NCBI RefSeq assembly: GCF_000013565.1
Contig: NC_007802.1
Location: 3,100,001-3,164,000 of the forward strand
Origin: Jannaschia sp. CCS1
GTDB taxonomy: Bacteria > Pseudomonadota > Alphaproteobacteria > Rhodobacterales > Rhodobacteraceae
Direction of reading: 5' to 3'
Length of the DNA: 64,000 bases
Shown here in pieces: positions 1 through 64,000 of this stretch. Each line of letters starts with the position of its first letter. The first letter of the stretch is position 1. Below the pieces are notes generated by a model. The model did not search any database and had not been told where the DNA came from. It saw only the letters and a program-made list of their open reading frames with translations. The translations under genes and the position numbers were made by a program.

Positions 1-369
1 GCACGGGTGGCCGATGAAATAGGTGATGTCCGCACGCTCGGGCATCACACCGGCATAGGGGGCCGCGGCATCGAGGATCAGCACAATCGTTCCGGGGCGG
101 ACCCGAGGCACGATGTCCTCAGCCACCTTCTCTATGATGTTGTCAGGAAGGGCCAATACGACGACATCCGCCTCGTCGATCCATCCGTCGCCGTCGGTGA
201 GCGGGATGCCCATACCCTGTAACCTGTCCCGACCCTCCGGCGCTATCTCGATCGCCGCGAGGTGATGCGCGCTATCGTGGATCTTGCGCGTGATCCGCGC
301 ACCCATTTTTCCGCCCGCGCCAAGGATCGCGACTGTCTTGGGCCCTACATCATTCTTATCTTTCACCAT
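1..369 (-). CDS. D-apionate oxidoisomerase-like NAD(P)-binding enzyme, N-terminal part (runs off the window)
   Basis: This partial minus-strand gene starts at ATG 367-369 and stays open to base 1, giving 123 residues of the N-terminal domain. A Rossmann dinucleotide loop (AILGAGGKMG, about residues 13-22) follows a short lead. The fragment ends in ITYFIGHPC, a segment I associate with the 6-phosphogluconate-dehydrogenase-like family that includes D-apionate oxidoisomerase (ApnO). Members convert a branched sugar acid to a 3-oxo product with NAD+. The gene is divergent from the GntR-type regulator at 482, a usual arrangement for a sugar-acid catabolic operon. The Rossmann assignment is seen directly. 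The ApnO subfamily is a recollection of family pattern, and the catalytic C-terminal domain lies outside the window. Confidence 0.65.
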   Translation of the reverse strand, partial: MVKDKNDVGPKTVAILGAGGKMGARITRKIHDSAHHLAAIEIAPEGRDRLQGMGIPLTDGDGWIDEADVVVLALPDNIIEKVAEDIVPRVRPGTIVLILDAAAPYAGVMPERADITYFIGHPC

Positions 370-405
370 CTCACTCCGACATGCATATCATAGTATCTCA
401 TCAAC

Positions 406-416
406 ATGTCATACCA
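406..416. promoter_or_regulatory. possible GntR/FadR-type operator half-match
   Basis: Between the two divergent genes the minus strand reads TGGTATGACAT. It matches the FCD-type consensus T-N-GT-N3-AC-N-A at all but the last position. It lies 65 bases before the regulator start and 37 before the oxidoreductase start, where a shared operator would be expected. The match is short and could be chance. Confidence 0.25.
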
Positions 417-481
417 CTTATAAGATAGCCAGGATAGGGGAAGTTGTGATATCGCGGGCGCGATTATGCTTGAGAGGTGGC

Positions 482-1222
482 ATGGACGGTAAATCAGAAC
501 CACACGAGCCTATTCGCCGTCCCAAATTGGGGGAGGAAGTGCGCGACCGACTTCTCGCCATCTTGGATTCCGGCGACCTGTCACCCGGAGATCGCTTTCC
601 GTCAGAACGCGAATTGATGGCCCGTTTCGATGTGGGCCGACCCGCCGTGCGCGAAGCCATGCAATCTCTGCAGGGGATGGGTCTGATCGACGTCCGGCAC
701 GGCGAACGCCCCCGCGTCTCGAAACCCACCCTTGCCGGCAGCCTCGCCCTTGTCGAGCGCAGCATGCGGCAAGCCCTGTCCCTGTCAGAGCCGGAGCTGG
801 AAGACCTCAAGAAGGTTCGGCTGATGGCGGAAGGCTATATGGCCCGCCTCGCCGCACGGCACCGAACGGACGACCATGTCGCAGACTTGAGGGACATCCT
901 GTCGCGACAGGAACACGCCGCTGGCACGGAAGTTGAGACGTTCACGCGGCTTGATGGTGAATTCCACAACGCAATCGCCCGGAGCGCGGGCAACCCCGTG
1001 ATGGTGTATTTCATCGACGCCATCTTCAAATGGCTCAAGGAATTCCATATCCAGTCGGTTCATCAGCCGGGCTTGGAAGCGCTCACGATTGCCGAACACC
1101 AGGACATACTGGCCGCCATAGAGGCCCAGAACGGCTCCGCTGCGCATCGCGCGATGAACAACCACCTCAGCCGGGCGAACGCGCTCTATCAAAGCGCCCA
1201 CCGTCAGGCCGCCGATAGTTAA
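482..1222 (+). CDS. GntR family transcriptional regulator, FadR/FCD subfamily
   Basis: The 246-residue protein has an N-terminal winged helix (about residues 15-80). It carries the family signature LSPGDRFPSERELMARFDVG and the recognition-helix segment RPAVREAMQSLQGMGLI. An all-helical FCD ligand domain follows (about 95-235), with the expected acidic and histidine metal or ligand residues (DGEFHNAIARSAGN, and AEHQDILAAIEA near the end). ATG 482 is chosen because AGAGGT lies just upstream; the frame is open further upstream, to about 284, but that extension has no protein character. Regulators of this class respond to organic acids and sugar acids. The divergent oxidoreductase is the likely target, and repression is inferred. 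Confidence 0.88.
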   Translation: MDGKSEPHEPIRRPKLGEEVRDRLLAILDSGDLSPGDRFPSERELMARFDVGRPAVREAMQSLQGMGLIDVRHGERPRVSKPTLAGSLALVERSMRQALSLSEPELEDLKKVRLMAEGYMARLAARHRTDDHVADLRDILSRQEHAAGTEVETFTRLDGEFHNAIARSAGNPVMVYFIDAIFKWLKEFHIQSVHQPGLEALTIAEHQDILAAIEAQNGSAAHRAMNNHLSRANALYQSAHRQAADS

Positions 1223-2197
1223 TGGGCGGAACGAAGAAGCCTGTCTGATCCGTCAGCCTCACCATGTGGCAAGACATCTCAACGGGAGTCCTCCATGCCC
1301 CATCTCGATCACACAGTTTTGTCAATTTTTGCCGTGATGAACGCGGTGTCGGCCACCACCCGCTGTGGGCCTATGCCAAGGATCTGAACACGTTCGCGTG
1401 CTTCACCGAAGGACGTCACCTCACCCAGCCGCGCGTTGATCGAGCGGCGGGTCGGAGACCGACACCCCCTGACCGAATAGTCAGCGCCGATTTCGCCGAC
1501 GACCTTCAGAAAACAAGGAGTTTCCGCCAGCAAGTCGTATTGACGTAGAACCCGCTCGACAACGCGCTCAACGTCTGGCCTTAGACGACGTGGGCCATAT
1601 CTCGGAACGCGGCGCTTTGGACGCAACGCGCTGGCGCGCCCATCATCGAGTGCAAGCCGACAGCGATACTCTCATACAGAACTCCGCAAAACGCCCATAT
1701 CTCGGGCCGCAGCCGTAAGCGGAGGCCGATGTCTCCACCAGCTCGGTCACACCCCAATATCGGTCGCAGACAATCGGCCCAGTTGATCGCGAGCGCTTGT
1801 TCGTCATGGTCGCTCGTCTTGCGTGAATGGCCCTACCGCCCCTACATCTTCCACAGAACACATCTGTCTTGGAGCCAAGGGTGCACTCCAGCAACCAACA
1901 ATACAATCTAGAGACCAACGACAAAGCAACAGATTGACTCTGCTCAGTTTTCGAACCAGTCGTCCGGACATTAATGGCACCACGACACAGTCATATGCAG
2001 TATCGGGTCCAGCTGTGCATGGGGCTCATTCACGCGAGGCGCCGGAACTGGAACGTCGCGGCTGACGGCGGCGTCTGGGCTGGCTTAGCCTTGCGATACG
2101 GACAATGTTGCAACACCCAAGGCGGCGTCTGAACCACCCGGCTCCACTCAACACGCTGTCCTCTGACAACACCATCACCTTGCCCATCCAAAGCCCC
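1223..2197. other. about 1 kb without a convincing intact gene
   Basis: The stretch between the GntR regulator and glutaryl-CoA dehydrogenase has only short open frames on both strands with poor codon bias, except for one 105-codon minus-strand frame listed separately. No inverted-repeat pair, transposase motif, tRNA or terminator could be recognised. It looks like decayed intergenic sequence. Confidence 0.5.
1309..1626 (-). pseudogene. possible gene remnant, unrecognised
   Basis: This frame of 105 codons has codon use and protein character like a real gene mainly in its second half, where GC-rich third positions return (for example ARERVQILGIGPQRVVADTA). The first third is rich in arginine and looks non-coding. 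The overall pattern (an aromatic start, then a beta-rich C-terminal half) faintly resembles the SnoaL/NTF2 fold, but I cannot assign a family. No ribosome binding site is evident. It may be the tail of a gene whose front has decayed, or chance. Confidence 0.25.
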
Positions 2198-3412
2198 CTA
2201 GAAAAACGCCTGATGGCCGGTGATCGCACGCCCCAGGATCAGTGCATGGATATCGTGCGTCCCCTCATAGGTGTTCACCGTTTCAAGGTTCGACATGTGC
2301 CGGAACACCTGAAACTCTGACGAAATGCCGTTGCCACCATGCATGTCACGGGCCAGCCGCGCCGCATCAAGGGCCTTTCCGCAATTGTTGCGCTTGATAA
2401 GCGAGATCATCTCAGGGGCCGCATTGCCGTCGTCCATCAATCGGCCGACTTGCAGGCTGGCTTGCAGGCCCAACGTGATCTCGGTCAGCATGTCGGCCAG
2501 CTTTTTCTGGTAGAGTTGTGTCTGCGCCAATGGGCGATCAAATTGTGTCCGGTCAAGACCGTATTGGCGCGCGGCTGCCATGCAGAACTCTGCCGCGCCG
2601 ATCACGCCCCAACTGATGCCGTATCGGGCACGATTGAGGCAACCAAATGGGCCTTTCAGCCCCTCGACATTCGGCAGCAGTGCTTCTTCCCCGACCGCCA
2701 CGTTCTCCATCACGATTTCACCGGTCACGGAGGCGCGCAGGCTGAGCTTGTCACCGATTTTCGGGGCAGACAGCCCGGGCATGTCCTTTTCAAGCACGAA
2801 GCCGCGAATTTTGCCGCCATGGGCCTCGGACTTGGCCCAAATGATAAAGACATCCGCAATCGGGCTGTTGGAAATCCACATCTTCGCGCCGTTAAGAACG
2901 TATCCAGCCGCGGTCTTCCGCGCGACCGTCTTCATGCCCGAGGGGTCAGACCCGGCGTCGGGTTCCGTCAGGCCGAAACAACCGATCCATTCACCGGTGG
3001 CGAGCTTTGGCAGGTACTTCTGGCGTTGTTCTTCGCTGCCATAGGCATAGATCGGATACATGACCAAACTGGATTGGACTGACATCATTGAGCGGTAGCC
3101 ACTGTCCACGCGCTCAATCTCGCGGGCGACAAGACCATAGGCCACATAAGATCCACCCAGCCCTCCGTAGGATTCCGGGATGGTTGTGCCCAAAAGACCC
3201 ATCTCACCCATCTCTGTGAAGATAGCCGGATCGGTCCGTTCTTTGTCATAAGCCTCAATCACGCGGGGTTGCAGCCGGTCCTGCGCATAGGCGCGGGCGG
3301 CGTCCCGGATCATACGTTCGTCTTCGTTGAGTTGCGCATCGAGCCGCAGAGGATCTTGCCAATCAAACCGGCCAAGATCGGGTTTGCTGCGCGGATCTAG
3401 GTCTTTGGGCAT
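2198..3412 (-). CDS. gcdH: glutaryl-CoA dehydrogenase
   Basis: A 404-residue acyl-CoA dehydrogenase that oxidises and decarboxylates glutaryl-CoA to crotonyl-CoA, using FAD and passing electrons to ETF. It carries the GcdH-specific segments [38 protein letters not shown] and [19 protein letters not shown]. The catalytic glutamate is E383 in TYEGTHD. ATG 3412 is preceded by AGAAGGA; the frame extends upstream without family sequence. It follows the aminotransferase by 13 bases. Together with that gene and the upstream aldehyde dehydrogenase it suggests degradation of 5-aminovalerate or lysine-derived glutarate. No glutarate CoA-transferase is in the window, so the CoA-activation step must be supplied elsewhere. 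Confidence 0.95.
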
Positions 3413-3425
3413 TGGTGTAATCCTT

Positions 3426-4727
3426 CTAAGCGGCGGCGGACGAGACGGCAAACGCCGCTTCAAGCGCAAGATCGATGATGGAAAGTGCCTCATCCACCTG
3501 TGCCAGCGGAGTTGTCAGGGGTGGCAGAAGGCGGATGACATTGGCGCGGGTGCCGCAGGGCAGCAGGATCAGACCACGGGCCTCGGCCTCGGCAACGATC
3601 CGCGACGTGAGCGCGGCATCGGGTGTGCGGGCGGCGCGATCCGTGACCAGTTCAAACGCGACCATGGCCCCGAGGCCGCGCACGTCCCCGATAGCTTGAA
3701 ATCCGGGTCTGTCGGAAAGGGTGCGCAGGTGGGTCATGATCCGGGCGCCTATCGCGGTGGCGCGGGCACACAGTTCTTCCTCGGCGATCACGTCAAGGAC
3801 TGCGTTGGCCGCAGCGACTGCAATGGGATTGCCCGCATAGGTCCCGCCGATGCCACCGGCAGGGGCGGCGTCCACAACCTCCGCGCGTCCGGTCACGGCT
3901 GACAGGGGGAACCCGCCCGCCAAACCCTTGGCCAATGTCACCAGATCCGCCGCGACATCGGCGTGTTCAAAGGCAAACAGCCGACCCGTCCGCCCCATGC
4001 CGGCCTGAACCTCATCGGCGATCAGAAGAATGCCATGGGCGTCAGCGAGTGTCCGCAAGTCGCGCAGGAAAGACGCGGGCGCGATGTTGAACCCGCCCTC
4101 GCCTTGCACCGGTTCGATAATGATCGCCGCGACACGGTCCGGGTCGATTGACGACCGAAACAACTCCTCCAGTGCGGCGAGGCTCTGGTCCGGTGTGACG
4201 CCGTGGTAGGTGTTGGGGAAGGGTGCGTGATACACTTCGGGTGGCATCGCGCCGAAGCCTTTCTTGTAGGGCGCGACCTTGCCGCACAGGGCCATGCCCA
4301 TCAGGGTTCGTCCATGAAATGCGCCCGAAAAAGCGATGACGCCAGAACGTCCGGTATAGGCCCGGGCCATCTTCACGGCGTTCTCCACCGCCTCAGCGCC
4401 GGTTGTCACAAGCATCGTTTTCTTCGCGAAGTCGCCGGGCGTGGCGGCGTTCAACCGCTCGGCCAACCGGATGTACCCCTCAAACGGCGCGACGTGAAAA
4501 CAGGTATGGGTGAAAGCGGCGGCCTGTTCTGCGACAGCCGCCATGACCCTGGGGTGACGATGGCCCGTGTTGTTCACCGCGATCCCGGCGGCGAAATCAA
4601 TATAACGGCGGCCCTCAACGTCCCACAATTCAGCGTTCTCGGCGCGTGCGGCATAGATCCCGCGTGTCGCCACGCCATGCGCCACCGCGTGCTCACGGCG
4701 CGCTTTCAATTCTGCATTCGATCCCAT
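3426..4727 (-). CDS. gabT: 4-aminobutyrate/5-aminovalerate aminotransferase (class III)
   Basis: This 433-residue PLP enzyme moves the amino group of an omega-amino acid to 2-oxoglutarate, giving succinate or glutarate semialdehyde. It contains the class-III landmarks [46 protein letters not shown], the cofactor aspartate D238 in [13 protein letters not shown] and the Schiff-base lysine K267 in TLAKGLAGG. Its length and K267 position match GabT. ATG 4727 has GGAAGGGA upstream. With glutaryl-CoA dehydrogenase 13 bases downstream, the DavT role (5-aminovalerate) is at least as likely as GABA; sequence alone does not separate the two. Confidence 0.92.
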
Positions 4728-4804
4728 CTTGATCCCTTCCGGTCGGCACGCGGCGTTAGTCCGGCCAAGGACTGAGCGCGCGTGTATTATGTTTGAGCGA
4801 ACGT

Positions 4805-5128
4805 CTAGGCTGTCGTCGTCATCAGCCGCAGTATCAGCACGCCGCCAAGGATCATGGCGATCCCGGCCGCCTGCCCTGCTCCGATCGGCTGGTTGAACCA
4901 GTAAACCCCGATCAGCGTCACGGTCACGATGCCCACCCCGGCCCAGACCGCATAGGCCACCCCAAGGGGGATGGTGCGAAACGCAAGGCCTAGGAAGTAG
5001 AACGACACGGCGTAGCCGACCACGGTCATGGCCGCGGCGGGGCCTTGGGTGAAGCCTTCGGAGGCCTTCAAGGCAGAGGTCGCGATAACCTCTGCAAGAA
5101 TGGCAAAGACAAGATACAGCCAGGCCAT
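4805..5128 (-). CDS. SMR family small multidrug/cation efflux protein (EmrE-like)
   Basis: A 107-residue inner-membrane protein with four predicted helices. It has the proton/substrate-coupling glutamate E13 in ILAEVIATSALKASEGFT and the fold signature PLGVAYAVWAGVGI. These place it in the EmrE/QacE branch rather than the SugE/Gdx branch, although separating them needs alignment. It exports cationic compounds as a dimer using the proton gradient. It sits 15 bases after the aldehyde dehydrogenase and before the aminotransferase in the same orientation, so it is probably co-transcribed. An exporter inside an import and catabolic operon is unusual; overflow of a polyamine-like cation would explain it but is speculation. 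Confidence 0.9.
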   Translation of the reverse strand: MAWLYLVFAILAEVIATSALKASEGFTQGPAAAMTVVGYAVSFYFLGLAFRTIPLGVAYAVWAGVGIVTVTLIGVYWFNQPIGAGQAAGIAMILGGVLILRLMTTTA

Positions 5129-5143
5129 GACGTGCCGCAGACC

Positions 5144-6631
5144 CTACCAGCCGCCTTCCGCGCGACGATCATACCGGTCGCCACCCAGATCAAAGACCAG
5201 CAGCTTCTTTTCGGTAAAGGTTTCAAGGAACCACTGGCTCAACTCCCGCCCGACCCCGGATTGTCCCGCGCCACCGAAGGGCGCAAGCTGATCCCAATAA
5301 TTGGACGTCTCGTTGATGTTGACCGAGCCGTGCGGCAAAGCCTCCCCCACGCGCCAGGCGGTTGCCAGATCCCGGGTCCAAAGCGACGCGATCAGACCAA
5401 GGCCCGACAGATGGGCGATATCAATTGCCTCCTGAACGTGGGAGAATTTGTAGATTGGAGCGACGGGCCCGAAGGTTTCTTCCAGCATGATCTCCATATC
5501 GGTTGTCACATCGGTCAGGATCGTCGCCGGAAAATACAGGCCATCCTCTTTACCAAACTGCTCAATCGTGGCGCCCTTGGCGCGGGCATCTTCCACATGG
5601 CGTTTCACCCGAGCGAGCGTATCAGCGTTGCAGAGCGGTCCCATTTCGGTGTCTTCCTGCGTGGGGTCCCCAATCTTCAACTCGGCCGCTTTCGCGCGAA
5701 GTTTGGTAAGAAACTCGTCGTAGACGTCCTCATGAACCAGCACACGTTCAGCGGACGTGCAGACCTGGCCGGAGTAGTAGAAGCAGCCGTTCATCGCCCC
5801 ATCAACCGCCGCATCAATGTCGGCATCATCCATGATGATGAACGGGCCATCGCCACCCAGTTCCAGAAGGTGCGGACGCAATGCGCATTTTTGGGCGATT
5901 GTGCGTCCCGTTGCGGTGGACCCGGTAAAAAACACGCCATCCACATGTTTGTGGTCAACCAGCGCCGCCCCGACATCGCCCTTGCCCTGCACGATGTTGA
6001 TGACCCCGTCTGGCAGGCCCGCATCACGGAAGATCTCACCCAGCATCGCGCAGGACACCGCGGCGTATTCCGATGGCTTCCAGATGACGCAATTGCCGGC
6101 TGCCGCGATATGGGCCAGCGCGATTGAGGAAATGTCAGTTGGAAAATTGTAGGGCGTTATCGCGGCAACAACACCCAGCGGACGGTGGTTCATCACCAGC
6201 CGTTTGTTGCGGGTGCGTTCCTGTGTGGACGGAAACGACATGCCGCGGTGGCGCAGGATCTCTTCCGCGGACTTGGCCCAGGACGGCGCAGAATACTCAA
6301 ATACTTCCTCGCGGGAATCGGTGATGGTTTTCCCGATCTCGGCGGTGATCATCTGGGCAATGGGCTCGGCGCGCTCCAAAAACAGCTTGTGGATCTGGCG
6401 CATGATCTGCGCGCGTTCAATCGTCGAAAGCGCCGCCCATTTTGGCTGTGCCGCCTTCGCGGAGGCGACCGCCTTTTCGACGTCATCCATGGATGCATTG
6501 CCCACCTCGTGCAGCAAGCTGCCATCATGGGGATTGCGCACCTCAAACGTGCCGCCGGACCCGGTCTGCCACGTGCTGTCGATAAACACAGCTTTCAGGA
6601 CATCCGAATTGATGGGTGAGACTTTGTTCAT
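5144..6631 (-). CDS. NAD(P)-dependent aldehyde dehydrogenase (succinate/glutarate semialdehyde or aminoaldehyde type)
   Basis: A 495-residue member of the ALDH superfamily that oxidises an aldehyde to its acid. Visible catalytic parts are N162 in ITPYNFP, the cofactor loop FTGSTATGR (about 236-244), general base E257 in LLELGGDGP, and the nucleophile C291 in YYSGQVCTSAERV. The GGDGP variant is seen instead of the commoner GGKNP. ATG 6631 is preceded by GGGAGG. It lies 21 bases after the last transporter gene. Its place between a polyamine-type importer and a GABA/5-aminovalerate aminotransferase suggests a semialdehyde or an omega-aminoaldehyde as substrate; which one cannot be read from the sequence. 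Confidence 0.9.
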   Translation of the reverse strand: MNKVSPINSDVLKAVFIDSTWQTGSGGTFEVRNPHDGSLLHEVGNASMDDVEKAVASAKAAQPKWAALSTIERAQIMRQIHKLFLERAEPIAQMITAEIGKTITDSREEVFEYSAPSWAKSAEEILRHRGMSFPSTQERTRNKRLVMNHRPLGVVAAITPYNFPTDISSIALAHIAAAGNCVIWKPSEYAAVSCAMLGEIFRDAGLPDGVINIVQGKGDVGAALVDHKHVDGVFFTGSTATGRTIAQKCALRPHLLELGGDGPFIIMDDADIDAAVDGAMNGCFYYSGQVCTSAERVLVHEDVYDEFLTKLRAKAAELKIGDPTQEDTEMGPLCNADTLARVKRHVEDARAKGATIEQFGKEDGLYFPATILTDVTTDMEIMLEETFGPVAPIYKFSHVQEAIDIAHLSGLGLIASLWTRDLATAWRVGEALPHGSVNINETSNYWDQLAPFGGAGQSGVGRELSQWFLETFTEKKLLVFDLGGDRYDRRAEGGW

Positions 6632-6652
6632 GATAAACCTCCCTTTCGCCCG

Positions 6653-7507
6653 TCATCGGGCATTGGGCTTCTCTCGAAGAAGCACGACTGAAATGATGAT
6701 GAGGATGGCCGAGGCAAGCACGATAAGCGCGCCAACGGCGTTGATTTCCGGGGTCAAACCACGCCGCATGGTGGACCAGATATACATGGGCAACGTGTTG
6801 TCGCGCCCGGTCAGGAAGAAGGTCACCGGGATTTCGTCAAAGCTGAGGGTGAAACCCAGAAGACCCGCCCCGATCACGGCCGAACGGATGTTGGGCAGCG
6901 TCACGAAGAAAAACGTCTGAAGTCCGTTGGCCCCCAGATCGGCAGAGGCCTCGGCATAGCTGGCAGGGACCCGCTGGAGCCGCGCGTAAACCTGGGTCAC
7001 GACAACGGCAAGCAAAGCCGTGGCATGGCCGATGATGACCGTCTCAAGGCTCAAGTTGAAGCCGAACAGACGGAACAGCGTCAACATCGAAATACCGGTG
7101 ATGATCCCCGGAAGCGCGATGGGAAGAAGGACCAGCTTGCGGAATATGCCTTTGCCGGGAAAGTCCATCCGGTCCAGTGCGATGGCCGCAGGAACACCGA
7201 TGATCAATGTCAGGACCGTGGCCGAGGACGCGACATACAGAGAGTTGTAGAGCGCCTCAATCAGCTGCTCGTTCTCGGCCAGCCTCCGATACCAGTCGAG
7301 CGTGAAGCCCGTCATCGGCCAACTCAGCGACCGGGAAGCGTTGAAGCTGTAGGCCACCAGTACGACGATCGGCAGGTACAGGAAGGCGAGAATGGCGCCA
7401 ATTCCGGCGATCCAGACAATACGCTCGACCACGTGGCCGCGCGTGCGACTGACCTTTGCGGGCGAGCGGGCCATCGCGCGCGCCGGGGACTGTTCTGCGA
7501 TGCTCAT
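6653..7507 (-). CDS. ABC transporter permease, spermidine/putrescine type (PotC-like)
   Basis: A 284-residue inner-membrane permease with about six helices. The first is near residues 30-53 (GIGAILAFLYLPIVVLVAYS). The EAA loop that contacts the ATPase is ASADLGANGLQTFFFVTLPNIR, in the second half. A cytoplasmic N-terminal extension of about 25 residues precedes helix 1. The start ATG overlaps the stop of the PotB-like gene (ATGA at 7504-7507), indicating translational coupling. It is the fourth subunit gene of the importer and is followed 21 bases later by the aldehyde dehydrogenase. Confidence 0.93.
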   Translation of the reverse strand: MSIAEQSPARAMARSPAKVSRTRGHVVERIVWIAGIGAILAFLYLPIVVLVAYSFNASRSLSWPMTGFTLDWYRRLAENEQLIEALYNSLYVASSATVLTLIIGVPAAIALDRMDFPGKGIFRKLVLLPIALPGIITGISMLTLFRLFGFNLSLETVIIGHATALLAVVVTQVYARLQRVPASYAEASADLGANGLQTFFFVTLPNIRSAVIGAGLLGFTLSFDEIPVTFFLTGRDNTLPMYIWSTMRRGLTPEINAVGALIVLASAILIIISVVLLREKPNAR

Positions 7508-8367
7508 GCGGTGCGCCCCCCGCCCAGACGTTCAAACCGATCCGATATCGAAATGATGCCCAGAATGATGACCAGCATCACCAGCGCCAGCGCGGAGCCC
7601 AACGGCCAGTTCAGCGAGGCGCCGAATTGCGACGCGATGACGTTCGCGATCATCTGCCCATCCGGCCCGCCCACCAGCATCGGCGCGATGAAATCGCCAA
7701 ACGCCAGACAGAAGGTCATGGTGAACCCCGCCACGACGCCGGTCATCGACAACGGTAGCGTTACCTTCAAAAACGTCGCCACACGGCTTTCGCCCAAATC
7801 GGCAGAGGCCTCTTTGTAGCTGGCAGGGATCTTCTCCAGCGCCGCGTAGATCGGCATGACCATGAATGGAATGAAGACATAGGTCAGCGTCAGAACCATG
7901 GCCGCCTGATTGTAGAGAAGCAGGGAAGACGGCTCCGACAGGACCCCGGTGGATACGAGGAAGGAGTTCAGAACGCCGTTGGTCCCAAGGATGGTCTTCC
8001 AGGTGTAGGCGCGCAGCAGATAGCTGACCCACAAGGGGGCAACGACCGCCATGTAAAGCGCCAGCCGCACGCCGGGGCGGCGCACTTTGAATACAAGAAA
8101 ATAAGCGTAGGGGTAGGCCAGCAGCAGCGCAAAAATCGAAACGAGCCCGGCGATCTTGAGGGTGCGCAGCAAGACGCGGACGTATTGTGGGTCTCTCACC
8201 AGCTCAAGGTAATTGCTGAACTGGAAGGCTGGCACGAAGGTTGGGTACTGGGCTTGCCAGAAGGAATAGACCAGCAGGATCGTGTAGGGCACGAACATGA
8301 AGACCACGGTCCACAGCAGCGGCGGTGACAGAACAAGAGCCTGTTGCAGACGCCGCGCGCGGATCAT
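7504..8367 (-). CDS. ABC transporter permease, spermidine/putrescine type (PotB-like)
   Basis: This 287-residue permease begins MIRARRLQQALVLSPPLLW. It has six predicted helices and the EAA loop KEASADLGESRVATFLKVTLP. ATG 8367 overlaps the ATPase stop (ATGA at 8364-8367). The upstream open frame to about 8469 is rejected because it lies inside the ATPase gene and encodes arginine-rich nonsense. It pairs with the PotC-like subunit to form the channel for the ligand bound by the periplasmic protein at 9517. Confidence 0.93.
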   Translation of the reverse strand: MIRARRLQQALVLSPPLLWTVVFMFVPYTILLVYSFWQAQYPTFVPAFQFSNYLELVRDPQYVRVLLRTLKIAGLVSIFALLLAYPYAYFLVFKVRRPGVRLALYMAVVAPLWVSYLLRAYTWKTILGTNGVLNSFLVSTGVLSEPSSLLLYNQAAMVLTLTYVFIPFMVMPIYAALEKIPASYKEASADLGESRVATFLKVTLPLSMTGVVAGFTMTFCLAFGDFIAPMLVGGPDGQMIANVIASQFGASLNWPLGSALALVMLVIILGIISISDRFERLGGGRTA

Positions 8368-9437
8368 TCTGCGGCCTCGGACGTAAAGGCCATGATCGCA
8401 TCCGGCGCGATCTCGATTGCTGCCTCTTCGCCAACGGACGGAAGTCCGGCCCGCGCCTGCGCGGACCACATCGGCGTGTCTACTGTAACGTGATTGCCCT
8501 CGACCATGACAAGCACACGCATCGCTTTGCCGTGAAACAGCACCTCTTCCACGATGCCGGTGAGGGCTTGACCAGTCGGCGCCTGGCCAATCGGCACCAG
8601 GCGGGCCTTTTCGGGACGGAAGCCAAAGGTGGTCAGGGATGTGTTCGCCAGATCCTGTGGCAAGCGCAGGGTTTGGCCCGAATACGCGACAGCACCGTCC
8701 TTCGCCTTCGAGGAAAAGAAGTTCGTCGTGCCCACGAACCCCGCCACGTAAGGCGAGGCGGGATTGGCATATAAGTCCTCGGGCGACGCATCCTGCATCA
8801 CCCGCCCATCGCGCATCACGATCACACGGTCGGACATGGCCAGCGCTTCGTCCTGATCATGGGTCACCATGATGAATGTCAGTCCGATCTGCTGGTGCAG
8901 CCGCCGAAGCTCAACCTGCATGGCTTCACGCAGGTTCGCATCCAGCGCGGACAGCGGCTCGTCCAACAAAAGAACCTTGGGGCGGCGCACCAACGCGCGC
9001 GCCAATGCGACCCGCTGACGCTGACCGCCGGACAGTTGACCCGGCATCGCGTCAACCTTGTCCTCCAGCCCGACCAGCATCAGCGCCTCCCGCGCCTGCT
9101 GTTCGGTATCGGCCCGCGCAACGCCCGAGACGCGCAGTCCATAGCCGACATTCTTGCCAACGCTCATGTGCGGGAATAGCGCATAGTCCTGAAAGACCAT
9201 GTTCACCGCCCGTTTGTTCGGCGCCACATGGGTGACGTCCTGCCCATCCAGACGGATCGTCCCGGTCGTTGGATCTTCAAAACCCCCGATCATCCGCAGC
9301 AAAGTGGATTTGCCGCAGCCCGACGGCCCCAACAGCGTCACGAACTGGCCCTCGGGCACATCAAGGGTCACGTCGTCGACCCCGATCACTGCACCAAAGT
9401 GCTTCGATAGCGCATGAATGCTTATGATATGGGTCAT
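8364..9437 (-). CDS. ABC transporter ATP-binding protein, spermidine/putrescine type (PotA-like)
   Basis: A 357-residue ATPase. It has Walker A GPSGCGKST (about 35-43), the Q-loop MVFQDYALFPHMSV, the ABC signature QLSGGQRQRVALARAL, Walker B VLLLDEPLSALD and the switch histidine in MVTHDQDEA. A C-terminal TOBE regulatory domain covers roughly residues 280-350. This domain order is typical of the polyamine, iron and maltose importer ATPases. The gene follows the binding-protein gene by 79 bases and overlaps the next permease by four. Confidence 0.95.
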   Translation of the reverse strand: MTHIISIHALSKHFGAVIGVDDVTLDVPEGQFVTLLGPSGCGKSTLLRMIGGFEDPTTGTIRLDGQDVTHVAPNKRAVNMVFQDYALFPHMSVGKNVGYGLRVSGVARADTEQQAREALMLVGLEDKVDAMPGQLSGGQRQRVALARALVRRPKVLLLDEPLSALDANLREAMQVELRRLHQQIGLTFIMVTHDQDEALAMSDRVIVMRDGRVMQDASPEDLYANPASPYVAGFVGTTNFFSSKAKDGAVAYSGQTLRLPQDLANTSLTTFGFRPEKARLVPIGQAPTGQALTGIVEEVLFHGKAMRVLVMVEGNHVTVDTPMWSAQARAGLPSVGEEAAIEIAPDAIMAFTSEAAE

Positions 9438-9516
9438 CTGGGATCCCTCATGCTGGCGGGACAGCGTTCGATTCAGGTGGTTGGACAGGCCGCGCAGCAG
9501 CCTGCCCGTTCAGAGT

Positions 9517-10572
9517 TCACTGAGCCTTCACCGCGTTCCAGGCTGAGACGTAATCGCCCAGTCGCGGCCCGAGGTTTTCCCAAAGCAGAAGCGAGTCAAT
9601 GTAGCCGGGATCGTCCTGATGCAGGGACGCGAATTGTTCATCGGTCATGCAATTCCGTGCGGCGACGGGGTTGGTCACCGAGTAGCCGTTCACGTTGGCC
9701 ACTCCGCATTGTCCCAGCTCACTGATCGACATGTTCAGGAACTCGTAGGCGCAATCCTGGTTGGGGCTGTCGGCCACGATCATCCAGCTGTCCATCCAGC
9801 CTTCGGCGTTCTCTTCCGGGATGAATTCAACGACTTCCATACCCTCGGCCTCAAGCAGCGCAGATTGATAGCCCGCCCAGGTGTTCGAGACCCAGACCTC
9901 ACCGGACAGATACAGATCAACCAGTTCACCGGCCGTCGACCAATAGCGCCGGATGTTGGGGCGCTGCTCCAGCAGGCTTTCCTGCGCGGCGGCAATCTGC
10001 GCGTCCGTCAGGTTGTAGATGTCCATGTCACCGTTTCGGCGCGCCGCGACATAGAGGGCGCTCTTGTCGTCCCAGATCGAGACGCGGCCTTCCAATGCAG
10101 GATCCCAGAGATCGGCAATGGAGGTCGGCGGCTCGTCAAACATGTCCGGGCGATACATGAACACGATCGCGCCCCACGCATACGGCAGCCCGTAGATCTG
10201 GCCGTCTGCGTTGATGCCGTCCGCCGTTCGGAATGCGTCATAGATCTCATCAAAGCGCTCGATCCGGTCGGTATCAATGGCCTCGACGAAACCCGCAGCG
10301 ATCAGGGGCGCGGTTGTATCAATCGACGGCGAGATAAGGTCAAACACACCTCCGCCAGCAGCCAGACGCGGTGCGAAGTCGTCGTTTGATCCGACATAGG
10401 TCGCGCTGACGGTGCAGCCCGTCGCCTCCGTGAACGCGTCAATGAAGCTTGGATCGGCGTAGCCTTCCCAGGTCAGCAGATTCAATTCACCGTCCGCAAA
10501 GGCGGGTGCCGCACTGGCCATCACCATGGACGCGATGCTGACACTGGCGGTCAGGTTCTTGCGAATATTCAT
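9517..10572 (-). CDS. periplasmic solute-binding protein, spermidine/putrescine type (PotD-like)
   Basis: A 351-residue exported protein. The signal peptide runs to about residue 26 (SVSIASMVMASAAPAFA, then DGELNLLTWEGYAD). The mature protein has the polyamine-binding-protein layout: LNLLTWEGYADPSFIDAF at the front, then FDLISPS, YGLPYAWGAIVFMYRPDMF and VSNTWAGY. These correspond to the loops that hold the amine in PotD and PotF. ATG 10572 follows an AGACCTGAGA leader; an upstream extension overlaps the regulator gene and is not family-like. The ligand could be putrescine, spermidine, GABA or another small amine or amino acid. Confidence 0.92.
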   Translation of the reverse strand: MNIRKNLTASVSIASMVMASAAPAFADGELNLLTWEGYADPSFIDAFTEATGCTVSATYVGSNDDFAPRLAAGGGVFDLISPSIDTTAPLIAAGFVEAIDTDRIERFDEIYDAFRTADGINADGQIYGLPYAWGAIVFMYRPDMFDEPPTSIADLWDPALEGRVSIWDDKSALYVAARRNGDMDIYNLTDAQIAAAQESLLEQRPNIRRYWSTAGELVDLYLSGEVWVSNTWAGYQSALLEAEGMEVVEFIPEENAEGWMDSWMIVADSPNQDCAYEFLNMSISELGQCGVANVNGYSVTNPVAARNCMTDEQFASLHQDDPGYIDSLLLWENLGPRLGDYVSAWNAVKAQ

Positions 10573-10597
10573 TCTCAGGTCTCCCCGTTCTGTTGGC

Positions 10598-11968
10598 TTA
10601 TTGGTCTTCGTTGGTCGGCGTGGCCGTCTTGCGGACGATCGTGCCGATATCGACGCCAAGGGCCTTGGCCGCCTTGCGTTTTGAGCCGTGAATTTGAATG
10701 GCGCGGTCAATCAGGCCGCGTTCGAACTGGCGGACCTCTGCGCGCAGATCGAGGGTCGCGGTTGTGGCCGGCGCGATGCCGTCATGCGGTCCCGCGATGT
10801 CCGAGGGGGCGATCAGGCTGCCAATCAGGTCGTCAAGCTCTTCAGCGTCCTCCAGATCAATGGCAAGGCGCTGAACGATGTTGAGAAGCTCGCGGATGTT
10901 TCCGGGAAACGCGTAATCCGCCAGGATCTCGCGCAAGCGTTGGGGCACTTGCATCGGGGCCTGACGACGCTGGTCAATGGTGCGGGCAAAGCGGTCAATC
11001 AGGTGATCGACAAGCCGTGTCATCTCGCGAAGGGGCGGGACATGCAGGTGGATCACCGCAAGTCTGAAGTACAGGTCTGCGCGGAAATCGCCGGTGCGCA
11101 TCATCTTGCGCAGATCGCGGTTCGTGGCCGAGATCACGCGGATATGCCGGGGCCGACCGTTGGCAGAACCCCCTTGCGTCCGCTGGCCGTCTTCAAGCAA
11201 CCCAAGCAGCCGGGCCTGACTGGACAGGGGCACATCGCCGACTTCGTCCAGAAACAACGTGCCCCCCTCTGCCTGGGCGATCAGACCTTTCGTGCCGTCG
11301 CCCCCAAACAGCATCCGATCAAAGTCGTCCGGCGATGAGGCGGCGCAATTGACGATGACGAACGGATCGCGCGAGTCCGCGACAGAGGCCGCCAGAAACC
11401 GCGCAATCTCTGATTTTCCAACGCCCGACTCGCCCGTGATCAGCGTGCGCGCACCCATCCGTATGGCGCGCTCTCCCCGGGACAGGACGCGGTTCATCTC
11501 AGGGGACAAGCGTCTTTGTTCTGCGAAATCAGGGCGTGTCCGCTCATCCGACAGAAAGCGCACGCTGTCCTCCGCCTTGCGTCCAAAGACCTTGTCGCGG
11601 CGGAATTCAAAAACCTCCACGTCGCGCAGCTGAATCCACTGAACCGGCCCATCGGGTTGCACGCGCTTGAGGGTGGCCACAATCGGACATCCACCGGCCC
11701 CACGCAGCGCCACATCGGCACGGCGATCGCGCCGGGCGAAATCCACGACGTCGGCCCAACCATCAATGGCGACTGGCAGATCCATCAACGATCTGCCCTC
11801 GACGGACGCGCCTTGCAGATCCAGCATCCGCAACGCTTCGCGATTGGCGCTGACGACATCTCCGTGCAGCGACAGAGCGATGACGCCGTCCTCGAACAGG
11901 TCGAGGCGACGCGCGGCCTCATGGGGGGTCTCGACCGAGAAAAGCGGATGTTCTGCCCAAACCTGCAT
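10598..11968 (-). CDS. PAS-AAA+-Fis transcriptional regulator of the sigma-54 activator family lacking the GAFTGA loop
   Basis: A 456-residue regulator with a PAS-like domain (about 20-120), an AAA+ domain (about 150-385) and a C-terminal Fis-type helix-turn-helix (about 412-448, SKRKAAKALGVDIGTIVRK). Walker A is GESGVGKSE (179-187), Walker B GGTLFLDEVGD (235-245) and the arginine-finger segment FRADLYFRL. The sigma-54-contacting GAFTGA motif should follow LFG near residue 222; instead the sequence reads LFGGDGTKGLIAQAEG, so the loop is missing. TyrR and related proteins show that such members act on sigma-70 promoters. It begins two bases after the PAS gene and ends 25 before the binding-protein gene, so it probably controls this transport/catabolic operon. 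Confidence 0.9.
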   Translation of the reverse strand: MQVWAEHPLFSVETPHEAARRLDLFEDGVIALSLHGDVVSANREALRMLDLQGASVEGRSLMDLPVAIDGWADVVDFARRDRRADVALRGAGGCPIVATLKRVQPDGPVQWIQLRDVEVFEFRRDKVFGRKAEDSVRFLSDERTRPDFAEQRRLSPEMNRVLSRGERAIRMGARTLITGESGVGKSEIARFLAASVADSRDPFVIVNCAASSPDDFDRMLFGGDGTKGLIAQAEGGTLFLDEVGDVPLSSQARLLGLLEDGQRTQGGSANGRPRHIRVISATNRDLRKMMRTGDFRADLYFRLAVIHLHVPPLREMTRLVDHLIDRFARTIDQRRQAPMQVPQRLREILADYAFPGNIRELLNIVQRLAIDLEDAEELDDLIGSLIAPSDIAGPHDGIAPATTATLDLRAEVRQFERGLIDRAIQIHGSKRKAAKALGVDIGTIVRKTATPTNEDQ

Positions 11969-11970
11969 GT

Positions 11971-12780
11971 TTACGTCGCCCCGCCCATGGTCACATCACA
12001 AGCCGTGACAACCGCCCCGCCGTCCGCATTGGGGACGATTTTCCAAATCTGGCCATCAACCGTCACGTTGGACGGCAGGCCCCGATCAATGACTTTGCTC
12101 ACAGCATCGTTGATGGCGGCGTGGAGATTGACAGCCCCCATTTCAAGGCCAAGCACCTCTGCGGCGGATTGGGCCAGGTGACGCTCTGCTGCCGGGTTCA
12201 CGGCGGTAATGCGCCCGGCATCGTTGCAGGCGATAATCAGTTGCGGCAACGCGGCCAGTATCGTGCGCGCCTGCTCCAGATCGGCCAGCACGCGCTCCTC
12301 GCGGTGGCGCTGCTTGCCGACATCGCGCACGATCCCGAACATGCGCAGAAGCTTGCCGTTGACGACATGGGCGCGCACATCGTTTTCGACGTAGATTTCG
12401 ACGCCGTCATAGCGTGTGTCCAAAGCTGGCGCGGCATCGATCTCAAACCCATTGGCAATCAGCGCCAGGATGAACTCCTCGTTCTGGTCATTGCGAGGGA
12501 AGATCTCGCTGGTGGGCCGGGCCTCCAGATCCTCGCCGCTGTCGAGCAGATAGAGCCGAGACATGGCGGCATTGGAAAACCGCCAGCGCGGATCATTCTC
12601 GAACACTTGCCGGACAATTTCATGCTCAGGCGCCGTCAGGTCGACGGGCTCCCCAAACTCCATGCACCAGCACGCATCGGTGGACGCGGCCAATATGCCC
12701 GCCAGAACCTCCACCTCCGTCTGGGTGGGTGCCGCGCCAGAGGGTGAGATCCCTCGTTCGAGTAAACTTGATTCGATCAT
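11971..12780 (-). CDS. PAS-domain sensory protein, partner of the AAA+ regulator
   Basis: This 269-residue soluble protein has two PAS-like regions. The first (about 25-155) ends in a PAC-type segment LLRMFGIVRDVGKQRHREERV. The second begins after a short coiled linker (ILAALPQLIIACNDAGRITAVNPAAERHL, about 172-200). It has no kinase, GGDEF or DNA-binding domain, so it probably passes a signal by protein contact, plausibly to the AAA+ regulator that starts two bases downstream. ATG 12780 has no clear ribosome binding site. A weak promoter (TTGGGT, 18 bases, GATAAT on the minus strand, 12794-12823) lies so close that translation may be nearly leaderless. Confidence 0.8.
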   Translation of the reverse strand: MIESSLLERGISPSGAAPTQTEVEVLAGILAASTDACWCMEFGEPVDLTAPEHEIVRQVFENDPRWRFSNAAMSRLYLLDSGEDLEARPTSEIFPRNDQNEEFILALIANGFEIDAAPALDTRYDGVEIYVENDVRAHVVNGKLLRMFGIVRDVGKQRHREERVLADLEQARTILAALPQLIIACNDAGRITAVNPAAERHLAQSAAEVLGLEMGAVNLHAAINDAVSKVIDRGLPSNVTVDGQIWKIVPNADGGAVVTACDVTMGGAT

Positions 12781-13026
12781 GCATCAACGCTGCATTATCG
12801 CATCATCTTCGGTCAATACCCAATTTTTCATGATAATAATATCGATGCGAATGATGACAAAGTACGATAATTCTCCTATGAATCCTGCTGCTTGAGCGCC
12901 ATAATCATCCCCGTTTTCCCGGCTCCCTCGGTTCGGGGAGTCCGTGCGCGGGTCGCAAACTCGGAGAGTTAAGCCGCGTTTGGGAGAATCACGCGCCGGG
13001 CCCTGGGGCGGACATGCGACGTGTCC

Positions 13027-13812
13027 TTACGTCGCCGACCTGGCCACGCCGCTCCATTGCGCAAAGGCTGTCGCGATCAGGATCTTGTCAGAGCCGATGA
13101 CAAAGCTGCGCACACCCCGTTCAGACCAGTCGGCGATCAGTGTTTCACACTCCGTCGAGTCCGCCGAGAATATCGGCATCATCACGTCCAGATCGGCGCC
13201 TAGTGCGCATGTCACCATCTCGACCAGCGCGGCCTGCACCGTGTCGTGACGCCAGTCGCCGTTGAACCCCATGGAGACAGACAGATCGAACGGACCAAAC
13301 ATCAGGCCTCGCAGCCCCGGCGTCGCGCAGATCTCCTTGATGTTGCGGTACCCGTTTGCGGTCTCCACCAGGCCAATAACGCCGACGCGGGCTTCCTCTT
13401 CGACTACGTAATCCTGCCAATTTCGAATGAAATGCCCGCCGGACCGACAACAGGGGCACGCCCCGCGCAGGCCGTGCGGGGCAAATCGCGTGGCAGCCAC
13501 AGCGCGCGCGGCCTCTTCGCCGCTGGACAGGTTAGGCACAACGACATGACGAATACCGGCATCAAGGGCTTTCATAATCAAGACAGGGTCGTTTTGCGGC
13601 ACCCGAACGGCGGCAGCGATGTCGTTGGCATCTGCCGCACGGGCCAGGTTTTCCGCGGCATCCATCCCGAAAACGCCGTGTTCACAGTCTATTACGGTGA
13701 AGTCGAACCCGTTGAGACCGATCAGATCAATCATCTCAGGCGCGGCAATCTGTGACCATGTCCCGATGGTCCGCGAGGGAGACGCAAGCAAGGCGCCCAG
13801 ATCGCGGGTCAT
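13027..13812 (-). CDS. HpcH/HpaI family class II aldolase
   Basis: A 261-residue metal-dependent aldolase of the 4-hydroxy-2-oxoheptanedioate/2-keto-3-deoxy-acid type, which cleaves hydroxy-oxo acids to pyruvate (or a related oxo acid) and an aldehyde. All key HpaI residues are in place and nearly share E. coli numbering: D42 and H45 in IDCEHGVFG, R70 in AVRVPQND, metal ligands E150 in GLVETANG and D176 in GPFDLSVSMG. ATG 13812 overlaps the RidA stop (ATGA). A cysteine cluster (C119, C121, C122 in RGACPCCRSGG) replaces the usual GVGSALARAS-like segment, which may alter substrate choice. It is the last gene of the BKACE/TRAP operon. Confidence 0.9.
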   Translation of the reverse strand: MTRDLGALLASPSRTIGTWSQIAAPEMIDLIGLNGFDFTVIDCEHGVFGMDAAENLARAADANDIAAAVRVPQNDPVLIMKALDAGIRHVVVPNLSSGEEAARAVAATRFAPHGLRGACPCCRSGGHFIRNWQDYVVEEEARVGVIGLVETANGYRNIKEICATPGLRGLMFGPFDLSVSMGFNGDWRHDTVQAALVEMVTCALGADLDVMMPIFSADSTECETLIADWSERGVRSFVIGSDKILIATAFAQWSGVARSAT

Positions 13813-14213
13813 GCGTCTTCCAGTCCAAGGATGGCTTTGCATTTGATTTCGACAAGGATGCCGGGCATCGAGAATCCGTTTACGGAAAATCCTGTCCAGG
13901 TCGGGTAGCGATGTTTAAAGAAGCGGTCTTTGACGGCCATGAACGTCTTCAACTCATCCATGGATCCCGCGAACCAGCTTTCCAACTCGACCACGTCATC
14001 GAAGCTGGCCCCCGCGGCTGCCAGAACCTTGCCAGCGTTCTCGAAGGCCTGGGTGAACTGCGCTTCGGGCCCGTCCACCACGTTCAGATCCGCGTCGCGC
14101 CCCACCTGACCGGAACAATAAAGCGTGTCGCCCACCAATATCCCGGGGGCATAATGGTAGGTGTCATAGATGTTTTCCATCCCTGCGGGGACGATGACGC
14201 GCCGTGTTGGCAT
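13809..14213 (-). CDS. RidA/YjgF family protein
   Basis: A 134-residue Rid-superfamily protein. Archetypal RidA hydrolyses reactive enamines and imines released by PLP enzymes, and other subgroups act in specific catabolic pathways. Family features seen are GDTLYCSGQVGRD, FENAGKVLAAAGASFDDVVEL and the C-terminal PGILVEIKCKAILG. The final segment has IKCKA where canonical RidA has an EIEAIA-type ending with the substrate-binding arginine upstream, so a Rid subgroup without deaminase activity is possible. ATG 14213 starts four bases after the E1 stop. Its stop overlaps the aldolase start. Confidence 0.88.
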   Translation of the reverse strand: MPTRRVIVPAGMENIYDTYHYAPGILVGDTLYCSGQVGRDADLNVVDGPEAQFTQAFENAGKVLAAAGASFDDVVELESWFAGSMDELKTFMAVKDRFFKHRYPTWTGFSVNGFSMPGILVEIKCKAILGLEDA

Positions 14214-14217
14214 GGGT

Positions 14218-16245
14218 TTAGCTCCTGTAGCAGACGGTTCTGACGGCCTCGGCGATACGGCGGGCATCGGGCATGTATTGGCGTTCCAGCCGGTCGTTGT
14301 AGGGAACGGGCATTTCCGGCGCGCCGATCCGCGCGACCGGCGCGTCAAGCCAGTCAAAGGCGGCCTCGGTGATGGCAGCGGCAATCTCTCCACCAAATCC
14401 GCCGAAACGCGGCGCTTCGTGCACCACGACGGCCCGGTTGGTTTTGCGGACACTCCCGACAATCGTGTCAATGTCGAATGGCTTGATCGTGCGCGGATCA
14501 ATCACCTCGGCCCTGATCCCCTCGCCGGCCAGCTTGTCGGCCGCCTGCACAGCGCGCTCGACCATGGCGAGGGTCGCAACGATTGTGCAATCGGACCCCT
14601 CGCGCAGGATACGCGCCTGTCCCGGCTCCACCACATAGCTGGCCTCAGGCACCGCCTGCGCCTGCCCCAGATAGAGCAGCTTGTGTTCCAGAAACACGAC
14701 CGGGCCATCATGGCGGAGCGCGGCTGCCATCAACCCCTTGGCGTCGTAAGCGGTAGAGGGCGCGTAGATTTCCAGCCCGGGGACATTGGCAAAGAGCATC
14801 TCAAGCGATTGGCAATGTTGTGCGGCCAATCGAATACCTGCACCTTGCGGGCCACGAAACACGATGGGCACCTTTGCTTTCCCCCCGAGCATGAAGCGTG
14901 CTTTTGCAGCCTGATTGACAATGGCGTCCATCATCAGTGTCACGAAATCCCAGAGCTGCGCTTCCACCACGACACGTTTGCCGCGCATCGCCGCACCCAC
15001 ACCACAGGTCGCGATAGCGCCCTCGGAGATCGGCGTGTCGCGCACACGATCCGGGCCGAACGTATCGAAAAGGCCCTTTGTCAGGCCAAAAATGCCGCCG
15101 GTTCGCCCGACATCCTCCCCAAGGATCAGAAGATCTGGATCGCGCGCCATTTGCTGTGCGAAGGCTTCGGTAATCGCTTGGGCGTAGGTGATCTTGCGCG
15201 ACCCCGCCGCGGGCGGCGCCGGATACGCGCCCGTCCGGGGGGCGCTGACAAGCGACATGGCACCGGCCAGATCCGGCTCTGCCTGGGACCGGGCCCATTC
15301 GATGGCAGCCTCCACGTCCGCTTCGGCCTCATCATTCAGCGCGGCGTAGCTTGCCGCGTCCAACTCGCCAAGCTTTGACATGTCGGCCTCAAGTCGGACA
15401 ATCGGATCCTGGGATTTCCATGCCTCTTCCTCGGCCTCGCTTCGGTAGGCGGGCAGATTGGCACGCATCGAATGGTCGTCCCACCGATACGTCAGCGCCT
15501 CGATCAGGGTAGGCCCGTCCCCGGCCCGCGCCCGCAACGCCGCCCGCGACACGGCCATGTGCACCGCGGGCAGATCGTTGCCGTCGATCTGTTCGTTGGG
15601 CACGCCGTAAGCATCCCCTCGCGCGGCAATGCTTGGCCCGGCCGTGACTGCCGTCGTCGGAGTGGTCAAACCGTACTGGTTATTCTCGCAAAAGAAGATC
15701 AGCGGCAGCTTCCAGATTGCGGCAAGGTTCATCGCCTCGTGAAAGATCCCCTCGTTGGCCGCGCCATCGCCGAAGAAGCTGATCCCGATCGCACCGGTGG
15801 CGTCCAGTTGTTCGGCCAGCGCGGCGCCCGTACCAAGGCCGATCCCGGCCCCGACAATGCCATTCGCGCCCAGAATGCCACGGTCAAAATCCGCGATATG
15901 CATCGATCCGCCCAGACCGGCGCAATACCCGGTTTCACGCCCCATCAGTTCCGCAAACATTCGGCCCAGATCCGCGCCCTTGGCGATTGTATGCCCGTGG
16001 CCGCGATGGTGGGTCAGTATGAAGTCCGCAGGCTCCAGCACCGCACAGGCCCCGGCGGCAATGGCCTCCTGCCCGACACTTGAATGCGCCGTTCCCTTGA
16101 TCACGCCTTGCAAGAACAGCTCTTTTGCGCGGGTTTCAAACCGGCGAATTCGCAACATCATCTTCAGTGCGGCACGCAGATCTTTGGGGGCAAGCCCATT
16201 GGGCGTGGCGCGCGGCAAATTGTTGAGGACAGAGATGTCAGCCAT
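14218..16245 (-). CDS. fused alpha/beta E1 component of a ThDP-dependent 2-oxoacid dehydrogenase
   Basis: A 675-residue fusion. Residues 1-325 are an E1-alpha subunit with the ThDP/Mg motif GDGAANEGIFHEAMNLAAIW and the loop RYRWDDHSMR-like TYRWDDHSMR. Residues from about 345 are E1-beta with GEDVGRTGGIFGLT, DTPISEGAIATCGVGAAMRG and VVHEAPRFGGFGGEIAAAI. It should decarboxylate a 2-oxo acid or acetoin and transfer the acyl group to a lipoyl E2. Acetoin and branched-chain E1 enzymes normally have separate subunits; fused forms are less common. No E2 or E3 gene is nearby, so it must borrow these partners or act differently. ATG 16245 follows the TRAP gene by three bases. Confidence 0.92.
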   Translation of the reverse strand: MADISVLNNLPRATPNGLAPKDLRAALKMMLRIRRFETRAKELFLQGVIKGTAHSSVGQEAIAAGACAVLEPADFILTHHRGHGHTIAKGADLGRMFAELMGRETGYCAGLGGSMHIADFDRGILGANGIVGAGIGLGTGAALAEQLDATGAIGISFFGDGAANEGIFHEAMNLAAIWKLPLIFFCENNQYGLTTPTTAVTAGPSIAARGDAYGVPNEQIDGNDLPAVHMAVSRAALRARAGDGPTLIEALTYRWDDHSMRANLPAYRSEAEEEAWKSQDPIVRLEADMSKLGELDAASYAALNDEAEADVEAAIEWARSQAEPDLAGAMSLVSAPRTGAYPAPPAAGSRKITYAQAITEAFAQQMARDPDLLILGEDVGRTGGIFGLTKGLFDTFGPDRVRDTPISEGAIATCGVGAAMRGKRVVVEAQLWDFVTLMMDAIVNQAAKARFMLGGKAKVPIVFRGPQGAGIRLAAQHCQSLEMLFANVPGLEIYAPSTAYDAKGLMAAALRHDGPVVFLEHKLLYLGQAQAVPEASYVVEPGQARILREGSDCTIVATLAMVERAVQAADKLAGEGIRAEVIDPRTIKPFDIDTIVGSVRKTNRAVVVHEAPRFGGFGGEIAAAITEAAFDWLDAPVARIGAPEMPVPYNDRLERQYMPDARRIAEAVRTVCYRS

Positions 16246-16248
16246 GGA

Positions 16249-17565
16249 TCACCCGTAGACCAGCCGTGGCAACCACAGCGACAGATCAGGCCAAAGAATG
16301 ACGATCACAAGCGCCATGATTTGAAGCCCGATGAACGGCCATTGCGCCGAGAAGATGTCCTGCAAGGTGACCCCGTCCGGAGCGGCACCCTTGAGGTAGA
16401 AACATGCAGGCCCGAACGGAGGCGTCAGATAGGCGATCTGCATCGACAGGTTGAAGACAATGCCAAACCAGATGGGGTCATAGCCAAGCTCGGTCAGAAC
16501 CGGCAGGAAGATCGGCATCGTCAGAAACAGAATGCCGATCCAGTCGATGAAAAACCCCAACAGAATGAAGACGCCAACCATGACGGCAAGGATGATCGAA
16601 GGGTTGTCGGACACGCCCGACAAGACCTCCCCCGCGAAGGCAATGCCCCCCATGAGGTTGTAGACGCCGATCAGAGCGTTGGTGCCGAACACCAACCAGA
16701 ACACCATGCCGCAGGTGCGCATTGCCTGCACCATGACATCGCGTAACAAGGACCAGCTCATGACGCCCCGAACCGCTGCAGTCACGGCGGCCCCGAAGGC
16801 CCCCAGCGCGGCGCTTTCCGTGATCGAAGCGAAGCCGAAGTAGATGGACACAAGCACGCCCGATGCCACGAGAACCGGTAGAATGACGCCTTTGAACAGG
16901 GCCAGTTTCTCTCCAAGCGGCATGTCGCGTTCTTGCGGCGACAGGGCCGGGCCGAGGGCAGGATTCATCCAGCAGCGCCCCAGAACGTAGAGAATGTAGA
17001 AGCTGGCCAGCATCAAACCGGGCACCAGCGTGGCCAAGAATAGATGCGAGATCGAGACTTGCGCCGTGAGGCCGTAGAAGATCAGGATGATCGACGGCGG
17101 GATCATGGTGCCAAGTGACCCGCCCGATGTGATGATGCCGATCGCCATCTTCTTGTCGTAGCCAAGCCTCAGCATCTGCGGCAATGCGATCAAGCCCAAA
17201 AGGACAATCTCTCCACCAATAATGCCCGTCGTTGCCCCCAACACGACGGCCACGAAAATCGTCACCACGCCAATCCCGCCGCGCAGGGCTCCGGCCCAGA
17301 CGTGAAACGCATTATACAGATCGCGCGCGACGCCGGATTTCTCCATGAAACTGGCCATCAGAACGAACATCGGCACAGCGATCAGTTCAAACGACCCTAC
17401 AAATTCAGCTGTCCGCGCGCCGATCAGGAACAACCCGTTCGGTCCGAAGGCAACCAAGGTCAAAACGACCGCAATCGCGCCTGACACGAACGCAACCGGG
17501 ATGCCAAGGATCAGAAGCGTCATCATCGCGACGACGATCAGGATGGAGATGGTTCCGATATCCAT
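16249..17565 (-). CDS. TRAP transporter large membrane subunit (DctM-like)
   Basis: A 438-residue, highly hydrophobic protein with about twelve helices. It has DctM hallmarks such as LFKGVILPVLVASGVLVSIY, the re-entrant segment LGATTGIIGGEIVLLGLIAL and SGGSLGTMIPPSIILIFYG. It is the sodium-coupled import channel of the TRAP system and pairs with the small subunit, whose stop lies five bases upstream. TRAP systems carry mostly carboxylates. The gene sits between the small subunit and the E1 fusion in one operon. Confidence 0.95.
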   Translation of the reverse strand: MDIGTISILIVVAMMTLLILGIPVAFVSGAIAVVLTLVAFGPNGLFLIGARTAEFVGSFELIAVPMFVLMASFMEKSGVARDLYNAFHVWAGALRGGIGVVTIFVAVVLGATTGIIGGEIVLLGLIALPQMLRLGYDKKMAIGIITSGGSLGTMIPPSIILIFYGLTAQVSISHLFLATLVPGLMLASFYILYVLGRCWMNPALGPALSPQERDMPLGEKLALFKGVILPVLVASGVLVSIYFGFASITESAALGAFGAAVTAAVRGVMSWSLLRDVMVQAMRTCGMVFWLVFGTNALIGVYNLMGGIAFAGEVLSGVSDNPSIILAVMVGVFILLGFFIDWIGILFLTMPIFLPVLTELGYDPIWFGIVFNLSMQIAYLTPPFGPACFYLKGAAPDGVTLQDIFSAQWPFIGLQIMALVIVILWPDLSLWLPRLVYG

Positions 17566-17570
17566 AAGGA

Positions 17571-18131
17571 TCAGGCCCGTGGCCCTTCACCCGCATCGGG
17601 TGGGATGGCTCCATGCGGAATGGGCTCCGGTGGGTAGCTTTCCTCGCCATGGGTGAGAAGTCGCCAGAGCCGGATGGTCACGAGGATCAGAAACAGGGCC
17701 GCCGCCAGGAACAGGGCGACCTTTATGAAGGCCGGAAGTGGCGTGTTCCACGATGTGCCGGAGCGTTCAGGAAACCAGGTGCCATTGGGCATGAAGCGAA
17801 AGGCCGCGCGTTGCGCGATACTCCAGCCCGAGACGGCCAAGCCCGACAGAAATATGATCCCGCAAAGGTGGCCCAGTCCTTCCAACCCAAGCCGTGCTTT
17901 CCGCGGCAGCCTGTCGGCAACAACTGAAATTCTCATATGGCCCCGCTCTGCCATACAGAACGCACCGCCAAACAAAAACGCGACGGCCCCCAGAAGGCCG
18001 GCGATTTCATGGGCCCAGAACGTTGGTGCGTTGAAGCCGTAGCGGGCGACCACCTCGACCACCATCATCAATGCGATGAGGCCGAAGCCGAAGGACGCAA
18101 GGGTCCCGATGATTTGCGCGAAACGTGTCAT
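17571..18131 (-). CDS. TRAP transporter small membrane subunit (DctQ-like)
   Basis: A 186-residue protein with four predicted helices, starting near residues 8-30 (LASFGFGLIALMMVVEVVARYGF). It has the family segment FWAHEIAGLLGAVAFLFGGA, followed by a charged region that contains MRISVVADRLP. The C-terminus is a proline-rich cytoplasmic tail of about 25 residues. It binds the large subunit in the inner membrane. It begins 57 bases after the binding-protein gene. Confidence 0.93.
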   Translation of the reverse strand: MTRFAQIIGTLASFGFGLIALMMVVEVVARYGFNAPTFWAHEIAGLLGAVAFLFGGAFCMAERGHMRISVVADRLPRKARLGLEGLGHLCGIIFLSGLAVSGWSIAQRAAFRFMPNGTWFPERSGTSWNTPLPAFIKVALFLAAALFLILVTIRLWRLLTHGEESYPPEPIPHGAIPPDAGEGPRA

Positions 18132-18188
18132 GAGATCACCTTTGAAACGCCCCGGCGCGCACGGATGCGCGCCGGGGTGCGGATACGG

Positions 18189-19190
18189 CTACATGATGCC
18201 CAGTTCACTCAGGAAAGCACGGTGGCTTTCCACGATCTGGCCCGCGCGCTCATTGCGGGCCCCCCAATCGTCCCACACCTCCTGCAACATGGCGCGGAAG
18301 GTGGCGGCATCATCATCGCTGAACTCGATGAACTCGACCCCCAGATCATCGCGCGCCTCTGCAATCGCGGCCTCCTCCTGGTCGCCAAGGACGGTTTCCA
18401 GAGTGGTCGACAGCCCCTCACAGGCCTGTGTGAACGCGACCTGATGATCGGCAGACAGCGCGTCCCAACGTTCCATCGACACCGACATCTCCGTCACCGG
18501 CATAGAATGGCCCGCGCGGATCGAATAGGGCGCGTTCTGGTGCATTCCAAAGGCCATGTTCAGGCCGACATTTGCCAGATCCGAGGCATCAAGCGCGCCG
18601 GTTTCCAGCGCGGTGATCGCGTCACCGGGTGACAGGTTCACCAATTGCGCACCCGCGCGGGTCAGCAGGTCCGAGGGCAAGCCACCCGGCGCGCGGATTG
18701 TGATCCCGTCAAAATCCGCAACTGACCGGATCGGAACCGTTGAGGGGATCTGCTCTCCCGGCCAATGGATGACACAGATCAGATGCATCCCGTAATCCGC
18801 ATACAGGGCCTGTCCCAACTCAAGACCGCCCCCTTCGCTGAACCACCGCGCCCGGGTCGCGACATCCGGATAGGCTGACAACGTGTCGCCAAAAACCGCG
18901 AAGGCCGGATCAAGGCCCGCAAAAAACGTGGGGCCGGTATATTGCCCGTCCAGCAGGCCGTTGGTGATGGCATCTATAGTGTCCGTCGCGCCCACAACGG
19001 AGCCCGCCGGAAAAACCTGAATGTCTATGGCGCCATCGGTGGCTTCCGCCAACTCGGCGGCCATATCCTCGAACGCCGTCGTGGTCGCAGCGGTTGCGCC
19101 GAGAAATGTCTGCATACGGAAATCGTCCGCGAAAGCTGGTGCCGCCAAAAGACAAAGCGCCGTGCCCAATTTGAGGGTCTTCATCATCAT
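18189..19190 (-). CDS. TRAP transporter periplasmic binding protein (DctP-like)
   Basis: A 333-residue exported protein with a signal peptide (LKLGTALCLLAAPAFA, cleavage about residue 21). The substrate-anchoring arginine of the family sits in DFDGITIRAPGG (about residue 167), indicating a carboxylate ligand, and FPAGSVVGATDTIDAITNG matches the family N-domain. Three ATG codons stand in a row at the start; GGGAGGA is best placed for the first. It lies 41 bases downstream of the BKACE gene. Confidence 0.93.
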   Translation of the reverse strand: MMMKTLKLGTALCLLAAPAFADDFRMQTFLGATAATTTAFEDMAAELAEATDGAIDIQVFPAGSVVGATDTIDAITNGLLDGQYTGPTFFAGLDPAFAVFGDTLSAYPDVATRARWFSEGGGLELGQALYADYGMHLICVIHWPGEQIPSTVPIRSVADFDGITIRAPGGLPSDLLTRAGAQLVNLSPGDAITALETGALDASDLANVGLNMAFGMHQNAPYSIRAGHSMPVTEMSVSMERWDALSADHQVAFTQACEGLSTTLETVLGDQEEAAIAEARDDLGVEFIEFSDDDAATFRAMLQEVWDDWGARNERAGQIVESHRAFLSELGIM

Positions 19191-19231
19191 CTCGTATTCC
19201 TCCCTGAGATGTCAGTTTGCGCCCGCAGCTC

Positions 19232-20131
19232 TCAGGCCGCGATGCGAGGGGTCTTCATGTTGAGAATTTCGCGTGTCTCCGCGACACTCGCAGGTTCGCG
19301 CCCGAGGCGCCGGGCCTGATCAGCAACCTTTGCGATCACTTCAGCGTTCGTCATGTGCCGCGAGCCGTCCATGTAGGCGTAATCACCCAGGCCGATGGAG
19401 ATGTGGCCACCCGTCCGGATGATCTTCTCGGTCAGTTGGAACAGGTCGCCCTTGTAGTTCACGACCGTCCAGACCGTCTCGAACTCCGGCGGCAAGAAAG
19501 CGGTGTGGGCATCAAGCCCTGCCTCTGTGCCGGGATGACCGGCAAAGATGATCTCATCGGTCATGCAAAAGCAGATGTAGGCCGGGGCGTCGAGCACACC
19601 CATTTTCAGGAACTGCTCAATCTGGCGGGTAAAGCTGACGTTCCAGCTCACGAGGTAAGGCGTCAGGTTGTAGTGGCGGATGCGGTCTGCAAAATACATC
19701 AACGTGCCGGTGGAGTTCTTATAGATCAACTCAGTGGTATCGTACTTTCCCTCGTCCGGGTTCCACCAATCCACATTGACGCTTCCGGTATCCATCGGTG
19801 CGAAATCAGGAGCCGTCTCCGCTGACTGCATCATCTGTTCGATGGCAGCAAAGCGCCCCTTCGCGTCCGTATCGTTCGCCACATATCCCAGCGTCGGATG
19901 GATCAGAATGTCAGACTGCGCACGGATGCCTGCGTTGGTTTCCAGATAGAAATTCGGATCGTGGGACGGTGTGCCGTCTTCGTTACGTCCGTGAAAGTGG
20001 AAGATCGACGCGCCGGCATCATGGCAGGCCTTCGCATCGGCAATAACCTCGGCGGGCAGGAAGGGAACATGGGGGTTACCGATCCGCGTGGCCAGTTCAT
20101 TCACGCGCGCCTCGATGATGATATTCTGCAT
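19232..20131 (-). CDS. beta-keto acid cleavage enzyme (BKACE, DUF849 family)
   Basis: A 299-residue TIM-barrel enzyme. BKACE enzymes react a beta-keto acid with acetyl-CoA to give acetoacetate and a new acyl-CoA, using a zinc ion. Zinc-binding histidines H45 and H47 are seen in ASIFHFHGRNEDG, and the N-terminal strand IIIEARVNE and late segment GGHISIGLGDYAY match the family. ATG 20131 is preceded by GGGAGGA; an upstream in-frame codon is rejected. It is the first gene of the TRAP operon, directly downstream of the inverted repeat at 20205-20254, so its substrate or a derivative is probably what the transporter brings in. Which of the many BKACE substrates applies is unknown. Confidence 0.92.
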   Translation of the reverse strand: MQNIIIEARVNELATRIGNPHVPFLPAEVIADAKACHDAGASIFHFHGRNEDGTPSHDPNFYLETNAGIRAQSDILIHPTLGYVANDTDAKGRFAAIEQMMQSAETAPDFAPMDTGSVNVDWWNPDEGKYDTTELIYKNSTGTLMYFADRIRHYNLTPYLVSWNVSFTRQIEQFLKMGVLDAPAYICFCMTDEIIFAGHPGTEAGLDAHTAFLPPEFETVWTVVNYKGDLFQLTEKIIRTGGHISIGLGDYAYMDGSRHMTNAEVIAKVADQARRLGREPASVAETREILNMKTPRIAA

Positions 20132-20204
20132 CCAGCGTCCTCCCAAACGCCCCGCTATCGTGCGAGTCGCAGCCACGATGGCCGATCACATGTGAGAAAT
20201 CTAT

Positions 20205-20254
20205 ACTTAAGATATATACCTCTTGCACTTTTCCGCTAATTATATATCTTAAGT
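20205..20254. promoter_or_regulatory. perfect 14-bp inverted repeat, probable operator of the PAS-LuxR regulator
   Basis: ACTTAAGATATATA at 20205-20218 is repeated exactly in reverse complement, TATATATCTTAAGT, at 20241-20254. The spacer is 22 bases and the arm centres are 36 bases apart. The arms lie in the AT-rich gap between the divergent BKACE and LuxR genes. The right arm ends three bases before the regulator start at 20258, so binding there would block its expression. Confidence 0.75.
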
Positions 20255-20257
20255 TAT

Positions 20258-21136
20258 ATGTCCCAGCGTGAAAACCCCCAAAACTCGTCACAAGATGTCG
20301 CCGATCTGCTTGGCGGCGCTTTTGCCGGGCACACGATGCAGCGCTTGCGAACGCCGGATGGAAAGTATCGCTACTCCTATGTCAGCTCTGGTGTTCAGGC
20401 CTCTTTCGGCCTCGATCCGGAGGCTTTGATGCAGCTCCAGGATGTTGACCACAGTTGGTTGCACCCGGCCGACCGCTCCCTCTTCATTGCCGCATTGGAG
20501 CAATCCGCCGCGGCCTTGACCCGCCTGGACGAGGAAGTGCGCGTGTCGCTGGACGACGGCACCTTCAAATGGGTCCGCTCCATCGGGAACCCACGGCGGA
20601 TGCGCGACGGGACTGTCATCTGGGACGGCGTCGCGCTTGATGTCACGGATCGGCATGAGGCGAGTGAGGCGTTGGAACGAACGCTGACACAAGTCAGGCA
20701 GAATGAAACATCCGAGGGGCGGTTCTCCTACATCGCTGCCAGCGACGTTCTTGACCGATTGTCGAGCTTGCGCGCCGCGGTGGAGCAACTGGATCTGTCC
20801 GTCCCGACAGCGGCCCATGTCCACGCGGTGTTTCAGAAGTTTGAACGCGGCCTCTTTGCGGCGCGTGATCTGTTGGACGACACCGCCCTCGATGAAACGC
20901 GCCCCACCGACCATGAACCGCACAAGGACATCTCCGCCACCTTGACGCCGCGCCAACAGGATATCCTCGGTCACGTCAGTCGGGGTGCCACCAATCGCGA
21001 CATTGCCAGGGCGATGGATATCTCCGAAGGCACCGTGAAGCTGCATATATCAGCAATCCTGAAACGAACGGGCGCCCAAAACCGAACCGAGGCTGCACTG
21101 GCCTGGACCTCATCAAACGGAACTCCGCGGCGGTGA
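20258..21136 (+). CDS. PAS-domain LuxR-type transcriptional regulator
   Basis: This 292-residue protein has a PAS fold (about residues 25-135, ending GTVIWDGVALDVTDRHEA) joined to a C-terminal LuxR/FixJ-type helix-turn-helix. The latter starts LTPRQQDILGHVSRG at about 229 and has the recognition helix in ISEGTVKLHISAILKRTG. A helical linker with heptad-like spacing (about 135-220) may form the dimer contact. There is no receiver domain, so the PAS domain or a ligand is the likely input. It is transcribed away from the BKACE operon and is its best candidate regulator. No ribosome binding site is clear, and the start lies next to the inverted repeat. Confidence 0.87.
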   Translation: MSQRENPQNSSQDVADLLGGAFAGHTMQRLRTPDGKYRYSYVSSGVQASFGLDPEALMQLQDVDHSWLHPADRSLFIAALEQSAAALTRLDEEVRVSLDDGTFKWVRSIGNPRRMRDGTVIWDGVALDVTDRHEASEALERTLTQVRQNETSEGRFSYIAASDVLDRLSSLRAAVEQLDLSVPTAAHVHAVFQKFERGLFAARDLLDDTALDETRPTDHEPHKDISATLTPRQQDILGHVSRGATNRDIARAMDISEGTVKLHISAILKRTGAQNRTEAALAWTSSNGTPRR

Positions 21137-21306
21137 ACATCGCCTAGAAGCCGCGAACATTTCGGCAGGCGCTGGCCAACGACGCCTGACCGACCGCGGC
21201 ATGGCATCGACGTGTCGCCGGACGAGCGGCGGCAGCCCCGAATTGACGCCTGACGAACGATCGTTTTCCATGTGGACCAACAGGAATTCGCATCTCCTCC
21301 AAAAAA

Positions 21307-21327
21307 ATGAAACGTTTCATATTGACA
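21307..21327 (+). promoter_or_regulatory. LacI-type operator palindrome abutting a -35 element
   Basis: ATGAAACGTTTCAT at 21307-21320 is a perfect 14-bp palindrome with the central CG and TGAAACGTTTCA core typical of LacI/PurR-family operators. TTGACA (21322-21327), an exact -35 hexamer, follows one base later, 91 bases before the binding-protein gene at 21418. The -10 element is not clear (CTTCCT at 17-bp spacing). The LacI regulator encoded at 26146 is the obvious candidate binder. Confidence 0.7.
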
Positions 21328-21417
21328 GATCACAGCGGGTCTGACTTCCTGACCCGTGCCAAAGGTCCACGCCGGGAGGGCGCGACCAAGGCACCAAATA
21401 TGAATTGGGAGGCTCTT

Positions 21418-22338
21418 ATGAAGCTCTTGAAAAACACCGCCGCGGCGGTGACCGCTCTCGCTTTGTCTGTAGGTATGGCGGCAGCCCAGGATCAACCGAC
21501 CGTTGGCCTGATTATGAAGTCGCTTGCCAACGAATTCTTCCAGAACATGATGGTTGGGGCGGAAGCCCATGCCGAAGAACGCGGCGATTACGAATTGCTG
21601 GCCGTCGGAATGCAGAACGAAACCGACTTCGAGTCGCAGATCAACGCGGTGGAGAACTTCATCACCCAGGGCGTTGATGCCATCGTTGTCGCCCCGGCGG
21701 ATTCGCGCGCCATGGTACGGCCCCTGCGCCGCGCGATGGAGGCAGGCATCACCGTGATCAACTTCGACGTGGCGCTGGACACCGGCGCGATGGAACAGCA
21801 AGGCATTGAGCTTGCCTTTGTTGGGCCCGACAACCGGATGGGTGCAGAGATGGCGGGCAACGCCCTTGGGGAAGCTCTTGGCGAAGGCGGGCGTGTTGTC
21901 ATCATCGAAGGCAACCCGGGCGCGGATAACGCAACTCAGCGGCGCTTGGGGTTTGAAGATGCAATTGCCACCCACGGTCTTGAACTTCTCGAAAGCCGCA
22001 CCGCCCATTGGGAAACGGAAGAAGCCAATCAGGTGTTCGCTGCGATGCTGACGGCGCATCCGGATCTACAAGGTGTGATGGCGGCAAACGATTCGATGGC
22101 GATCGGTGTGATCGAAGCGCTGGATGCCGCGGGCCGCGATGACATTCTTGTCGTTGGCTTCGACGCCGTCCCCGCCGTTCTGCCAATGATAGAAGATGGC
22201 CGGATGTTGGCCACCGTGGATCAGTTCGGGCAGGCCATGGCAGCCAACGCCATCGACCTGGCGCTGGAGGTGCTTGAAACGGGCGTGGATCTTGAAGGTT
22301 GGGTCCGCACGCCGATCGAGCTTGTGACAGCCAACTAA
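21418..22338 (+). CDS. periplasmic sugar-binding protein, ribose type (RbsB-like)
   Basis: A 306-residue exported protein. The signal peptide ends around AALALSVGMAAAQ, and the mature part begins QPTVGLIMKSLANEFFQNM. It shows type-I periplasmic-binding landmarks: DAIVVAPADSRAMVRPLRRA, INFDVALD, FVGPDNRMGAEMAGN, IIEGNPGADNATQRRLGF, MAANDSMAIGVIEA and VVGFDAVP. These resemble ribose, allose or galactose binders. ATG 21418 has GGGAGG at the right distance; the frame extends back to 21307, but that start lies in the operator palindrome. It heads a plus-strand importer/kinase/LacI operon. Confidence 0.93.
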   Translation: MKLLKNTAAAVTALALSVGMAAAQDQPTVGLIMKSLANEFFQNMMVGAEAHAEERGDYELLAVGMQNETDFESQINAVENFITQGVDAIVVAPADSRAMVRPLRRAMEAGITVINFDVALDTGAMEQQGIELAFVGPDNRMGAEMAGNALGEALGEGGRVVIIEGNPGADNATQRRLGFEDAIATHGLELLESRTAHWETEEANQVFAAMLTAHPDLQGVMAANDSMAIGVIEALDAAGRDDILVVGFDAVPAVLPMIEDGRMLATVDQFGQAMAANAIDLALEVLETGVDLEGWVRTPIELVTAN

Positions 22339-22425
22339 CGACCACGACGACCCATCTCTCCCTGCGACCAGGCAGGTGTCCGCCGCATCCGGCGGGCACC
22401 GGTCTGCACAACCGGACTGCTTACC

Positions 22426-23964
22426 ATGCGGCAATCTTCCTCAGCACCGCTTCTGACGGTTCAAGATCTGCGTAAATCCTTTGGCGGTGTTCATGCCCTC
22501 GAAGGCGTCAGCTTTGAACTTGAACAGGGCGAAATCCACGCCCTTGTCGGCGAAAACGGGGCCGGGAAGTCCACGTTGATCAAGGTTCTGTCCGGTGTTC
22601 ACGCCTTTGATGCAGGCACGATCACTCTGGACGGGCAGCCCTATGTTCCTGCCAATCCCCATGCGGCCAAGATAGCTGGCCTTCAGGTGGTGCACCAGGA
22701 ATTCAACCTTCTCAATGACCTCAGCGTGGCTGAGAATATCTCGATTGAGGCGATGCCGAAAACCCGGCTGAAATTGCTGGATCGCCGAGAGATGAACCGC
22801 CGCGCCCGAACGGCGCTGGATGCCATCGGATTGGAAGATGTCGATGTAAGCGCGCGCGTCAGAACGCTGGGGATCGCGCATCGGCAGCTGGTTGAGATCG
22901 CCCGCGCGCTGCAAAGCGACAGTCGCATCCTGATCCTCGATGAACCCACCGCGACCCTGACGGAACGCGAAACGATCCGTTTGTTCGAGATCATCCGCGA
23001 TATCCGCAAGCGCGGCGTTACGATTGTCTTCGTGTCCCACCACCTCAACGAAGTGTTCGATATCTGCGACCGTGTCACCGTGTTCCGCAATGGCAATACG
23101 ATTACGACTGAATTGATCGCCGACACCACCCCCGACCATGTCGTGCGCCACATGGTCGGGCGCGAATTGGCGGGCACGGATGACATGCACCCCAGCCAGG
23201 CTGCGGAGGACGTGGTGCTGGAGGTATCTGGCCTGCGGACCATGGCGAACAAGACCGACAGCAGCGTCAGTTTCCAGCTTCACCGAGGTGAGATTCTGGG
23301 GATTGCAGGGCTGGTCGGGGCTGGCAGGACCGAGGTGCTGCGTGGCCTCTTCGGCGCCGATCCCATCCAGGCTGGGTCGATTTCCGTAAATGGCCAGCCG
23401 GTGTCCATCGCCTCCCCCAGCGATGCAATTTCCAAGGGCATCGGCTTCGTCACCGAAGATCGCAAGGAGGAAGGCCTGATCCTTGATATGCCTATCACCG
23501 CGAATTCTTCGCTGGTGGATCTGTCGTCCGTCACCAAACGCGGATTGCTGCAATTCTCCAAGGAAAACGAGATGGCCCGCAACGGCGCGGATATGCTGCA
23601 CCTGAAATACGGCAAACTTTCCGATGCGGCGGCCAGTCTGTCGGGGGGCAATCAACAAAAGGTGGTTCTGGCGAAGTGGTTGGCCAAGCAGCCCTCGATC
23701 CTGTTTCTGGATGAGCCGACGCGCGGCGTCGATGTGGGGGCCAAGGCCGAGATCTATGGCATCCTCCGCGATCTTGCGCGCAGGGGCATGTCGATGATCG
23801 TCGTCTCCTCGGAAATGCCGGAACTGATCACCCTGTCGGACCGGATCATGGTGATGGCCAATCATACGATCCAGGGCGTTTTGCCACGCGCAGACGTCAC
23901 CCAGGAACGGATCCTGAAACTCGCCTACGGGCAACACGGCGATATGGAAAGACAAACAGCATGA
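22426..23964 (+). CDS. sugar ABC transporter ATP-binding protein with two ABC domains (RbsA/MglA-like)
   Basis: A 512-residue duplicated ATPase. The first domain has Walker A GENGAGKST (about 43-51), the degenerate signature LGIAHRQLVEIARAL and Walker B ILILDEPTATLT. The second domain has a modified P-loop (GLVGAGRTEVLRG), the proper signature LSGGNQQKVVLAKWL and Walker B ILFLDEPTRGVDVG. This asymmetry is normal for the monosaccharide family. The gene follows the binding protein by 87 bases and overlaps the permease by four (ATGA). Confidence 0.95.
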   Translation: MRQSSSAPLLTVQDLRKSFGGVHALEGVSFELEQGEIHALVGENGAGKSTLIKVLSGVHAFDAGTITLDGQPYVPANPHAAKIAGLQVVHQEFNLLNDLSVAENISIEAMPKTRLKLLDRREMNRRARTALDAIGLEDVDVSARVRTLGIAHRQLVEIARALQSDSRILILDEPTATLTERETIRLFEIIRDIRKRGVTIVFVSHHLNEVFDICDRVTVFRNGNTITTELIADTTPDHVVRHMVGRELAGTDDMHPSQAAEDVVLEVSGLRTMANKTDSSVSFQLHRGEILGIAGLVGAGRTEVLRGLFGADPIQAGSISVNGQPVSIASPSDAISKGIGFVTEDRKEEGLILDMPITANSSLVDLSSVTKRGLLQFSKENEMARNGADMLHLKYGKLSDAAASLSGGNQQKVVLAKWLAKQPSILFLDEPTRGVDVGAKAEIYGILRDLARRGMSMIVVSSEMPELITLSDRIMVMANHTIQGVLPRADVTQERILKLAYGQHGDMERQTA

Positions 23965-24974
23965 ACACGCAGACCCCCGGTGCCCAACCGCCCCCAGCCA
24001 GCGGACCCGCACCGCGCGCCCTGACGCTGCGCGGCATCATCAACAAAGCCGGGATTGGCCTGGCGCTGGTTCTCCTGATCATCTTCTTCTCGGTCACAAC
24101 CGAGTTTTTCCTGACCCCCAACAACATCACCAACATCCTGACGCAGATCACGATCAACCTGATCCTCGCGGTCGGCATGACATTTGTCATTCTCATCGGT
24201 GGTATCGATCTGTCGGTCGGGTCGGTCATGGCCTTTTCCGCGGTGGTCGCGGGCAAGGTCATCACGCTGCCCGGTATGGGTCCGACAGAGTTGATCATTC
24301 TGGCCGTTCTGGCCGGTCTGATCGCGGGCATGATCTGCGGGATGATCAATGGCGCGATCAGTGCCTATTGGTCGTTGCCGTCGTTCATCATCACGCTTGG
24401 GATGCTGAACATCGCGCGCGGTGCCGGGCTTCAGATTTCGGGCGCGCAAACAATCTATGCCTTCCCCTTCGCGTTTGAGGAATTCGGCTCGATCCTGATC
24501 TATGGCGTCCCGGTTGTCTTCCTGGTGGCGCTGGCCCTTGTCGGTGTTGCCTGGTTCGTGCTGAACAGCACGGTCTTCGGTCGCCTGATCTACGGGATCG
24601 GCAACAATGAGGAAGCCGTCCGCCTTGCCGGTCATCCGGTGTTCTGGATCAAGGTCGCCGCCTTCACGATCTGTGGCATGACCGCAGGCATCGCTGCGAT
24701 CATCTACATGGCGCGCCTCAATATCTCGTCGCCCATTGCGGGCATCGGGTTTGAGCTGAACGCCATCGCCGCCGTCATCATCGGCGGCACCAGCCTGAAT
24801 GGCGGGCGCGGATCGGTGATCGGCACGCTGTTGGGCGCATTCATCATCGGGGTGCTCGCCAACGGTCTGATCCTGATCGGGCTGAGTGATTTCATGCGCC
24901 AGATGATCACCGGGGTTGTCATCGTCGTGGCCGTCATTCTGGACCATTATCGCGCAAAGTACTCTGCCTCATGA
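23961..24974 (+). CDS. sugar ABC transporter permease (RbsC-like)
   Basis: A 337-residue inner-membrane protein with about nine or ten helices. RbsC-type signatures are FVILIGGIDLSVGSVMAFSA, GMINGAISAYWSLPSFIITLG and AVIIGGTSLNGGRGSVIGTL. A proline-rich cytoplasmic N-terminus of about 25 residues precedes helix 1. Its start overlaps the ATPase stop, and its stop overlaps the start of the 60-residue ORF at 24971, both as ATGA. Confidence 0.95.
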   Translation: MNTQTPGAQPPPASGPAPRALTLRGIINKAGIGLALVLLIIFFSVTTEFFLTPNNITNILTQITINLILAVGMTFVILIGGIDLSVGSVMAFSAVVAGKVITLPGMGPTELIILAVLAGLIAGMICGMINGAISAYWSLPSFIITLGMLNIARGAGLQISGAQTIYAFPFAFEEFGSILIYGVPVVFLVALALVGVAWFVLNSTVFGRLIYGIGNNEEAVRLAGHPVFWIKVAAFTICGMTAGIAAIIYMARLNISSPIAGIGFELNAIAAVIIGGTSLNGGRGSVIGTLLGAFIIGVLANGLILIGLSDFMRQMITGVVIVVAVILDHYRAKYSAS

Positions 24975-25153
24975 ACCGCATACCGCTGCTTGACCGTCCC
25001 CTCGCCATATTGGTCGCGGAGCGGGCGGATCTGGACGGTACCTTTATCGCCAATACCGCGCAGCCTTGCTTTGCGGGCGGCCGGGTGATCATCCGCACCG
25101 CAAAGTGCATGCCCAGCCCCAATCTTGTCCCGGCCAGCGGGGTGCCCTTGTGA
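24971..25153 (+). CDS. 60-residue ORF coupled to permease and kinase, function unknown
   Basis: This small frame starts at an ATG overlapping the permease stop (ATGA at 24971-24974) and ends at a TGA overlapping the GTG start of the kinase (GTGA at 25150-25153). Double coupling and the absence of any untranslated gap argue that ribosomes pass through it. The product, beginning MNRIPLLDRPLAILVAERAD, has no signal peptide, membrane helix or motif I recognise, and is too short for a ribose pyranase (RbsD) or mutarotase. It could be a truncated former gene kept for coupling, or a true small protein. Confidence 0.5.
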   Translation: MNRIPLLDRPLAILVAERADLDGTFIANTAQPCFAGGRVIIRTAKCMPSPNLVPASGVPL

Positions 25154-26079
25154 CCTACATTTGTGTCGTTGGCAGCATCAATGTTGATCTCACCTGTTAT
25201 CTGCCGCGCTGGCCTGATCGCGGCGAAACGATCTCGGCCTTGAGGACCCAGACCGGGCTTGGGGGCAAAGGCGCCAACCAGGCCGTGGCCGCCAGAAGAC
25301 TTGGCGCTAACGTCCATCTGATCGGCGCGATCGGCGCGGACCCATTCGGGGCAGATTGCGCCCTCGCACTTCGCCAAGCCGACATCACACCGCACCTGAT
25401 GGAAGCCACAAAAACGGCCACCGGCATGGCGCTGATTGATGTGGGACCGTCAGGGGACAATATCATTCGCCTGGCCCACGGTGCGAATTATGATCTGGAC
25501 CTTGCGTTTCTGGATCAACACCGCGCTGTGATCGAAGGCTGTGCTGTGCTGCTTCTTCAAAATGAAATTCCAGTTGAGATCTCAATTGCTGCGGCCCAAC
25601 TGGCCAAGGCTGCGGGCGCTTTGGTGATCATGGATCCCGCCCCTGCCCCATCTGCCCCCTGGGGACCGGATGTCTTGCACCATTTCGATGTCATAACGCC
25701 CAATACCCATGAAGCCGGCCTGCTTCTGGGATCGACGCCCCGCACACTTGCGGATGCACGGGTCGCCGCAGCGAACTTGGCCACGATGGGACCAACCGGC
25801 GCGATTGTGACAATGGGTGGCGATGGTGTCGCCTGGCATGTCGGGGCGGACAGCGGGCAAATGCTGCCGCCGGAGACAGCCGTCATTGATACGGTCGGCG
25901 CCGGGGACTGCTTCAATGGTGCGCTTGCGGCCTATCTGGCCAAGACCCAAACCATCTCAGTCGCCATCACCGCTGCCTGCGCGGCGGCCAGCCTGTCAAC
26001 ACGCCGGGCGGGTGCCGCGGCGTCGCTTCCGACCTTGCAGGAGGTACAGAACCTTCTTGACGGGCTGGCAGTTGCTTGA
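25150..26079 (+). CDS. PfkB family carbohydrate kinase (ribokinase-like)
   Basis: A 309-residue kinase that phosphorylates a sugar with ATP. It shows the N-terminal signature GLGGKGANQAVAARRLG (about 36-52), the substrate motif VGSINVDL and the C-terminal signature DTVGAGDCFNGALAAYL with catalytic aspartate in GAGD. GTG 25150 is chosen because VTYICVVGSINVDL is the first family strand and it overlaps the preceding stop; an earlier in-frame codon at 25066 gives non-family sequence. Placement behind a ribose-type importer suggests the imported sugar or its isomerised form is the substrate. Confidence 0.92.
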   Translation: MTYICVVGSINVDLTCYLPRWPDRGETISALRTQTGLGGKGANQAVAARRLGANVHLIGAIGADPFGADCALALRQADITPHLMEATKTATGMALIDVGPSGDNIIRLAHGANYDLDLAFLDQHRAVIEGCAVLLLQNEIPVEISIAAAQLAKAAGALVIMDPAPAPSAPWGPDVLHHFDVITPNTHEAGLLLGSTPRTLADARVAAANLATMGPTGAIVTMGGDGVAWHVGADSGQMLPPETAVIDTVGAGDCFNGALAAYLAKTQTISVAITAACAAASLSTRRAGAAASLPTLQEVQNLLDGLAVA

Positions 26080-26145
26080 TTGATCCAGTCGAAACTGCGA
26101 GGTGGCCTTAACACCACGTCCTCCCCTGACTTTTTTGGAAACCGG

Positions 26146-27132
26146 ATGCCGACAGTCAAAGATGTAGCCCGTCACGCTGGTGTGTCCGTCGGGACCGTCT
26201 CCAAGGTTTTGTCGCGCGACGATACCGTCAAAGAGGCGCTGCGGGACCGTGTCCTGTCCGCCGTCACGGACCTGGGCTACAAACCCAACATGGCGGCGCG
26301 CGCCCTGCGCACCAAGAAGGTCAATATCATCGGTCTGGTCGTGCCTGACATCACCAACCCGTTTTTTGCGAACCTTGCCAAAGATATCGAAATGCTGGCG
26401 TCTGCGCGGGGCCATACGGTCATGTTGACAAACTCCCACGACGACGCCCCTACCGAAAAGCGCCAGATAGAGGCGCTGCTGGATCAAAACCCCAGCGGCC
26501 TGATCGTCGTGGCGTCCAGTGACGCAAGCGGCATCATGCTGGACGGTCAGGTGCCGGTCATTTCCATCGACCGCCGTCTGGGTGCGTTCCCCCTCGTGGC
26601 AACCGACCATGCCGACGGCTCTGCCAAGATCGCCGAGCATCTGGTTCATCTTGGGCACCGGCGCATCGCCTACCTCGCCGGGCCCCAGAACACCGAGGTG
26701 GGTCGCCTGCGCCTTGCCGGATTTGAACGGGCGATTGCGACCCTTGAGGCGCACCACGAGGGCCTCAGGGTGACCAAGTTGTCCGGCAACTTTGACTATC
26801 AGACCGGCGAGACCCTGGCGCGGGATCTGCTGATCCGCCCGGTCGAAGATCGCCCGACGGCCATTGCAGCAGCCAGCGATCAGATGGCCATTGGTGTCCT
26901 TCGGGCCGCCAATGACATGGGACTTTCGGTTCCGGGCGACGTCTCACTTGCGGGTTTCGATAACGTCGCCCTGGCCGAACTTGTCGTGCCCCGACTGACG
27001 ACAATCGCCCAACCGACCCGGGCCTTGGCCGAGGCTGCAATCGGTCAATTGCTGGACCGCCCATCGGCTGACATGACGGATGAGGTGATCTCGGGCACAC
27101 TCGTTGCCCGTGGCTCCACCGCCGCCGTGTGA
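26146..27132 (+). CDS. LacI family transcriptional repressor
   Basis: A 328-residue repressor with the LacI helix-turn-helix at residues 3-22 (TVKDVARHAGVSVGTVSKVL). Then come the hinge helix NMAARALRTKKVNIIG and a periplasmic-binding-type ligand domain with VPDITNPFFANLAKDIE, AASDQMAIGVLRAA and VSLAGFDNVALAELVVPRLT. ATG 26146 begins the canonical MPTVKDVA start. It is the last gene of the plus-strand operon and most likely binds the palindrome at 21307-21320, giving negative feedback relieved by a sugar. Confidence 0.94.
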   Translation: MPTVKDVARHAGVSVGTVSKVLSRDDTVKEALRDRVLSAVTDLGYKPNMAARALRTKKVNIIGLVVPDITNPFFANLAKDIEMLASARGHTVMLTNSHDDAPTEKRQIEALLDQNPSGLIVVASSDASGIMLDGQVPVISIDRRLGAFPLVATDHADGSAKIAEHLVHLGHRRIAYLAGPQNTEVGRLRLAGFERAIATLEAHHEGLRVTKLSGNFDYQTGETLARDLLIRPVEDRPTAIAAASDQMAIGVLRAANDMGLSVPGDVSLAGFDNVALAELVVPRLTTIAQPTRALAEAAIGQLLDRPSADMTDEVISGTLVARGSTAAV

Positions 27133-27152
27133 CGCAAGATCTCGGGCGTCTG

Positions 27153-28130
27153 TCACGCCATGCGCTGTCGCACGCCGTCAAAGCCCACCGCCAGGATCAG
27201 AACGACACCCCGGGTCACATCCTGCCAGAAGCTGGTGACATTCATCAGGGTCAGCCCGTTGTTGAGCGTCCCAAGGATCAGGACGGCGACCAGCGTACCC
27301 CACACGGATCCGCGCCCGCCTTGCAGGGATGTGCCCCCCAGAATGATCGCGGCGATGACAGTCAGCAGATGCGGCCCCGCCGCATTGGGCGCCGCCGCCC
27401 CCAACATGGCCGCAAGGACCGTGCCTGCAATGGCACCCGATACAGCCGACATCACGTAAAGCGACACCTGCGTCCGGTTGACCGGCAGGCCGATCAGACG
27501 ACTGGCATCCGGATTGCCCCCGACGGCAAAGGCGTGGCGTCCGAAATGGGTTTTCTGCAGGACCAGCCATAGCATACCATAGACCGCCAGCATCAACAGG
27601 GCGGGCACGGGGATACCCAGAACGCGCCCCTGTCCAATCCAGTTGAATCCATCCACCAGAAGCGGCTTGGTCAGGCCTCCGGTCAGGATCAACGAGACGC
27701 CGCTGACAATGGACATTGTCGCCAGTGTGACGATCAACGGGTTCAGCCGCAGATAGGTGGCCAGCACGCCGTTCACGATGCCGATCCCCACCGCCACGCC
27801 GATGGCACACAATACCGCGACCCAGATCGGAAGCCCGGCGGCGTGCAGCAATGCGATGATCACCCCGGTCAGACCGGCCACCGCCGCAACCGACAGATCC
27901 AGACCCCCGGCGATGATCAACGGGGTGCCCGCCGCCGCCATAAGCCCGATCAATGCGATGTTTGAGCTGATGGATGTCATGTTGCGCACCGTCATGAAGA
28001 ACGGCGACAGGAACGAGAAGACGATCAGCAAAAGGACGTAGAACACCAGCAGGATCAGGACGGTTGTACCCACACCCGATCCGCCAAACAGACGGGTGAA
28101 GATGCTTTGGGACGGCGATGGGCTGGACAT
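27153..28130 (-). CDS. sugar ABC transporter permease (RbsC-like), second system
   Basis: A 325-residue permease with about ten helices, including GTPLIIAGGLDLSVAAVAGL, LRLNPLIVTLATMSIVSGV and AAIILGGTSLQGGRGSVWG. It ends 20 bases from the LacI stop on the opposite strand. It begins 12 bases after the ATPase of the second system and is clearly distinct in sequence from the permease at 23961, so the two systems are not a recent duplication. Confidence 0.95.
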   Translation of the reverse strand: MSSPSPSQSIFTRLFGGSGVGTTVLILLVFYVLLLIVFSFLSPFFMTVRNMTSISSNIALIGLMAAAGTPLIIAGGLDLSVAAVAGLTGVIIALLHAAGLPIWVAVLCAIGVAVGIGIVNGVLATYLRLNPLIVTLATMSIVSGVSLILTGGLTKPLLVDGFNWIGQGRVLGIPVPALLMLAVYGMLWLVLQKTHFGRHAFAVGGNPDASRLIGLPVNRTQVSLYVMSAVSGAIAGTVLAAMLGAAAPNAAGPHLLTVIAAIILGGTSLQGGRGSVWGTLVAVLILGTLNNGLTLMNVTSFWQDVTRGVVLILAVGFDGVRQRMA

Positions 28131-28142
28131 TGTTGCGGCCTC

Positions 28143-29648
28143 TTAGTCGTGATGTTCAGATTGTGCGGACGCCGCCATCAGATCACCCGGCGTGGCCCCC
28201 CGGCCGAATTCCGCCAGAATGCGCCCACGGTCGATGACCAGTGACCTGTCCGACAGGCCCGCGACTTCCTCGACATCTGACGACAACACCAGAACCGCCA
28301 GACCGCTGCGGGCAAAGTCCACCAGATGGCTGTAGATTTCGCGGCGCGCGCCCACATCGACGCCCCGGGTCGGCTCTTCCAGGATCAGCATCTTGACCTT
28401 CGGGTTGAGCCAACGGGCGACGCAGACCTTTTGCTGATTGCCACCGGATAACAATCGGATCGCCTGCTCGGGGCCCGATGTCTTGATGCCCAGTTTTTCG
28501 ATCCAGTCCAGGGTGTGGGCCGCCTCGCGCGCGGGGGATGTGAACGGCCCATGTCCAAGGTCGGACTGGAACGCTGCCACAATATTCTCGCGCACGGACA
28601 TGTCGGCCATGATGCCGTCCGTCTTCCGCTCGGCAGTCACAAACCCGATCCCGGCCTCTTTCCCCTTGCGGGGCGACACTGGCGTATAGGGTGTTCCGTT
28701 CAGGGTCATTGCCCCCGCGGGTGGCCGCCCCTGCGTGCCGAAGATGGCACGGCCCAGGACTTCCACGCCGGAGCCGATCAGCCCAAAGATGCCAAGAATT
28801 TCCCCCGCGCGCAGATCGAACGAGACGTCCTCGATCACACCCGGCAGGGTCAGGCCCGCGCAGGTAAACACCACCGGCGCGCTTGCCGGTAACGGGTCCC
28901 GGTCGTCGAACATGGACCCTGCGGCCTTGCCCAACATCGCACCGACAACCTTCGTGACATCTGCGGTAGTGGGGTCAAACTCGCCAGCGTTCAAACCGTC
29001 GCGCAATACGACAATCCTGTCGGAAATCTCGAACACCTCTTTGAGGTAGTGGGAGATGTAGACGATGCTGGTCCCCCGGTCCTTCAGACGGCGCAGGATG
29101 GTGAAAATCTGTTCACTCTCCTGCTCGGACAGGGACGCGGTGGGCTCATCCATAACCAGAATGTCGGCCTGTCCCTCCAAAGCGCGGGCAATCTCGATGA
29201 TACGCCGCTCCGCAACGGGCAGATCGGCGACCAGCATATCCGGGCTGAGATGGCCAAAACCAAGATCGTCGAGCACAGCCGCAGATCGGCGTGCCATGCC
29301 GGACCAGTCGACCGTGCCCTTGCTGTCGGCGCTCATGCAGATGTTCTCCGCGACGCTCAACTCGGGAAAAACCGAGATTTCCTGCGGCAGGAACGTGATG
29401 CCCACACGCGCCGCGTCCCGGGGCGAGGCAAAATCAACCAAGGTATCGTTCACCCGAATGTCGCCCGCGTTTTTCGTGTAATTCGCGGTGAGGATCTTCA
29501 TCAACGTCGACTTTCCGGCCCCGTTCGATCCCAGAAGTGCCACGATTTCGCCGGGCATCACATCCAGCGACACCCCGTCCAGAACACGGACCGATCCGAA
29601 ACTTTTGACAATATCGCGCATCGCCAGACGCGGAAGAACAGCATTCAT
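28143..29648 (-). CDS. sugar ABC transporter ATP-binding protein with two ABC domains (RbsA-like), second system
   Basis: A 501-residue double ATPase. Domain 1 has Walker A GSNGAGKST, a divergent signature (ADLPVAERRIIEIARAL) and Walker B ILVMDEPTASLSE. Domain 2 has the modified P-loop GLIGSGVEVLGRA, signature LSGGNQQKVCVARWL and ILEEPTRGVDVG, where an E replaces the usual first D of Walker B. ATG 29648 is chosen because the frame upstream to 29720 has no family sequence and AAGGGA precedes it. It follows the binding-protein gene by 90 bases. Confidence 0.94.
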   Translation of the reverse strand: MNAVLPRLAMRDIVKSFGSVRVLDGVSLDVMPGEIVALLGSNGAGKSTLMKILTANYTKNAGDIRVNDTLVDFASPRDAARVGITFLPQEISVFPELSVAENICMSADSKGTVDWSGMARRSAAVLDDLGFGHLSPDMLVADLPVAERRIIEIARALEGQADILVMDEPTASLSEQESEQIFTILRRLKDRGTSIVYISHYLKEVFEISDRIVVLRDGLNAGEFDPTTADVTKVVGAMLGKAAGSMFDDRDPLPASAPVVFTCAGLTLPGVIEDVSFDLRAGEILGIFGLIGSGVEVLGRAIFGTQGRPPAGAMTLNGTPYTPVSPRKGKEAGIGFVTAERKTDGIMADMSVRENIVAAFQSDLGHGPFTSPAREAAHTLDWIEKLGIKTSGPEQAIRLLSGGNQQKVCVARWLNPKVKMLILEEPTRGVDVGARREIYSHLVDFARSGLAVLVLSSDVEEVAGLSDRSLVIDRGRILAEFGRGATPGDLMAASAQSEHHD

Positions 29649-29738
29649 CGGACGGGTCCCTTCAGGTGTGCGGCCACCGTCCACCTGGGCTTGGAAAAGG
29701 CCACATGGATGCCATACCACGTGGCCCTGATGTTGGCG

Positions 29739-30911
29739 TTACTGGGTTGGGATCAGGTTCTGAACGTCCGCCAGATCCGGATCGCTGCGCAGCGCTTCAA
29801 GATGGGCCGCGAAGCCCTCTTCGGGGAAGCTGTAGTCGATCACCTCGATGTCCTGACACTCAATACTGGCATTGAAGTCGCAGATGTTGGCCGGTGTCAC
29901 CATCTGATGATTGATCAAGACCGCGTCCGGCACCTCCTCCTCGGCCAGCATGGCCATGGCGATCGGGATCAGCGAATTTCCGTACCGCTCGGGAAAGGAC
30001 CCGACGGCCGCGACAAAGTCGGGCTCGCTGGCCAATGTCTCGCCCTCGTCAGCGCCCAGGCCCACGACCGTAATCATCTCGCGCCCATCCTGTTGCGCGG
30101 CCCGCAGAATACCGGTTGCGGCCTGATCGTTGATCGCCGTTCCCATGATCGGCACGCCTTCGGGGATGCGGCTCAACAGGTTGTTGGTCTGGGTGAAGCT
30201 TTCCTCCAGCGTATTTCGGCTGTCGAAGGTCAGGATCTGGTCCTCGGGGAACGCGGGTAATGCCGCGCGGAACCCTGCCATCTGGCCCTCCGTGCGCATC
30301 ATCGGGATCGGGCCCGATTGCGGCAACTCCCCCTCGATGAAGTACCCCTCCATCACCGCGTCCATGCCGTGGCGGGCGACCGCCGCCTGGGCGAGATATG
30401 AGCCACCCATGAAGCCCGCCCGCGGATTGTTCACGCCGAAGAAGACGGCACCGGGCATCGGGATGTCGATGGCGACGACGGGGATGCCGGCCTGATTCAG
30501 ATTGTTCATGATCACCGCGCCGAATTCTGCATCGGTCTGAAACTCGATCACGAAGTCCACGTTGCGCGTGATGAAACTTTCGGCATTGGCGAGGGCCGTT
30601 GCGCCATCAAGACGGTTGTCGGCCACCACAACTTCGATGCCCGCCGCCTCGGCGTTTTCAAGGATGCCCTGCTCCACCAGCGCGCAAAAGGGGATATCTC
30701 GCTGCAAGTTGGCAAACCCAATCACATAAGTCTCGCCATTTCGTGGGGGCGAGACCTCCATCGCTGCGGCTACCATTGCCATCAGGTTCTCTGCCGGGAA
30801 CATCGACCCGTCGTGCGTTGCGGGGTCAAAGCCCTCGAAATCTGCTGTTGCCGGGCCCGCGGCCACTGAAATCAGAAGCGCTGCCGTGGCGGACAAAATG
30901 AAGTTTTTCAT
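29739..30911 (-). CDS. periplasmic sugar-binding protein, second ribose-type system
   Basis: A 390-residue exported protein with a signal peptide (ILSATAALLISVAAGPATA). It is longer than RbsB because of an extra N-terminal stretch of about 40 residues before TYVIGFANLQRDIPFCALVEQG. Type-I binding fold segments include VVADNRLDGATALANAES, FGVNNPRAGFMGGSYLA, MGTAINDQAATGILRA and ITVVGLGADEGETL. It belongs to the long branch of sugar binders sometimes linked to polyols or rare sugars. ATG 30911 has GGAGGAG upstream. Confidence 0.92.
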   Translation of the reverse strand: MKNFILSATAALLISVAAGPATADFEGFDPATHDGSMFPAENLMAMVAAAMEVSPPRNGETYVIGFANLQRDIPFCALVEQGILENAEAAGIEVVVADNRLDGATALANAESFITRNVDFVIEFQTDAEFGAVIMNNLNQAGIPVVAIDIPMPGAVFFGVNNPRAGFMGGSYLAQAAVARHGMDAVMEGYFIEGELPQSGPIPMMRTEGQMAGFRAALPAFPEDQILTFDSRNTLEESFTQTNNLLSRIPEGVPIMGTAINDQAATGILRAAQQDGREMITVVGLGADEGETLASEPDFVAAVGSFPERYGNSLIPIAMAMLAEEEVPDAVLINHQMVTPANICDFNASIECQDIEVIDYSFPEEGFAAHLEALRSDPDLADVQNLIPTQ

Positions 30912-31185
30912 TGTTTGGGTCTCCTCCCTAAATCCCGGCGCTCTTTATCCAGCACATGGATATGGCGCCCCTCCTGCTCAAACGCTATCCGAGCGTCCCG
31001 GCAAAAATCTGGTTAATCAGATACATGTTCTGCTCACCTTCATGGCGGGTCATCATGACAACCCGACAGCGTCGATCTTCCGAAATACGAACATTTTCAG
31101 TATGTTGTGGTGAAATCGTTCTCATCCACCCCACCAGAACGCATATCTTAGTTGATTTATGTGGCGCCACGCGCATTCTGCCGGA

Positions 31186-32100
31186 ATGACCGTCCAACCG
31201 AACAATTACTTCAGCTATATCCCTGAAAGTCGTCTGTGCCATGCGCTGGGTTGCACGTTGCAGTCGGCCGGGTTCACGCAAGTTGCCCCTTATGCGGTCT
31301 ATCCGGCGGGCACCCATCCAAAAGACCACCTCTTCAGCAAGACCCGGGGACGGGTTTTGCAGGCCTATCAGATCGTATTCATCTCCAAGGGGCGTGGCAG
31401 GGTGGAGCTGGGAAGTGGCCGCAAGGCGCAAGAGATACATGCGGGCCAGGTCTTCGTCCTGTTCCCGAATGTGTGGCACCGCTACGCGCCAGAACCTTCG
31501 GTGGGCTGGACTGAGCATTGGGTCGAATGCAAGGGAACCGCCTTCGACATGTCCTTGAATGCGGGTTTGCTGGATCCCGGTCGCCCCATCATTCGACATC
31601 CCAATTTTGAAGCAGTGCACGACACGTTTGCTGAAATCCACGGGCTTGCCGGGACGGATGCCGTCGGCAACCAGCCGGTTCTCTCCATGCTAAGTCTGAA
31701 GCTGTTGGCCATTCTTGCCGGGCCCCGCAACGCGAATGAAGACAGCACCAATCGTCTGGTGAACTCTGCCCGCATGATATTGCTTGAACATTGCACCGGG
31801 CAGCGTCCGATGGAGGATATCGCGGATGAGTTGAACGTCAGCTATTCCACCCTGCGCCGCACGTTCCGGGTGCAAACGGGGATGTCGATGAAGGATTACC
31901 AGATGGCGATGAGAATTCAGAAGGCCAAGGACCTGCTCGACAATACAGAATTGTCGGTCAAGGGGGTGGCCGGACAGCTTGGGTTCAGCTCTGCATTTCA
32001 CTTTTCAAGTCAGTTCAGGAAGACCGTCGGGTGCCCGCCATCGGACTGGCGGGCACGCCTCGGGCAGGGAGGGGAGGCCCCCTTTAGCACACGCGAATAA
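31186..32100 (+). CDS. AraC family transcriptional regulator
   Basis: A 304-residue regulator with an N-terminal cupin-type sensor domain (about 40-130) that includes RVLQAYQIVFISKGRGRVEL and FPNVWHRYAPEP. Two C-terminal helix-turn-helix motifs cover about 205-295 (MEDIADELNVSYSTLRRTFR and VKGVAGQLGFSSAFHFSSQF). ATG 31186 is preferred; ATG 31159 in the same frame is an alternative, and neither has a strong ribosome binding site. It is divergent from the second sugar transporter, its likely target. Its last 17 bases overlap tail-to-tail with the isomerase gene on the other strand. Confidence 0.92.
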   Translation: MTVQPNNYFSYIPESRLCHALGCTLQSAGFTQVAPYAVYPAGTHPKDHLFSKTRGRVLQAYQIVFISKGRGRVELGSGRKAQEIHAGQVFVLFPNVWHRYAPEPSVGWTEHWVECKGTAFDMSLNAGLLDPGRPIIRHPNFEAVHDTFAEIHGLAGTDAVGNQPVLSMLSLKLLAILAGPRNANEDSTNRLVNSARMILLEHCTGQRPMEDIADELNVSYSTLRRTFRVQTGMSMKDYQMAMRIQKAKDLLDNTELSVKGVAGQLGFSSAFHFSSQFRKTVGCPPSDWRARLGQGGEAPFSTRE

Positions 32101-33520
32101 CCTCAAGCCCCAGCAGCGCCCCAAGTTTTTCAATTCGGGTCGCGATATGACCGACACCCACAGCACAATGGTGCGCCGGTGCGGCCGCATTCCAGGCCTC
32201 AACAAATTCACGTGCGCCGATCTCAAACCGATAGCGGCTGTTCGTATTTCCAATCTCCAGGATCGGGCCGGGAACGGACTCTCCCTCGGCCACGAGGAGG
32301 GACACTTTTCCTCCGATCTCCAGCACCGACAGGCATGTCACCGGGCCGTGCCTGACGCTCATCTCCACGCTTAACCCTGCGCCCACCTTGCCATGGAACA
32401 CCTCCAACGGACGCACCTTCGTCTTGCCTTGGGCGATTTGCGTGTGACCCGGCCCGTCATGCCCCATCATCACGACATCATCGCCGTAATCTATGGCATA
32501 GTATTCGGTGAAGGACCCGCCGACCCCGAAACTGTCCATGATCTTCATCGCCTGAGCGTTCTTGACCTCGTATTCTCCGGCAATCGGCACACCGGATGCG
32601 GTCAGCATGGAGCATCCCAGGATCACCGAGGTGATGAGATCCTCATGCACGGTGCCGGGCGTCGACTCGTAATAATACGCCATTGCGCCAAGGCCATGGC
32701 GGTCCACAAGTTTGAACAACGCGGTCGCGGTACTGGCAGCACGGTGCAGTTCAGCGTCGGGGCAGTCGGGCTGGATATCGAACTCGGCCTTTATCCTGAC
32801 AAGCGTGTCGTTGATCTCTGCCTCGGTCAGGTCAGCCCGGATGGCCGCCAGCTCGTCAATCTCGACAATCTCGATGAGGGTTCCGAACGCCGCCGATTGC
32901 AGGGCCATGTCCGAATAGATGTCGAGCATCCCATTGTAGTAATGCCCCATCACGCCCAGCTTCGTATGCGCCATGATATGGGCAACCCGCGCCGCCTCGA
33001 TCCACGCGGCGATCTCATTATCCACATGGGCATCGCCGTTCAGCACACCGGTGATCTGATGGAACTCGATGCCTGCGCGCGTGAAGACATTGGCGATTTC
33101 GGGCACCGGGCAGGCGGCGCAGTGGGCCAGCCATTCTCCGGTCATCTTCGCGCGACTGCCAAGCGCGTTGAACGCCGCCAGATCCATTGAGGCCACGGGT
33201 TGCAGGTTGAGAATGACAACCGGAACCCCGGCGCGGCGCACCACCGGCAGCACCGTCGACGACAACGCATAGGTCGTCACATACAAAAAAATGACATCGA
33301 CATCGGCGATCCGAAAGTCATGCCCCGCCTGAACCGCCTTTTCCGGAGTGTCGATCAACCCGAGGTTCACGACGTCCACATCATCGCGGGACAGTTTGCC
33401 CTCGACAAGCCCGACATAGGATTTCAGACGATCTTCAAGCCCCTCAAACTGCGGCCAATAGGCGTCAAGACCGATGCCAAACAGGCCAACTTTCAGCGTG
33501 TTCGCGGCAATATCAGCCAT
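32084..33520 (-). CDS. L-arabinose/L-fucose isomerase family protein
   Basis: A 478-residue enzyme of the aldose-ketose isomerase family. The N-terminal Rossmann-like half begins LKVGLFGIGLDAYWPQFEGL. Candidate metal ligands, by comparison with AraA, are glutamates in AMAYYYESTPG and IAGEYEVKNA and histidines in MMGHDGPGHTQI and APAHHCAVGVGH. It should interconvert an aldose with its ketose using Mn2+. ATG 33520 has AGGAAGGAAG upstream; the frame is open to 33709 without family sequence. Adjacent sugar transporters and a PfkB kinase suggest a pentose or rare-sugar pathway (isomerise, then phosphorylate), but the sugar cannot be read. Confidence 0.87.
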   Translation of the reverse strand: MADIAANTLKVGLFGIGLDAYWPQFEGLEDRLKSYVGLVEGKLSRDDVDVVNLGLIDTPEKAVQAGHDFRIADVDVIFLYVTTYALSSTVLPVVRRAGVPVVILNLQPVASMDLAAFNALGSRAKMTGEWLAHCAACPVPEIANVFTRAGIEFHQITGVLNGDAHVDNEIAAWIEAARVAHIMAHTKLGVMGHYYNGMLDIYSDMALQSAAFGTLIEIVEIDELAAIRADLTEAEINDTLVRIKAEFDIQPDCPDAELHRAASTATALFKLVDRHGLGAMAYYYESTPGTVHEDLITSVILGCSMLTASGVPIAGEYEVKNAQAMKIMDSFGVGGSFTEYYAIDYGDDVVMMGHDGPGHTQIAQGKTKVRPLEVFHGKVGAGLSVEMSVRHGPVTCLSVLEIGGKVSLLVAEGESVPGPILEIGNTNSRYRFEIGAREFVEAWNAAAPAHHCAVGVGHIATRIEKLGALLGLEVIRVC

Positions 33521-34356
33521 CTCAATCTTCCTTCCTGCCGCGGTAGCGCCAATCAATGGCACCAGACATCGTGACGCCCGCTGCCATCTTGCAGGCCCCG
33601 GTCTCGTCAGACTAGGCAGGAAGCCGTTGTCAAATGTGACCTCTCCCATGCAAAAAATGACCACTTGTCGGGGCCGTCCAGCATATTTGAAGCCGCCATA
33701 TCCAGACATGGGGTCGGTCCCTGATCCGGCGCTGGCAGGGCGCGAAAACTTCGGTGGTGCGACGCGGTTCAGTTAGAAGTTGTCCCGTGCACTGAGGCGG
33801 CGTTTCCTGTCAGGGTCTTCGGGTCATGAGGCACGGACAGATTCGATCGGCGCACCCCGTTTATGAACCGGTTCTTGATAGAAGCAGATGCCGACCGACA
33901 TCATTCTGCACCGCAAGAGAAACGGAACGCTGTCCGGATTGATCTAGATGAAGCGACCCGCGCCCGTCATGCGCAAACGAGCACTTGGAGTGGCCATGAG
34001 AGTTTCCGCTCCCCGGCAAGACGCCGTCGGGCAGGTCTGCGAAATTCCCCCCGGGTATCCCCCGACGAGGTTCATGGGCGCGCCTACGGGCATGACGGCG
34101 GGCCGGAAACATGGTCTCGCCAAACGGGACGGCCTCGTCGTGATCATAAAGTACGCTGCGCAGGCACCTTAAGCTCAGGTCCAACGAGGATGCAGCATCC
34201 GTCCGGACGTATGACGGCAAGCTCATCTGTCACCGACACATAGTCCTCTTGCTCATGCAGCAAGTCGATGACCTCTCCTGCCAAGACCCCGATAGATAGT
34301 CGCACAGATCAGGCTTTGGTCAAACACCTGCCACATCACGCGAAACATCCGTCCAT
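33521..34356. other. about 830 bp of probably decayed sequence
   Basis: No intact gene spans this gap. On the minus strand several short frames with protein-like composition follow one another in different registers (34144-34305, then a frame starting at an ATGA overlap at 34147). This suggests the broken remains of a gene. No transposase, terminal repeats or RNA gene could be identified. Confidence 0.4.
34144..34305 (-). pseudogene. 53-codon gene fragment, unrecognised
   Basis: From GTG 34305 to TGA 34144 the minus strand encodes a fragment with normal amino-acid composition and GC-rich third positions (segments LAGEVIDLLHEQEDY and ELAVIRPDGCCILVGPELKV). It looks like the C-terminal end of a larger protein. 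An in-frame stop lies just before the GTG, and no ribosome binding site is visible. A second frame begins in ATGA overlap with its stop. Family unknown; a genuine small gene is possible. Confidence 0.25.
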
Positions 34357-35169
34357 TCAGATCCTCGTCGCATGTTGCGCGCGCGCCTCGCCGGGTGTCT
34401 GGCCAAACGCCCTCCGAAAGGCTGCACCAAAAGCCGGTTGGCTGTCGTAACCTGCAACGGCGGCGGCATGGGCCAGGGTGCGGCCCTGCGACAAGGCGCT
34501 CAACGCGGCGGTCAAACGGGCCTGACCCCGCCATTGATTGAATGTCATACCCGTTTCCTTGCGAAACAACCGGGCAAGCGTGCGCTCGGATGCGCCTGCG
34601 AACAGGGCCCAGTCTTGCAAAGACCGACTATCGGCAGGGCGCATGCGCAATGCATCTGTGACGCGCGCAATCCGGGGATCTGTGGGCAAGGGAAGCCCCA
34701 GCGGCAGATTGACGGCCTGTGCGATTTCATGAAGGGCAAGGGCCACGATATGGGGGGCGCGTCCCGTTTGCTCCCACTCCACCGGCTCATCACAGGCCGC
34801 CAGAATAAGCTCTTTCAACAGCGCCGACACGGACACCACCTTGCACGCGGACAGATCGACAGATGGCTGTTTTTGCTGAAGAAACAGGGCGCGCATGGCG
34901 ACCGGCCCGTCCATGTAGATGCTGTGCGCCCTGTTTGCGGGCATCAAAAGTGCCGTGGTGGGTGGCAGGGTGTAGCTGCTTGTGCCGGTATCGACATGCA
35001 TCACGCCACTGACGGCATAAATGAGCTGCGCCTTTGGGTGGGTATGCGGCAGGGCCAGATGATCAGTTGGGTAATCCTTGGCATATCCGACGATGGGCCG
35101 ATCCGCGGTTTCAGCGGGGCCGATTTCAAGTTGGCTGTCTGGCGACAGAATTTGTCGGCTTGTTGTCAT
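34357..35169 (-). CDS. AraC family transcriptional regulator with cupin sensor domain
   Basis: A 270-residue protein. The N-terminal cupin half contains HLALPHTHPKAQLIYAVSGV and LMPANRAHSIYM. The C-terminal DNA-binding half has two helix-turn-helices (LQDWALFAGASERTLARLFR, then LAHAAAVAGYDSQPAFGAAF). ATG 35169 is the start of family-like sequence; the frame continues upstream without it. It lies divergent, 48 bases from the cupin gene at 35218, and probably controls that gene and the GNAT and LysE genes behind it. AraC members of this shape often respond to amines or amino acids. Confidence 0.92.
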   Translation of the reverse strand: MTTSRQILSPDSQLEIGPAETADRPIVGYAKDYPTDHLALPHTHPKAQLIYAVSGVMHVDTGTSSYTLPPTTALLMPANRAHSIYMDGPVAMRALFLQQKQPSVDLSACKVVSVSALLKELILAACDEPVEWEQTGRAPHIVALALHEIAQAVNLPLGLPLPTDPRIARVTDALRMRPADSRSLQDWALFAGASERTLARLFRKETGMTFNQWRGQARLTAALSALSQGRTLAHAAAVAGYDSQPAFGAAFRRAFGQTPGEARAQHATRI

Positions 35170-35217
35170 CTGGCCAAAGTAACATGGTACAAACGCTCGT
35201 GAAAAGGACGTCGCATC

Positions 35218-35637
35218 ATGGACAATCACATAGCCCCTTCTGGCATCTTCGGCCGCACCATTCATCACGTGACCCAAGGTATGCTTGCGGACGGTCCCAA
35301 CACGCCCGGCCAACCGCGCCAGACCGCCTTTTCCGGCGACGGTCTCTGGATTGGCCAATGTGAGATCACGGCGCGGGACCTCCCGAGCCAATGGCACCAT
35401 CATGAAAACTACGACAGCATCATGTACATGCTGGACGGCCGCATTCGCGTCGATTGGGGCGAGAATGGCGAGCAGAGCTTTGAGATGGGCCCGGGCGATT
35501 ACGGGTTTTTCGGGCGCAAGGTTATTCACCGGGCACAGATCATCGACGCGCCCAGGACCTGTCGGTACGTCTTTGTGCGGTTGGGCGAAGGCGAATCCGT
35601 CGTCAACGTCGATGGGCCGGGCTTTGCGCCGGAATGA
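35218..35637 (+). CDS. cupin-domain protein
   Basis: A 139-residue single-domain cupin. The first metal-binding motif is visible as WHHHENYDSIMYMLDGRIRV, about residues 60-79. The second is partly matched by GPGDYGFFGRKVIHRAQI. Such small cupins can be dioxygenases, isomerases or ligand binders, and no further call is safe. AAGGA precedes ATG 35218. It is the first gene of a plus-strand group (cupin, GNAT, LysE) divergent from an AraC regulator. Confidence 0.8.
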   Translation: MDNHIAPSGIFGRTIHHVTQGMLADGPNTPGQPRQTAFSGDGLWIGQCEITARDLPSQWHHHENYDSIMYMLDGRIRVDWGENGEQSFEMGPGDYGFFGRKVIHRAQIIDAPRTCRYVFVRLGEGESVVNVDGPGFAPE

Positions 35638-35689
35638 TCCGAGCCAACCTAGCTCATGCGCACCCGACCTGACCAGGAAAGACCAGAAG

Positions 35690-36451
35690 ATGACCACCCC
35701 AGACCATGAAACACCCTTTCCACGCCCCTTGTCTGGCGCGCGGCTGGACCACGTGCCGCCTGCTCTGCTGCCGCCCCGCACCGCTCTGGAAGGCCGGGAT
35801 GTCGTGCTGGAACCGATGAATGCAGCCGTCCATGCGGAGGATCTTTTTGCCGAGTCCCATGGCACCATCGAAGGCCTGAAGATATGGGATTACATGACCT
35901 ATGGCCCCTGGAGCGATTTAGAAAGCTACGCCGGCACGCTGCGCGATCAATCGGCAGCCCATGACCCGCTGTTCTACGCAATCCGATCCCGTGACAGCGG
36001 GCGCGCTTGTGGGCAAGCGAGTTTCCTCGACACGGATGCAAAGAACGGTGTGACCGAGATCGGGCATATCTGGTTTGGCCCAACGCTCCAACGCACGCGC
36101 GGCGCGACCGAGGCGCTGTTTCTGATGCTGTGTCACGCCATGGATGATCTGGGCTACCGGCGGATGCAATGGCGCTGCAATGCACTCAACGCCAAATCAC
36201 GGGCCGCCGCGCGCAGGCTGGGTTTCCGGTTTGAAGGGATCTTCTACAACAACCTGATCTTCAAGGGCCGCAACCGTGACACCGCGTGGTACTCCATCCT
36301 CGATGACGAATGGCCAGAGATACGCGACCGGATCAGCACTTGGTTGCGGGATGATAATTTCGGCAGCGACGGCAGGGCCAAATCCTCCCTCAGCGACGCG
36401 ATGCAGAACAGATCGCCATCGACCCGTGGCCAATTGGCAGAGCCGGAGTAG
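35690..36451 (+). CDS. GNAT family N-acetyltransferase (RimJ/RimL type)
   Basis: A 253-residue acyltransferase that moves an acetyl group from acetyl-CoA to an amine. The N-terminal 40 residues are a variable lead. The GNAT core runs about 40-215, with GRDVVLEPMN, YAIRSRDSGRACGQASF, IGHIWFGPTLQRTRGATEAL (acetyl-CoA binding region) and NAKSRAAARRLGFRFEGIF. The last 30 residues are polar and probably disordered. ATG 35690 follows AGGAAAG. It lies 52 bases after the cupin gene and six before the LysE gene, so the three are likely one transcript. Confidence 0.88.
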   Translation: MTTPDHETPFPRPLSGARLDHVPPALLPPRTALEGRDVVLEPMNAAVHAEDLFAESHGTIEGLKIWDYMTYGPWSDLESYAGTLRDQSAAHDPLFYAIRSRDSGRACGQASFLDTDAKNGVTEIGHIWFGPTLQRTRGATEALFLMLCHAMDDLGYRRMQWRCNALNAKSRAAARRLGFRFEGIFYNNLIFKGRNRDTAWYSILDDEWPEIRDRISTWLRDDNFGSDGRAKSSLSDAMQNRSPSTRGQLAEPE

Positions 36452-36457
36452 CGTGAC

Positions 36458-37096
36458 ATGTTCGAGGTCTCATTGCCCTTCATCGCCTACGTTGTCGCAT
36501 TGGGTGTCGCGGCGGCGATCCCCGGACCCGGCGTTGCCGCGCTGGTCGGGCGGTCGCTAGCGCAAGGCGCGCGTACCTCTCTGCCGTTCATCATCGGCCT
36601 CGCGTTAGGCGATGTCGTGTTCCTCACAATCGCCATTCTCGGCCTCGCAACACTTGCGAACACTGCGGCGGGTCTGTTCCTCGTCGTAAAGATCATGGGT
36701 GCGCTCTACCTGCTCTACCTCGGATGGCGGTTCTGGACCGCTGAAATTGCGCGCATCGACCTTGCAGGACGTCCACCAATCGGTTCGTGGTCAGGCGCAG
36801 TCGCCGGTCTGGCCGTGACCCTTGGCAACCCCAAAACGGTGGTGTTCTACCTCGCGCTTGTTCCCAACGTCATTGACCTTGAACAGGTCGGCCTCTCCAG
36901 CTGGCCCATCCTGAGTGTACTGACGATACTTGTGCTGCTTGCCGTCCTGATCCCCTATGCAGCCCTCGCGGATCGGTTGCGGCAATTCTTCGCCAGCAGC
37001 CGTGCGCGCCGTCGCCTCAACCGCGGGGCGGCCATGGCCATCGGCGGGGCGGGCATCGCGATCCTGTCCGACGCGGCAATTGAACTGCGACGCTAG
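36458..37096 (+). CDS. LysE/RhtB family amino-acid exporter
   Basis: A 212-residue inner-membrane protein with six predicted helices. It has the conserved AAAIPGPGVAALVGRSLAQG loop after helix 1, LGWRFWTA, and LAVTLGNPKTVVFYLALVPN. Members export amino acids such as lysine, threonine, homoserine or leucine. It begins six bases after the acetyltransferase stop, which suggests modification and export of the same amino compound. Confidence 0.93.
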   Translation: MFEVSLPFIAYVVALGVAAAIPGPGVAALVGRSLAQGARTSLPFIIGLALGDVVFLTIAILGLATLANTAAGLFLVVKIMGALYLLYLGWRFWTAEIARIDLAGRPPIGSWSGAVAGLAVTLGNPKTVVFYLALVPNVIDLEQVGLSSWPILSVLTILVLLAVLIPYAALADRLRQFFASSRARRRLNRGAAMAIGGAGIAILSDAAIELRR

Positions 37097-37157
37097 CGAC
37101 GGCGGGATTTTTGCGACCAAACACGGCGGATCTGCGTTCATATCAAAGGAGAGCGAG

Positions 37158-38252
37158 ATGACACGACCCCTTGCTGCACCCCGCCAAAGACTGAGGGCGC
37201 GCGACCCGTTTGCCCGCGCGGTTGCGGCCGCATGCCTATCCGTTTTCATAGCCATGTCTGCCGCGCCAGCCGATGCGGATGATCTGCGCGGAAGGGACGA
37301 CCCTGACGTCCAGACCGCCCTTGCGGTGTGGCTCGACGGGGATGACGCGACCTCCCTTCCACGCCTCTCCCAACTGGCCATTGCAGGCAACCGGGCCGCA
37401 CGCCTGTTTCTGGCGCGGATCGAGATGGTGGACCGGGGCCATTCGGACTTCCGTCTGTCTTTGTCCCTGCAAGAGGTGCGCGACTTGTTTCGCGCTCCGC
37501 CAGATGGCGGCGTGTTTCGCCAGACATGGTTTTCGGTGGAGCGTGAGGCGGGCAATCACCTCGCCGCCTTGCTGTCCGACGCGACCCTGCCCATGCCCAA
37601 CCTGCCTGTGATCTCTGCCTTGCGCGCTGCCGGCGAACACCAGGCAACCGATCACCCCACGCGCATTATCGGGTTCAATGGGTCCAATACACAGCGGCAC
37701 GCGGCCCTGGAAAGTGGTCTCCTGTTGCCCGAACTTGTTCCCTATGTGCAGTTCCACATGGACCCGGAGCCACTGGGCGATGGGCTCACGGCATTACGCC
37801 ACATCATCGGGCGGAATTTGTCGGAAGCCGAACTTACTGACCCCGACACGACGGACATGGCACGGCTGATGAGCCTGGGTTTTGGATACCAGGCAATAGA
37901 GCGTGAGAACATTTGGTTTGGCGACGTCTCGGCGTGGTTGATGTCACATCCGTCAATGCAGCCGATCGCCAACCTGTGCGCACAAACCTGTGGCAACGAT
38001 GCCGATCATTGCGCCATGACGGTAATGGCGCTGACGGCTGGGTATTACGAAGTGATCCGGCTGGACAGCCCGTTGGAAAACGTGATCTCGCAGGCGCGGT
38101 TCCTGTCCAGCCTGCGCGCGCAGAATTGGGCACTTCGCCGCGCCGCATTAACGGCATATGAGCTGACCGCCGAACCTTTTGAGATTGACGCCATCCGAGA
38201 TGAAAACATCTGCGTGGCGGATATGATCGCGCAGGTGAGATCTGGACGATAG
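37158..38252 (+). CDS. secreted protein of unknown function
   Basis: A 364-residue protein with an arginine-rich N-terminus and a hydrophobic stretch (AVAAACLSVFIAMSAAPADA, about 23-42) that fits a long signal peptide cleaved near residue 42. The mature part looks alpha-helical, with repeat-like helices around ATSLPRLSQLAIAGNRAARLFLARIEM, which may be Sel1/TPR-like. Two cysteine pairs (LCAQTCGNDADHCAM) suggest disulfides in the periplasm. I do not recognise a family. AAAGGAGAG precedes ATG 37158. It follows the LysE gene by 61 bases but may be transcribed separately. Confidence 0.75.
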   Translation: MTRPLAAPRQRLRARDPFARAVAAACLSVFIAMSAAPADADDLRGRDDPDVQTALAVWLDGDDATSLPRLSQLAIAGNRAARLFLARIEMVDRGHSDFRLSLSLQEVRDLFRAPPDGGVFRQTWFSVEREAGNHLAALLSDATLPMPNLPVISALRAAGEHQATDHPTRIIGFNGSNTQRHAALESGLLLPELVPYVQFHMDPEPLGDGLTALRHIIGRNLSEAELTDPDTTDMARLMSLGFGYQAIERENIWFGDVSAWLMSHPSMQPIANLCAQTCGNDADHCAMTVMALTAGYYEVIRLDSPLENVISQARFLSSLRAQNWALRRAALTAYELTAEPFEIDAIRDENICVADMIAQVRSGR

Positions 38253-38704
38253 GCCATGCTGTCGGTTGTCCTGGGCCGGTTGCCATGCGCCGACGACCTG
38301 CCCGCCCCACCTCGCGTCGTTCGATTGATCACAAAGCCAGTCCAAACAGATCGCAGCGTCCTTGGTCAACTGTCCCCCTTGCCATACATGAATGTCTTGG
38401 CTTGGTGTCCCGAACGGTCGCACGGACGGTTCTGTCGATATCATCCCTTGCCGCGCAGATCACATCGCAGCAGCGATCTGGACGGGTGACGGCAACCTTA
38501 GTCGAAGCCGACCTATGGCGCGATTGATCACACTGCAAATACATGGCCCCTCCCATGACGTCCCCTCAGGGATCGCCGCACACAAGCAGATGTTGGTCGG
38601 ACCTCCGCCCCTCCCGCCGTATCGCCCAACAAAGTTTTTGCAGCGCCGGGGGCTTATTTGACGATCCCGCGCGCCTTGTCTTGAACGCAAACGCATTCAG
38701 GCCG
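38253..38704. other. 450 bp without recognisable feature
   Basis: Between the secreted unknown and the HxlR gene, which converge here, only short frames without codon bias occur. No hairpin with a T-run, repeat or RNA gene was seen. Confidence 0.5.
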
Positions 38705-39040
38705 TTACTCAGGCATCCCCCTGTTCGCCCCCAAATCACTCATTGCGGTGAGCACGGGAACCAGAGAGACGCCAGCTGTCGTCAAGGAATAGCAGACACG
38801 GACAGGCCCTTCGGCAAACACCTCCCTCTTCACCAAGCCGTCCTGTTCCAGCTCCCGAAGGGACCGCGTCAGCATGCGATCGAAGGCTTGTGGCAAAAGG
38901 CGTTTCAGTCCGGAAAACCGCTTCGTGCCGGACACAAGGTGAAACATCAGGATCGGCTTCCACTTGCCGCCAATCACGGCGACGGTGGCTTCCACGGCAC
39001 ACCGCGTCTGATCCGTTGGGGCATCACGACTTACATTCAT
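38705..39040 (-). CDS. HxlR family transcriptional regulator
   Basis: A 111-residue winged-helix regulator with the family signature CAVEATVAVIGGKWKPILMF at residues 14-33. It continues KRFSGLKRLLPQAFDRMLTRSLRELEQDGLV, then an EVFAEGPVRVCYSLT wing. Cysteine C14 matches the conserved redox-sensing cysteine in many members. It is divergent from a SnoaL-like pseudogene, and a perfect palindrome at 39030-39045 covers its start codon, so autoregulation is likely. A later start is unlikely because C14 would be near the N-terminus. Confidence 0.92.
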   Translation of the reverse strand: MNVSRDAPTDQTRCAVEATVAVIGGKWKPILMFHLVSGTKRFSGLKRLLPQAFDRMLTRSLRELEQDGLVKREVFAEGPVRVCYSLTTAGVSLVPVLTAMSDLGANRGMPE

Positions 39041-39045
39041 GTAAG
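39030..39045. promoter_or_regulatory. perfect 7-2-7 palindrome over the HxlR start codon
   Basis: CTTACAT-TC-ATGTAAG is exactly self-complementary. Its centre overlaps the HxlR ATG (38-40 in the local count). HxlR regulators bind short palindromes near their own promoters, so this is a likely operator shared with the divergent, now broken, gene. Confidence 0.6.
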
Positions 39046-39158
39046 GTGCTATTCTTCATGCAGGTCGCACGCAGATTGGCTTGTGCGTAGCTGATGTCCA
39101 TCACCCTCAACTCAAGGTCCGGACCATATCACATAAGTGCAAAGCTGCGACCGCAGTC

Positions 39159-39613
39159 GTGGCGATTTTACGTCTTACAGGAACCCAAGCCACGGCAACC
39201 GAAGCAGTCGATCTCATCACCACCTTTTATGAAACCGTAGACACAGCGTCAGAGCCGTCAAAGGACGTATCGGCTTTCTTTGCGGAAGGCTTTGTCGACA
39301 ATTACAGGCCATCCATTGCGCCACCCGGGTCCCTGACCGGGCGGTCGCCCTCAATTTGTATGACGCGCTGAAAACTGGGTTTCCCGATGCCGTTCACACT
39401 CTGGATATGCGGCACCCGGTTGGGCCAGACATGGCGATGGTCTACTGGACGTTTTCCGGCACCCACTCGGGCCCGTTCTTCGGCACATCTGCGAGCGGCC
39501 ATGAGATGTCCATCCATCGCGTTGATATATTCCGCGTCCGTGATGGCCAGTTTGTGAAGCGATGGCATGTCGAAGAACTGATGTCCCTGCTTCAACAGAT
39601 CGCGCCGCGATAA
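39159..39613 (+). pseudogene. SnoaL-like (polyketide cyclase/NTF2 fold) gene broken by a frameshift
   Basis: Two consecutive frames together make one SnoaL-family protein. The first (from GTG 39159 or earlier) reads TEAVDLITTFYETVD and ends VDNYRPSIAPPG. The second picks up in another register with VPDRAVALNLYDALKTGF and continues GPDMAMVYWTFSGTHSGPFF, HRVDIFRVRDGQFVKRWHVEE to the stop at 39613. The register changes between about 39310 and 39332, consistent with a single-base loss there. SnoaL-like proteins next to HxlR regulators are common in proteobacteria. A sequencing error is the alternative explanation. Confidence 0.75.
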
Positions 39614-39626
39614 AGCTGCGGCTGCC

Positions 39627-40247
39627 CTACGGTGCGATCGACAGGCTCATGCACCGCATCAGCCGCTCGACCGCGATGGCCTTGGCGTCGTCAGTCAGGC
39701 CAAGAGTGCCTGTCACGTCCGATTGCAACAGGCTGGCCAACTCGTGAAGCGCTGACCAGATATACATCGCATCGTGGCTGACGGGGTCTGCGATTGGATG
39801 ATCGAGATCTTTCAGTGTCACCCCGCCACGCCTGTCCTGCAGGATCGCGACCTGCGCCTGCGCCAGCATGTCGGGATGTGCCGCCCCGTCCGGCAGGGCC
39901 GTGTTGAACATCAGCTGACATAGAAACGGATAACTTTGAGCGAGCGCCAGGTAGGCCAGACCCATTTGGTAAAGGTCCTCATACGGATCGTCATGCGGCG
40001 GTCTTGCTGACAGGTGCTGCGCGAACCCCGCAAAACACCGGTCCACCACCGCCGCCAGACTATGATCGCGGGATGGAAAGTGCTTTTGCGGCGCCTGATG
40101 CGACACATTTAGACGCCGCGCCACTTCGCGCAGGCTCCGATGCTCGACCCCGCGCTCCTTGATGAGCGCGACTGCCTGCTCGATCAAAGCCTGTTCAAGG
40201 GGCTGTTTGTGGTGTGTTGGCATCGCGGTGCTGCGCCGCGCGGCCAT
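39627..40247 (-). CDS. TetR family transcriptional regulator
   Basis: A 206-residue regulator with an N-terminal helix-turn-helix (about 16-62) containing ERGVEHRSLREVARRLNVSHQAPQKHFPSRDHSLAAV-type sequence, and a WHG-like C-terminal domain (PYEDLYQMGLAYLALAQSYP). ATG 40247 is chosen because AGGA lies upstream; ATG 40223 is also possible and would remove eight residues. No divergent target is evident. It converges on the SnoaL-like pseudogene, 13 bases away. Confidence 0.87.
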   Translation of the reverse strand: MAARRSTAMPTHHKQPLEQALIEQAVALIKERGVEHRSLREVARRLNVSHQAPQKHFPSRDHSLAAVVDRCFAGFAQHLSARPPHDDPYEDLYQMGLAYLALAQSYPFLCQLMFNTALPDGAAHPDMLAQAQVAILQDRRGGVTLKDLDHPIADPVSHDAMYIWSALHELASLLQSDVTGTLGLTDDAKAIAVERLMRCMSLSIAP

Positions 40248-41030
40248 ACCTGTAATCGTCCTGGATCTCTGCCATGGTATCCGGGGCATGGGGAAAATCC
40301 CACCACCCCACCCCTTCCGCACCGGCAAGCGCCGGATTACGGGTGACCGACACCTCAATCAAATCAGACCCTCGGGACGCCACATTCCTGACCGGGCCTG
40401 TCCCTGTTGGCGCTGGTCATGAAAGCGGACCCTAAGGGTGTTCTCTGTCGAGTCCGATTGGGCTCACATTGCGGTCGTTCATGTATCAAGCCGCGAAGGC
40501 CCAATTGCCCCCGATGCTTTTTCCCAAGCGCAATGCCCACGCCTTCACCGATCTCTCTTGGGCGTCGCTTTCTCAACACCAATAATCCATTTTTCATATA
40601 ATATCAGTTACTTACTATAGTGCTCAACCTTGAGCATCCCCACGCGCACGCATCCAAAGGGGCGGCCCTTCTCCAAAAATCCGGCGTAGATAACAGCCAG
40701 AAGCGAACAAACCGTTTGGGCGCCTCGGTCGTGATTTCTGGGGTCACGTTCTCGCCGTTCGGGTGATCGGGTCAGACGGTCGAACTTGCGAACGATTGCG
40801 GCCTCTCTCTGGTCTGCGCTGTCCCAGACGGAGGGCGGCGATCGTGGTTTTCGTCGCCCTGTCACATCACAGTTCGATGCCGTCCCCGGACCGAGTGCAT
40901 CTGGCAGTCGTATGGCTGCGCCTTCGCGCGGGTCCTGTGACTGGCCTCGGAGCCATCGCGACAAGTTGGCACAGAAAATTGATCAACTTGCCCTGTAAGT
41001 CCCGACGCTTTCGCTATGTAATCCGGGGTC
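40248..41030. other. 780 bp without an intact gene; contains an AT-rich promoter-like patch
   Basis: Frames here are short and lack codon bias, apart from a minus-strand stretch near 40608-40720 whose translation (VIYAGFLEKGRPFGCVRVGM) looks like a decayed C-terminus. The segment 40575-40636 is much richer in A and T than its surroundings, with an exact TATAAT and an inverted repeat (listed separately). I looked for a Zur-type box before the metal operon at 41031 and did not find a convincing one. Confidence 0.45.
40597..40636. promoter_or_regulatory. TATAAT element followed by a perfect 7-2-7 inverted repeat
   Basis: TATAAT is exact at 40597-40602 on the plus strand. TGCTCAA-CC-TTGAGCA at 40621-40636 is perfectly self-complementary. 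The repeat would sit over the start of a transcript from that -10, as a repressor site would. No good -35 is present at 17 bases, and the first plus-strand gene is 395 bases away, so the target is unclear. Confidence 0.35.
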
Positions 41031-41642
41031 ATGACATCGACGCAGAAACATAGTCCCGTGAAGCGACGCGGTATTCCTCCGCTGGCGTTCGTTGGCGCGG
41101 CGTGTGTGGCGCTGGCCCTGATCGCCGGGGCTGCGACCTTCACATCATCGCGCGAGCCCGCCGTCTACGACCTCTCAGGTTTCGACCCGATGAGCGCTGA
41201 CGGGATGTCGGAGGAGTTCTTCCGCGTCGCGCCGGAGATGCTCACATCGGTCTACCGCGCCTTCAATGAGACCGACGAAGCCGCAATCTATGACAGTCTG
41301 GCGCAGGTCGCAGCGGGCGATGCACTGGAGGAGCTGTACCTCGAACGGGTCGGTGCGATGGTGGGCGGCGGGCTGGACCCGTCCGAGGAGGCGGATCAGC
41401 AGATCCATACGATGGAAATGATCCGCATCGACCAGGATCAAAACGGCGAGACATTTATCTGGAACTCCCGCTGGCGTGTCGTGGGAACCGTGGGCCACGC
41501 AACCCACATGCATGTGCGCGGAAACACATATGCGGCGGTTCTGACGGTGGAGCCGGTGGACGGCGCATGGCGCCTGACTGGCTTCGAGTTGACCGATGTG
41601 GATCGATCCGAGGCCGGAGAGTTGGTGGCTGCCGCCCCATGA
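41031..41642 (+). CDS. membrane-anchored protein with NTF2/Tim44-like periplasmic domain, metal operon
   Basis: A 203-residue protein with one N-terminal membrane helix (PPLAFVGAACVALALIAGAATF, about 16-37). The periplasmic domain contains LTSVYRAFNETDEAAIYDSL and a beta-rich C-terminal half with NSRWRVVGTVGHATHMHVRG and LTVEPVDGAWRLTGFEL, which suggests an NTF2/Tim44-like fold. The histidines in GHATHMHVRG could bind metal. It overlaps the ABC ATPase by four bases (ATGA), so it belongs to the transporter complex; its exact role is unknown. Confidence 0.75.
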   Translation: MTSTQKHSPVKRRGIPPLAFVGAACVALALIAGAATFTSSREPAVYDLSGFDPMSADGMSEEFFRVAPEMLTSVYRAFNETDEAAIYDSLAQVAAGDALEELYLERVGAMVGGGLDPSEEADQQIHTMEMIRIDQDQNGETFIWNSRWRVVGTVGHATHMHVRGNTYAAVLTVEPVDGAWRLTGFELTDVDRSEAGELVAAAP

Positions 41643-42313
41643 TCGAGTTGCGTGATATTTCCTTCTCCTACCCAAACGGAGATTTCCGTCTGTCCGTGCC
41701 AAGCCTTGATCTGGACGACGGCGAACGGGTCGCTGTTGTCGGGCCAAGTGGGACCGGCAAGACCACGCTCTTGAACCTGATCGCTGGCATTACGGTGCCC
41801 CAGGGTGGGCAAATCTCCATTGATGGCGACGCCATGACCGGACTGTCCGACGCCGCGCGCCGCACGTTTCGGGCCCGCAAGATCGGTTTCGTGTTCCAGG
41901 ATTTCGCCCTGCTCGACTATCTCAGCGCGCGGGAAAACATACTCTACCCGTTCCGCATCACCTCCGGCACGCCGCTGGATGCCGAGGCGCGCGCGCGGGC
42001 AGACCAACTGGCCGAGGCTTGCGGGCTGAAAGGCAAACTGTCTCGCCGTCCGGGCGCGCTCAGCCAAGGTGAACAGCAACGCGTGGCGCTGTGCCGGGCA
42101 TTGGTGCGTCAGCCCAAACTGATCCTTGCGGACGAGGCGACCGGCAATCTCGACCCCGAGAACAAATCTGCCATCCTCGACCTTTTGTTTTCCCGGACAC
42201 GGGAGGCGGGCGCGACGTTGCTCGCCGTGACCCATGATCACGATCTCCTGCCGCGCTTTGATCGCGTCATCGACTTCGCGGACTATCGGATGGCTGCGGA
42301 GGGCGTGGCATGA
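41639..42313 (+). CDS. ABC transporter ATP-binding protein of the LolD/MacB type
   Basis: A 224-residue single-domain ATPase. It has Walker A GPSGTGKTT (about 35-43), Q-loop FVFQDFALLDYLSARENIL, signature ALSQGEQQRVALCRAL (a Q replaces the usual second G of LSGGQ), Walker B LILADEATGNLDPE and switch histidine AVTHDHDLL. LolD-type ATPases work with FtsX-like permeases and usually do not import small solutes directly. It overlaps both neighbours by four bases, so the three products are made in step. Confidence 0.93.
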   Translation: MIELRDISFSYPNGDFRLSVPSLDLDDGERVAVVGPSGTGKTTLLNLIAGITVPQGGQISIDGDAMTGLSDAARRTFRARKIGFVFQDFALLDYLSARENILYPFRITSGTPLDAEARARADQLAEACGLKGKLSRRPGALSQGEQQRVALCRALVRQPKLILADEATGNLDPENKSAILDLLFSRTREAGATLLAVTHDHDLLPRFDRVIDFADYRMAAEGVA

Positions 42314-43467
42314 ACACGCTGTTCCTCGCCCTCTCCTATCTCAAATATCATTGGCTGCGCTCGGCCATTCTCGTGCTTGTGGCCGCAATGATCCTGTCGG
42401 TGCCGTTGATCAGCCAGGTTCTGCTGGACGGGGCACGCACATCCCTGACGGACCGGGCCGAGGCCACGCCACTGGTCCTTGGCAATCGCGGCAGCCAGCT
42501 CGATCTGGTGATGAACGCTCTCTATTTCTCGGACGACCGCGCAGAGCCCGTGACCATGGCCGCCACGGAAGAGGTCTGGGACAGTGCGACCGCTGTTCCA
42601 ATCCCGCTGAACACGGCGTTCGAGACGAATGGCGCGCGGATCGTGGGGACCAGCCTGGACTATTTCGAGTTTCGCGACCTGACGATTGCGGACGGACGCC
42701 AACTCGCCATATTAGGGGAGGCTGTACTGGGCGCTGCAACGGCACATCGACTTGGCCTGGGTCCCGGCGACACAATTGTCTCCGCGCCCCAGAACCTCTT
42801 TGATCTTGATGGCGTCTACCCGCTGGAGTTGAACATTGTCGGCGTGCTGGCTGCCACCGGCACACCTGATGACGAAGCGGTTTTCGTGGACATCGCCACA
42901 ACCTGGGTGATCTCTGGCATCGGCCACGGGCATGACGGGGTGGTGTCCGCAGATGCCGATGCGGACGAGGTGGTCGCCAATGCGGCGATCGTGGAATTCA
43001 ACCGCATCACGGCGGACAACATCGACAGCTTCCATTTCCACGGCGATCCCGCGACCTATCCTGTATCAGGCATCCTTGTTGTCCCCGATGATGACCGCGC
43101 GGGTACAATCCTGCGGGGCCGCTATCTGGACACCGCCAATCCCCTGCAAATCATCGTGCCGGAGGAGGTTGTCGGTGAACTGGTTGATCGCATTTTCCGC
43201 ATCAAGTCGCTTCTGGATGCGGTCACGCTGATTGTGGGCGCCGCGGCTTTGGCGGCGGTTGGACTTGCGGTCTTCCTGAGCTACCGTTTGCGGGCCCAAG
43301 AGATGCAGACGGCGTTCAAACTGGGAGCACGCCCCGGAATGATCCTTCGCCTGTTGGCCTCGGAAACGGTGATCTTGCTTACGTTTGCGGGGCTGATCGC
43401 GGTTGCCATCGTTTTGGCGGTGCAACAATCGGGTGATACAATCGTGGCCTGGCTGCTGGCCACATAA
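42310..43467 (+). CDS. FtsX-like ABC permease with a large periplasmic domain
   Basis: A 385-residue protein. One helix lies near residues 15-38 (LRSAILVLVAAMILSVPLISQ). A periplasmic MacB-type domain of about 255 residues follows, and then two C-terminal helices (AVTLIVGAAALAAVGLAVFLSY and ASETVILLTFAGLIAVAIVLA). MacB, LolC/E and FtsX proteins normally have four helices; the fourth is not visible here because the protein stops about 12 residues after the third. The loop FLSYRLRAQEMQTAFKLGAR between the last two helices resembles the ATPase-coupling segment. The periplasmic domain has many acidic residues (DADADE) and an FHFHGD motif. Confidence 0.88.
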   Translation: MNTLFLALSYLKYHWLRSAILVLVAAMILSVPLISQVLLDGARTSLTDRAEATPLVLGNRGSQLDLVMNALYFSDDRAEPVTMAATEEVWDSATAVPIPLNTAFETNGARIVGTSLDYFEFRDLTIADGRQLAILGEAVLGAATAHRLGLGPGDTIVSAPQNLFDLDGVYPLELNIVGVLAATGTPDDEAVFVDIATTWVISGIGHGHDGVVSADADADEVVANAAIVEFNRITADNIDSFHFHGDPATYPVSGILVVPDDDRAGTILRGRYLDTANPLQIIVPEEVVGELVDRIFRIKSLLDAVTLIVGAAALAAVGLAVFLSYRLRAQEMQTAFKLGARPGMILRLLASETVILLTFAGLIAVAIVLAVQQSGDTIVAWLLAT

Positions 43468-43502
43468 CATCAAGACCAACAGACATGACACGGGAGACTT
43501 CC

Positions 43503-44273
43503 ATGAAACTGACACTCGCAATTGCGCTGACAATGACCGCGCTGACCGCCGGAGCCGCATTGGCCCATTACGGGATGATCATCCCGTCTGATCCGATGAT
43601 CAGCCAGCAGGACGGACGCTCCGTCGCCCTTGAGGTGACGTTCTCGCATCCGTTTGAGTTGGACGGGATGGAGCTTGTGACGCCCGTGTCGTTTTCCGTC
43701 ACCCATGAGGGGGAAACGACGGATCTGCTGGAAGAATTGCAACCTGCAACGCTGATGGAGGCCGCGGGCTACACGCTCGACTACGATCTGGAGCGTCCCG
43801 GCACCTACATCTTTGCGATGGAGCCCCAGCCCTATTGGGAACCGGCGGAAGACAGCTACATCGTCCATTATACGAAGACCTATGTCAGCGCGTATGATGA
43901 CGATGAAGGCTGGGATGCCCTACTTGGCTTGCGCACCGAGATTGAACCGCTAACCCGCCCCTTCGGCATCTGGGAAGGCAACGTGTTCCAGGGCCGTGTC
44001 CTGCTGGAAGGCGAGCCCGTGCCCTTCGCTGAGGTCGAGGTTGAATACTTCAACCAAGACGGCTCTGCCACGTCACCCTCTGACCTGATGATCACCCAGA
44101 CCATCGTTGCCGATGCCGATGGCATCTTCAGCTATTCCACCCCCAACGCTGGCTGGTGGGGCTTTGCCGCGCTCAACACCGCGCCGGAAACCCTTGCGTT
44201 TGAGGGCGAGGAAAAGGCCGTTGAACTGGGCGCCGTGATCTGGGTCCACTTCGAGGAATGGACCGGTCAATGA
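43503..44273 (+). CDS. NikK-like DUF4198 periplasmic protein
   Basis: A 256-residue exported protein with a signal peptide to about residue 20 (TMTALTAGAALA). The mature N-terminus AHYGMIIPSDPMI starts with a histidine, which can be a metal ligand together with the free amine. DUF4198 features include EVTFSHPFELDGMELVTPVSF, PYWEPAEDSYIVHYTKTYV, EIEPLTRPFGIWEGNVFQGR and NAGWWGFAALN. The same family occurs as NikK in cobalt/nickel ECF uptake operons. ATG 43503 is placed after GGGAGA. It lies 35 bases after the permease and overlaps the next gene by four. Confidence 0.87.
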   Translation: MKLTLAIALTMTALTAGAALAHYGMIIPSDPMISQQDGRSVALEVTFSHPFELDGMELVTPVSFSVTHEGETTDLLEELQPATLMEAAGYTLDYDLERPGTYIFAMEPQPYWEPAEDSYIVHYTKTYVSAYDDDEGWDALLGLRTEIEPLTRPFGIWEGNVFQGRVLLEGEPVPFAEVEVEYFNQDGSATSPSDLMITQTIVADADGIFSYSTPNAGWWGFAALNTAPETLAFEGEEKAVELGAVIWVHFEEWTGQ

Positions 44274-44608
44274 AACGGCTGATCGCGCTTCTGACGGCGG
44301 CGGTGGTATCCTCCACCGCCGCCGTCGCGCACCAGCTTAATGTCTTCGCCTATGTCGAAGACGGCACGGTGGTTGTCGAAAGCCGTTTTTCCAACGGAAA
44401 CCTGCCGCAACTGGGCGAGGTCAGCGTCTTGGACGCCGGGGGCGAAGCGTTGATGCTGCTCCCCCTGCAAGAGGATGGCACCGTTCGTTTTCCGCTTGAT
44501 CCTGTCCATGCCGACACGGGCCTTCTGATCGAGGTCCGTACCGGTGAGGGCCATGACAATTACTGGATACTGACGCCCGACGATATCGCTCGCGGGTCGG
44601 GGAGTTGA
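44270..44608 (+). CDS. NikL-like small periplasmic protein
   Basis: A 112-residue exported protein with a signal peptide ending before AHQLNVFAYVEDG. A histidine again follows the cleavage site, as in NikL and cobalt-uptake CbiK/L-type small proteins. The mature part looks like a carboxypeptidase-regulatory-like beta domain (VSVLDAGGEALMLLPLQEDG, then TGLLIEVRTGEGHDN). It starts in ATGA overlap with the NikK-like gene and lies four bases before the ZnuA-like gene. Known nikMNQOKL operons pair NikK with NikL, which supports the call. Confidence 0.8.
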   Translation: MKRLIALLTAAVVSSTAAVAHQLNVFAYVEDGTVVVESRFSNGNLPQLGEVSVLDAGGEALMLLPLQEDGTVRFPLDPVHADTGLLIEVRTGEGHDNYWILTPDDIARGSGS

Positions 44609-44612
44609 CGCC

Positions 44613-45530
44613 ATGACGCAGTCCGTTCTGACCCGCCGCACCTTTGGGTCTCTGACCCTGGCGACAACACTGCTTGGGGGCGCGGCCTTTGCGCAGGACC
44701 GCCTCCAGATTGCCGCCGTGAACTATCCACTGGCCTATTTCGCGGAGCGGTTGGCCGGGGATCTGGCGGATGTCACCTTCGATGTACCGTCGGACGTTGA
44801 TCCGTCCTTCTGGCGACCTGGCATCACCGACATCACGGCCATCCAATCCGCAGACCTCATTCTGCTGAACGGTGCGGGGTTTGCCGACTGGACCGCGCGC
44901 ACCACCTTGCCGCGATCCCGCACCGTCATGACTTCCGCCGCGTTTGAAGATGCGTTTATCACGACCGAAACTGTCACCCATTCCCATGGCGAAGGGGGCC
45001 AGCATTCCCACACGGGCGTGGCGAACTACCTGTGGCTCGACTTCGCGCAGGCTGGCCTGCAGGCCGAAGCAATCGCCGCAGCCATGACGCGCCGCATGGC
45101 CGACAACAGCGCCGAGATTGCGGAGAATCTGCAAACCTTGCAGCTCGACCTCGCTGCTTTGGGGACCACAGCGCGTGACATCGGGGCGGCGGCGGACGGC
45201 ATCGCGATGATCGCCTCGCATCCGCGCTACCAGTATCTTGCTCGGGCTTACGGCTTCGATATTGAGGCTCTGGACTGGGATGCCCAGGACCCGGTGACGG
45301 ATGAGCAATGGGCCGCGCTAGAGGCCATGATCGACGAGACGGACGCGCGTGTCTTTATCTGGGAAGCTGAACCTAATGCTGCGGCACTCGCGCGTGTCGA
45401 AGCCCTTGGCCTCGTGAACGTCGTTTTTCCGCCCCTGGCCAACCGTCCAGACGAAGGAGATTTCGTGACGGCCCTGTCCGGTTCGCTGGCCCGTCTGACT
45501 GAGGCTGTACAAAGATCAAACGGGACCTGA
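44613..45530 (+). CDS. ZnuA-like metal-binding periplasmic protein
   Basis: A 305-residue protein of the cluster A-I (ZnuA/TroA) binding family. Family segments are VNYPLAYFAERLAGDLADV, ADLILLNGAGFADW, SHPRYQYLARAYGFDIEALD and FPPLANRPDEGDFV. A histidine-rich loop (VTHSHGEGGQHSHTGVANYLW-type, about 120-140) is the hallmark of zinc members. Candidate ligands are the loop histidines and H in ASHPRYQ. The first canonical ZnuA histidine position reads DVDPSFWRP (no histidine), so the site is altered. The N-terminus has a twin-arginine-like LTRRTFGSLTL. No ZnuB/ZnuC partner is present in the window. Confidence 0.88.
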   Translation: MTQSVLTRRTFGSLTLATTLLGGAAFAQDRLQIAAVNYPLAYFAERLAGDLADVTFDVPSDVDPSFWRPGITDITAIQSADLILLNGAGFADWTARTTLPRSRTVMTSAAFEDAFITTETVTHSHGEGGQHSHTGVANYLWLDFAQAGLQAEAIAAAMTRRMADNSAEIAENLQTLQLDLAALGTTARDIGAAADGIAMIASHPRYQYLARAYGFDIEALDWDAQDPVTDEQWAALEAMIDETDARVFIWEAEPNAAALARVEALGLVNVVFPPLANRPDEGDFVTALSGSLARLTEAVQRSNGT

Positions 45531-45973
45531 GCCAAAGCTCTGCTATTGGACAGATCGGCCCCGAAAACGGCGCGTGTGTCCAATGTCATGCGTGCAGTTT
45601 CCGGGTTCAACCATACTGAACGTGTTCCGTCAGAGGGCATAGTGGCACGTCGGTGCTGCCGCCATTAGGGCCCGGCGTTTGGACGGTTATGTCGTCTCCG
45701 TCACGTCCAATCCTGATGAACCGCGTATCTCCGTGCTGCTGGTCATCGGACCTGCGGCGATCTCAAGTTGCGGATAGACTGCTGGTGAGAATGGCGGAGA
45801 GACTGACCTCACAGAAAAGCCGCGACCTATCCATGAGGCACGTTTGACAAAGCACCCGGCCGTTGCGGGGCACTTTCGACGGCCCAACGGTGCTATTCAC
45901 CGTCATCCCCGCCCACATGGCTTGCATTATCCATCCACGATAGGTGATCCGCTAACGCCGTCAGGGAGCTTTG
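45531..45973. other. 440 bp between convergent operons, nothing recognised
   Basis: The gap between the ZnuA-like gene and the glucosidase gene, which point toward each other, has no biased reading frame, clear terminator hairpin or repeat that I could see. Confidence 0.5.
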
Positions 45974-47581
45974 TCAGGCGACAGTCACCTGTTGGCAGTC
46001 GGCAAGATACGCAAAGCCGTTGCCGGGCAGCGCCAGCGACGCGCCGTCCAGGGTTGCCGCATGGGGGCCGGTCAAACGCGCTGCTGCGTCTACCGTCAGC
46101 GTCACCGGTTCAGGCGACAGATTGAAGATACAGGTTATCGTCTCATCGGCCACGCGGCGGAACGCCAGAAGTGGCTCCGGCAATGACAAGAACTTGGTCG
46201 TCCCATGGCTCAGCGCGGGGCTGGATTTGCGGAATGCGATCGCGTCTTTGTAGAACGCGAGAATGCTATCCGCGCCTTGCCTGTCTACCGCGCGGGCCGT
46301 CTGCGGAGCCTTCACGGGCAGCCATGGTTTCGCGTCCGAGAACCCCGCATTTGGCGCGTCAGCCTCCCACACCATGGGCGTGCGGCAGCCGTCGCGGCCC
46401 TTCACAGCAGGCCAGAACCGCAAGGCAGGCGGATCGGTCAGCTCGTGATAATCCATCTCCGTTTCCAGCTGGCCCAACTCCTCCCCCTGGTAGATGCCGA
46501 TCGTGCCTTCGAACGCCATCAACATGGCGCAGGTCATCCGCGCGACCGCGTCATCATCCACGGCGAACTCTGCCCACCGCGATACATGACGGGGCACGTC
46601 GTGGTTGGAGAAGGACCAATAGGGGTGGCCGTCCGGCGCGCCGCGCTGGAAGCCTTCGATGCAATCCCGGAAGTGCTCAGCCGTGAAATCGGGGCCGAGC
46701 ATGGCGAAGCTGTAGGCCATGTGCAGGCGGTCGCGGCCCTTGGTATATTCGCCCATGATCTCGATGGAGCGGCGGCCCATCTCTCCCACTTCGCCCACCA
46801 TCATGATGTCATCGTATTGGTCCGTCAGCACGCGCAAACGCTCCAGAAACGCGACGTTCTCGGGTCGGGTCTTGTTGTAGATATTGTCCTGCATCCCATA
46901 GAGGTCTGTCGCCATGACCTGAGGCCGCGTTTGTGCGGGCGGGTTGGAGCGCAGCTTGGCGTCGTGGACGTAGTAGTTGACGGTATCGAGCCGGAAGCCA
47001 TCCAGCCCGCGGTCGAGCCAGAACCTGCACGTTTCAAGGATCGCGTCCTGAACGTCAGAGTTGTGGAAGTTCAGGTCCGGTTGCGAGGCGAGGAAGTTGT
47101 GCAGGTAGTACTGCCCCCGCTGGGGGTCGAACTCCCACGCGGGTCCACCGAAATGACTGTGCCAGTTGGTGGGCGGCGACCCGTCGGGCAGCGGATCGGC
47201 CCAGACATACCAATCGGCCTTCTCATTCGTGCGATCAAGGCGCGAGGCCTTGAACCAGTCGTGCTGGTCGGACGTGTGGGACAGAACCTGATCAGTGATC
47301 ACCTTCAGGCCCAAGTCGTGGGCCGTCTCAATCAAACGGTCAAAGTCGTCCAGCGTGCCGAACAAGGGATCAACGGCCAGGTAATCGGATACGTCATATC
47401 CCATATCCGCTTGCGGGCTTTTGAAGATCGGCGAAAGCCAGACGCAATTCGCGCCCAGATCCGCGACATGGGGCAGACGTCGCGTGATGCCAGCCAGATC
47501 ACCCACACCATTGCCGGTGCTATCCTGATAGGAGCGCGGATAAATTTGATAGATCACGGCATCGCGCCACCACTCAGTCAT
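45974..47581 (-). CDS. GH13 alpha-glucosidase (oligo-1,6-glucosidase type)
   Basis: A 535-residue cytoplasmic glycoside hydrolase. GH13 motifs in order: region [15 protein letters not shown]; region [12 protein letters not shown] with nucleophile D; region [13 protein letters not shown] with acid/base E; region [12 protein letters not shown] with the transition-state D. The start [20 protein letters not shown] is the family standard. It hydrolyses terminal alpha-glucosides such as maltose, isomaltose or sucrose. The gene is divergent from the glycogen operon with 187 bases between the starts, so it may be co-regulated with glycogen turnover. Confidence 0.93.
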
Positions 47582-47642
47582 GTCGTGTCCCTATCCCTTC
47601 AAGGTCTTTTCATGCACCGTATCGCGGCATTCGCACCAAGCT

Positions 47643-47701
47643 GCTTGTGTCGTGGCAAAAACACAAGCAACCTCTCAGCCCCGGGGCGCGTTATCCCCGG
47701 G
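47643..47701. promoter_or_regulatory. two inverted repeats between the glucosidase and glgB
   Basis: GCTTGTGT (47643-47650) pairs with ACACAAGC (47661-47668) across a 10-base loop. CCCGGGG (47680-47686) pairs with CCCCGGG (47695-47701) across eight bases. Both are perfect and lie in the divergent promoter region. The second could also be an RNA hairpin in the glgB leader. Confidence 0.45.
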
Positions 47702-47768
47702 CGGTGGATTTTTGGCCGCGTTAGCGCTATCCGTCACCGGGTGGCGGATCGGGAGCAAGGGACATATC

Positions 47769-49685
47769 GTGGCACAGAAGACATCCACACCTCCGCCTGA
47801 CACAATCCAAGCGGGCGATATGATCACCGACTTTGACCAATACCTTTTGGGCGAAGGGACGCACCGCCAGCTGTGGCGGGTTCTGGGTGCACATGTGCAA
47901 GACGATGCGACGCATTTTGCCGTCTGGGCGCCCAACGCCCGGGCCGTATCTGTCACTGGTGATTTCAACGGCTGGTCGGGCACCGAGATGACCGCCGTCG
48001 GACAGACCGGCGTCTGGCAGGTGCGCATTCCGGGCGTAGGCGACGGCGCACTCTACAAATACCAGATCACTGACGCCAATGGCGCGCTGCGCGAGAAGGC
48101 GGACCCCGTGGGCTTCGGCGCGCAGCACCCGCCGGAGCAAGCCTCCGTCGTGCGCGATATTCGCGGCTATGGCTGGCGCGACGGCGCTTGGATGGAAACC
48201 CGTGCTGAGGCGGCTGACCGCGCGGCCCCAATCTCCATCTACGAGGTGCATCTGGGGTCCTGGCGGCGCAAATGGGACGATGGCGGCAGGCCCCTGTCCT
48301 ACAAGGAGGCCGCGCAGGATCTGGTGGGCTACGTGCGCCACATGGGCTTCACCCATATCGAGTTGATGCCGATATCGGAGTTTCCCTTCGACGGGTCCTG
48401 GGGCTACCAGCCCGTGGGCCTTTATGCCCCCACGATCCGCTTCGGCCCGCCGCATGAATTCCGCGATCTGGTGGATGCCGCCCACGCCGCCGGTCTTGGC
48501 GTCCTGCTGGATTGGGTGCCGGGCCATTTCCCGACCGACGAGCATGGGTTGGCGACCTTTGACGGCACGCATCTCTATGAACACGCCGACCCGAAAGAGG
48601 GCTTCCATCAGGATTGGAACACTCTGATCTTCAACTACGGCCGCACGGAGGTGCGCAATTACCTCGTCGCCAATGCGCTGTACTGGATGGAGGAATATCA
48701 CCTCGACGGGCTGCGCGTGGATGCCGTGGCCTCCATGCTCTACCGCGATTATTCCCGCGATGAGGGGCAGTGGGTCCCCAACAAAGACGGCGGGCGCGAG
48801 AACCTTGAGGCGATTTCCTTCCTGCAGGAGATGAACGTCGCGGTCTACGGCGCGGATGCCAGCGTCATGACGGTGGCCGAAGAAAGCACGTCCTTTCCTG
48901 GCGTCTCGCAGCCCGTTCATACCGGCGGTCTGGGGTTCGGATACAAGTGGAACATGGGCTGGATGAACGACACGCTCAGCTACATGGCGCTTGATCCGAT
49001 CCACCGCCAGCACCACCATTCCCAGATGACCAACCCGATCATGTGGCAGTACTCCGAAAACTTTATCCTGCCGATCAGCCATGATGAGGTCGTCCATGGC
49101 AAAGGCTCCATGCTGGAAAAAATGCCCGGCAATGATTGGGAGAAACTTGCCAACCTGCGGGCGTATTACGGCTACATGTGGATGCACCCCGGCAAGAAGC
49201 TGATCTTCATGGGATGCGAGTTCGCGCAACCCGGGGAATGGTCCCATGACGGCGATCTGAATTGGGACGCGGCCAGCCGACCGGCCCATGCGGGCGTGCA
49301 AGCATTGGTGCGTGACCTCAACCATCTCTATCGCGACACGCCTGCGCTGCACGTCAAGGATTGTATGCCAGACGGTTTCGCCTGGATCTGCAACGACCCT
49401 GCGCAATCCACCCTCGGGTTCGCGCGCTTCGGGGCCGCGGGTGACGCGCCCGTGGTGGTCATGTGCAACTTTACACCGGTGGAGCGCGTTGCATTCCGAA
49501 TGGGCGTGCCCACGCCGGGAGAGTGGGACGAAGTTCTCAACACCGACGCAGCCGCCTATGGCGGCGGCAATCGCGGCAATCTGGGTGGGGTTCTGTCTGA
49601 GCCGACGCCCTGCGATGGGCATGCGCAGTCCGTCACGCTGACCCTGCCGCCCTTATCGACAGTCGTTTTGCGGCTGAAAGACTAA
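47769..49685 (+). CDS. glgB: 1,4-alpha-glucan branching enzyme
   Basis: This 638-residue enzyme cuts alpha-1,4 glucan chains and rejoins them as alpha-1,6 branches. After about 40 residues comes the CBM48-type domain ([20 protein letters not shown]), then the catalytic barrel with [32 protein letters not shown] (nucleophile D), [14 protein letters not shown] (acid/base E) and [18 protein letters not shown] 47769 is chosen because AAGGGA lies upstream; ATG 47820 is a weaker alternative. Enzymes with the extra N-terminal N1 domain are about 730 residues, so this is the short form. First gene of the glycogen operon. Confidence 0.95.
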
Positions 49686-49711
49686 CTGACAGGTTCGGGG
49701 AGGAACCAGGG

Positions 49712-50968
49712 ATGGAAACGAAACGTTTGACCCAACGCTCCATGGTGTTCGTGCTGGCCGGGGGGCGGGGCAGTCGGCTGAAAGAGCTGACGGATCGCCG
49801 CGTGAAACCTGCCGTTCCCTTTGGCGGCAAAGCGCGGATCATCGACTTCGCGCTGTCGAATGCGCTGAACTCGGGCATCCGAAAGATGGCGATCGCCACG
49901 CAGTACAAGGCGCACTCGCTTATTCGGCACCTACAACGGGGCTGGACGTTTTTCCGGGCCGAACGAAACGAATTCCTTGACATCCTGCCCGCTTCGCAAC
50001 GCACCGGGACCGAGGCCTGGTATGCGGGCACGGCGGACGCGGTGACCCAGAACATCGACATCGTCGACAGCTATGATGTGGATTACGTGATCATTCTGGC
50101 GGGCGATCATATCTACAAGATGGATTACGAGGTCATGCTGCGCGAGCATGTGGAAACCGGCGCAGACGTCACCGTCGGCTGCCTCACCGTGCCGCGGATG
50201 GAAGCCACGGCATTTGGCGTCATGGCGACGGATGAGACGGGTAAGATCACGTCATTCCTGGAGAAGCCCGCCGACCCGCCCGCGATGCCGGACGACCCCA
50301 ACAGCGCCCTGGCCTCCATGGGGATCTACGTCTTCAAATGGTCTTTCCTGCGCGAGTTGCTGGTCGCCGATGCCCTCGACACGAATTCCTCCCACGATTT
50401 TGGCCATGACCTGATCCCGGAGATCGTGGAGAACGGCAAGGCGATGGCGCACCGGTATGACCGGTCCTGCGTGCGGGCCGATGGCGCCCCCGTCTATTGG
50501 AAGGATGTGGGCACCGTGGATGCGTTTTGGGAGGCACATATTGACCTTACCAACTTCACGCCTGATCTGGATTTGTGGGACAAGAACTGGCCGATCTGGA
50601 CGTATTCAGAGTCCGTTCCGCCGGCGAAATTCATCCACGATGAACGGGATCGGCGCGGTATGGCGATCTCCTCCATGGTGGCGGGGGGCTGCATCATCTC
50701 GGGCACGGAGGTGCGCAATTCCTGCCTGTTCACCGGCGTACATACCAATTCCTACGCCGTCCTCGACCATGCGGTCGTGCTGCCCAACGTCGTCGTCAAC
50801 CGCCACGCCCGGCTGCGCAAGGTCGTGGTCGACAGTGATGTGGTTGTCCCCGAGGGGCTGGTGGTCGGCGAAGACCCGACGGAAGACGCCAAGTGGTTCC
50901 GCGTGTCCGAGCGGGGCGTGACGCTGATCACACAAGACATGCTCGACAAGCGTGCGCAGGCACAATGA
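49712..50968 (+). CDS. glgC: glucose-1-phosphate adenylyltransferase
   Basis: A 418-residue ADP-glucose pyrophosphorylase, the committed step of bacterial glycogen synthesis (glucose-1-phosphate + ATP to ADP-glucose + PPi). It has the nucleotide-binding start [20 protein letters not shown], then [31 protein letters not shown], the glucose-1-phosphate site FLEKPADPP, and a C-terminal left-handed beta-helix for allosteric control. GGGGAGGAA lies upstream of ATG 49712. It overlaps glgA by four bases (ATGA). Confidence 0.97.
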
Positions 50969-52383
50969 CCCGAGTGCTCTCCGTCGCATCTGAATGCGCG
51001 CCGCTGGTGAAAACCGGCGGCCTTGCGGATGTTGTGGGGGCACTTCCGGGGGCGATGGCCGCGCTCGGGGATGAGTTACGCACGTTGGTGCCGGGCTATG
51101 CGACCATGCCTGTTGTGGGGGGGGCGGTTGTGGCCGCCTTCGACGACCTCTTTGGCGGTCCCGCCACCGTGGACGCGTTGACCCACGAGGGCCTTGATCT
51201 GCTGATCCTGCGCGCGCCGCACCTCTTTGACCGACCCGGCGGGCTCTACATTGACGCATTTGGCGCCGACTGGCCCGACAATGCCGAACGGTTCGCCGCC
51301 CTCAGCTATGCCGCAGCCCATGTTGCAGCAAAGGGCGCGGGCGATTGGCGGGCCGATGTGGTTCATGGCCACGACTGGCAAGCCGGTCTCGTTCCAGAAT
51401 ACCTGGCAGGCCTCGGCTGCGACACGCCCTTCATCCTGACAATCCACAACGTCGCCTTTCATGGGAACACAGGCGCGGAGAAACTGGATGCGTTGCGATT
51501 GGACCCAGACCGCTTCAACGCCGATCAATATGAATTCTGGGGCCAGATCTCGGCCCTGAAGGCTGGCCTTATGGGGGCCGCGCAGATCACGACGGTCTCT
51601 CAAACCTACGCAGAGGAGCTGATGACGCCGCAATTCGGGATGGGGATGGACGGCGTGCTGCGCCACCGTCGTGACGCGCTGACCGGGATCGTCAATGGCA
51701 TCGACCTTGACGTCTGGAACCCCGAGACTGATCCACAAATCACGCCCTACACGACCTTCAAAGGCAAAGCCGCCAACAAAGCGGCGCTGCAGGCCGAGTT
51801 TGGCCTGTCCAAGGCGCCAGGGCCGTTGTGTGTGCTGGTGTCCCGGCTCACCGACCAGAAGGGGATCGACCTGCTTCTGGATGCTATGCATGTGGTTCTG
51901 GAACGGGGTGGACAGGTGGCTGTTCTCGGGTCCGGCGCACCTGATCTGGAAGTTTGCCTGCTGGAACGCGCCGACGCGGAGCCCAACCTGGCCGTTAAGA
52001 TAGGCTATGATGAGGCGCTGTCGCATCGGATGATGGCGGGAGGTGACTGCATCCTCGTCCCATCACGGTTCGAGCCGTGCGGCCTGACCCAGCTATACGG
52101 GTTGCGGTATGGCACCCTGCCCCTTGTGGCGTTGACTGGCGGGCTGGCCGATACCGTGATCAACGCCTCCCCCGCGGCGCTTGCGCGACGTGTGGCGACG
52201 GGCATCCAGTTCTCTCCAATCACGGCAGAGGCTTTGGCCAATGCGTTCAGCCGCCTTTGTGATCTCTATGCCGACCGAAAGACCTGGACGGCGATGGTGC
52301 GCAACGCCATGAAGCAGCCGGTGGGGTGGGACATGTCTGCCTCCCGCTACCATGCGCTTTATAAGGCCACCGCCCGCAAATGA
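50965..52383 (+). CDS. glgA: glycogen synthase (ADP-glucose, GT5)
   Basis: A 472-residue glycosyltransferase with the N-terminal ADP-glucose signature [16 protein letters not shown] (residues about 15-30). It continues with [37 protein letters not shown] and the C-terminal loop [20 protein letters not shown], which carries the catalytic glutamate. It extends alpha-1,4 chains. The start overlaps the glgC stop and glgX follows nine bases after its end. Confidence 0.97.
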
Positions 52384-52392
52384 TCGATCGCT

Positions 52393-56110
<3,718 letters not shown>

Positions 56111-56179
56111 AGGCACCTGTTCCTCCGCCCCGAAACATGGCAAGGCATCCGGGACACTTTTGATCCGCGGAATACCAAA

Positions 56180-58561
56180 ATGAACGCCATGTCAGACCTT
56201 TCCTCCGACGGGATGCGCGCGCGGATTACGCAGCACCTGACCTATACGCTCGGCAAGGATAAGGCGCATGCCAGCCTCTACGATTGGCGCATGGCGGTCA
56301 GTCACACCGTGCGCGACCTGATTGTAGAGCCATGGTTCGCCGCCACCCGCCGCACCTATGAGGCGCAGGGAAAGCGGGTCTATTACCTGTCGATGGAATT
56401 TCTGATCGGCCGCATTCTGGAAGATGCGATGATCAACCTTGGTCTGCACGAGAAGATCGAGGAGGTGCTGGCCGAGGATGGTGTGTCCCTGGCGGATGTT
56501 GTGGAGGATGAGCCGGACGCTGCCTTGGGCAACGGCGGCCTTGGGCGTTTGGCGGCGTGCTTCATGGAGTCGTTGTCCACCATCGGCTGCCCGGCCTTTG
56601 GCTATGGCATCCGTTATGAGCACGGCCTGTTCCGGCAACGGTTTGAGGGCGGACGTCAGGTCGAAACGCCCGAGGATTGGCTGAACCAACCCCACCCGTG
56701 GGAGTTTGAGCGCCCCGAGGCCGCCTATACGATCCCCTTCAAGGGCCACGTTCACGACGGCATCTGGACGCCAGCGGAGACAGTACTGGCCCGCGCCTAC
56801 GACACGCCCGTGGTCGGCTGGCAGGGCAAATGGGCCAACACGCTGCGGCTTTGGGGCGCGCATCCCACGGAGCTGTTTGACCTCGACCGGTTCAATTCCG
56901 GCGACCACACCGCCGCCGCCCATCCCGAGGCCTTGGCCCGCACATTGTCCCGCGTCCTCTACCCAGAGGATACCACGGATGGCGGCAAGGAACTGCGCCT
57001 GAAGCAGGAGTTCTTCCTCGTCTCCGCCGCTCTGCAAGACCTGCTGCGGCGCTTCACATCCGAGTATGATGACTTGCAATTGCTGCCTGAAAGGGTCGCG
57101 ATCCAGATGAACGACACCCATCCCGCACTTGCGGGTCCCGAGATGATCCGCTTGCTGACGGTGGATCATGGGCTGGATTGGGACGCCGCCAAACGCATCG
57201 CCCAGGGCTGCCTGAACTACACGAACCACACGCTTCTGCCCGAGGCGCTGGAGCGGTGGTCGACCTGGCTGATGGGTCGCATTCTGCCCCATCACATGCA
57301 GATTATCGAGCGCATTGACGCAGAACACCGCGCGGCCACCGACTGCCCGCCGCACCTCTCCATCGTTTGGCAGGATCAGGTGCATATGGGGACGCTGGCC
57401 TTCGTCATGGCGTCCCACGTCAACGGTGTTTCGGCCTTGCACACGGATCTTATGGGCAAAACGGTCTTCGCCGAGTTAGACGGCGCCTATCCCGGGCGCA
57501 TCCTCAACCAGACCAACGGCGTCACGCCGCGCCGCTGGATGCGGCTGGCCAATCCGGGCCTGAGCTGTCTGATCACCGACCTGATCGGCGACGGGTGGGA
57601 GGATGACCTTGACCGCCTCTCTGACCTGACTGCCTTTGAAGACGACGCCGATGTCATCGCGCGCCTCGCGGCCTGCAAACGCGCCAACAAGGTGGCCCTG
57701 GCCGACTGGGTCAGCGCGCGATTGGGCGTGACCCTCAACCCCGACGCGATGTTCGACGTGCAGATCAAGCGCATCCATGAATACAAACGCCAGCTTTTGA
57801 ACGTGTTTGAAACCATCGCCCGCTGGCACGCCGTCCGGCAGGATCCCGATGCCGAGTGGACGCCGCGCGTGAAGATCTTCGGCGGCAAGGCCGCGCCCGG
57901 CTATTGGGTGGCCAAGGACATCATTCGCCTGATCAATGACGTGGCAGCGGTGGTGAACAACGATCCGGTCGTAGGGGACCGCCTGAAGGTGATCTACCCG
58001 GCCAATTACAACGTCTCCATGGCCGAGCGGTTGATCCCCGCCGCTGATCTGTCGGAGCAGATCTCCACCGCTGGCAAAGAAGCGTCGGGCACCGGCAACA
58101 TGAAATTCACGATGAACGGCGCGCTGACCATCGGCACGCTGGATGGGGCCAACGTGGAGATCCGGGAGCGTGTGGGACCCGAGAACTTCTTCCTCTTCGG
58201 CATGGACGCCGAGGCCGTGCAGGCGCGGTATGCCGTGCCCGACCATGGGCGCGAGGCGATCCTGGCCAGCCCCGAACTGGCCGACGTCCTGCAATTGATT
58301 TCTGAGGGGCGATTTTCGCCGGAAGACCCGAACCGCTACCACGGCCTTGTTGATGCCACCTGGAACCACGACCCCTTCCTCGTGGCCTCAGACTTCGACG
58401 CCTATGTTGCGGCCCAGGCGCGCGTCGATGCAGCCTACAAGGACGAGGACCACTGGCATCGCGTTGCCCTGCGCAACATCGCGGGTTCGGGGCATTTTTC
58501 GTCCGACCGCACGATCCGAGGATATATGAAAGACGTCTGGGGCGCGAAAAGTCTGCTCTAG
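56180..58561 (+). CDS. glgP: glycogen/maltodextrin phosphorylase
   Basis: A 793-residue GT35 enzyme that releases glucose-1-phosphate from alpha-1,4 chain ends. Signatures are YYLSMEFLIGRILEDAMIN, DAALGNGGLGRLAACFM, LNQTNGVTPRRWMRLANPGL, KRIHEYKRQLLN and the PLP-binding EASGTGNMKFTMNGALTIGT with the Schiff-base lysine. Two ATG codons near the start (MNAMSD) are possible; no strong ribosome binding site is visible. It follows pgm after 69 bases. Having synthesis and degradation genes on one strand in one cluster is common in alphaproteobacteria. Confidence 0.97.
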   Translation: MNAMSDLSSDGMRARITQHLTYTLGKDKAHASLYDWRMAVSHTVRDLIVEPWFAATRRTYEAQGKRVYYLSMEFLIGRILEDAMINLGLHEKIEEVLAEDGVSLADVVEDEPDAALGNGGLGRLAACFMESLSTIGCPAFGYGIRYEHGLFRQRFEGGRQVETPEDWLNQPHPWEFERPEAAYTIPFKGHVHDGIWTPAETVLARAYDTPVVGWQGKWANTLRLWGAHPTELFDLDRFNSGDHTAAAHPEALARTLSRVLYPEDTTDGGKELRLKQEFFLVSAALQDLLRRFTSEYDDLQLLPERVAIQMNDTHPALAGPEMIRLLTVDHGLDWDAAKRIAQGCLNYTNHTLLPEALERWSTWLMGRILPHHMQIIERIDAEHRAATDCPPHLSIVWQDQVHMGTLAFVMASHVNGVSALHTDLMGKTVFAELDGAYPGRILNQTNGVTPRRWMRLANPGLSCLITDLIGDGWEDDLDRLSDLTAFEDDADVIARLAACKRANKVALADWVSARLGVTLNPDAMFDVQIKRIHEYKRQLLNVFETIARWHAVRQDPDAEWTPRVKIFGGKAAPGYWVAKDIIRLINDVAAVVNNDPVVGDRLKVIYPANYNVSMAERLIPAADLSEQISTAGKEASGTGNMKFTMNGALTIGTLDGANVEIRERVGPENFFLFGMDAEAVQARYAVPDHGREAILASPELADVLQLISEGRFSPEDPNRYHGLVDATWNHDPFLVASDFDAYVAAQARVDAAYKDEDHWHRVALRNIAGSGHFSSDRTIRGYMKDVWGAKSLL

Positions 58562-58579
58562 ACACGAAGGACGCACGAT

Positions 58580-60037
58580 ATGACGAACGCCCTCTACAAA
58601 GCCTTTCTCACGCATCAATCCGATGAGGCCATCTTCCTCGACGTGCCCGGCGGTGACACGCTGAGCTATGGGGACCTGCGCCATGCCATCGCGACGGCGG
58701 CGGGGGCGTTACATGCGGCGGGCGTGGCCCCCGGTGACCGCGTCCTGTGCCAGATCGCCAAGTCGCCCGAGGCGCTGATCATCTACCTCGCGACCGTCGC
58801 TGCAGGCGGCGTCTTCGTGCCCCTCAATACCGCTTACACGCCTGTAGAACTTGATTATTTCCTGGTTGATGCCGAGCCGGCCCTGCTGATCCTTGACGAC
58901 ACCACGCAAGCCGCCAAACCGGTGGCCGAGGCGCGAGGCGTGACCACTGTCACCCCTGCGGACCTGGTTCAGTCCGATGCCCCACCCCTGGCCGCGCCCG
59001 TTGCCAGAGACGTGCAGGATTTAGCCGCCATCCTTTATACGTCCGGCACCACGGGGCGCTCCAAGGGGGCGATGCTGACCCACGGCAACCTGATCTCCAA
59101 TGCGCAGGCGCTTAAGGTGTGCTGGCGCTTTACGGCCAAGGATGTGCTGTTGCACGCGCTTCCGGTCTTCCACACCCATGGGCTTTTTGTGGCCACGAAC
59201 ATCATCCTCGCGGCCCATGGGCGGATGATCTTCTGCCCCTCCTTCAACCTCGACCAGCTGGCTGAGTTGATGCCGCAGGCCACGTCGATCATGGGCGTGC
59301 CGACATTCTACACCCGCATGTTGGGCGATACGCGCTTTGACAAATCCGCGATGAAGCACATGCGTCTGATCATCTCGGGCTCCGCACCGCTTCTGGCCGA
59401 AAGCCACCGCGCGTTCCAGACGCAAACGGGTCACGCCATCCTTGAGCGTTACGGCATGACCGAGACCAATATGATCACCTCCAATCCCTTCGCGGGTGAG
59501 CGGCGCGCGGGCACAGTAGGCCACCCCCTGCCCGGCGTTTCCCTACGCCTCGATTGCCCCGATGATGCGGGAATTGGCGTGATCGAGGTCAAGGGACCGA
59601 ACGTGACGCCGGGATACTGGCGCAATGCCGGTAAGACCGCCGAGAGTTTCACCAATGATGGCTGGTTCATCACCGGCGATCTGGGTCAGGTTGATGCGGA
59701 GGGCTATGTGTCCATCGTCGGGCGGGAGAAGGACCTGATTATCTCGGGCGGATTCAACATCTATCCCAAGGAGGTCGAGGTCGAAATCGACACCCTCCCC
59801 GGTGTTGCCGAAAGCGCGGTCTACGGCGTGCCGCACCCTGATTTGGGGGAGGCCGTGGCGGCCGCGGTCGTTCTATCCGTCAACGGTGGGGTCGATCCCG
59901 AGACGATTATTGCGGGGCTGTCAGACCGCCTCGCGCGGTTCAAGATCCCCCGGTTTGTGCGCGTCTTGGATGAGCTACCTCGCAACACAATGGGCAAGGT
60001 TCAGAAGACCGAGCTTCGGAAAGCGCCCCATAGTTAG
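58580..60037 (+). CDS. matB: malonyl-CoA synthetase-like acyl-CoA ligase
   Basis: A 485-residue adenylate-forming enzyme. The phosphate loop is YTSGTTGRSKGAMLTHGN (about 154-171). Then come HALPVFHTHGLFVATNII, typical of malonyl-CoA synthetases, the adenine motif ERYGMTETNMI, DGWFITGDLGQVD and the C-terminal lysine in NTMGKVQKTELR. MatB makes malonyl-CoA from malonate, ATP and CoA. It starts 18 bases after glgP and may be read through from the glycogen operon, although the function is unrelated. A closely related short-chain ligase cannot be excluded. Confidence 0.88.
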   Translation: MTNALYKAFLTHQSDEAIFLDVPGGDTLSYGDLRHAIATAAGALHAAGVAPGDRVLCQIAKSPEALIIYLATVAAGGVFVPLNTAYTPVELDYFLVDAEPALLILDDTTQAAKPVAEARGVTTVTPADLVQSDAPPLAAPVARDVQDLAAILYTSGTTGRSKGAMLTHGNLISNAQALKVCWRFTAKDVLLHALPVFHTHGLFVATNIILAAHGRMIFCPSFNLDQLAELMPQATSIMGVPTFYTRMLGDTRFDKSAMKHMRLIISGSAPLLAESHRAFQTQTGHAILERYGMTETNMITSNPFAGERRAGTVGHPLPGVSLRLDCPDDAGIGVIEVKGPNVTPGYWRNAGKTAESFTNDGWFITGDLGQVDAEGYVSIVGREKDLIISGGFNIYPKEVEVEIDTLPGVAESAVYGVPHPDLGEAVAAAVVLSVNGGVDPETIIAGLSDRLARFKIPRFVRVLDELPRNTMGKVQKTELRKAPHS

Positions 60038-60226
60038 GGCCACCGCAATTGAAAATAGCTCCTTTTCGCGTTCGGTAAGCACATTGCTACGTCCTGGAGG
60101 AGTACGAGGAAAAGGCAATTCTTAGGAACTATTTACTTTATATTAAATATATAAATTACAAAGAGCTACGGAATTTAGTTCATCTGTTATACTTGTGGAT
60201 AAGTACCTACTTTTCCCAATGTACGC
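60038..60226. other. AT-rich convergent intergenic gap
   Basis: The 190-base gap between matB and the Rieske-ThDP gene is much richer in A and T than the rest of the window, especially 60117-60215 (with a TATATTAAATATATAAAT tract). No frame, stem-loop with a T-run, or repeat longer than about eight bases was seen. It could end transcription from both sides. Confidence 0.4.
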
Positions 60227-62197
60227 CTAGACCAAGTCTGCATCCGTCATCACCTCCACCAGCGCCGGACCCTTCACGGCAAGGGCCTCGACGAGCGCGG
60301 CTTCCACCTCTGAACCGCGCGTCACCTTCGCGCCGTGCGCGCCACACAAACGGGCAAACGCGGCAAAGGATGGGTTGACCAAGCTCGTCTCCCACACCTC
60401 CCATTCACCGGCCCGCTGCTCTTTGGAGATCTTCCCAAGCTCGTCGTTGTGCAGAAGCACATGGGTGATATCCATCCCGTATTTCACCGCCGTCGTCAGC
60501 TCCATCGCGTATTGCCCGAAGCCCCCGTCGCCGGAGATTGAGATCACCTTCCGCCCTTTCAGATCGGCGATATCCTGGGTCGCAGCCCAAGCCCCAAGAG
60601 CTGCCGGAAGGGAGAACCCGATGGATCCCAGATAACCCGACATCAGCACCCGCTGGCCTTTGGTCTCGAAGTAGCGGCCAAAGGAGTAGGTGTTGTTACC
60701 CACGTCGACAGCAATGATCGCATCCGCCGGTGCCACACGAGACAGGGCCTCGAAAATCGCAGCCGAATGAACGCCGCGCGCCCCCTCCTCCGCCAACCGG
60801 CTGGCCTTCTCCGCGCGCCAGATCTCCCACCGCTCGGCCAACTCGCTCACCTGATCGACGGCATCTGTGGCCTTGTTTAGACGCGGACCGATGGCATCGC
60901 AAAACGCGCCGATCTCTCCCCAGACCGGCAGGGCCACCGGATGGAACTTGCCCAATTGCATCCGCTCAAAATCGACCTGAATAATCGGTTTGCTCGGCTC
61001 GATACCCGTATGGTTCGAAAATGAGGTTCCGAGCGACAGGATCAAATCCGCCTCATTCATGAACCAACTGGCAATCGGCGTACCTGACCGACCCAGAACG
61101 CCCGCCGCAAGCGGATGGCTGTCAGGGATCAGGCCCTTGCCCTTGAACGTCGTCACCACAGGCGCGCCAAGCGTTTCGGCCAGCGCAATAATCTGATCGC
61201 GGGCCTCCCACGCGCCGTGACCGATGACAATCATCGGGCGTCTGGCGGCGTTCAACATATCCAGCGCAGCATCGACGTCCGCATCGGCGGGCTTGACTAC
61301 CGTCCCGCCCATCCGCCCCTCCGGTGTGGCCGCCGGGGCGTCACTTGGGAGCGTCTGGACATCATCGGGGAAGATGAGATGCGACACGTCCCGCTCCACC
61401 AGCGCGTTTTTCACCGCCAGGGACACCAGTTCCGTGTGTTTGGACGTGCTGAGGACGGGTTGCGAAAACCGGCTCACGGCCTGGAAAGCAGACGCCAAAT
61501 CAATGTCTTGAAAGGCGCCGGGCCCAAAGACCTGAGTCTGGACCTGACCTGTCAAGGCCAGGACCGGTGCGCGGTCGACCTTGGCGTCCCACATACCCGT
61601 CAACAGATTCGTCGCACCGGGCCCCGCAATCGTTAGACAGGCGGCGGGCCGCCCTGTCAGCTTGCCGTAGGCCGATGCTGCGAAGGCCGCCGCCCCCTCG
61701 TGCCTGATCCCATAGTATCGCATCTCTCCGTCGGCCACGCGCCGCCGGATCGCGTCCGAGAGGCCCAAATTCGAGTGCCCAACCATCCCGAACACGCTTT
61801 GAATGCCCCAATTAACCATCGTTTCAGCCATGGCATCGGTGACGGTCCGTATGTGCTCGGGCTGCTTCTGGAGGCCCACGAAAACCTCTCCGTCCCGCAC
61901 GTCGACCGCATAGGTCTTCTGTCCCGTATCCTCGTGTCCACCCGGAGGCGCGCCGGTCAGCGGATCAAAATCCCACCCGTGCCATGGGCAGCGGATCCAG
62001 CATTGCCCCTCCACACCGCGCTCGATCGAGCCCTCTCCCAACGGCCCGCCCTGATGCGGGCAACGGTTGTCCATCGCGGCCCATTGACCATCAAAGTGGC
62101 TTAGACAGATCGACGTTGTCCCTGCGGTTACCGTTTTCACGCGCCCCTCGGGCAGGTCGGCCGCATCGGCGACCTTGATCCAGTCCAGATCGCTCAT
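60227..62197 (-). CDS. Rieske [2Fe-2S] domain fused to a ThDP-dependent enzyme
   Basis: A 656-residue fusion. Residues 1-108 are a Rieske ferredoxin domain with ligands C46, H48, C70 and H73 (DNRCPHQGG and WIRCPWHGWDF). From about 112 to the end runs a complete pyruvate-oxidase/acetolactate-synthase-type enzyme. It has the catalytic glutamate E167 in GIRHEGAAAFAASAYGK, the central nucleotide-type domain, and the ThDP/Mg motif GDGGFGQYAMEL followed by LHNDELGKI. The Rieske part could pass electrons to or from the 2-carbon product during oxidative decarboxylation. Family fusions of this type are not ones I know as characterised enzymes. ATG 62197 has GGAGG upstream and overlaps the gene before it (ATGA). 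Confidence 0.9.
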   Translation of the reverse strand: MSDLDWIKVADAADLPEGRVKTVTAGTTSICLSHFDGQWAAMDNRCPHQGGPLGEGSIERGVEGQCWIRCPWHGWDFDPLTGAPPGGHEDTGQKTYAVDVRDGEVFVGLQKQPEHIRTVTDAMAETMVNWGIQSVFGMVGHSNLGLSDAIRRRVADGEMRYYGIRHEGAAAFAASAYGKLTGRPAACLTIAGPGATNLLTGMWDAKVDRAPVLALTGQVQTQVFGPGAFQDIDLASAFQAVSRFSQPVLSTSKHTELVSLAVKNALVERDVSHLIFPDDVQTLPSDAPAATPEGRMGGTVVKPADADVDAALDMLNAARRPMIVIGHGAWEARDQIIALAETLGAPVVTTFKGKGLIPDSHPLAAGVLGRSGTPIASWFMNEADLILSLGTSFSNHTGIEPSKPIIQVDFERMQLGKFHPVALPVWGEIGAFCDAIGPRLNKATDAVDQVSELAERWEIWRAEKASRLAEEGARGVHSAAIFEALSRVAPADAIIAVDVGNNTYSFGRYFETKGQRVLMSGYLGSIGFSLPAALGAWAATQDIADLKGRKVISISGDGGFGQYAMELTTAVKYGMDITHVLLHNDELGKISKEQRAGEWEVWETSLVNPSFAAFARLCGAHGAKVTRGSEVEAALVEALAVKGPALVEVMTDADLV

Positions 62198-63801
62198 GAG
62201 ACACCTCCAAATGCGACGCCCGAAATCTCGGACATCTCTTTTTTCCATGTGGTCAGATCATCCGATTTGAATTTCGACAGGTGATCATGGCCGCACGCAC
62301 GCGCCATCACCTGCATCAACTCGGTCGAGGCTTCAAAGAAGTTGGCCAATTGGCGCGCTGATTTCTCAACAACCAACCGATTGACAAGATGCGGTTTTTG
62401 GCTCGCGATGCCCACGGGGCAATTGTTGGTATGGCAGGCCCGCATCGCCAAACATCCAATGGCCTGCATAGCCGAATTTGAAACCGCAATTGCATCCGCG
62501 CCCATCGCCAGCGCCTTGATGAAATCGGGGGCGGTGCGCAGGCCCCCAGTGATCACCAAGGACACATCCGGCTGGGTCTTGTCCAGATGCCGCCGCGCAC
62601 GGGCGAGCGCAGGGATCGTCGGCACGCTGATATTGTCGCGGAACAGCGTCGGTGCAGCGCCCGTGCCACCGCCGCGACCATCAAGGATGATGTAGTCCAC
62701 CCCAACCTCCAGCGCCGCGTCGATGTCCTTTTCAATATGCTGCGCAGACAGCTTGTAGCCGATGGGGATGCCGCCCGTCCGGTCCCGCACTTCATCGGCA
62801 AAGTCCTTGATCTGGGCGGGGTCGGTCCAGTCGGGGAAGCGGGGCGGAGAGATTGCCGATTGTCCTTCCTCCAGCCCCCGCACTTCGGCGATCTTGCCTG
62901 TCACCTTGTGCCCGGGAAGGTGCCCGCCCGTCCCGGTCTTGGCCCCCTGCCCGCCCTTGAAATGGAAGGCCTGAACGCGGGCGAGTTTCTCCCACGAGAA
63001 GCCGAACCGACCCGAGGCCAGCTCATAGAAGTAGCGAGAATTTGCAGCCTGCTCCTCTGGCAACATGCCGCCCTCGCCCGAACAAATACCGGTTCCGGCC
63101 ATTTCTGCCCCCTGCGCGAGAGCCACCTTCGCAGGCTCCGACAACGCACCATAAGACATGTCTGAGACGAACAGGGGGATCTCCAGTCGCAACGGTTTCT
63201 GCGAGTTGGGGCCGATCACCACGTCGGTGCCCACGGTCTCATCCTCCAACATCGGGGCCTTGTGCAGCTGTGCCGTGAGGATCTGGATATCGTCCCAATC
63301 CGGCAGTTTCGCGCGGCTGACACCCATCGCGTCGACCTGCCCGTGATGGCCGGTGTGTTTCAACCCGCCTTTGGCGTAGGTTTGGATCGTACCGACATAG
63401 GGCTCTTCCTCCGTCCCATGGGAGGTGTCCGCATAAAGGCCCAGATATGCGTCCCGATTGAACGGCTGGGGGTTCGCGTGGCCCCAGGCGGCGATTTCGT
63501 CCTCGTCCACCAGAACGTCATCGCCCACAATTATGCAGTCAAATTTGGGCAGCACCTCCTCATTGGCGTATTCAGACACGCCTGACTCCAAACGATAATC
63601 CCAGTCATGAACCCCGCAGATCAGGTTCTTTCCCCGAACATGCCCGTCCGACATCAACGCGCCGCGGTGCAGGCAACGGCCGTAGAACACGCTCACCTCG
63701 TCATCCCAGCGCACCACCACGAGATCGACATCGGCCACGAGCGCGTATGCCGGCTCCCGGTCATTCAGGGTGTTGAGGTCAGCAACTTTGATCTGCGGCA
63801 T
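62194..63801 (-). CDS. Rieske domain fused to a glutamate-synthase-type FMN/[3Fe-4S] domain
   Basis: A 535-residue fusion. The N-terminal Rieske domain has C43, H45, C62 and H65 (YGRCLHRGALMS and LICGVHDWDY). From about residue 110 comes the GltB-like FMN barrel: MSYGALSEPAKVALAQGAEM, GEGGMLPEEQA, YKLSAQHIEKDIDAALEVG and ILDGRGGGTGAAP. A CX5CX4C cluster ligand set (C450, C456, C461 in CLAMRACHTNNCPVG) fits the [3Fe-4S] site of glutamate synthases. It lacks the amidotransferase domain, so it is not a full glutamate synthase. ATG 63801 starts the Rieske domain. It is translationally coupled to the Rieske-ThDP gene. Confidence 0.9.
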   Translation of the reverse strand: MPQIKVADLNTLNDREPAYALVADVDLVVVRWDDEVSVFYGRCLHRGALMSDGHVRGKNLICGVHDWDYRLESGVSEYANEEVLPKFDCIIVGDDVLVDEDEIAAWGHANPQPFNRDAYLGLYADTSHGTEEEPYVGTIQTYAKGGLKHTGHHGQVDAMGVSRAKLPDWDDIQILTAQLHKAPMLEDETVGTDVVIGPNSQKPLRLEIPLFVSDMSYGALSEPAKVALAQGAEMAGTGICSGEGGMLPEEQAANSRYFYELASGRFGFSWEKLARVQAFHFKGGQGAKTGTGGHLPGHKVTGKIAEVRGLEEGQSAISPPRFPDWTDPAQIKDFADEVRDRTGGIPIGYKLSAQHIEKDIDAALEVGVDYIILDGRGGGTGAAPTLFRDNISVPTIPALARARRHLDKTQPDVSLVITGGLRTAPDFIKALAMGADAIAVSNSAMQAIGCLAMRACHTNNCPVGIASQKPHLVNRLVVEKSARQLANFFEASTELMQVMARACGHDHLSKFKSDDLTTWKKEMSEISGVAFGGVS

Positions 63802-63818
63802 TGGTCTTCCAATCGAGG

Positions 63819-64000
63819 TTAATGGTCGTCCGGGTTCAATCGGCGGTCGATCCAGCCCGCGATGGCTTGTGCCACCGAAAACAGAAGGATCGCAGCGGAT
63901 AGGAGGATCACGTAGCGGTACTCGAAAAACGGCGTACCGCGCAGGGTGTTCAGTTCGATCCACCCCCAGTAGGACAAAGCCGCGGCACTCGCCGCCAACG
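63819..64000 (-). CDS. membrane protein, C-terminal part (runs off the window)
   Basis: The minus-strand frame ending at TAA 63819-63821 is open to the window edge and encodes about 60 residues. It has one clear helix (YVILLSAAILLFSVAQAIAG) preceded by WGWIELNTLRGTPFFEYR and followed by a short charged tail WIDRRLNPDDH. This shape resembles the end of a TRAP small subunit or another small membrane protein, but the fragment is too short to decide. The stop lies 17 bases before the Rieske-FMN gene, so it is likely in the same operon. Confidence 0.55.
   Translation of the reverse strand, partial: LAASAAALSYWGWIELNTLRGTPFFEYRYVILLSAAILLFSVAQAIAGWIDRRLNPDDH

Follow-up and report, generated by a model that had tools for sequence, protein, structure and literature searches.

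The window analysed here is a stretch of 64,000 nucleotides from Jannaschia sp. CCS1 (NC_007802.1, positions 3,100,001-3,164,000), and coordinates are given as window positions. Two genes lie next to each other on its minus strand. The upstream gene, P0002 (62194..63801), encodes a Rieske-GltS flavoenzyme of 535 aa, identified from Pfam and from its relatives. The next gene, P0001 (60227..62197), encodes a Rieske-ThDP enzyme of 656 aa, and its start overlaps the end of P0002 in an ATGA junction. Ahead of P0002, on the same strand, is the 3' part (63819..64000) of an open frame for a hydrophobic protein of 68 aa, which extends as a whole to 64025 and is TM94-like by position only. The operon starts outside the window. 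Past base 64000, in window-equivalent coordinates, are TM253 (64022-64795), FRR (64792-65841) and TM127 (65838-about 66197), giving in this genome an operon of six tightly packed genes with ATGA overlaps, TM127-FRR-TM253-68 aa-GltS-ThDP, in which FRR is gene 2. The initial annotation had predicted that a membrane partner was cut off at the window edge, and FRR, which carries a Rieske domain of its own, is found there.

P0001 consists of a Rieske domain (Pfam E 9.9e-18; residues about 5-107, 61877..62185, minus strand; PF00355 at residues 5-83, PF13806 at 5-107) followed by a ThDP core (residues 118-656, 60230..61846, minus strand) with TPP_enzyme_N, M and C domains. The core is closest, by sequence and by fold, to Escherichia coli PoxB and Corynebacterium glutamicum PQO (3EYA, 9EV6): 3EYA is the best match both in phmmer (E 3.2e-65) and in Foldseek (E 1.6e-41, TM 0.90 by target length). 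The NCBIfam cut-offs are missed, with 369 of 742 bits for PRK08611 and 312 of 792 bits for PRK09124. Homologues were compared in 81 ThDP rows, picked on alignment score alone. Some genomes are present twice, in two collections, so that these are 77 distinct rows, and likewise the 106 Rieske-GltS, 119 GltS and 59 FRR rows used below are 98, 110 and 57 distinct ones; short duplicates (L100-L113) were excluded from residue counts. The Rieske ligands C46/H48/C70/H73 and the catalytic Glu167 are invariant in 81/81 rows, as are D557 and G558 of the GDG...N motif, whose G556 and N584 are kept in 77/81. Rieske-free copies are absent among the 81 rows, all above 400 bits.

Residues 118-651 of P0001 align with few gaps to residues 4-527 of PoxB, which has 572 residues. 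The alignment ends there, and no counterpart of the C-terminal tail by which PoxB binds the membrane is seen in P0001. A lysine, Lys589, is invariant in the ThDP site; the same position is Phe in pyruvate oxidase, a residue involved there in electron transfer between ThDP and FAD. FAD-mediated chemistry in P0001 is therefore uncertain.

P0002 also begins with a Rieske domain (E 3.3e-11; about residues 5-99, 63505..63789, minus strand; PF00355 at residues 5-75), which is followed by a Glu_synthase FMN-binding domain (residues 195-504, 62290..63219, minus strand; PF01645, E 3.7e-91) that aligns to GltB and Fd-GltS. Within it the cluster motif CX5CX4C (C450/C456/C461, 62419..62454, minus strand) is aligned with the GltB cysteines and is invariant in 119/119 GltS rows. 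Apart from these two domains, Pfam finds just weak FMN_dh/IMPDH overlaps in the 535 residues, and a glutaminase domain is absent. Among relatives in genome contigs, the best 80 of 226 have 79-88% identity. By carrier, the 119 rows divide into 106 Rieske, 11 CDGSH, one rubredoxin-like and one cut at a contig edge. The ligands C43/H45/C62/H65 are invariant in 106/106 Rieske-type rows, a figure that is partly circular because the type was defined by the CxH...CxxH motif. Glu243, Lys282, Gln285, Lys288 and Arg308, invariant in 119/119 rows, align to Synechocystis Fd-GltS E903, K966, Q969, K972 and R992, which have a role at the 2-oxoglutarate site. These are five of seven substrate-site positions that were compared; the other two are changed, Q978 to His (118/119 rows) and E975 to Thr (117/119), and recognition of 2-oxoglutarate may thus be lost. 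A second GltS-like locus in the same genome, an open frame of 1553 aa with a 34% match to P0002, fits an ordinary GltB. The initial description of the pair as adjacent, ATGA-overlapping Rieske fusions, the first continuing as a ThDP enzyme with its catalytic glutamate and the second as an FMN/[3Fe-4S] domain, agrees with Pfam and the coordinates, and the ligand numbers it gave are exact.

FRR combines a Ferric_reduct membrane domain (PF01794) with a C-terminal Rieske domain (PF00355). Its membrane half scores 38.2 bits against NCBIfam MsrQ, under the cut-off of 130. The histidine pairs H89/H101 and H171/H184 and the Rieske ligands C271/H273/C290/H293 are kept in at least 98% of the 59 FRR rows, from which one copy with an in-frame stop (L082) was excluded. 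Each pair has the spacing of 12-13 residues seen in dihaem ferric reductases. An MsrP-like gene was not recognised by eye in the operon. The predicted structure of TM253 (pLDDT 90.2) has one N-terminal helix and a beta-rich remainder; a fold search against the PDB gave no match at E <= 0.001 and a profile search no meaningful match. Its residues C168/H181/C184/C188 are conserved in 40/40 sequences.

The distribution of the three Rieske proteins was followed across genomes, where "Rieske-GltS" denotes a match beginning in the first 11 query residues; copies starting at residue 95 (G038, contig edge), 110 (G555, stop) and 292 (G600, stop) were excluded as full-length forms. Of 80 GltS loci, 55 contain ThDP, 36 FRR and 36 TM253. 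In the class sample (289 genomes) GltS occurs in 8, ThDP in 14, FRR in 15 and all three in 7. GltS is found together with FRR in 8 genomes (0.42 expected), that is, in every GltS genome, and with ThDP in 7 (0.39 expected), so that the fusions do co-occur, a check that had been proposed with the initial annotation. In the family sample (150 genomes) the counts are 15 for GltS, 10 for ThDP (all inside the 15), 14 for FRR and 9 for all three, with FRR in 10/15 GltS genomes. Counted by family code, the associations are GltS-FRR 5/5 (p 8e-7), GltS-ThDP 4/5 (p 9e-5) and ThDP-FRR 4/10 (p 0.003), the p values being hypergeometric, with shared ancestry ignored and the number of families sampled taken as 131, a floor. 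The association extends to unlinked genes: in G105 the three genes lie on three separate large contigs, remote from the contig ends. Rieske-GltS, Rieske-ThDP and FRR thus occur together far above chance, also when unlinked.

The association is not obligate. Of the Rieske-GltS genomes, 5/15 (family sample) and 4/9 (phylum sample) have no ThDP gene, and 7/14 Rieske-ThDP genomes of the class sample have neither a full-length Rieske-GltS nor FRR, although one of these seven (G038) has the GltS copy cut at a contig edge. FRR is present without Rieske-GltS or ThDP in 7/15 FRR genomes (class) and 4/14 (family), and was not seen on the haloarchaeal stretches L093-L096. GltS proteins that lack the Rieske part show no such association: Rieske-ThDP accompanies them in 0/4 genomes of the class sample, all four being CDGSH forms, and in 2/13 of the family sample, whatever their carrier (0.87 expected). 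The proposal that the two proteins form one redox system is supported when the membrane partner is included, given the operon, the linked and unlinked co-occurrence and the third Rieske fusion, whereas a 2-oxo acid as substrate, electron flow from ThDP to the membrane and a direct coupling of ThDP to GltS remain putative. With ThDP often missing from GltS genomes and vice versa, the preferable reading is that P0001 and P0002 belong to a modular set, in which FRR is a frequent partner of GltS.

The carriers are exchangeable. GltS relatives have twin CDGSH or rubredoxin in the place of the Rieske domain, and in some ThDP homologues (L116-L119) a CDGSH-Fer4_19-CDGSH block stands ahead of the Rieske domain and the ThDP core. 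A tree of the GltS core, built from 61 of the 119 rows (56 of them different), groups the Rieske form in a single clade (SH-aLRT 89). One genus (g388) holds both Rieske and CDGSH forms of GltS. Repeated swapping of these carriers, which had been suspected from that genus, is not supported, as the tree requires a single Rieske/CDGSH change; horizontal spread or gene loss is therefore the simpler reading. The Rieske domains of P0001, P0002 and FRR form three separate groups in a tree of 67 domains (65 different), a short domain that gives low resolution and some long branches. A recent duplication joining the three is accordingly not supported.

These observations suggest a modular electron-transfer system, to which we give about even weight, in which P0001 and P0002 exchange electrons through their Rieske domains with the putative haem protein FRR in the membrane. 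The two enzymes would be cytosolic, each with a Rieske [2Fe-2S] plug capable of single-electron exchange with FRR, whose ferric-reductase/MsrQ-like haem core would carry its Rieske domain on the cytosolic face. From FRR, electrons may move on into the membrane or across it, the acceptor being quinone or TM253, a putative periplasmic protein with a 3Cys-1His site. PoxB-type enzymes get to quinones by membrane binding, and the Rieske plug of P0001 would replace the C-terminal membrane tail of PoxB. The most likely direction is from substrate to Rieske domain to FRR to membrane acceptor, candidate substrates being a 2-oxo acid for the ThDP site and an amino acid or imino acid for the FMN site. 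More tentatively, the histidine-ligated [2Fe-2S] domains Rieske and CDGSH and other small carriers may serve as interchangeable plugs that link unrelated enzymes, ThDP and GltS, to FRR as a shared dihaem socket in the membrane with a Rieske plug of its own. This would give a route into or out of respiration that is free of NADH, ferredoxin and flavodoxin, and its enzymes would have moved by horizontal transfer between alphaproteobacteria, gammaproteobacteria, an actinobacterial plasmid and haloarchaea. If true, metabolism would be wired to the membrane in a new way, with Rieske plugs that meet a membrane haem protein carrying the same kind of domain taking the place both of membrane binding in PoxB-type enzymes and of the usual electron donors of GltS-type enzymes, and this would explain why the same few iron-sulfur domains recur on unrelated enzymes.

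The module might instead consume or sense oxidants and tune cytosolic pH and K+ through a linked cation:proton antiporter, its enzymes scavenging reactive carbonyls or 2-oxo acids rather than feeding respiration. We consider such a role in redox or electrophile stress rather unlikely. An antiporter (PF00999) is present in 36/80 GltS loci, in 35 of them as the immediate upstream gene and in the same orientation, and matches the NCBIfam potassium/proton antiporter below its cut-off; however, similarity to the alphaproteobacterial protein is not significant for the Mycobacteroides antiporter and only weak for its haloarchaeal counterpart. An FMN_red/flavodoxin-type protein and an antiporter stand beside Rieske-ThDP in both L116 (an alphaproteobacterium) and L097 (a Mycobacteroides plasmid), the two flavodoxin-type proteins being 44% identical. 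Among individual neighbours of GltS in gammaproteobacteria and haloarchaea are pirin, MsrA, Dps/ferritin, old-yellow-enzyme, nitroreductase, GST, OsmC and CDGSH proteins, and the membrane half of FRR is MsrQ-like. Against this, the counts among 119 scanned neighbour proteins (143 were selected) are small and without a control set: LysR 5, ferritin-like 4, PMSR 2, pirin 2, CDGSH 2 and antiporter 2, next to M20 peptidase 4 and methyltransferase 4, the LysR and ferritin counts being inflated because one Vibrio locus entered twice (L098, L161). Outside the core, and the antiporter aside, no gene cluster is common to more than 15/81 loci. The neighbours in distant hosts, taken without a control set, give a hint of redox stress, which is compatible with the electron-transfer model, as it would supply a purpose and leave the mechanism unchanged.

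Less probable is a catabolic pathway in which P0002 acts as an amino-acid dehydrogenase, a GltS in reverse, and P0001 oxidatively decarboxylates the resulting 2-oxo acid, four electrons passing through the Rieske domains to FRR. The five invariant residues aligned with Fd-GltS are consistent with oxidation of glutamate or another amino acid, and Lys589 could hold an acidic substrate; however, the His and Thr replacements may have removed 2-oxoglutarate recognition, and GltS and ThDP are frequently found apart. Reductive amination, in which electrons from the oxidation of a 2-oxo acid at ThDP, or from the membrane via FRR, power GltS-like glutamate or imine reduction, appears still more doubtful. 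Forward chemistry is the known direction of the GltS family and the linkage of ThDP to GltS would suit it, but P0002 has no glutaminase domain, its substrate pocket is altered, and the genome has the separate GltB-like frame. It is equally difficult, if not more so, to see in the Rieske domains no electron conduits but sensing or structural parts through which redox state or O2 would switch the enzymes on and off. The lability of CDGSH clusters and their response to redox conditions would fit this, and every one of the 81 ThDP rows carries a Rieske domain; yet substitution by CDGSH or rubredoxin preserves redox activity rather than one structure, and a third Rieske domain sits on the putative haem protein FRR. 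Homarine or methylamine catabolism was rejected, as literature searches gave no link and such genes were not recognised in the operon, and so was anti-phage defence, PADLOC giving no match for P0001, P0002, FRR or TM253.

Literature searches turned up no description of this design and no characterised equivalent, in line with what had been said of the pair at the outset. Its parts have known relatives. P0001 shares the entire ThDP core of PoxB (3EYA/3EY9) and C. glutamicum PQO (9EV3-9EV6), but differs in its additional N-terminal Rieske domain, in having no counterpart to about 45 residues at the end of PoxB and in the invariant Lys589. FRR has the Ferric_reduct membrane domain and paired histidines of MsrQ/YedZ and the ferric reductase/NOX family, and differs from them in its fusion to a Rieske domain, predicted to be cytosolic. 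GltS-type enzymes receive electrons from NADPH flavoproteins or ferredoxin. P0002 shares with GltB and Fd-GltS (1EA0, 1LLW) their FMN/[3Fe-4S] domain and, in the alignment, five key residues, but lacks the glutaminase domain, has two changes in the substrate site and brings its own Rieske donor or acceptor. The block at the N-terminus of L116-L119 resembles type 7 CISD, described in the available text of PMC3174974 as CDGSH with DUF1271/Fer4_19, but is fused to Rieske and ThDP domains, a combination that this text does not mention. Among known systems the closest relative is type 5 CISD, a CDGSH-GltS fusion of tandem CDGSH with a glutamate-synthase FMN domain, for which the same text names no function (Lin et al. 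2011, PMC3174974). No function was found for this family, and the proposed system, if true, would give it a testable role. Type 5 CISD and P0002 have the same GltS core with an N-terminal [2Fe-2S] carrier, and the CDGSH-type proteins checked are 60-70% identical to P0002 over residues about 130-534; the carrier is twin CDGSH in the former, whereas P0002 has a Rieske domain in place of the two CDGSH domains.

The Rieske-GltS flavoenzyme P0002 (63801-62194, minus strand; 535 amino acids, Rieske and Glu_synthase domains) is transcribed first and is followed on the same strand by the Rieske-ThDP enzyme P0001 (62197-60227; 656 amino acids, Rieske and three TPP-enzyme domains), the end of one gene and the start of the other sharing ATGA. 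P0001 stays below the NCBIfam cut-offs of the best 25 of 58 families and P0002 below those of 9 of 9. The operon runs on upstream of P0002 into the next 16 kb (L012) of the source genome, which comprises 4.40 Mb in two contigs (the window is G000:C2:3100001-3164000). There, in window-equivalent positions on the minus strand, lie genes for a 68-residue hydrophobic protein (64025-63819), TM253 (64795-64022), which has no match in Pfam or NCBIfam, FRR (65841-64792) and TM127 (about 66197-65838). Successive genes overlap by ATGA, with the sole exception of a 17-base gap between the 68-residue gene and P0002. FRR consists of a ferric-reductase-like membrane part (Ferric_reduct, PF01794) and a C-terminal Rieske domain (PF00355). 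It is the membrane partner that the initial annotation had guessed to lie beyond the window edge, and it brings a third Rieske domain; three of the 12 Rieske matches in this genome are within the operon. Genes, domains and operon are observed directly.

The gene immediately upstream of TM127, on the same strand (L012:6321-7646), encodes what we take to be an AarF/UbiB-type kinase, possibly a link to quinone. Farther upstream of the operon is a 519-residue protein that presumably resembles the MttB family of trimethylamine methyltransferases (L012:9411-10970). Consecutive plus-strand genes at 52393-58561 are, as we recognise them from sequence, glycogen-debranching, phosphoglucomutase and glycogen-phosphorylase-like.

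The Rieske ligands are conserved among homologues, likewise a direct observation: they are unchanged in all 81 Rieske-ThDP rows (77 distinct) and in all 106 GltS rows (98 distinct) that were assigned to the Rieske type. The catalytic Glu167 of the ThDP enzyme is kept in 81/81 rows, and the three GltS cysteines in 119/119 (110 distinct). The membrane histidine pairs of FRR (H89/H101 and H171/H184) and its Rieske ligands show at least 98% conservation across 59 rows (57 distinct). FRR has five hydrophobic segments by a simple scan and six by eye; hydropathy and charges would place its Rieske domain in the cytosol. In TM253, C168, H181, C184 and C188 are kept in 40/40 rows, and its confident structure model matched no solved fold at E ≤ 0.001. 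We favour a route in which electrons would exit both enzymes via their own Rieske domains, which would meet that of FRR, and would then cross two FRR haems to quinone or TM253. We infer the flow and its direction, the topology, the substrates, and the FAD and haem of the system.

The best 80 of 226 loci with P0002 relatives, taken from one contig scan (79-88% identity), are by their titles alphaproteobacterial nearly throughout. Within the fetched DNA, the contigs being short in some cases, these 80 loci hold Rieske-ThDP in 55, TM127 in 37, FRR, TM253 and a cation:proton antiporter in 36 each, and the membrane-module protein TM94 in 22. In 35 of its 36 loci the antiporter gene sits immediately upstream and in the same orientation. 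The complete set antiporter-GltS-TM127-FRR-TM253-TM94-ThDP is found, for example, in L035, L049, L050, L065, L068, L081, L088 and L164. In Ruegeria arenilitoris (L058:9659-10250), GltS is followed by short remnants of TM127, TM253 and TM94, and FRR was not detected, a pattern that resembles a deletion of the membrane module.

Co-occurrence across genomes is also observed directly. Rieske-GltS, Rieske-ThDP and FRR are present in 8, 14 and 15 of 289 genomes of the class, with overlaps of 8 (GltS and FRR), 7 (GltS and ThDP), 7 (ThDP and FRR) and 7 (all three). The corresponding numbers for 150 genomes of the family are 15, 10 and 14; all 10 ThDP genomes fall within the 15 GltS genomes, GltS and FRR overlap in 10, ThDP and FRR in 9, and all three in 9. 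Among 199 genomes of the phylum, the 9 with Rieske-GltS include all 5 with ThDP. In class and family, 0.4 to 1.4 overlaps are expected by chance (hypergeometric p 6e-7 to 3e-12, or 6e-6 to 3e-11 minus the window's own genome, values inflated by the relatedness of the genomes). Counted by family code, the overlaps are 5/5 for GltS-FRR, 4/5 for GltS-ThDP and 4/10 for ThDP-FRR. Linkage alone is insufficient for this pattern: about 44 kb separate GltS and ThDP in G008, FRR is apart from the GltS/ThDP pair in G289 and G398, and the three are spread over separate contigs in G105, where the contigs are large and the genes sit well inside them, and in G191, a fragmented and hence less telling assembly.

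The set is not obligate. FRR occurs without the other two in 7/15 class and 4/14 family genomes, GltS without ThDP in 5/15 family genomes, and ThDP without full-length Rieske-GltS in 7/14 class genomes. GltS lacking the Rieske part is not tied to ThDP, which accompanies it in none of four class genomes, all four CDGSH, and in 2 of 13 family genomes (0.87 expected; carrier type was determined for the class sample only). The coupled pair proposed initially is upheld as an association above chance, also between unlinked genes, and not as a strict one, each partner being found alone as well.

Plasmids of three haloarchaea carry relatives of P0001 and P0002 together (58-61% identity); in the fetched Haloferax larsenii and Mycobacteroides abscessus plasmid stretches, ThDP alone is seen. 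Horizontal transfer is the simplest reading of this spread. Single neighbours in the distant hosts (pirin, MsrA, Dps, old yellow enzyme, nitroreductase, GST, antiporter; raw counts) suggest a redox-stress setting, but M20 peptidases and methyltransferases are equally frequent, and neither the mycobacterial nor the haloarchaeal antiporter is closely related to the one in alphaproteobacteria. On the Halorubrum plasmid pHAR01 (L094:8121-18464), the sulfur-relay genes DsrE, TusA, rhodanese, YeeE/YedE, MoeB and desampylase lie near Rieske-GltS by the record annotation. An antiporter and an FMN_red/flavodoxin-type protein lie near Rieske-ThDP on the Mycobacteroides plasmid (L097:3280-9911) and in an alphaproteobacterium (L116:6005-10672); the flavodoxin-type proteins are 44% identical, while no relationship between the two antiporters was detectable.

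The iron-sulfur carrier of the GltS core is exchangeable. Among the 119 GltS rows, 11 (10 distinct) carry CDGSH, with two motifs by pattern in 10, and one in L132; one is rubredoxin-like and one truncated. The N-terminus of Vibrio fortis GltS has two CDGSH motifs. On a Monoglobus plasmid (L099:5704-7131), a core 45% identical to that of P0002 follows a rubredoxin-like domain with two CxxC motifs. Five ThDP homologues have extra carriers ahead of Rieske: L114 is CDGSH-CDGSH-Rieske-ThDP by motif patterns, and L116-L119 have four iron-sulfur domains in a row, CDGSH-Fer4_19-CDGSH-Rieske-ThDP, all Pfam-confirmed in L116 (8093-10672) and recognised by motif patterns in L117, L118 and L119. Rieske-type GltS makes up a single clade in the tree of the core (SH-aLRT 89), and the Rieske domains fall into three separate groups, one each for ThDP, GltS and FRR. 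The CDGSH-GltS form is called type 5 CISD, and the CDGSH-Fer4_19 form type 7, in one paper (PMC3174974), and a later survey lists CDGSH combined with Glu_synthase, Fer4_19 and Rieske_2 (PMC5859297); 'thiamine' and 'TPP' are absent from both main texts. In the open-access papers covered by term searches, a set that leaves out bioRxiv preprints and the majority of subscription papers, no title or abstract listed describes a Rieske-ThDP, Rieske-GltS or Rieske-ferric-reductase fusion.

The core of P0001 is nearest to E. coli PoxB (sequence E 3.2e-65; fold E 1.6e-41, TM 0.90 by target length), then to C. glutamicum PQO, both pyruvate:quinone oxidoreductases. Close behind in the same match lists come acetolactate synthases and 2-hydroxyacyl-CoA lyases, so that the reaction cannot be read from the fold alone. 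PoxB aligns up to residue 527 of its 572; its C-terminal stretch is therefore absent from P0001. Lys589, invariant in the P0001 family, occupies a position that is presumably Phe in pyruvate oxidase. P0002, aligned with Fd-GltS, keeps the equivalents of E903, K966, Q969, K972 and R992, whereas Q978 is replaced by His and E975 by Thr; the roles of these residues in Fd-GltS are those we assume. Because of the likeness of the cores and the residues kept and changed, P0001 would be expected to carry out 2-oxo acid chemistry and P0002 amino/imino-acid or related chemistry.
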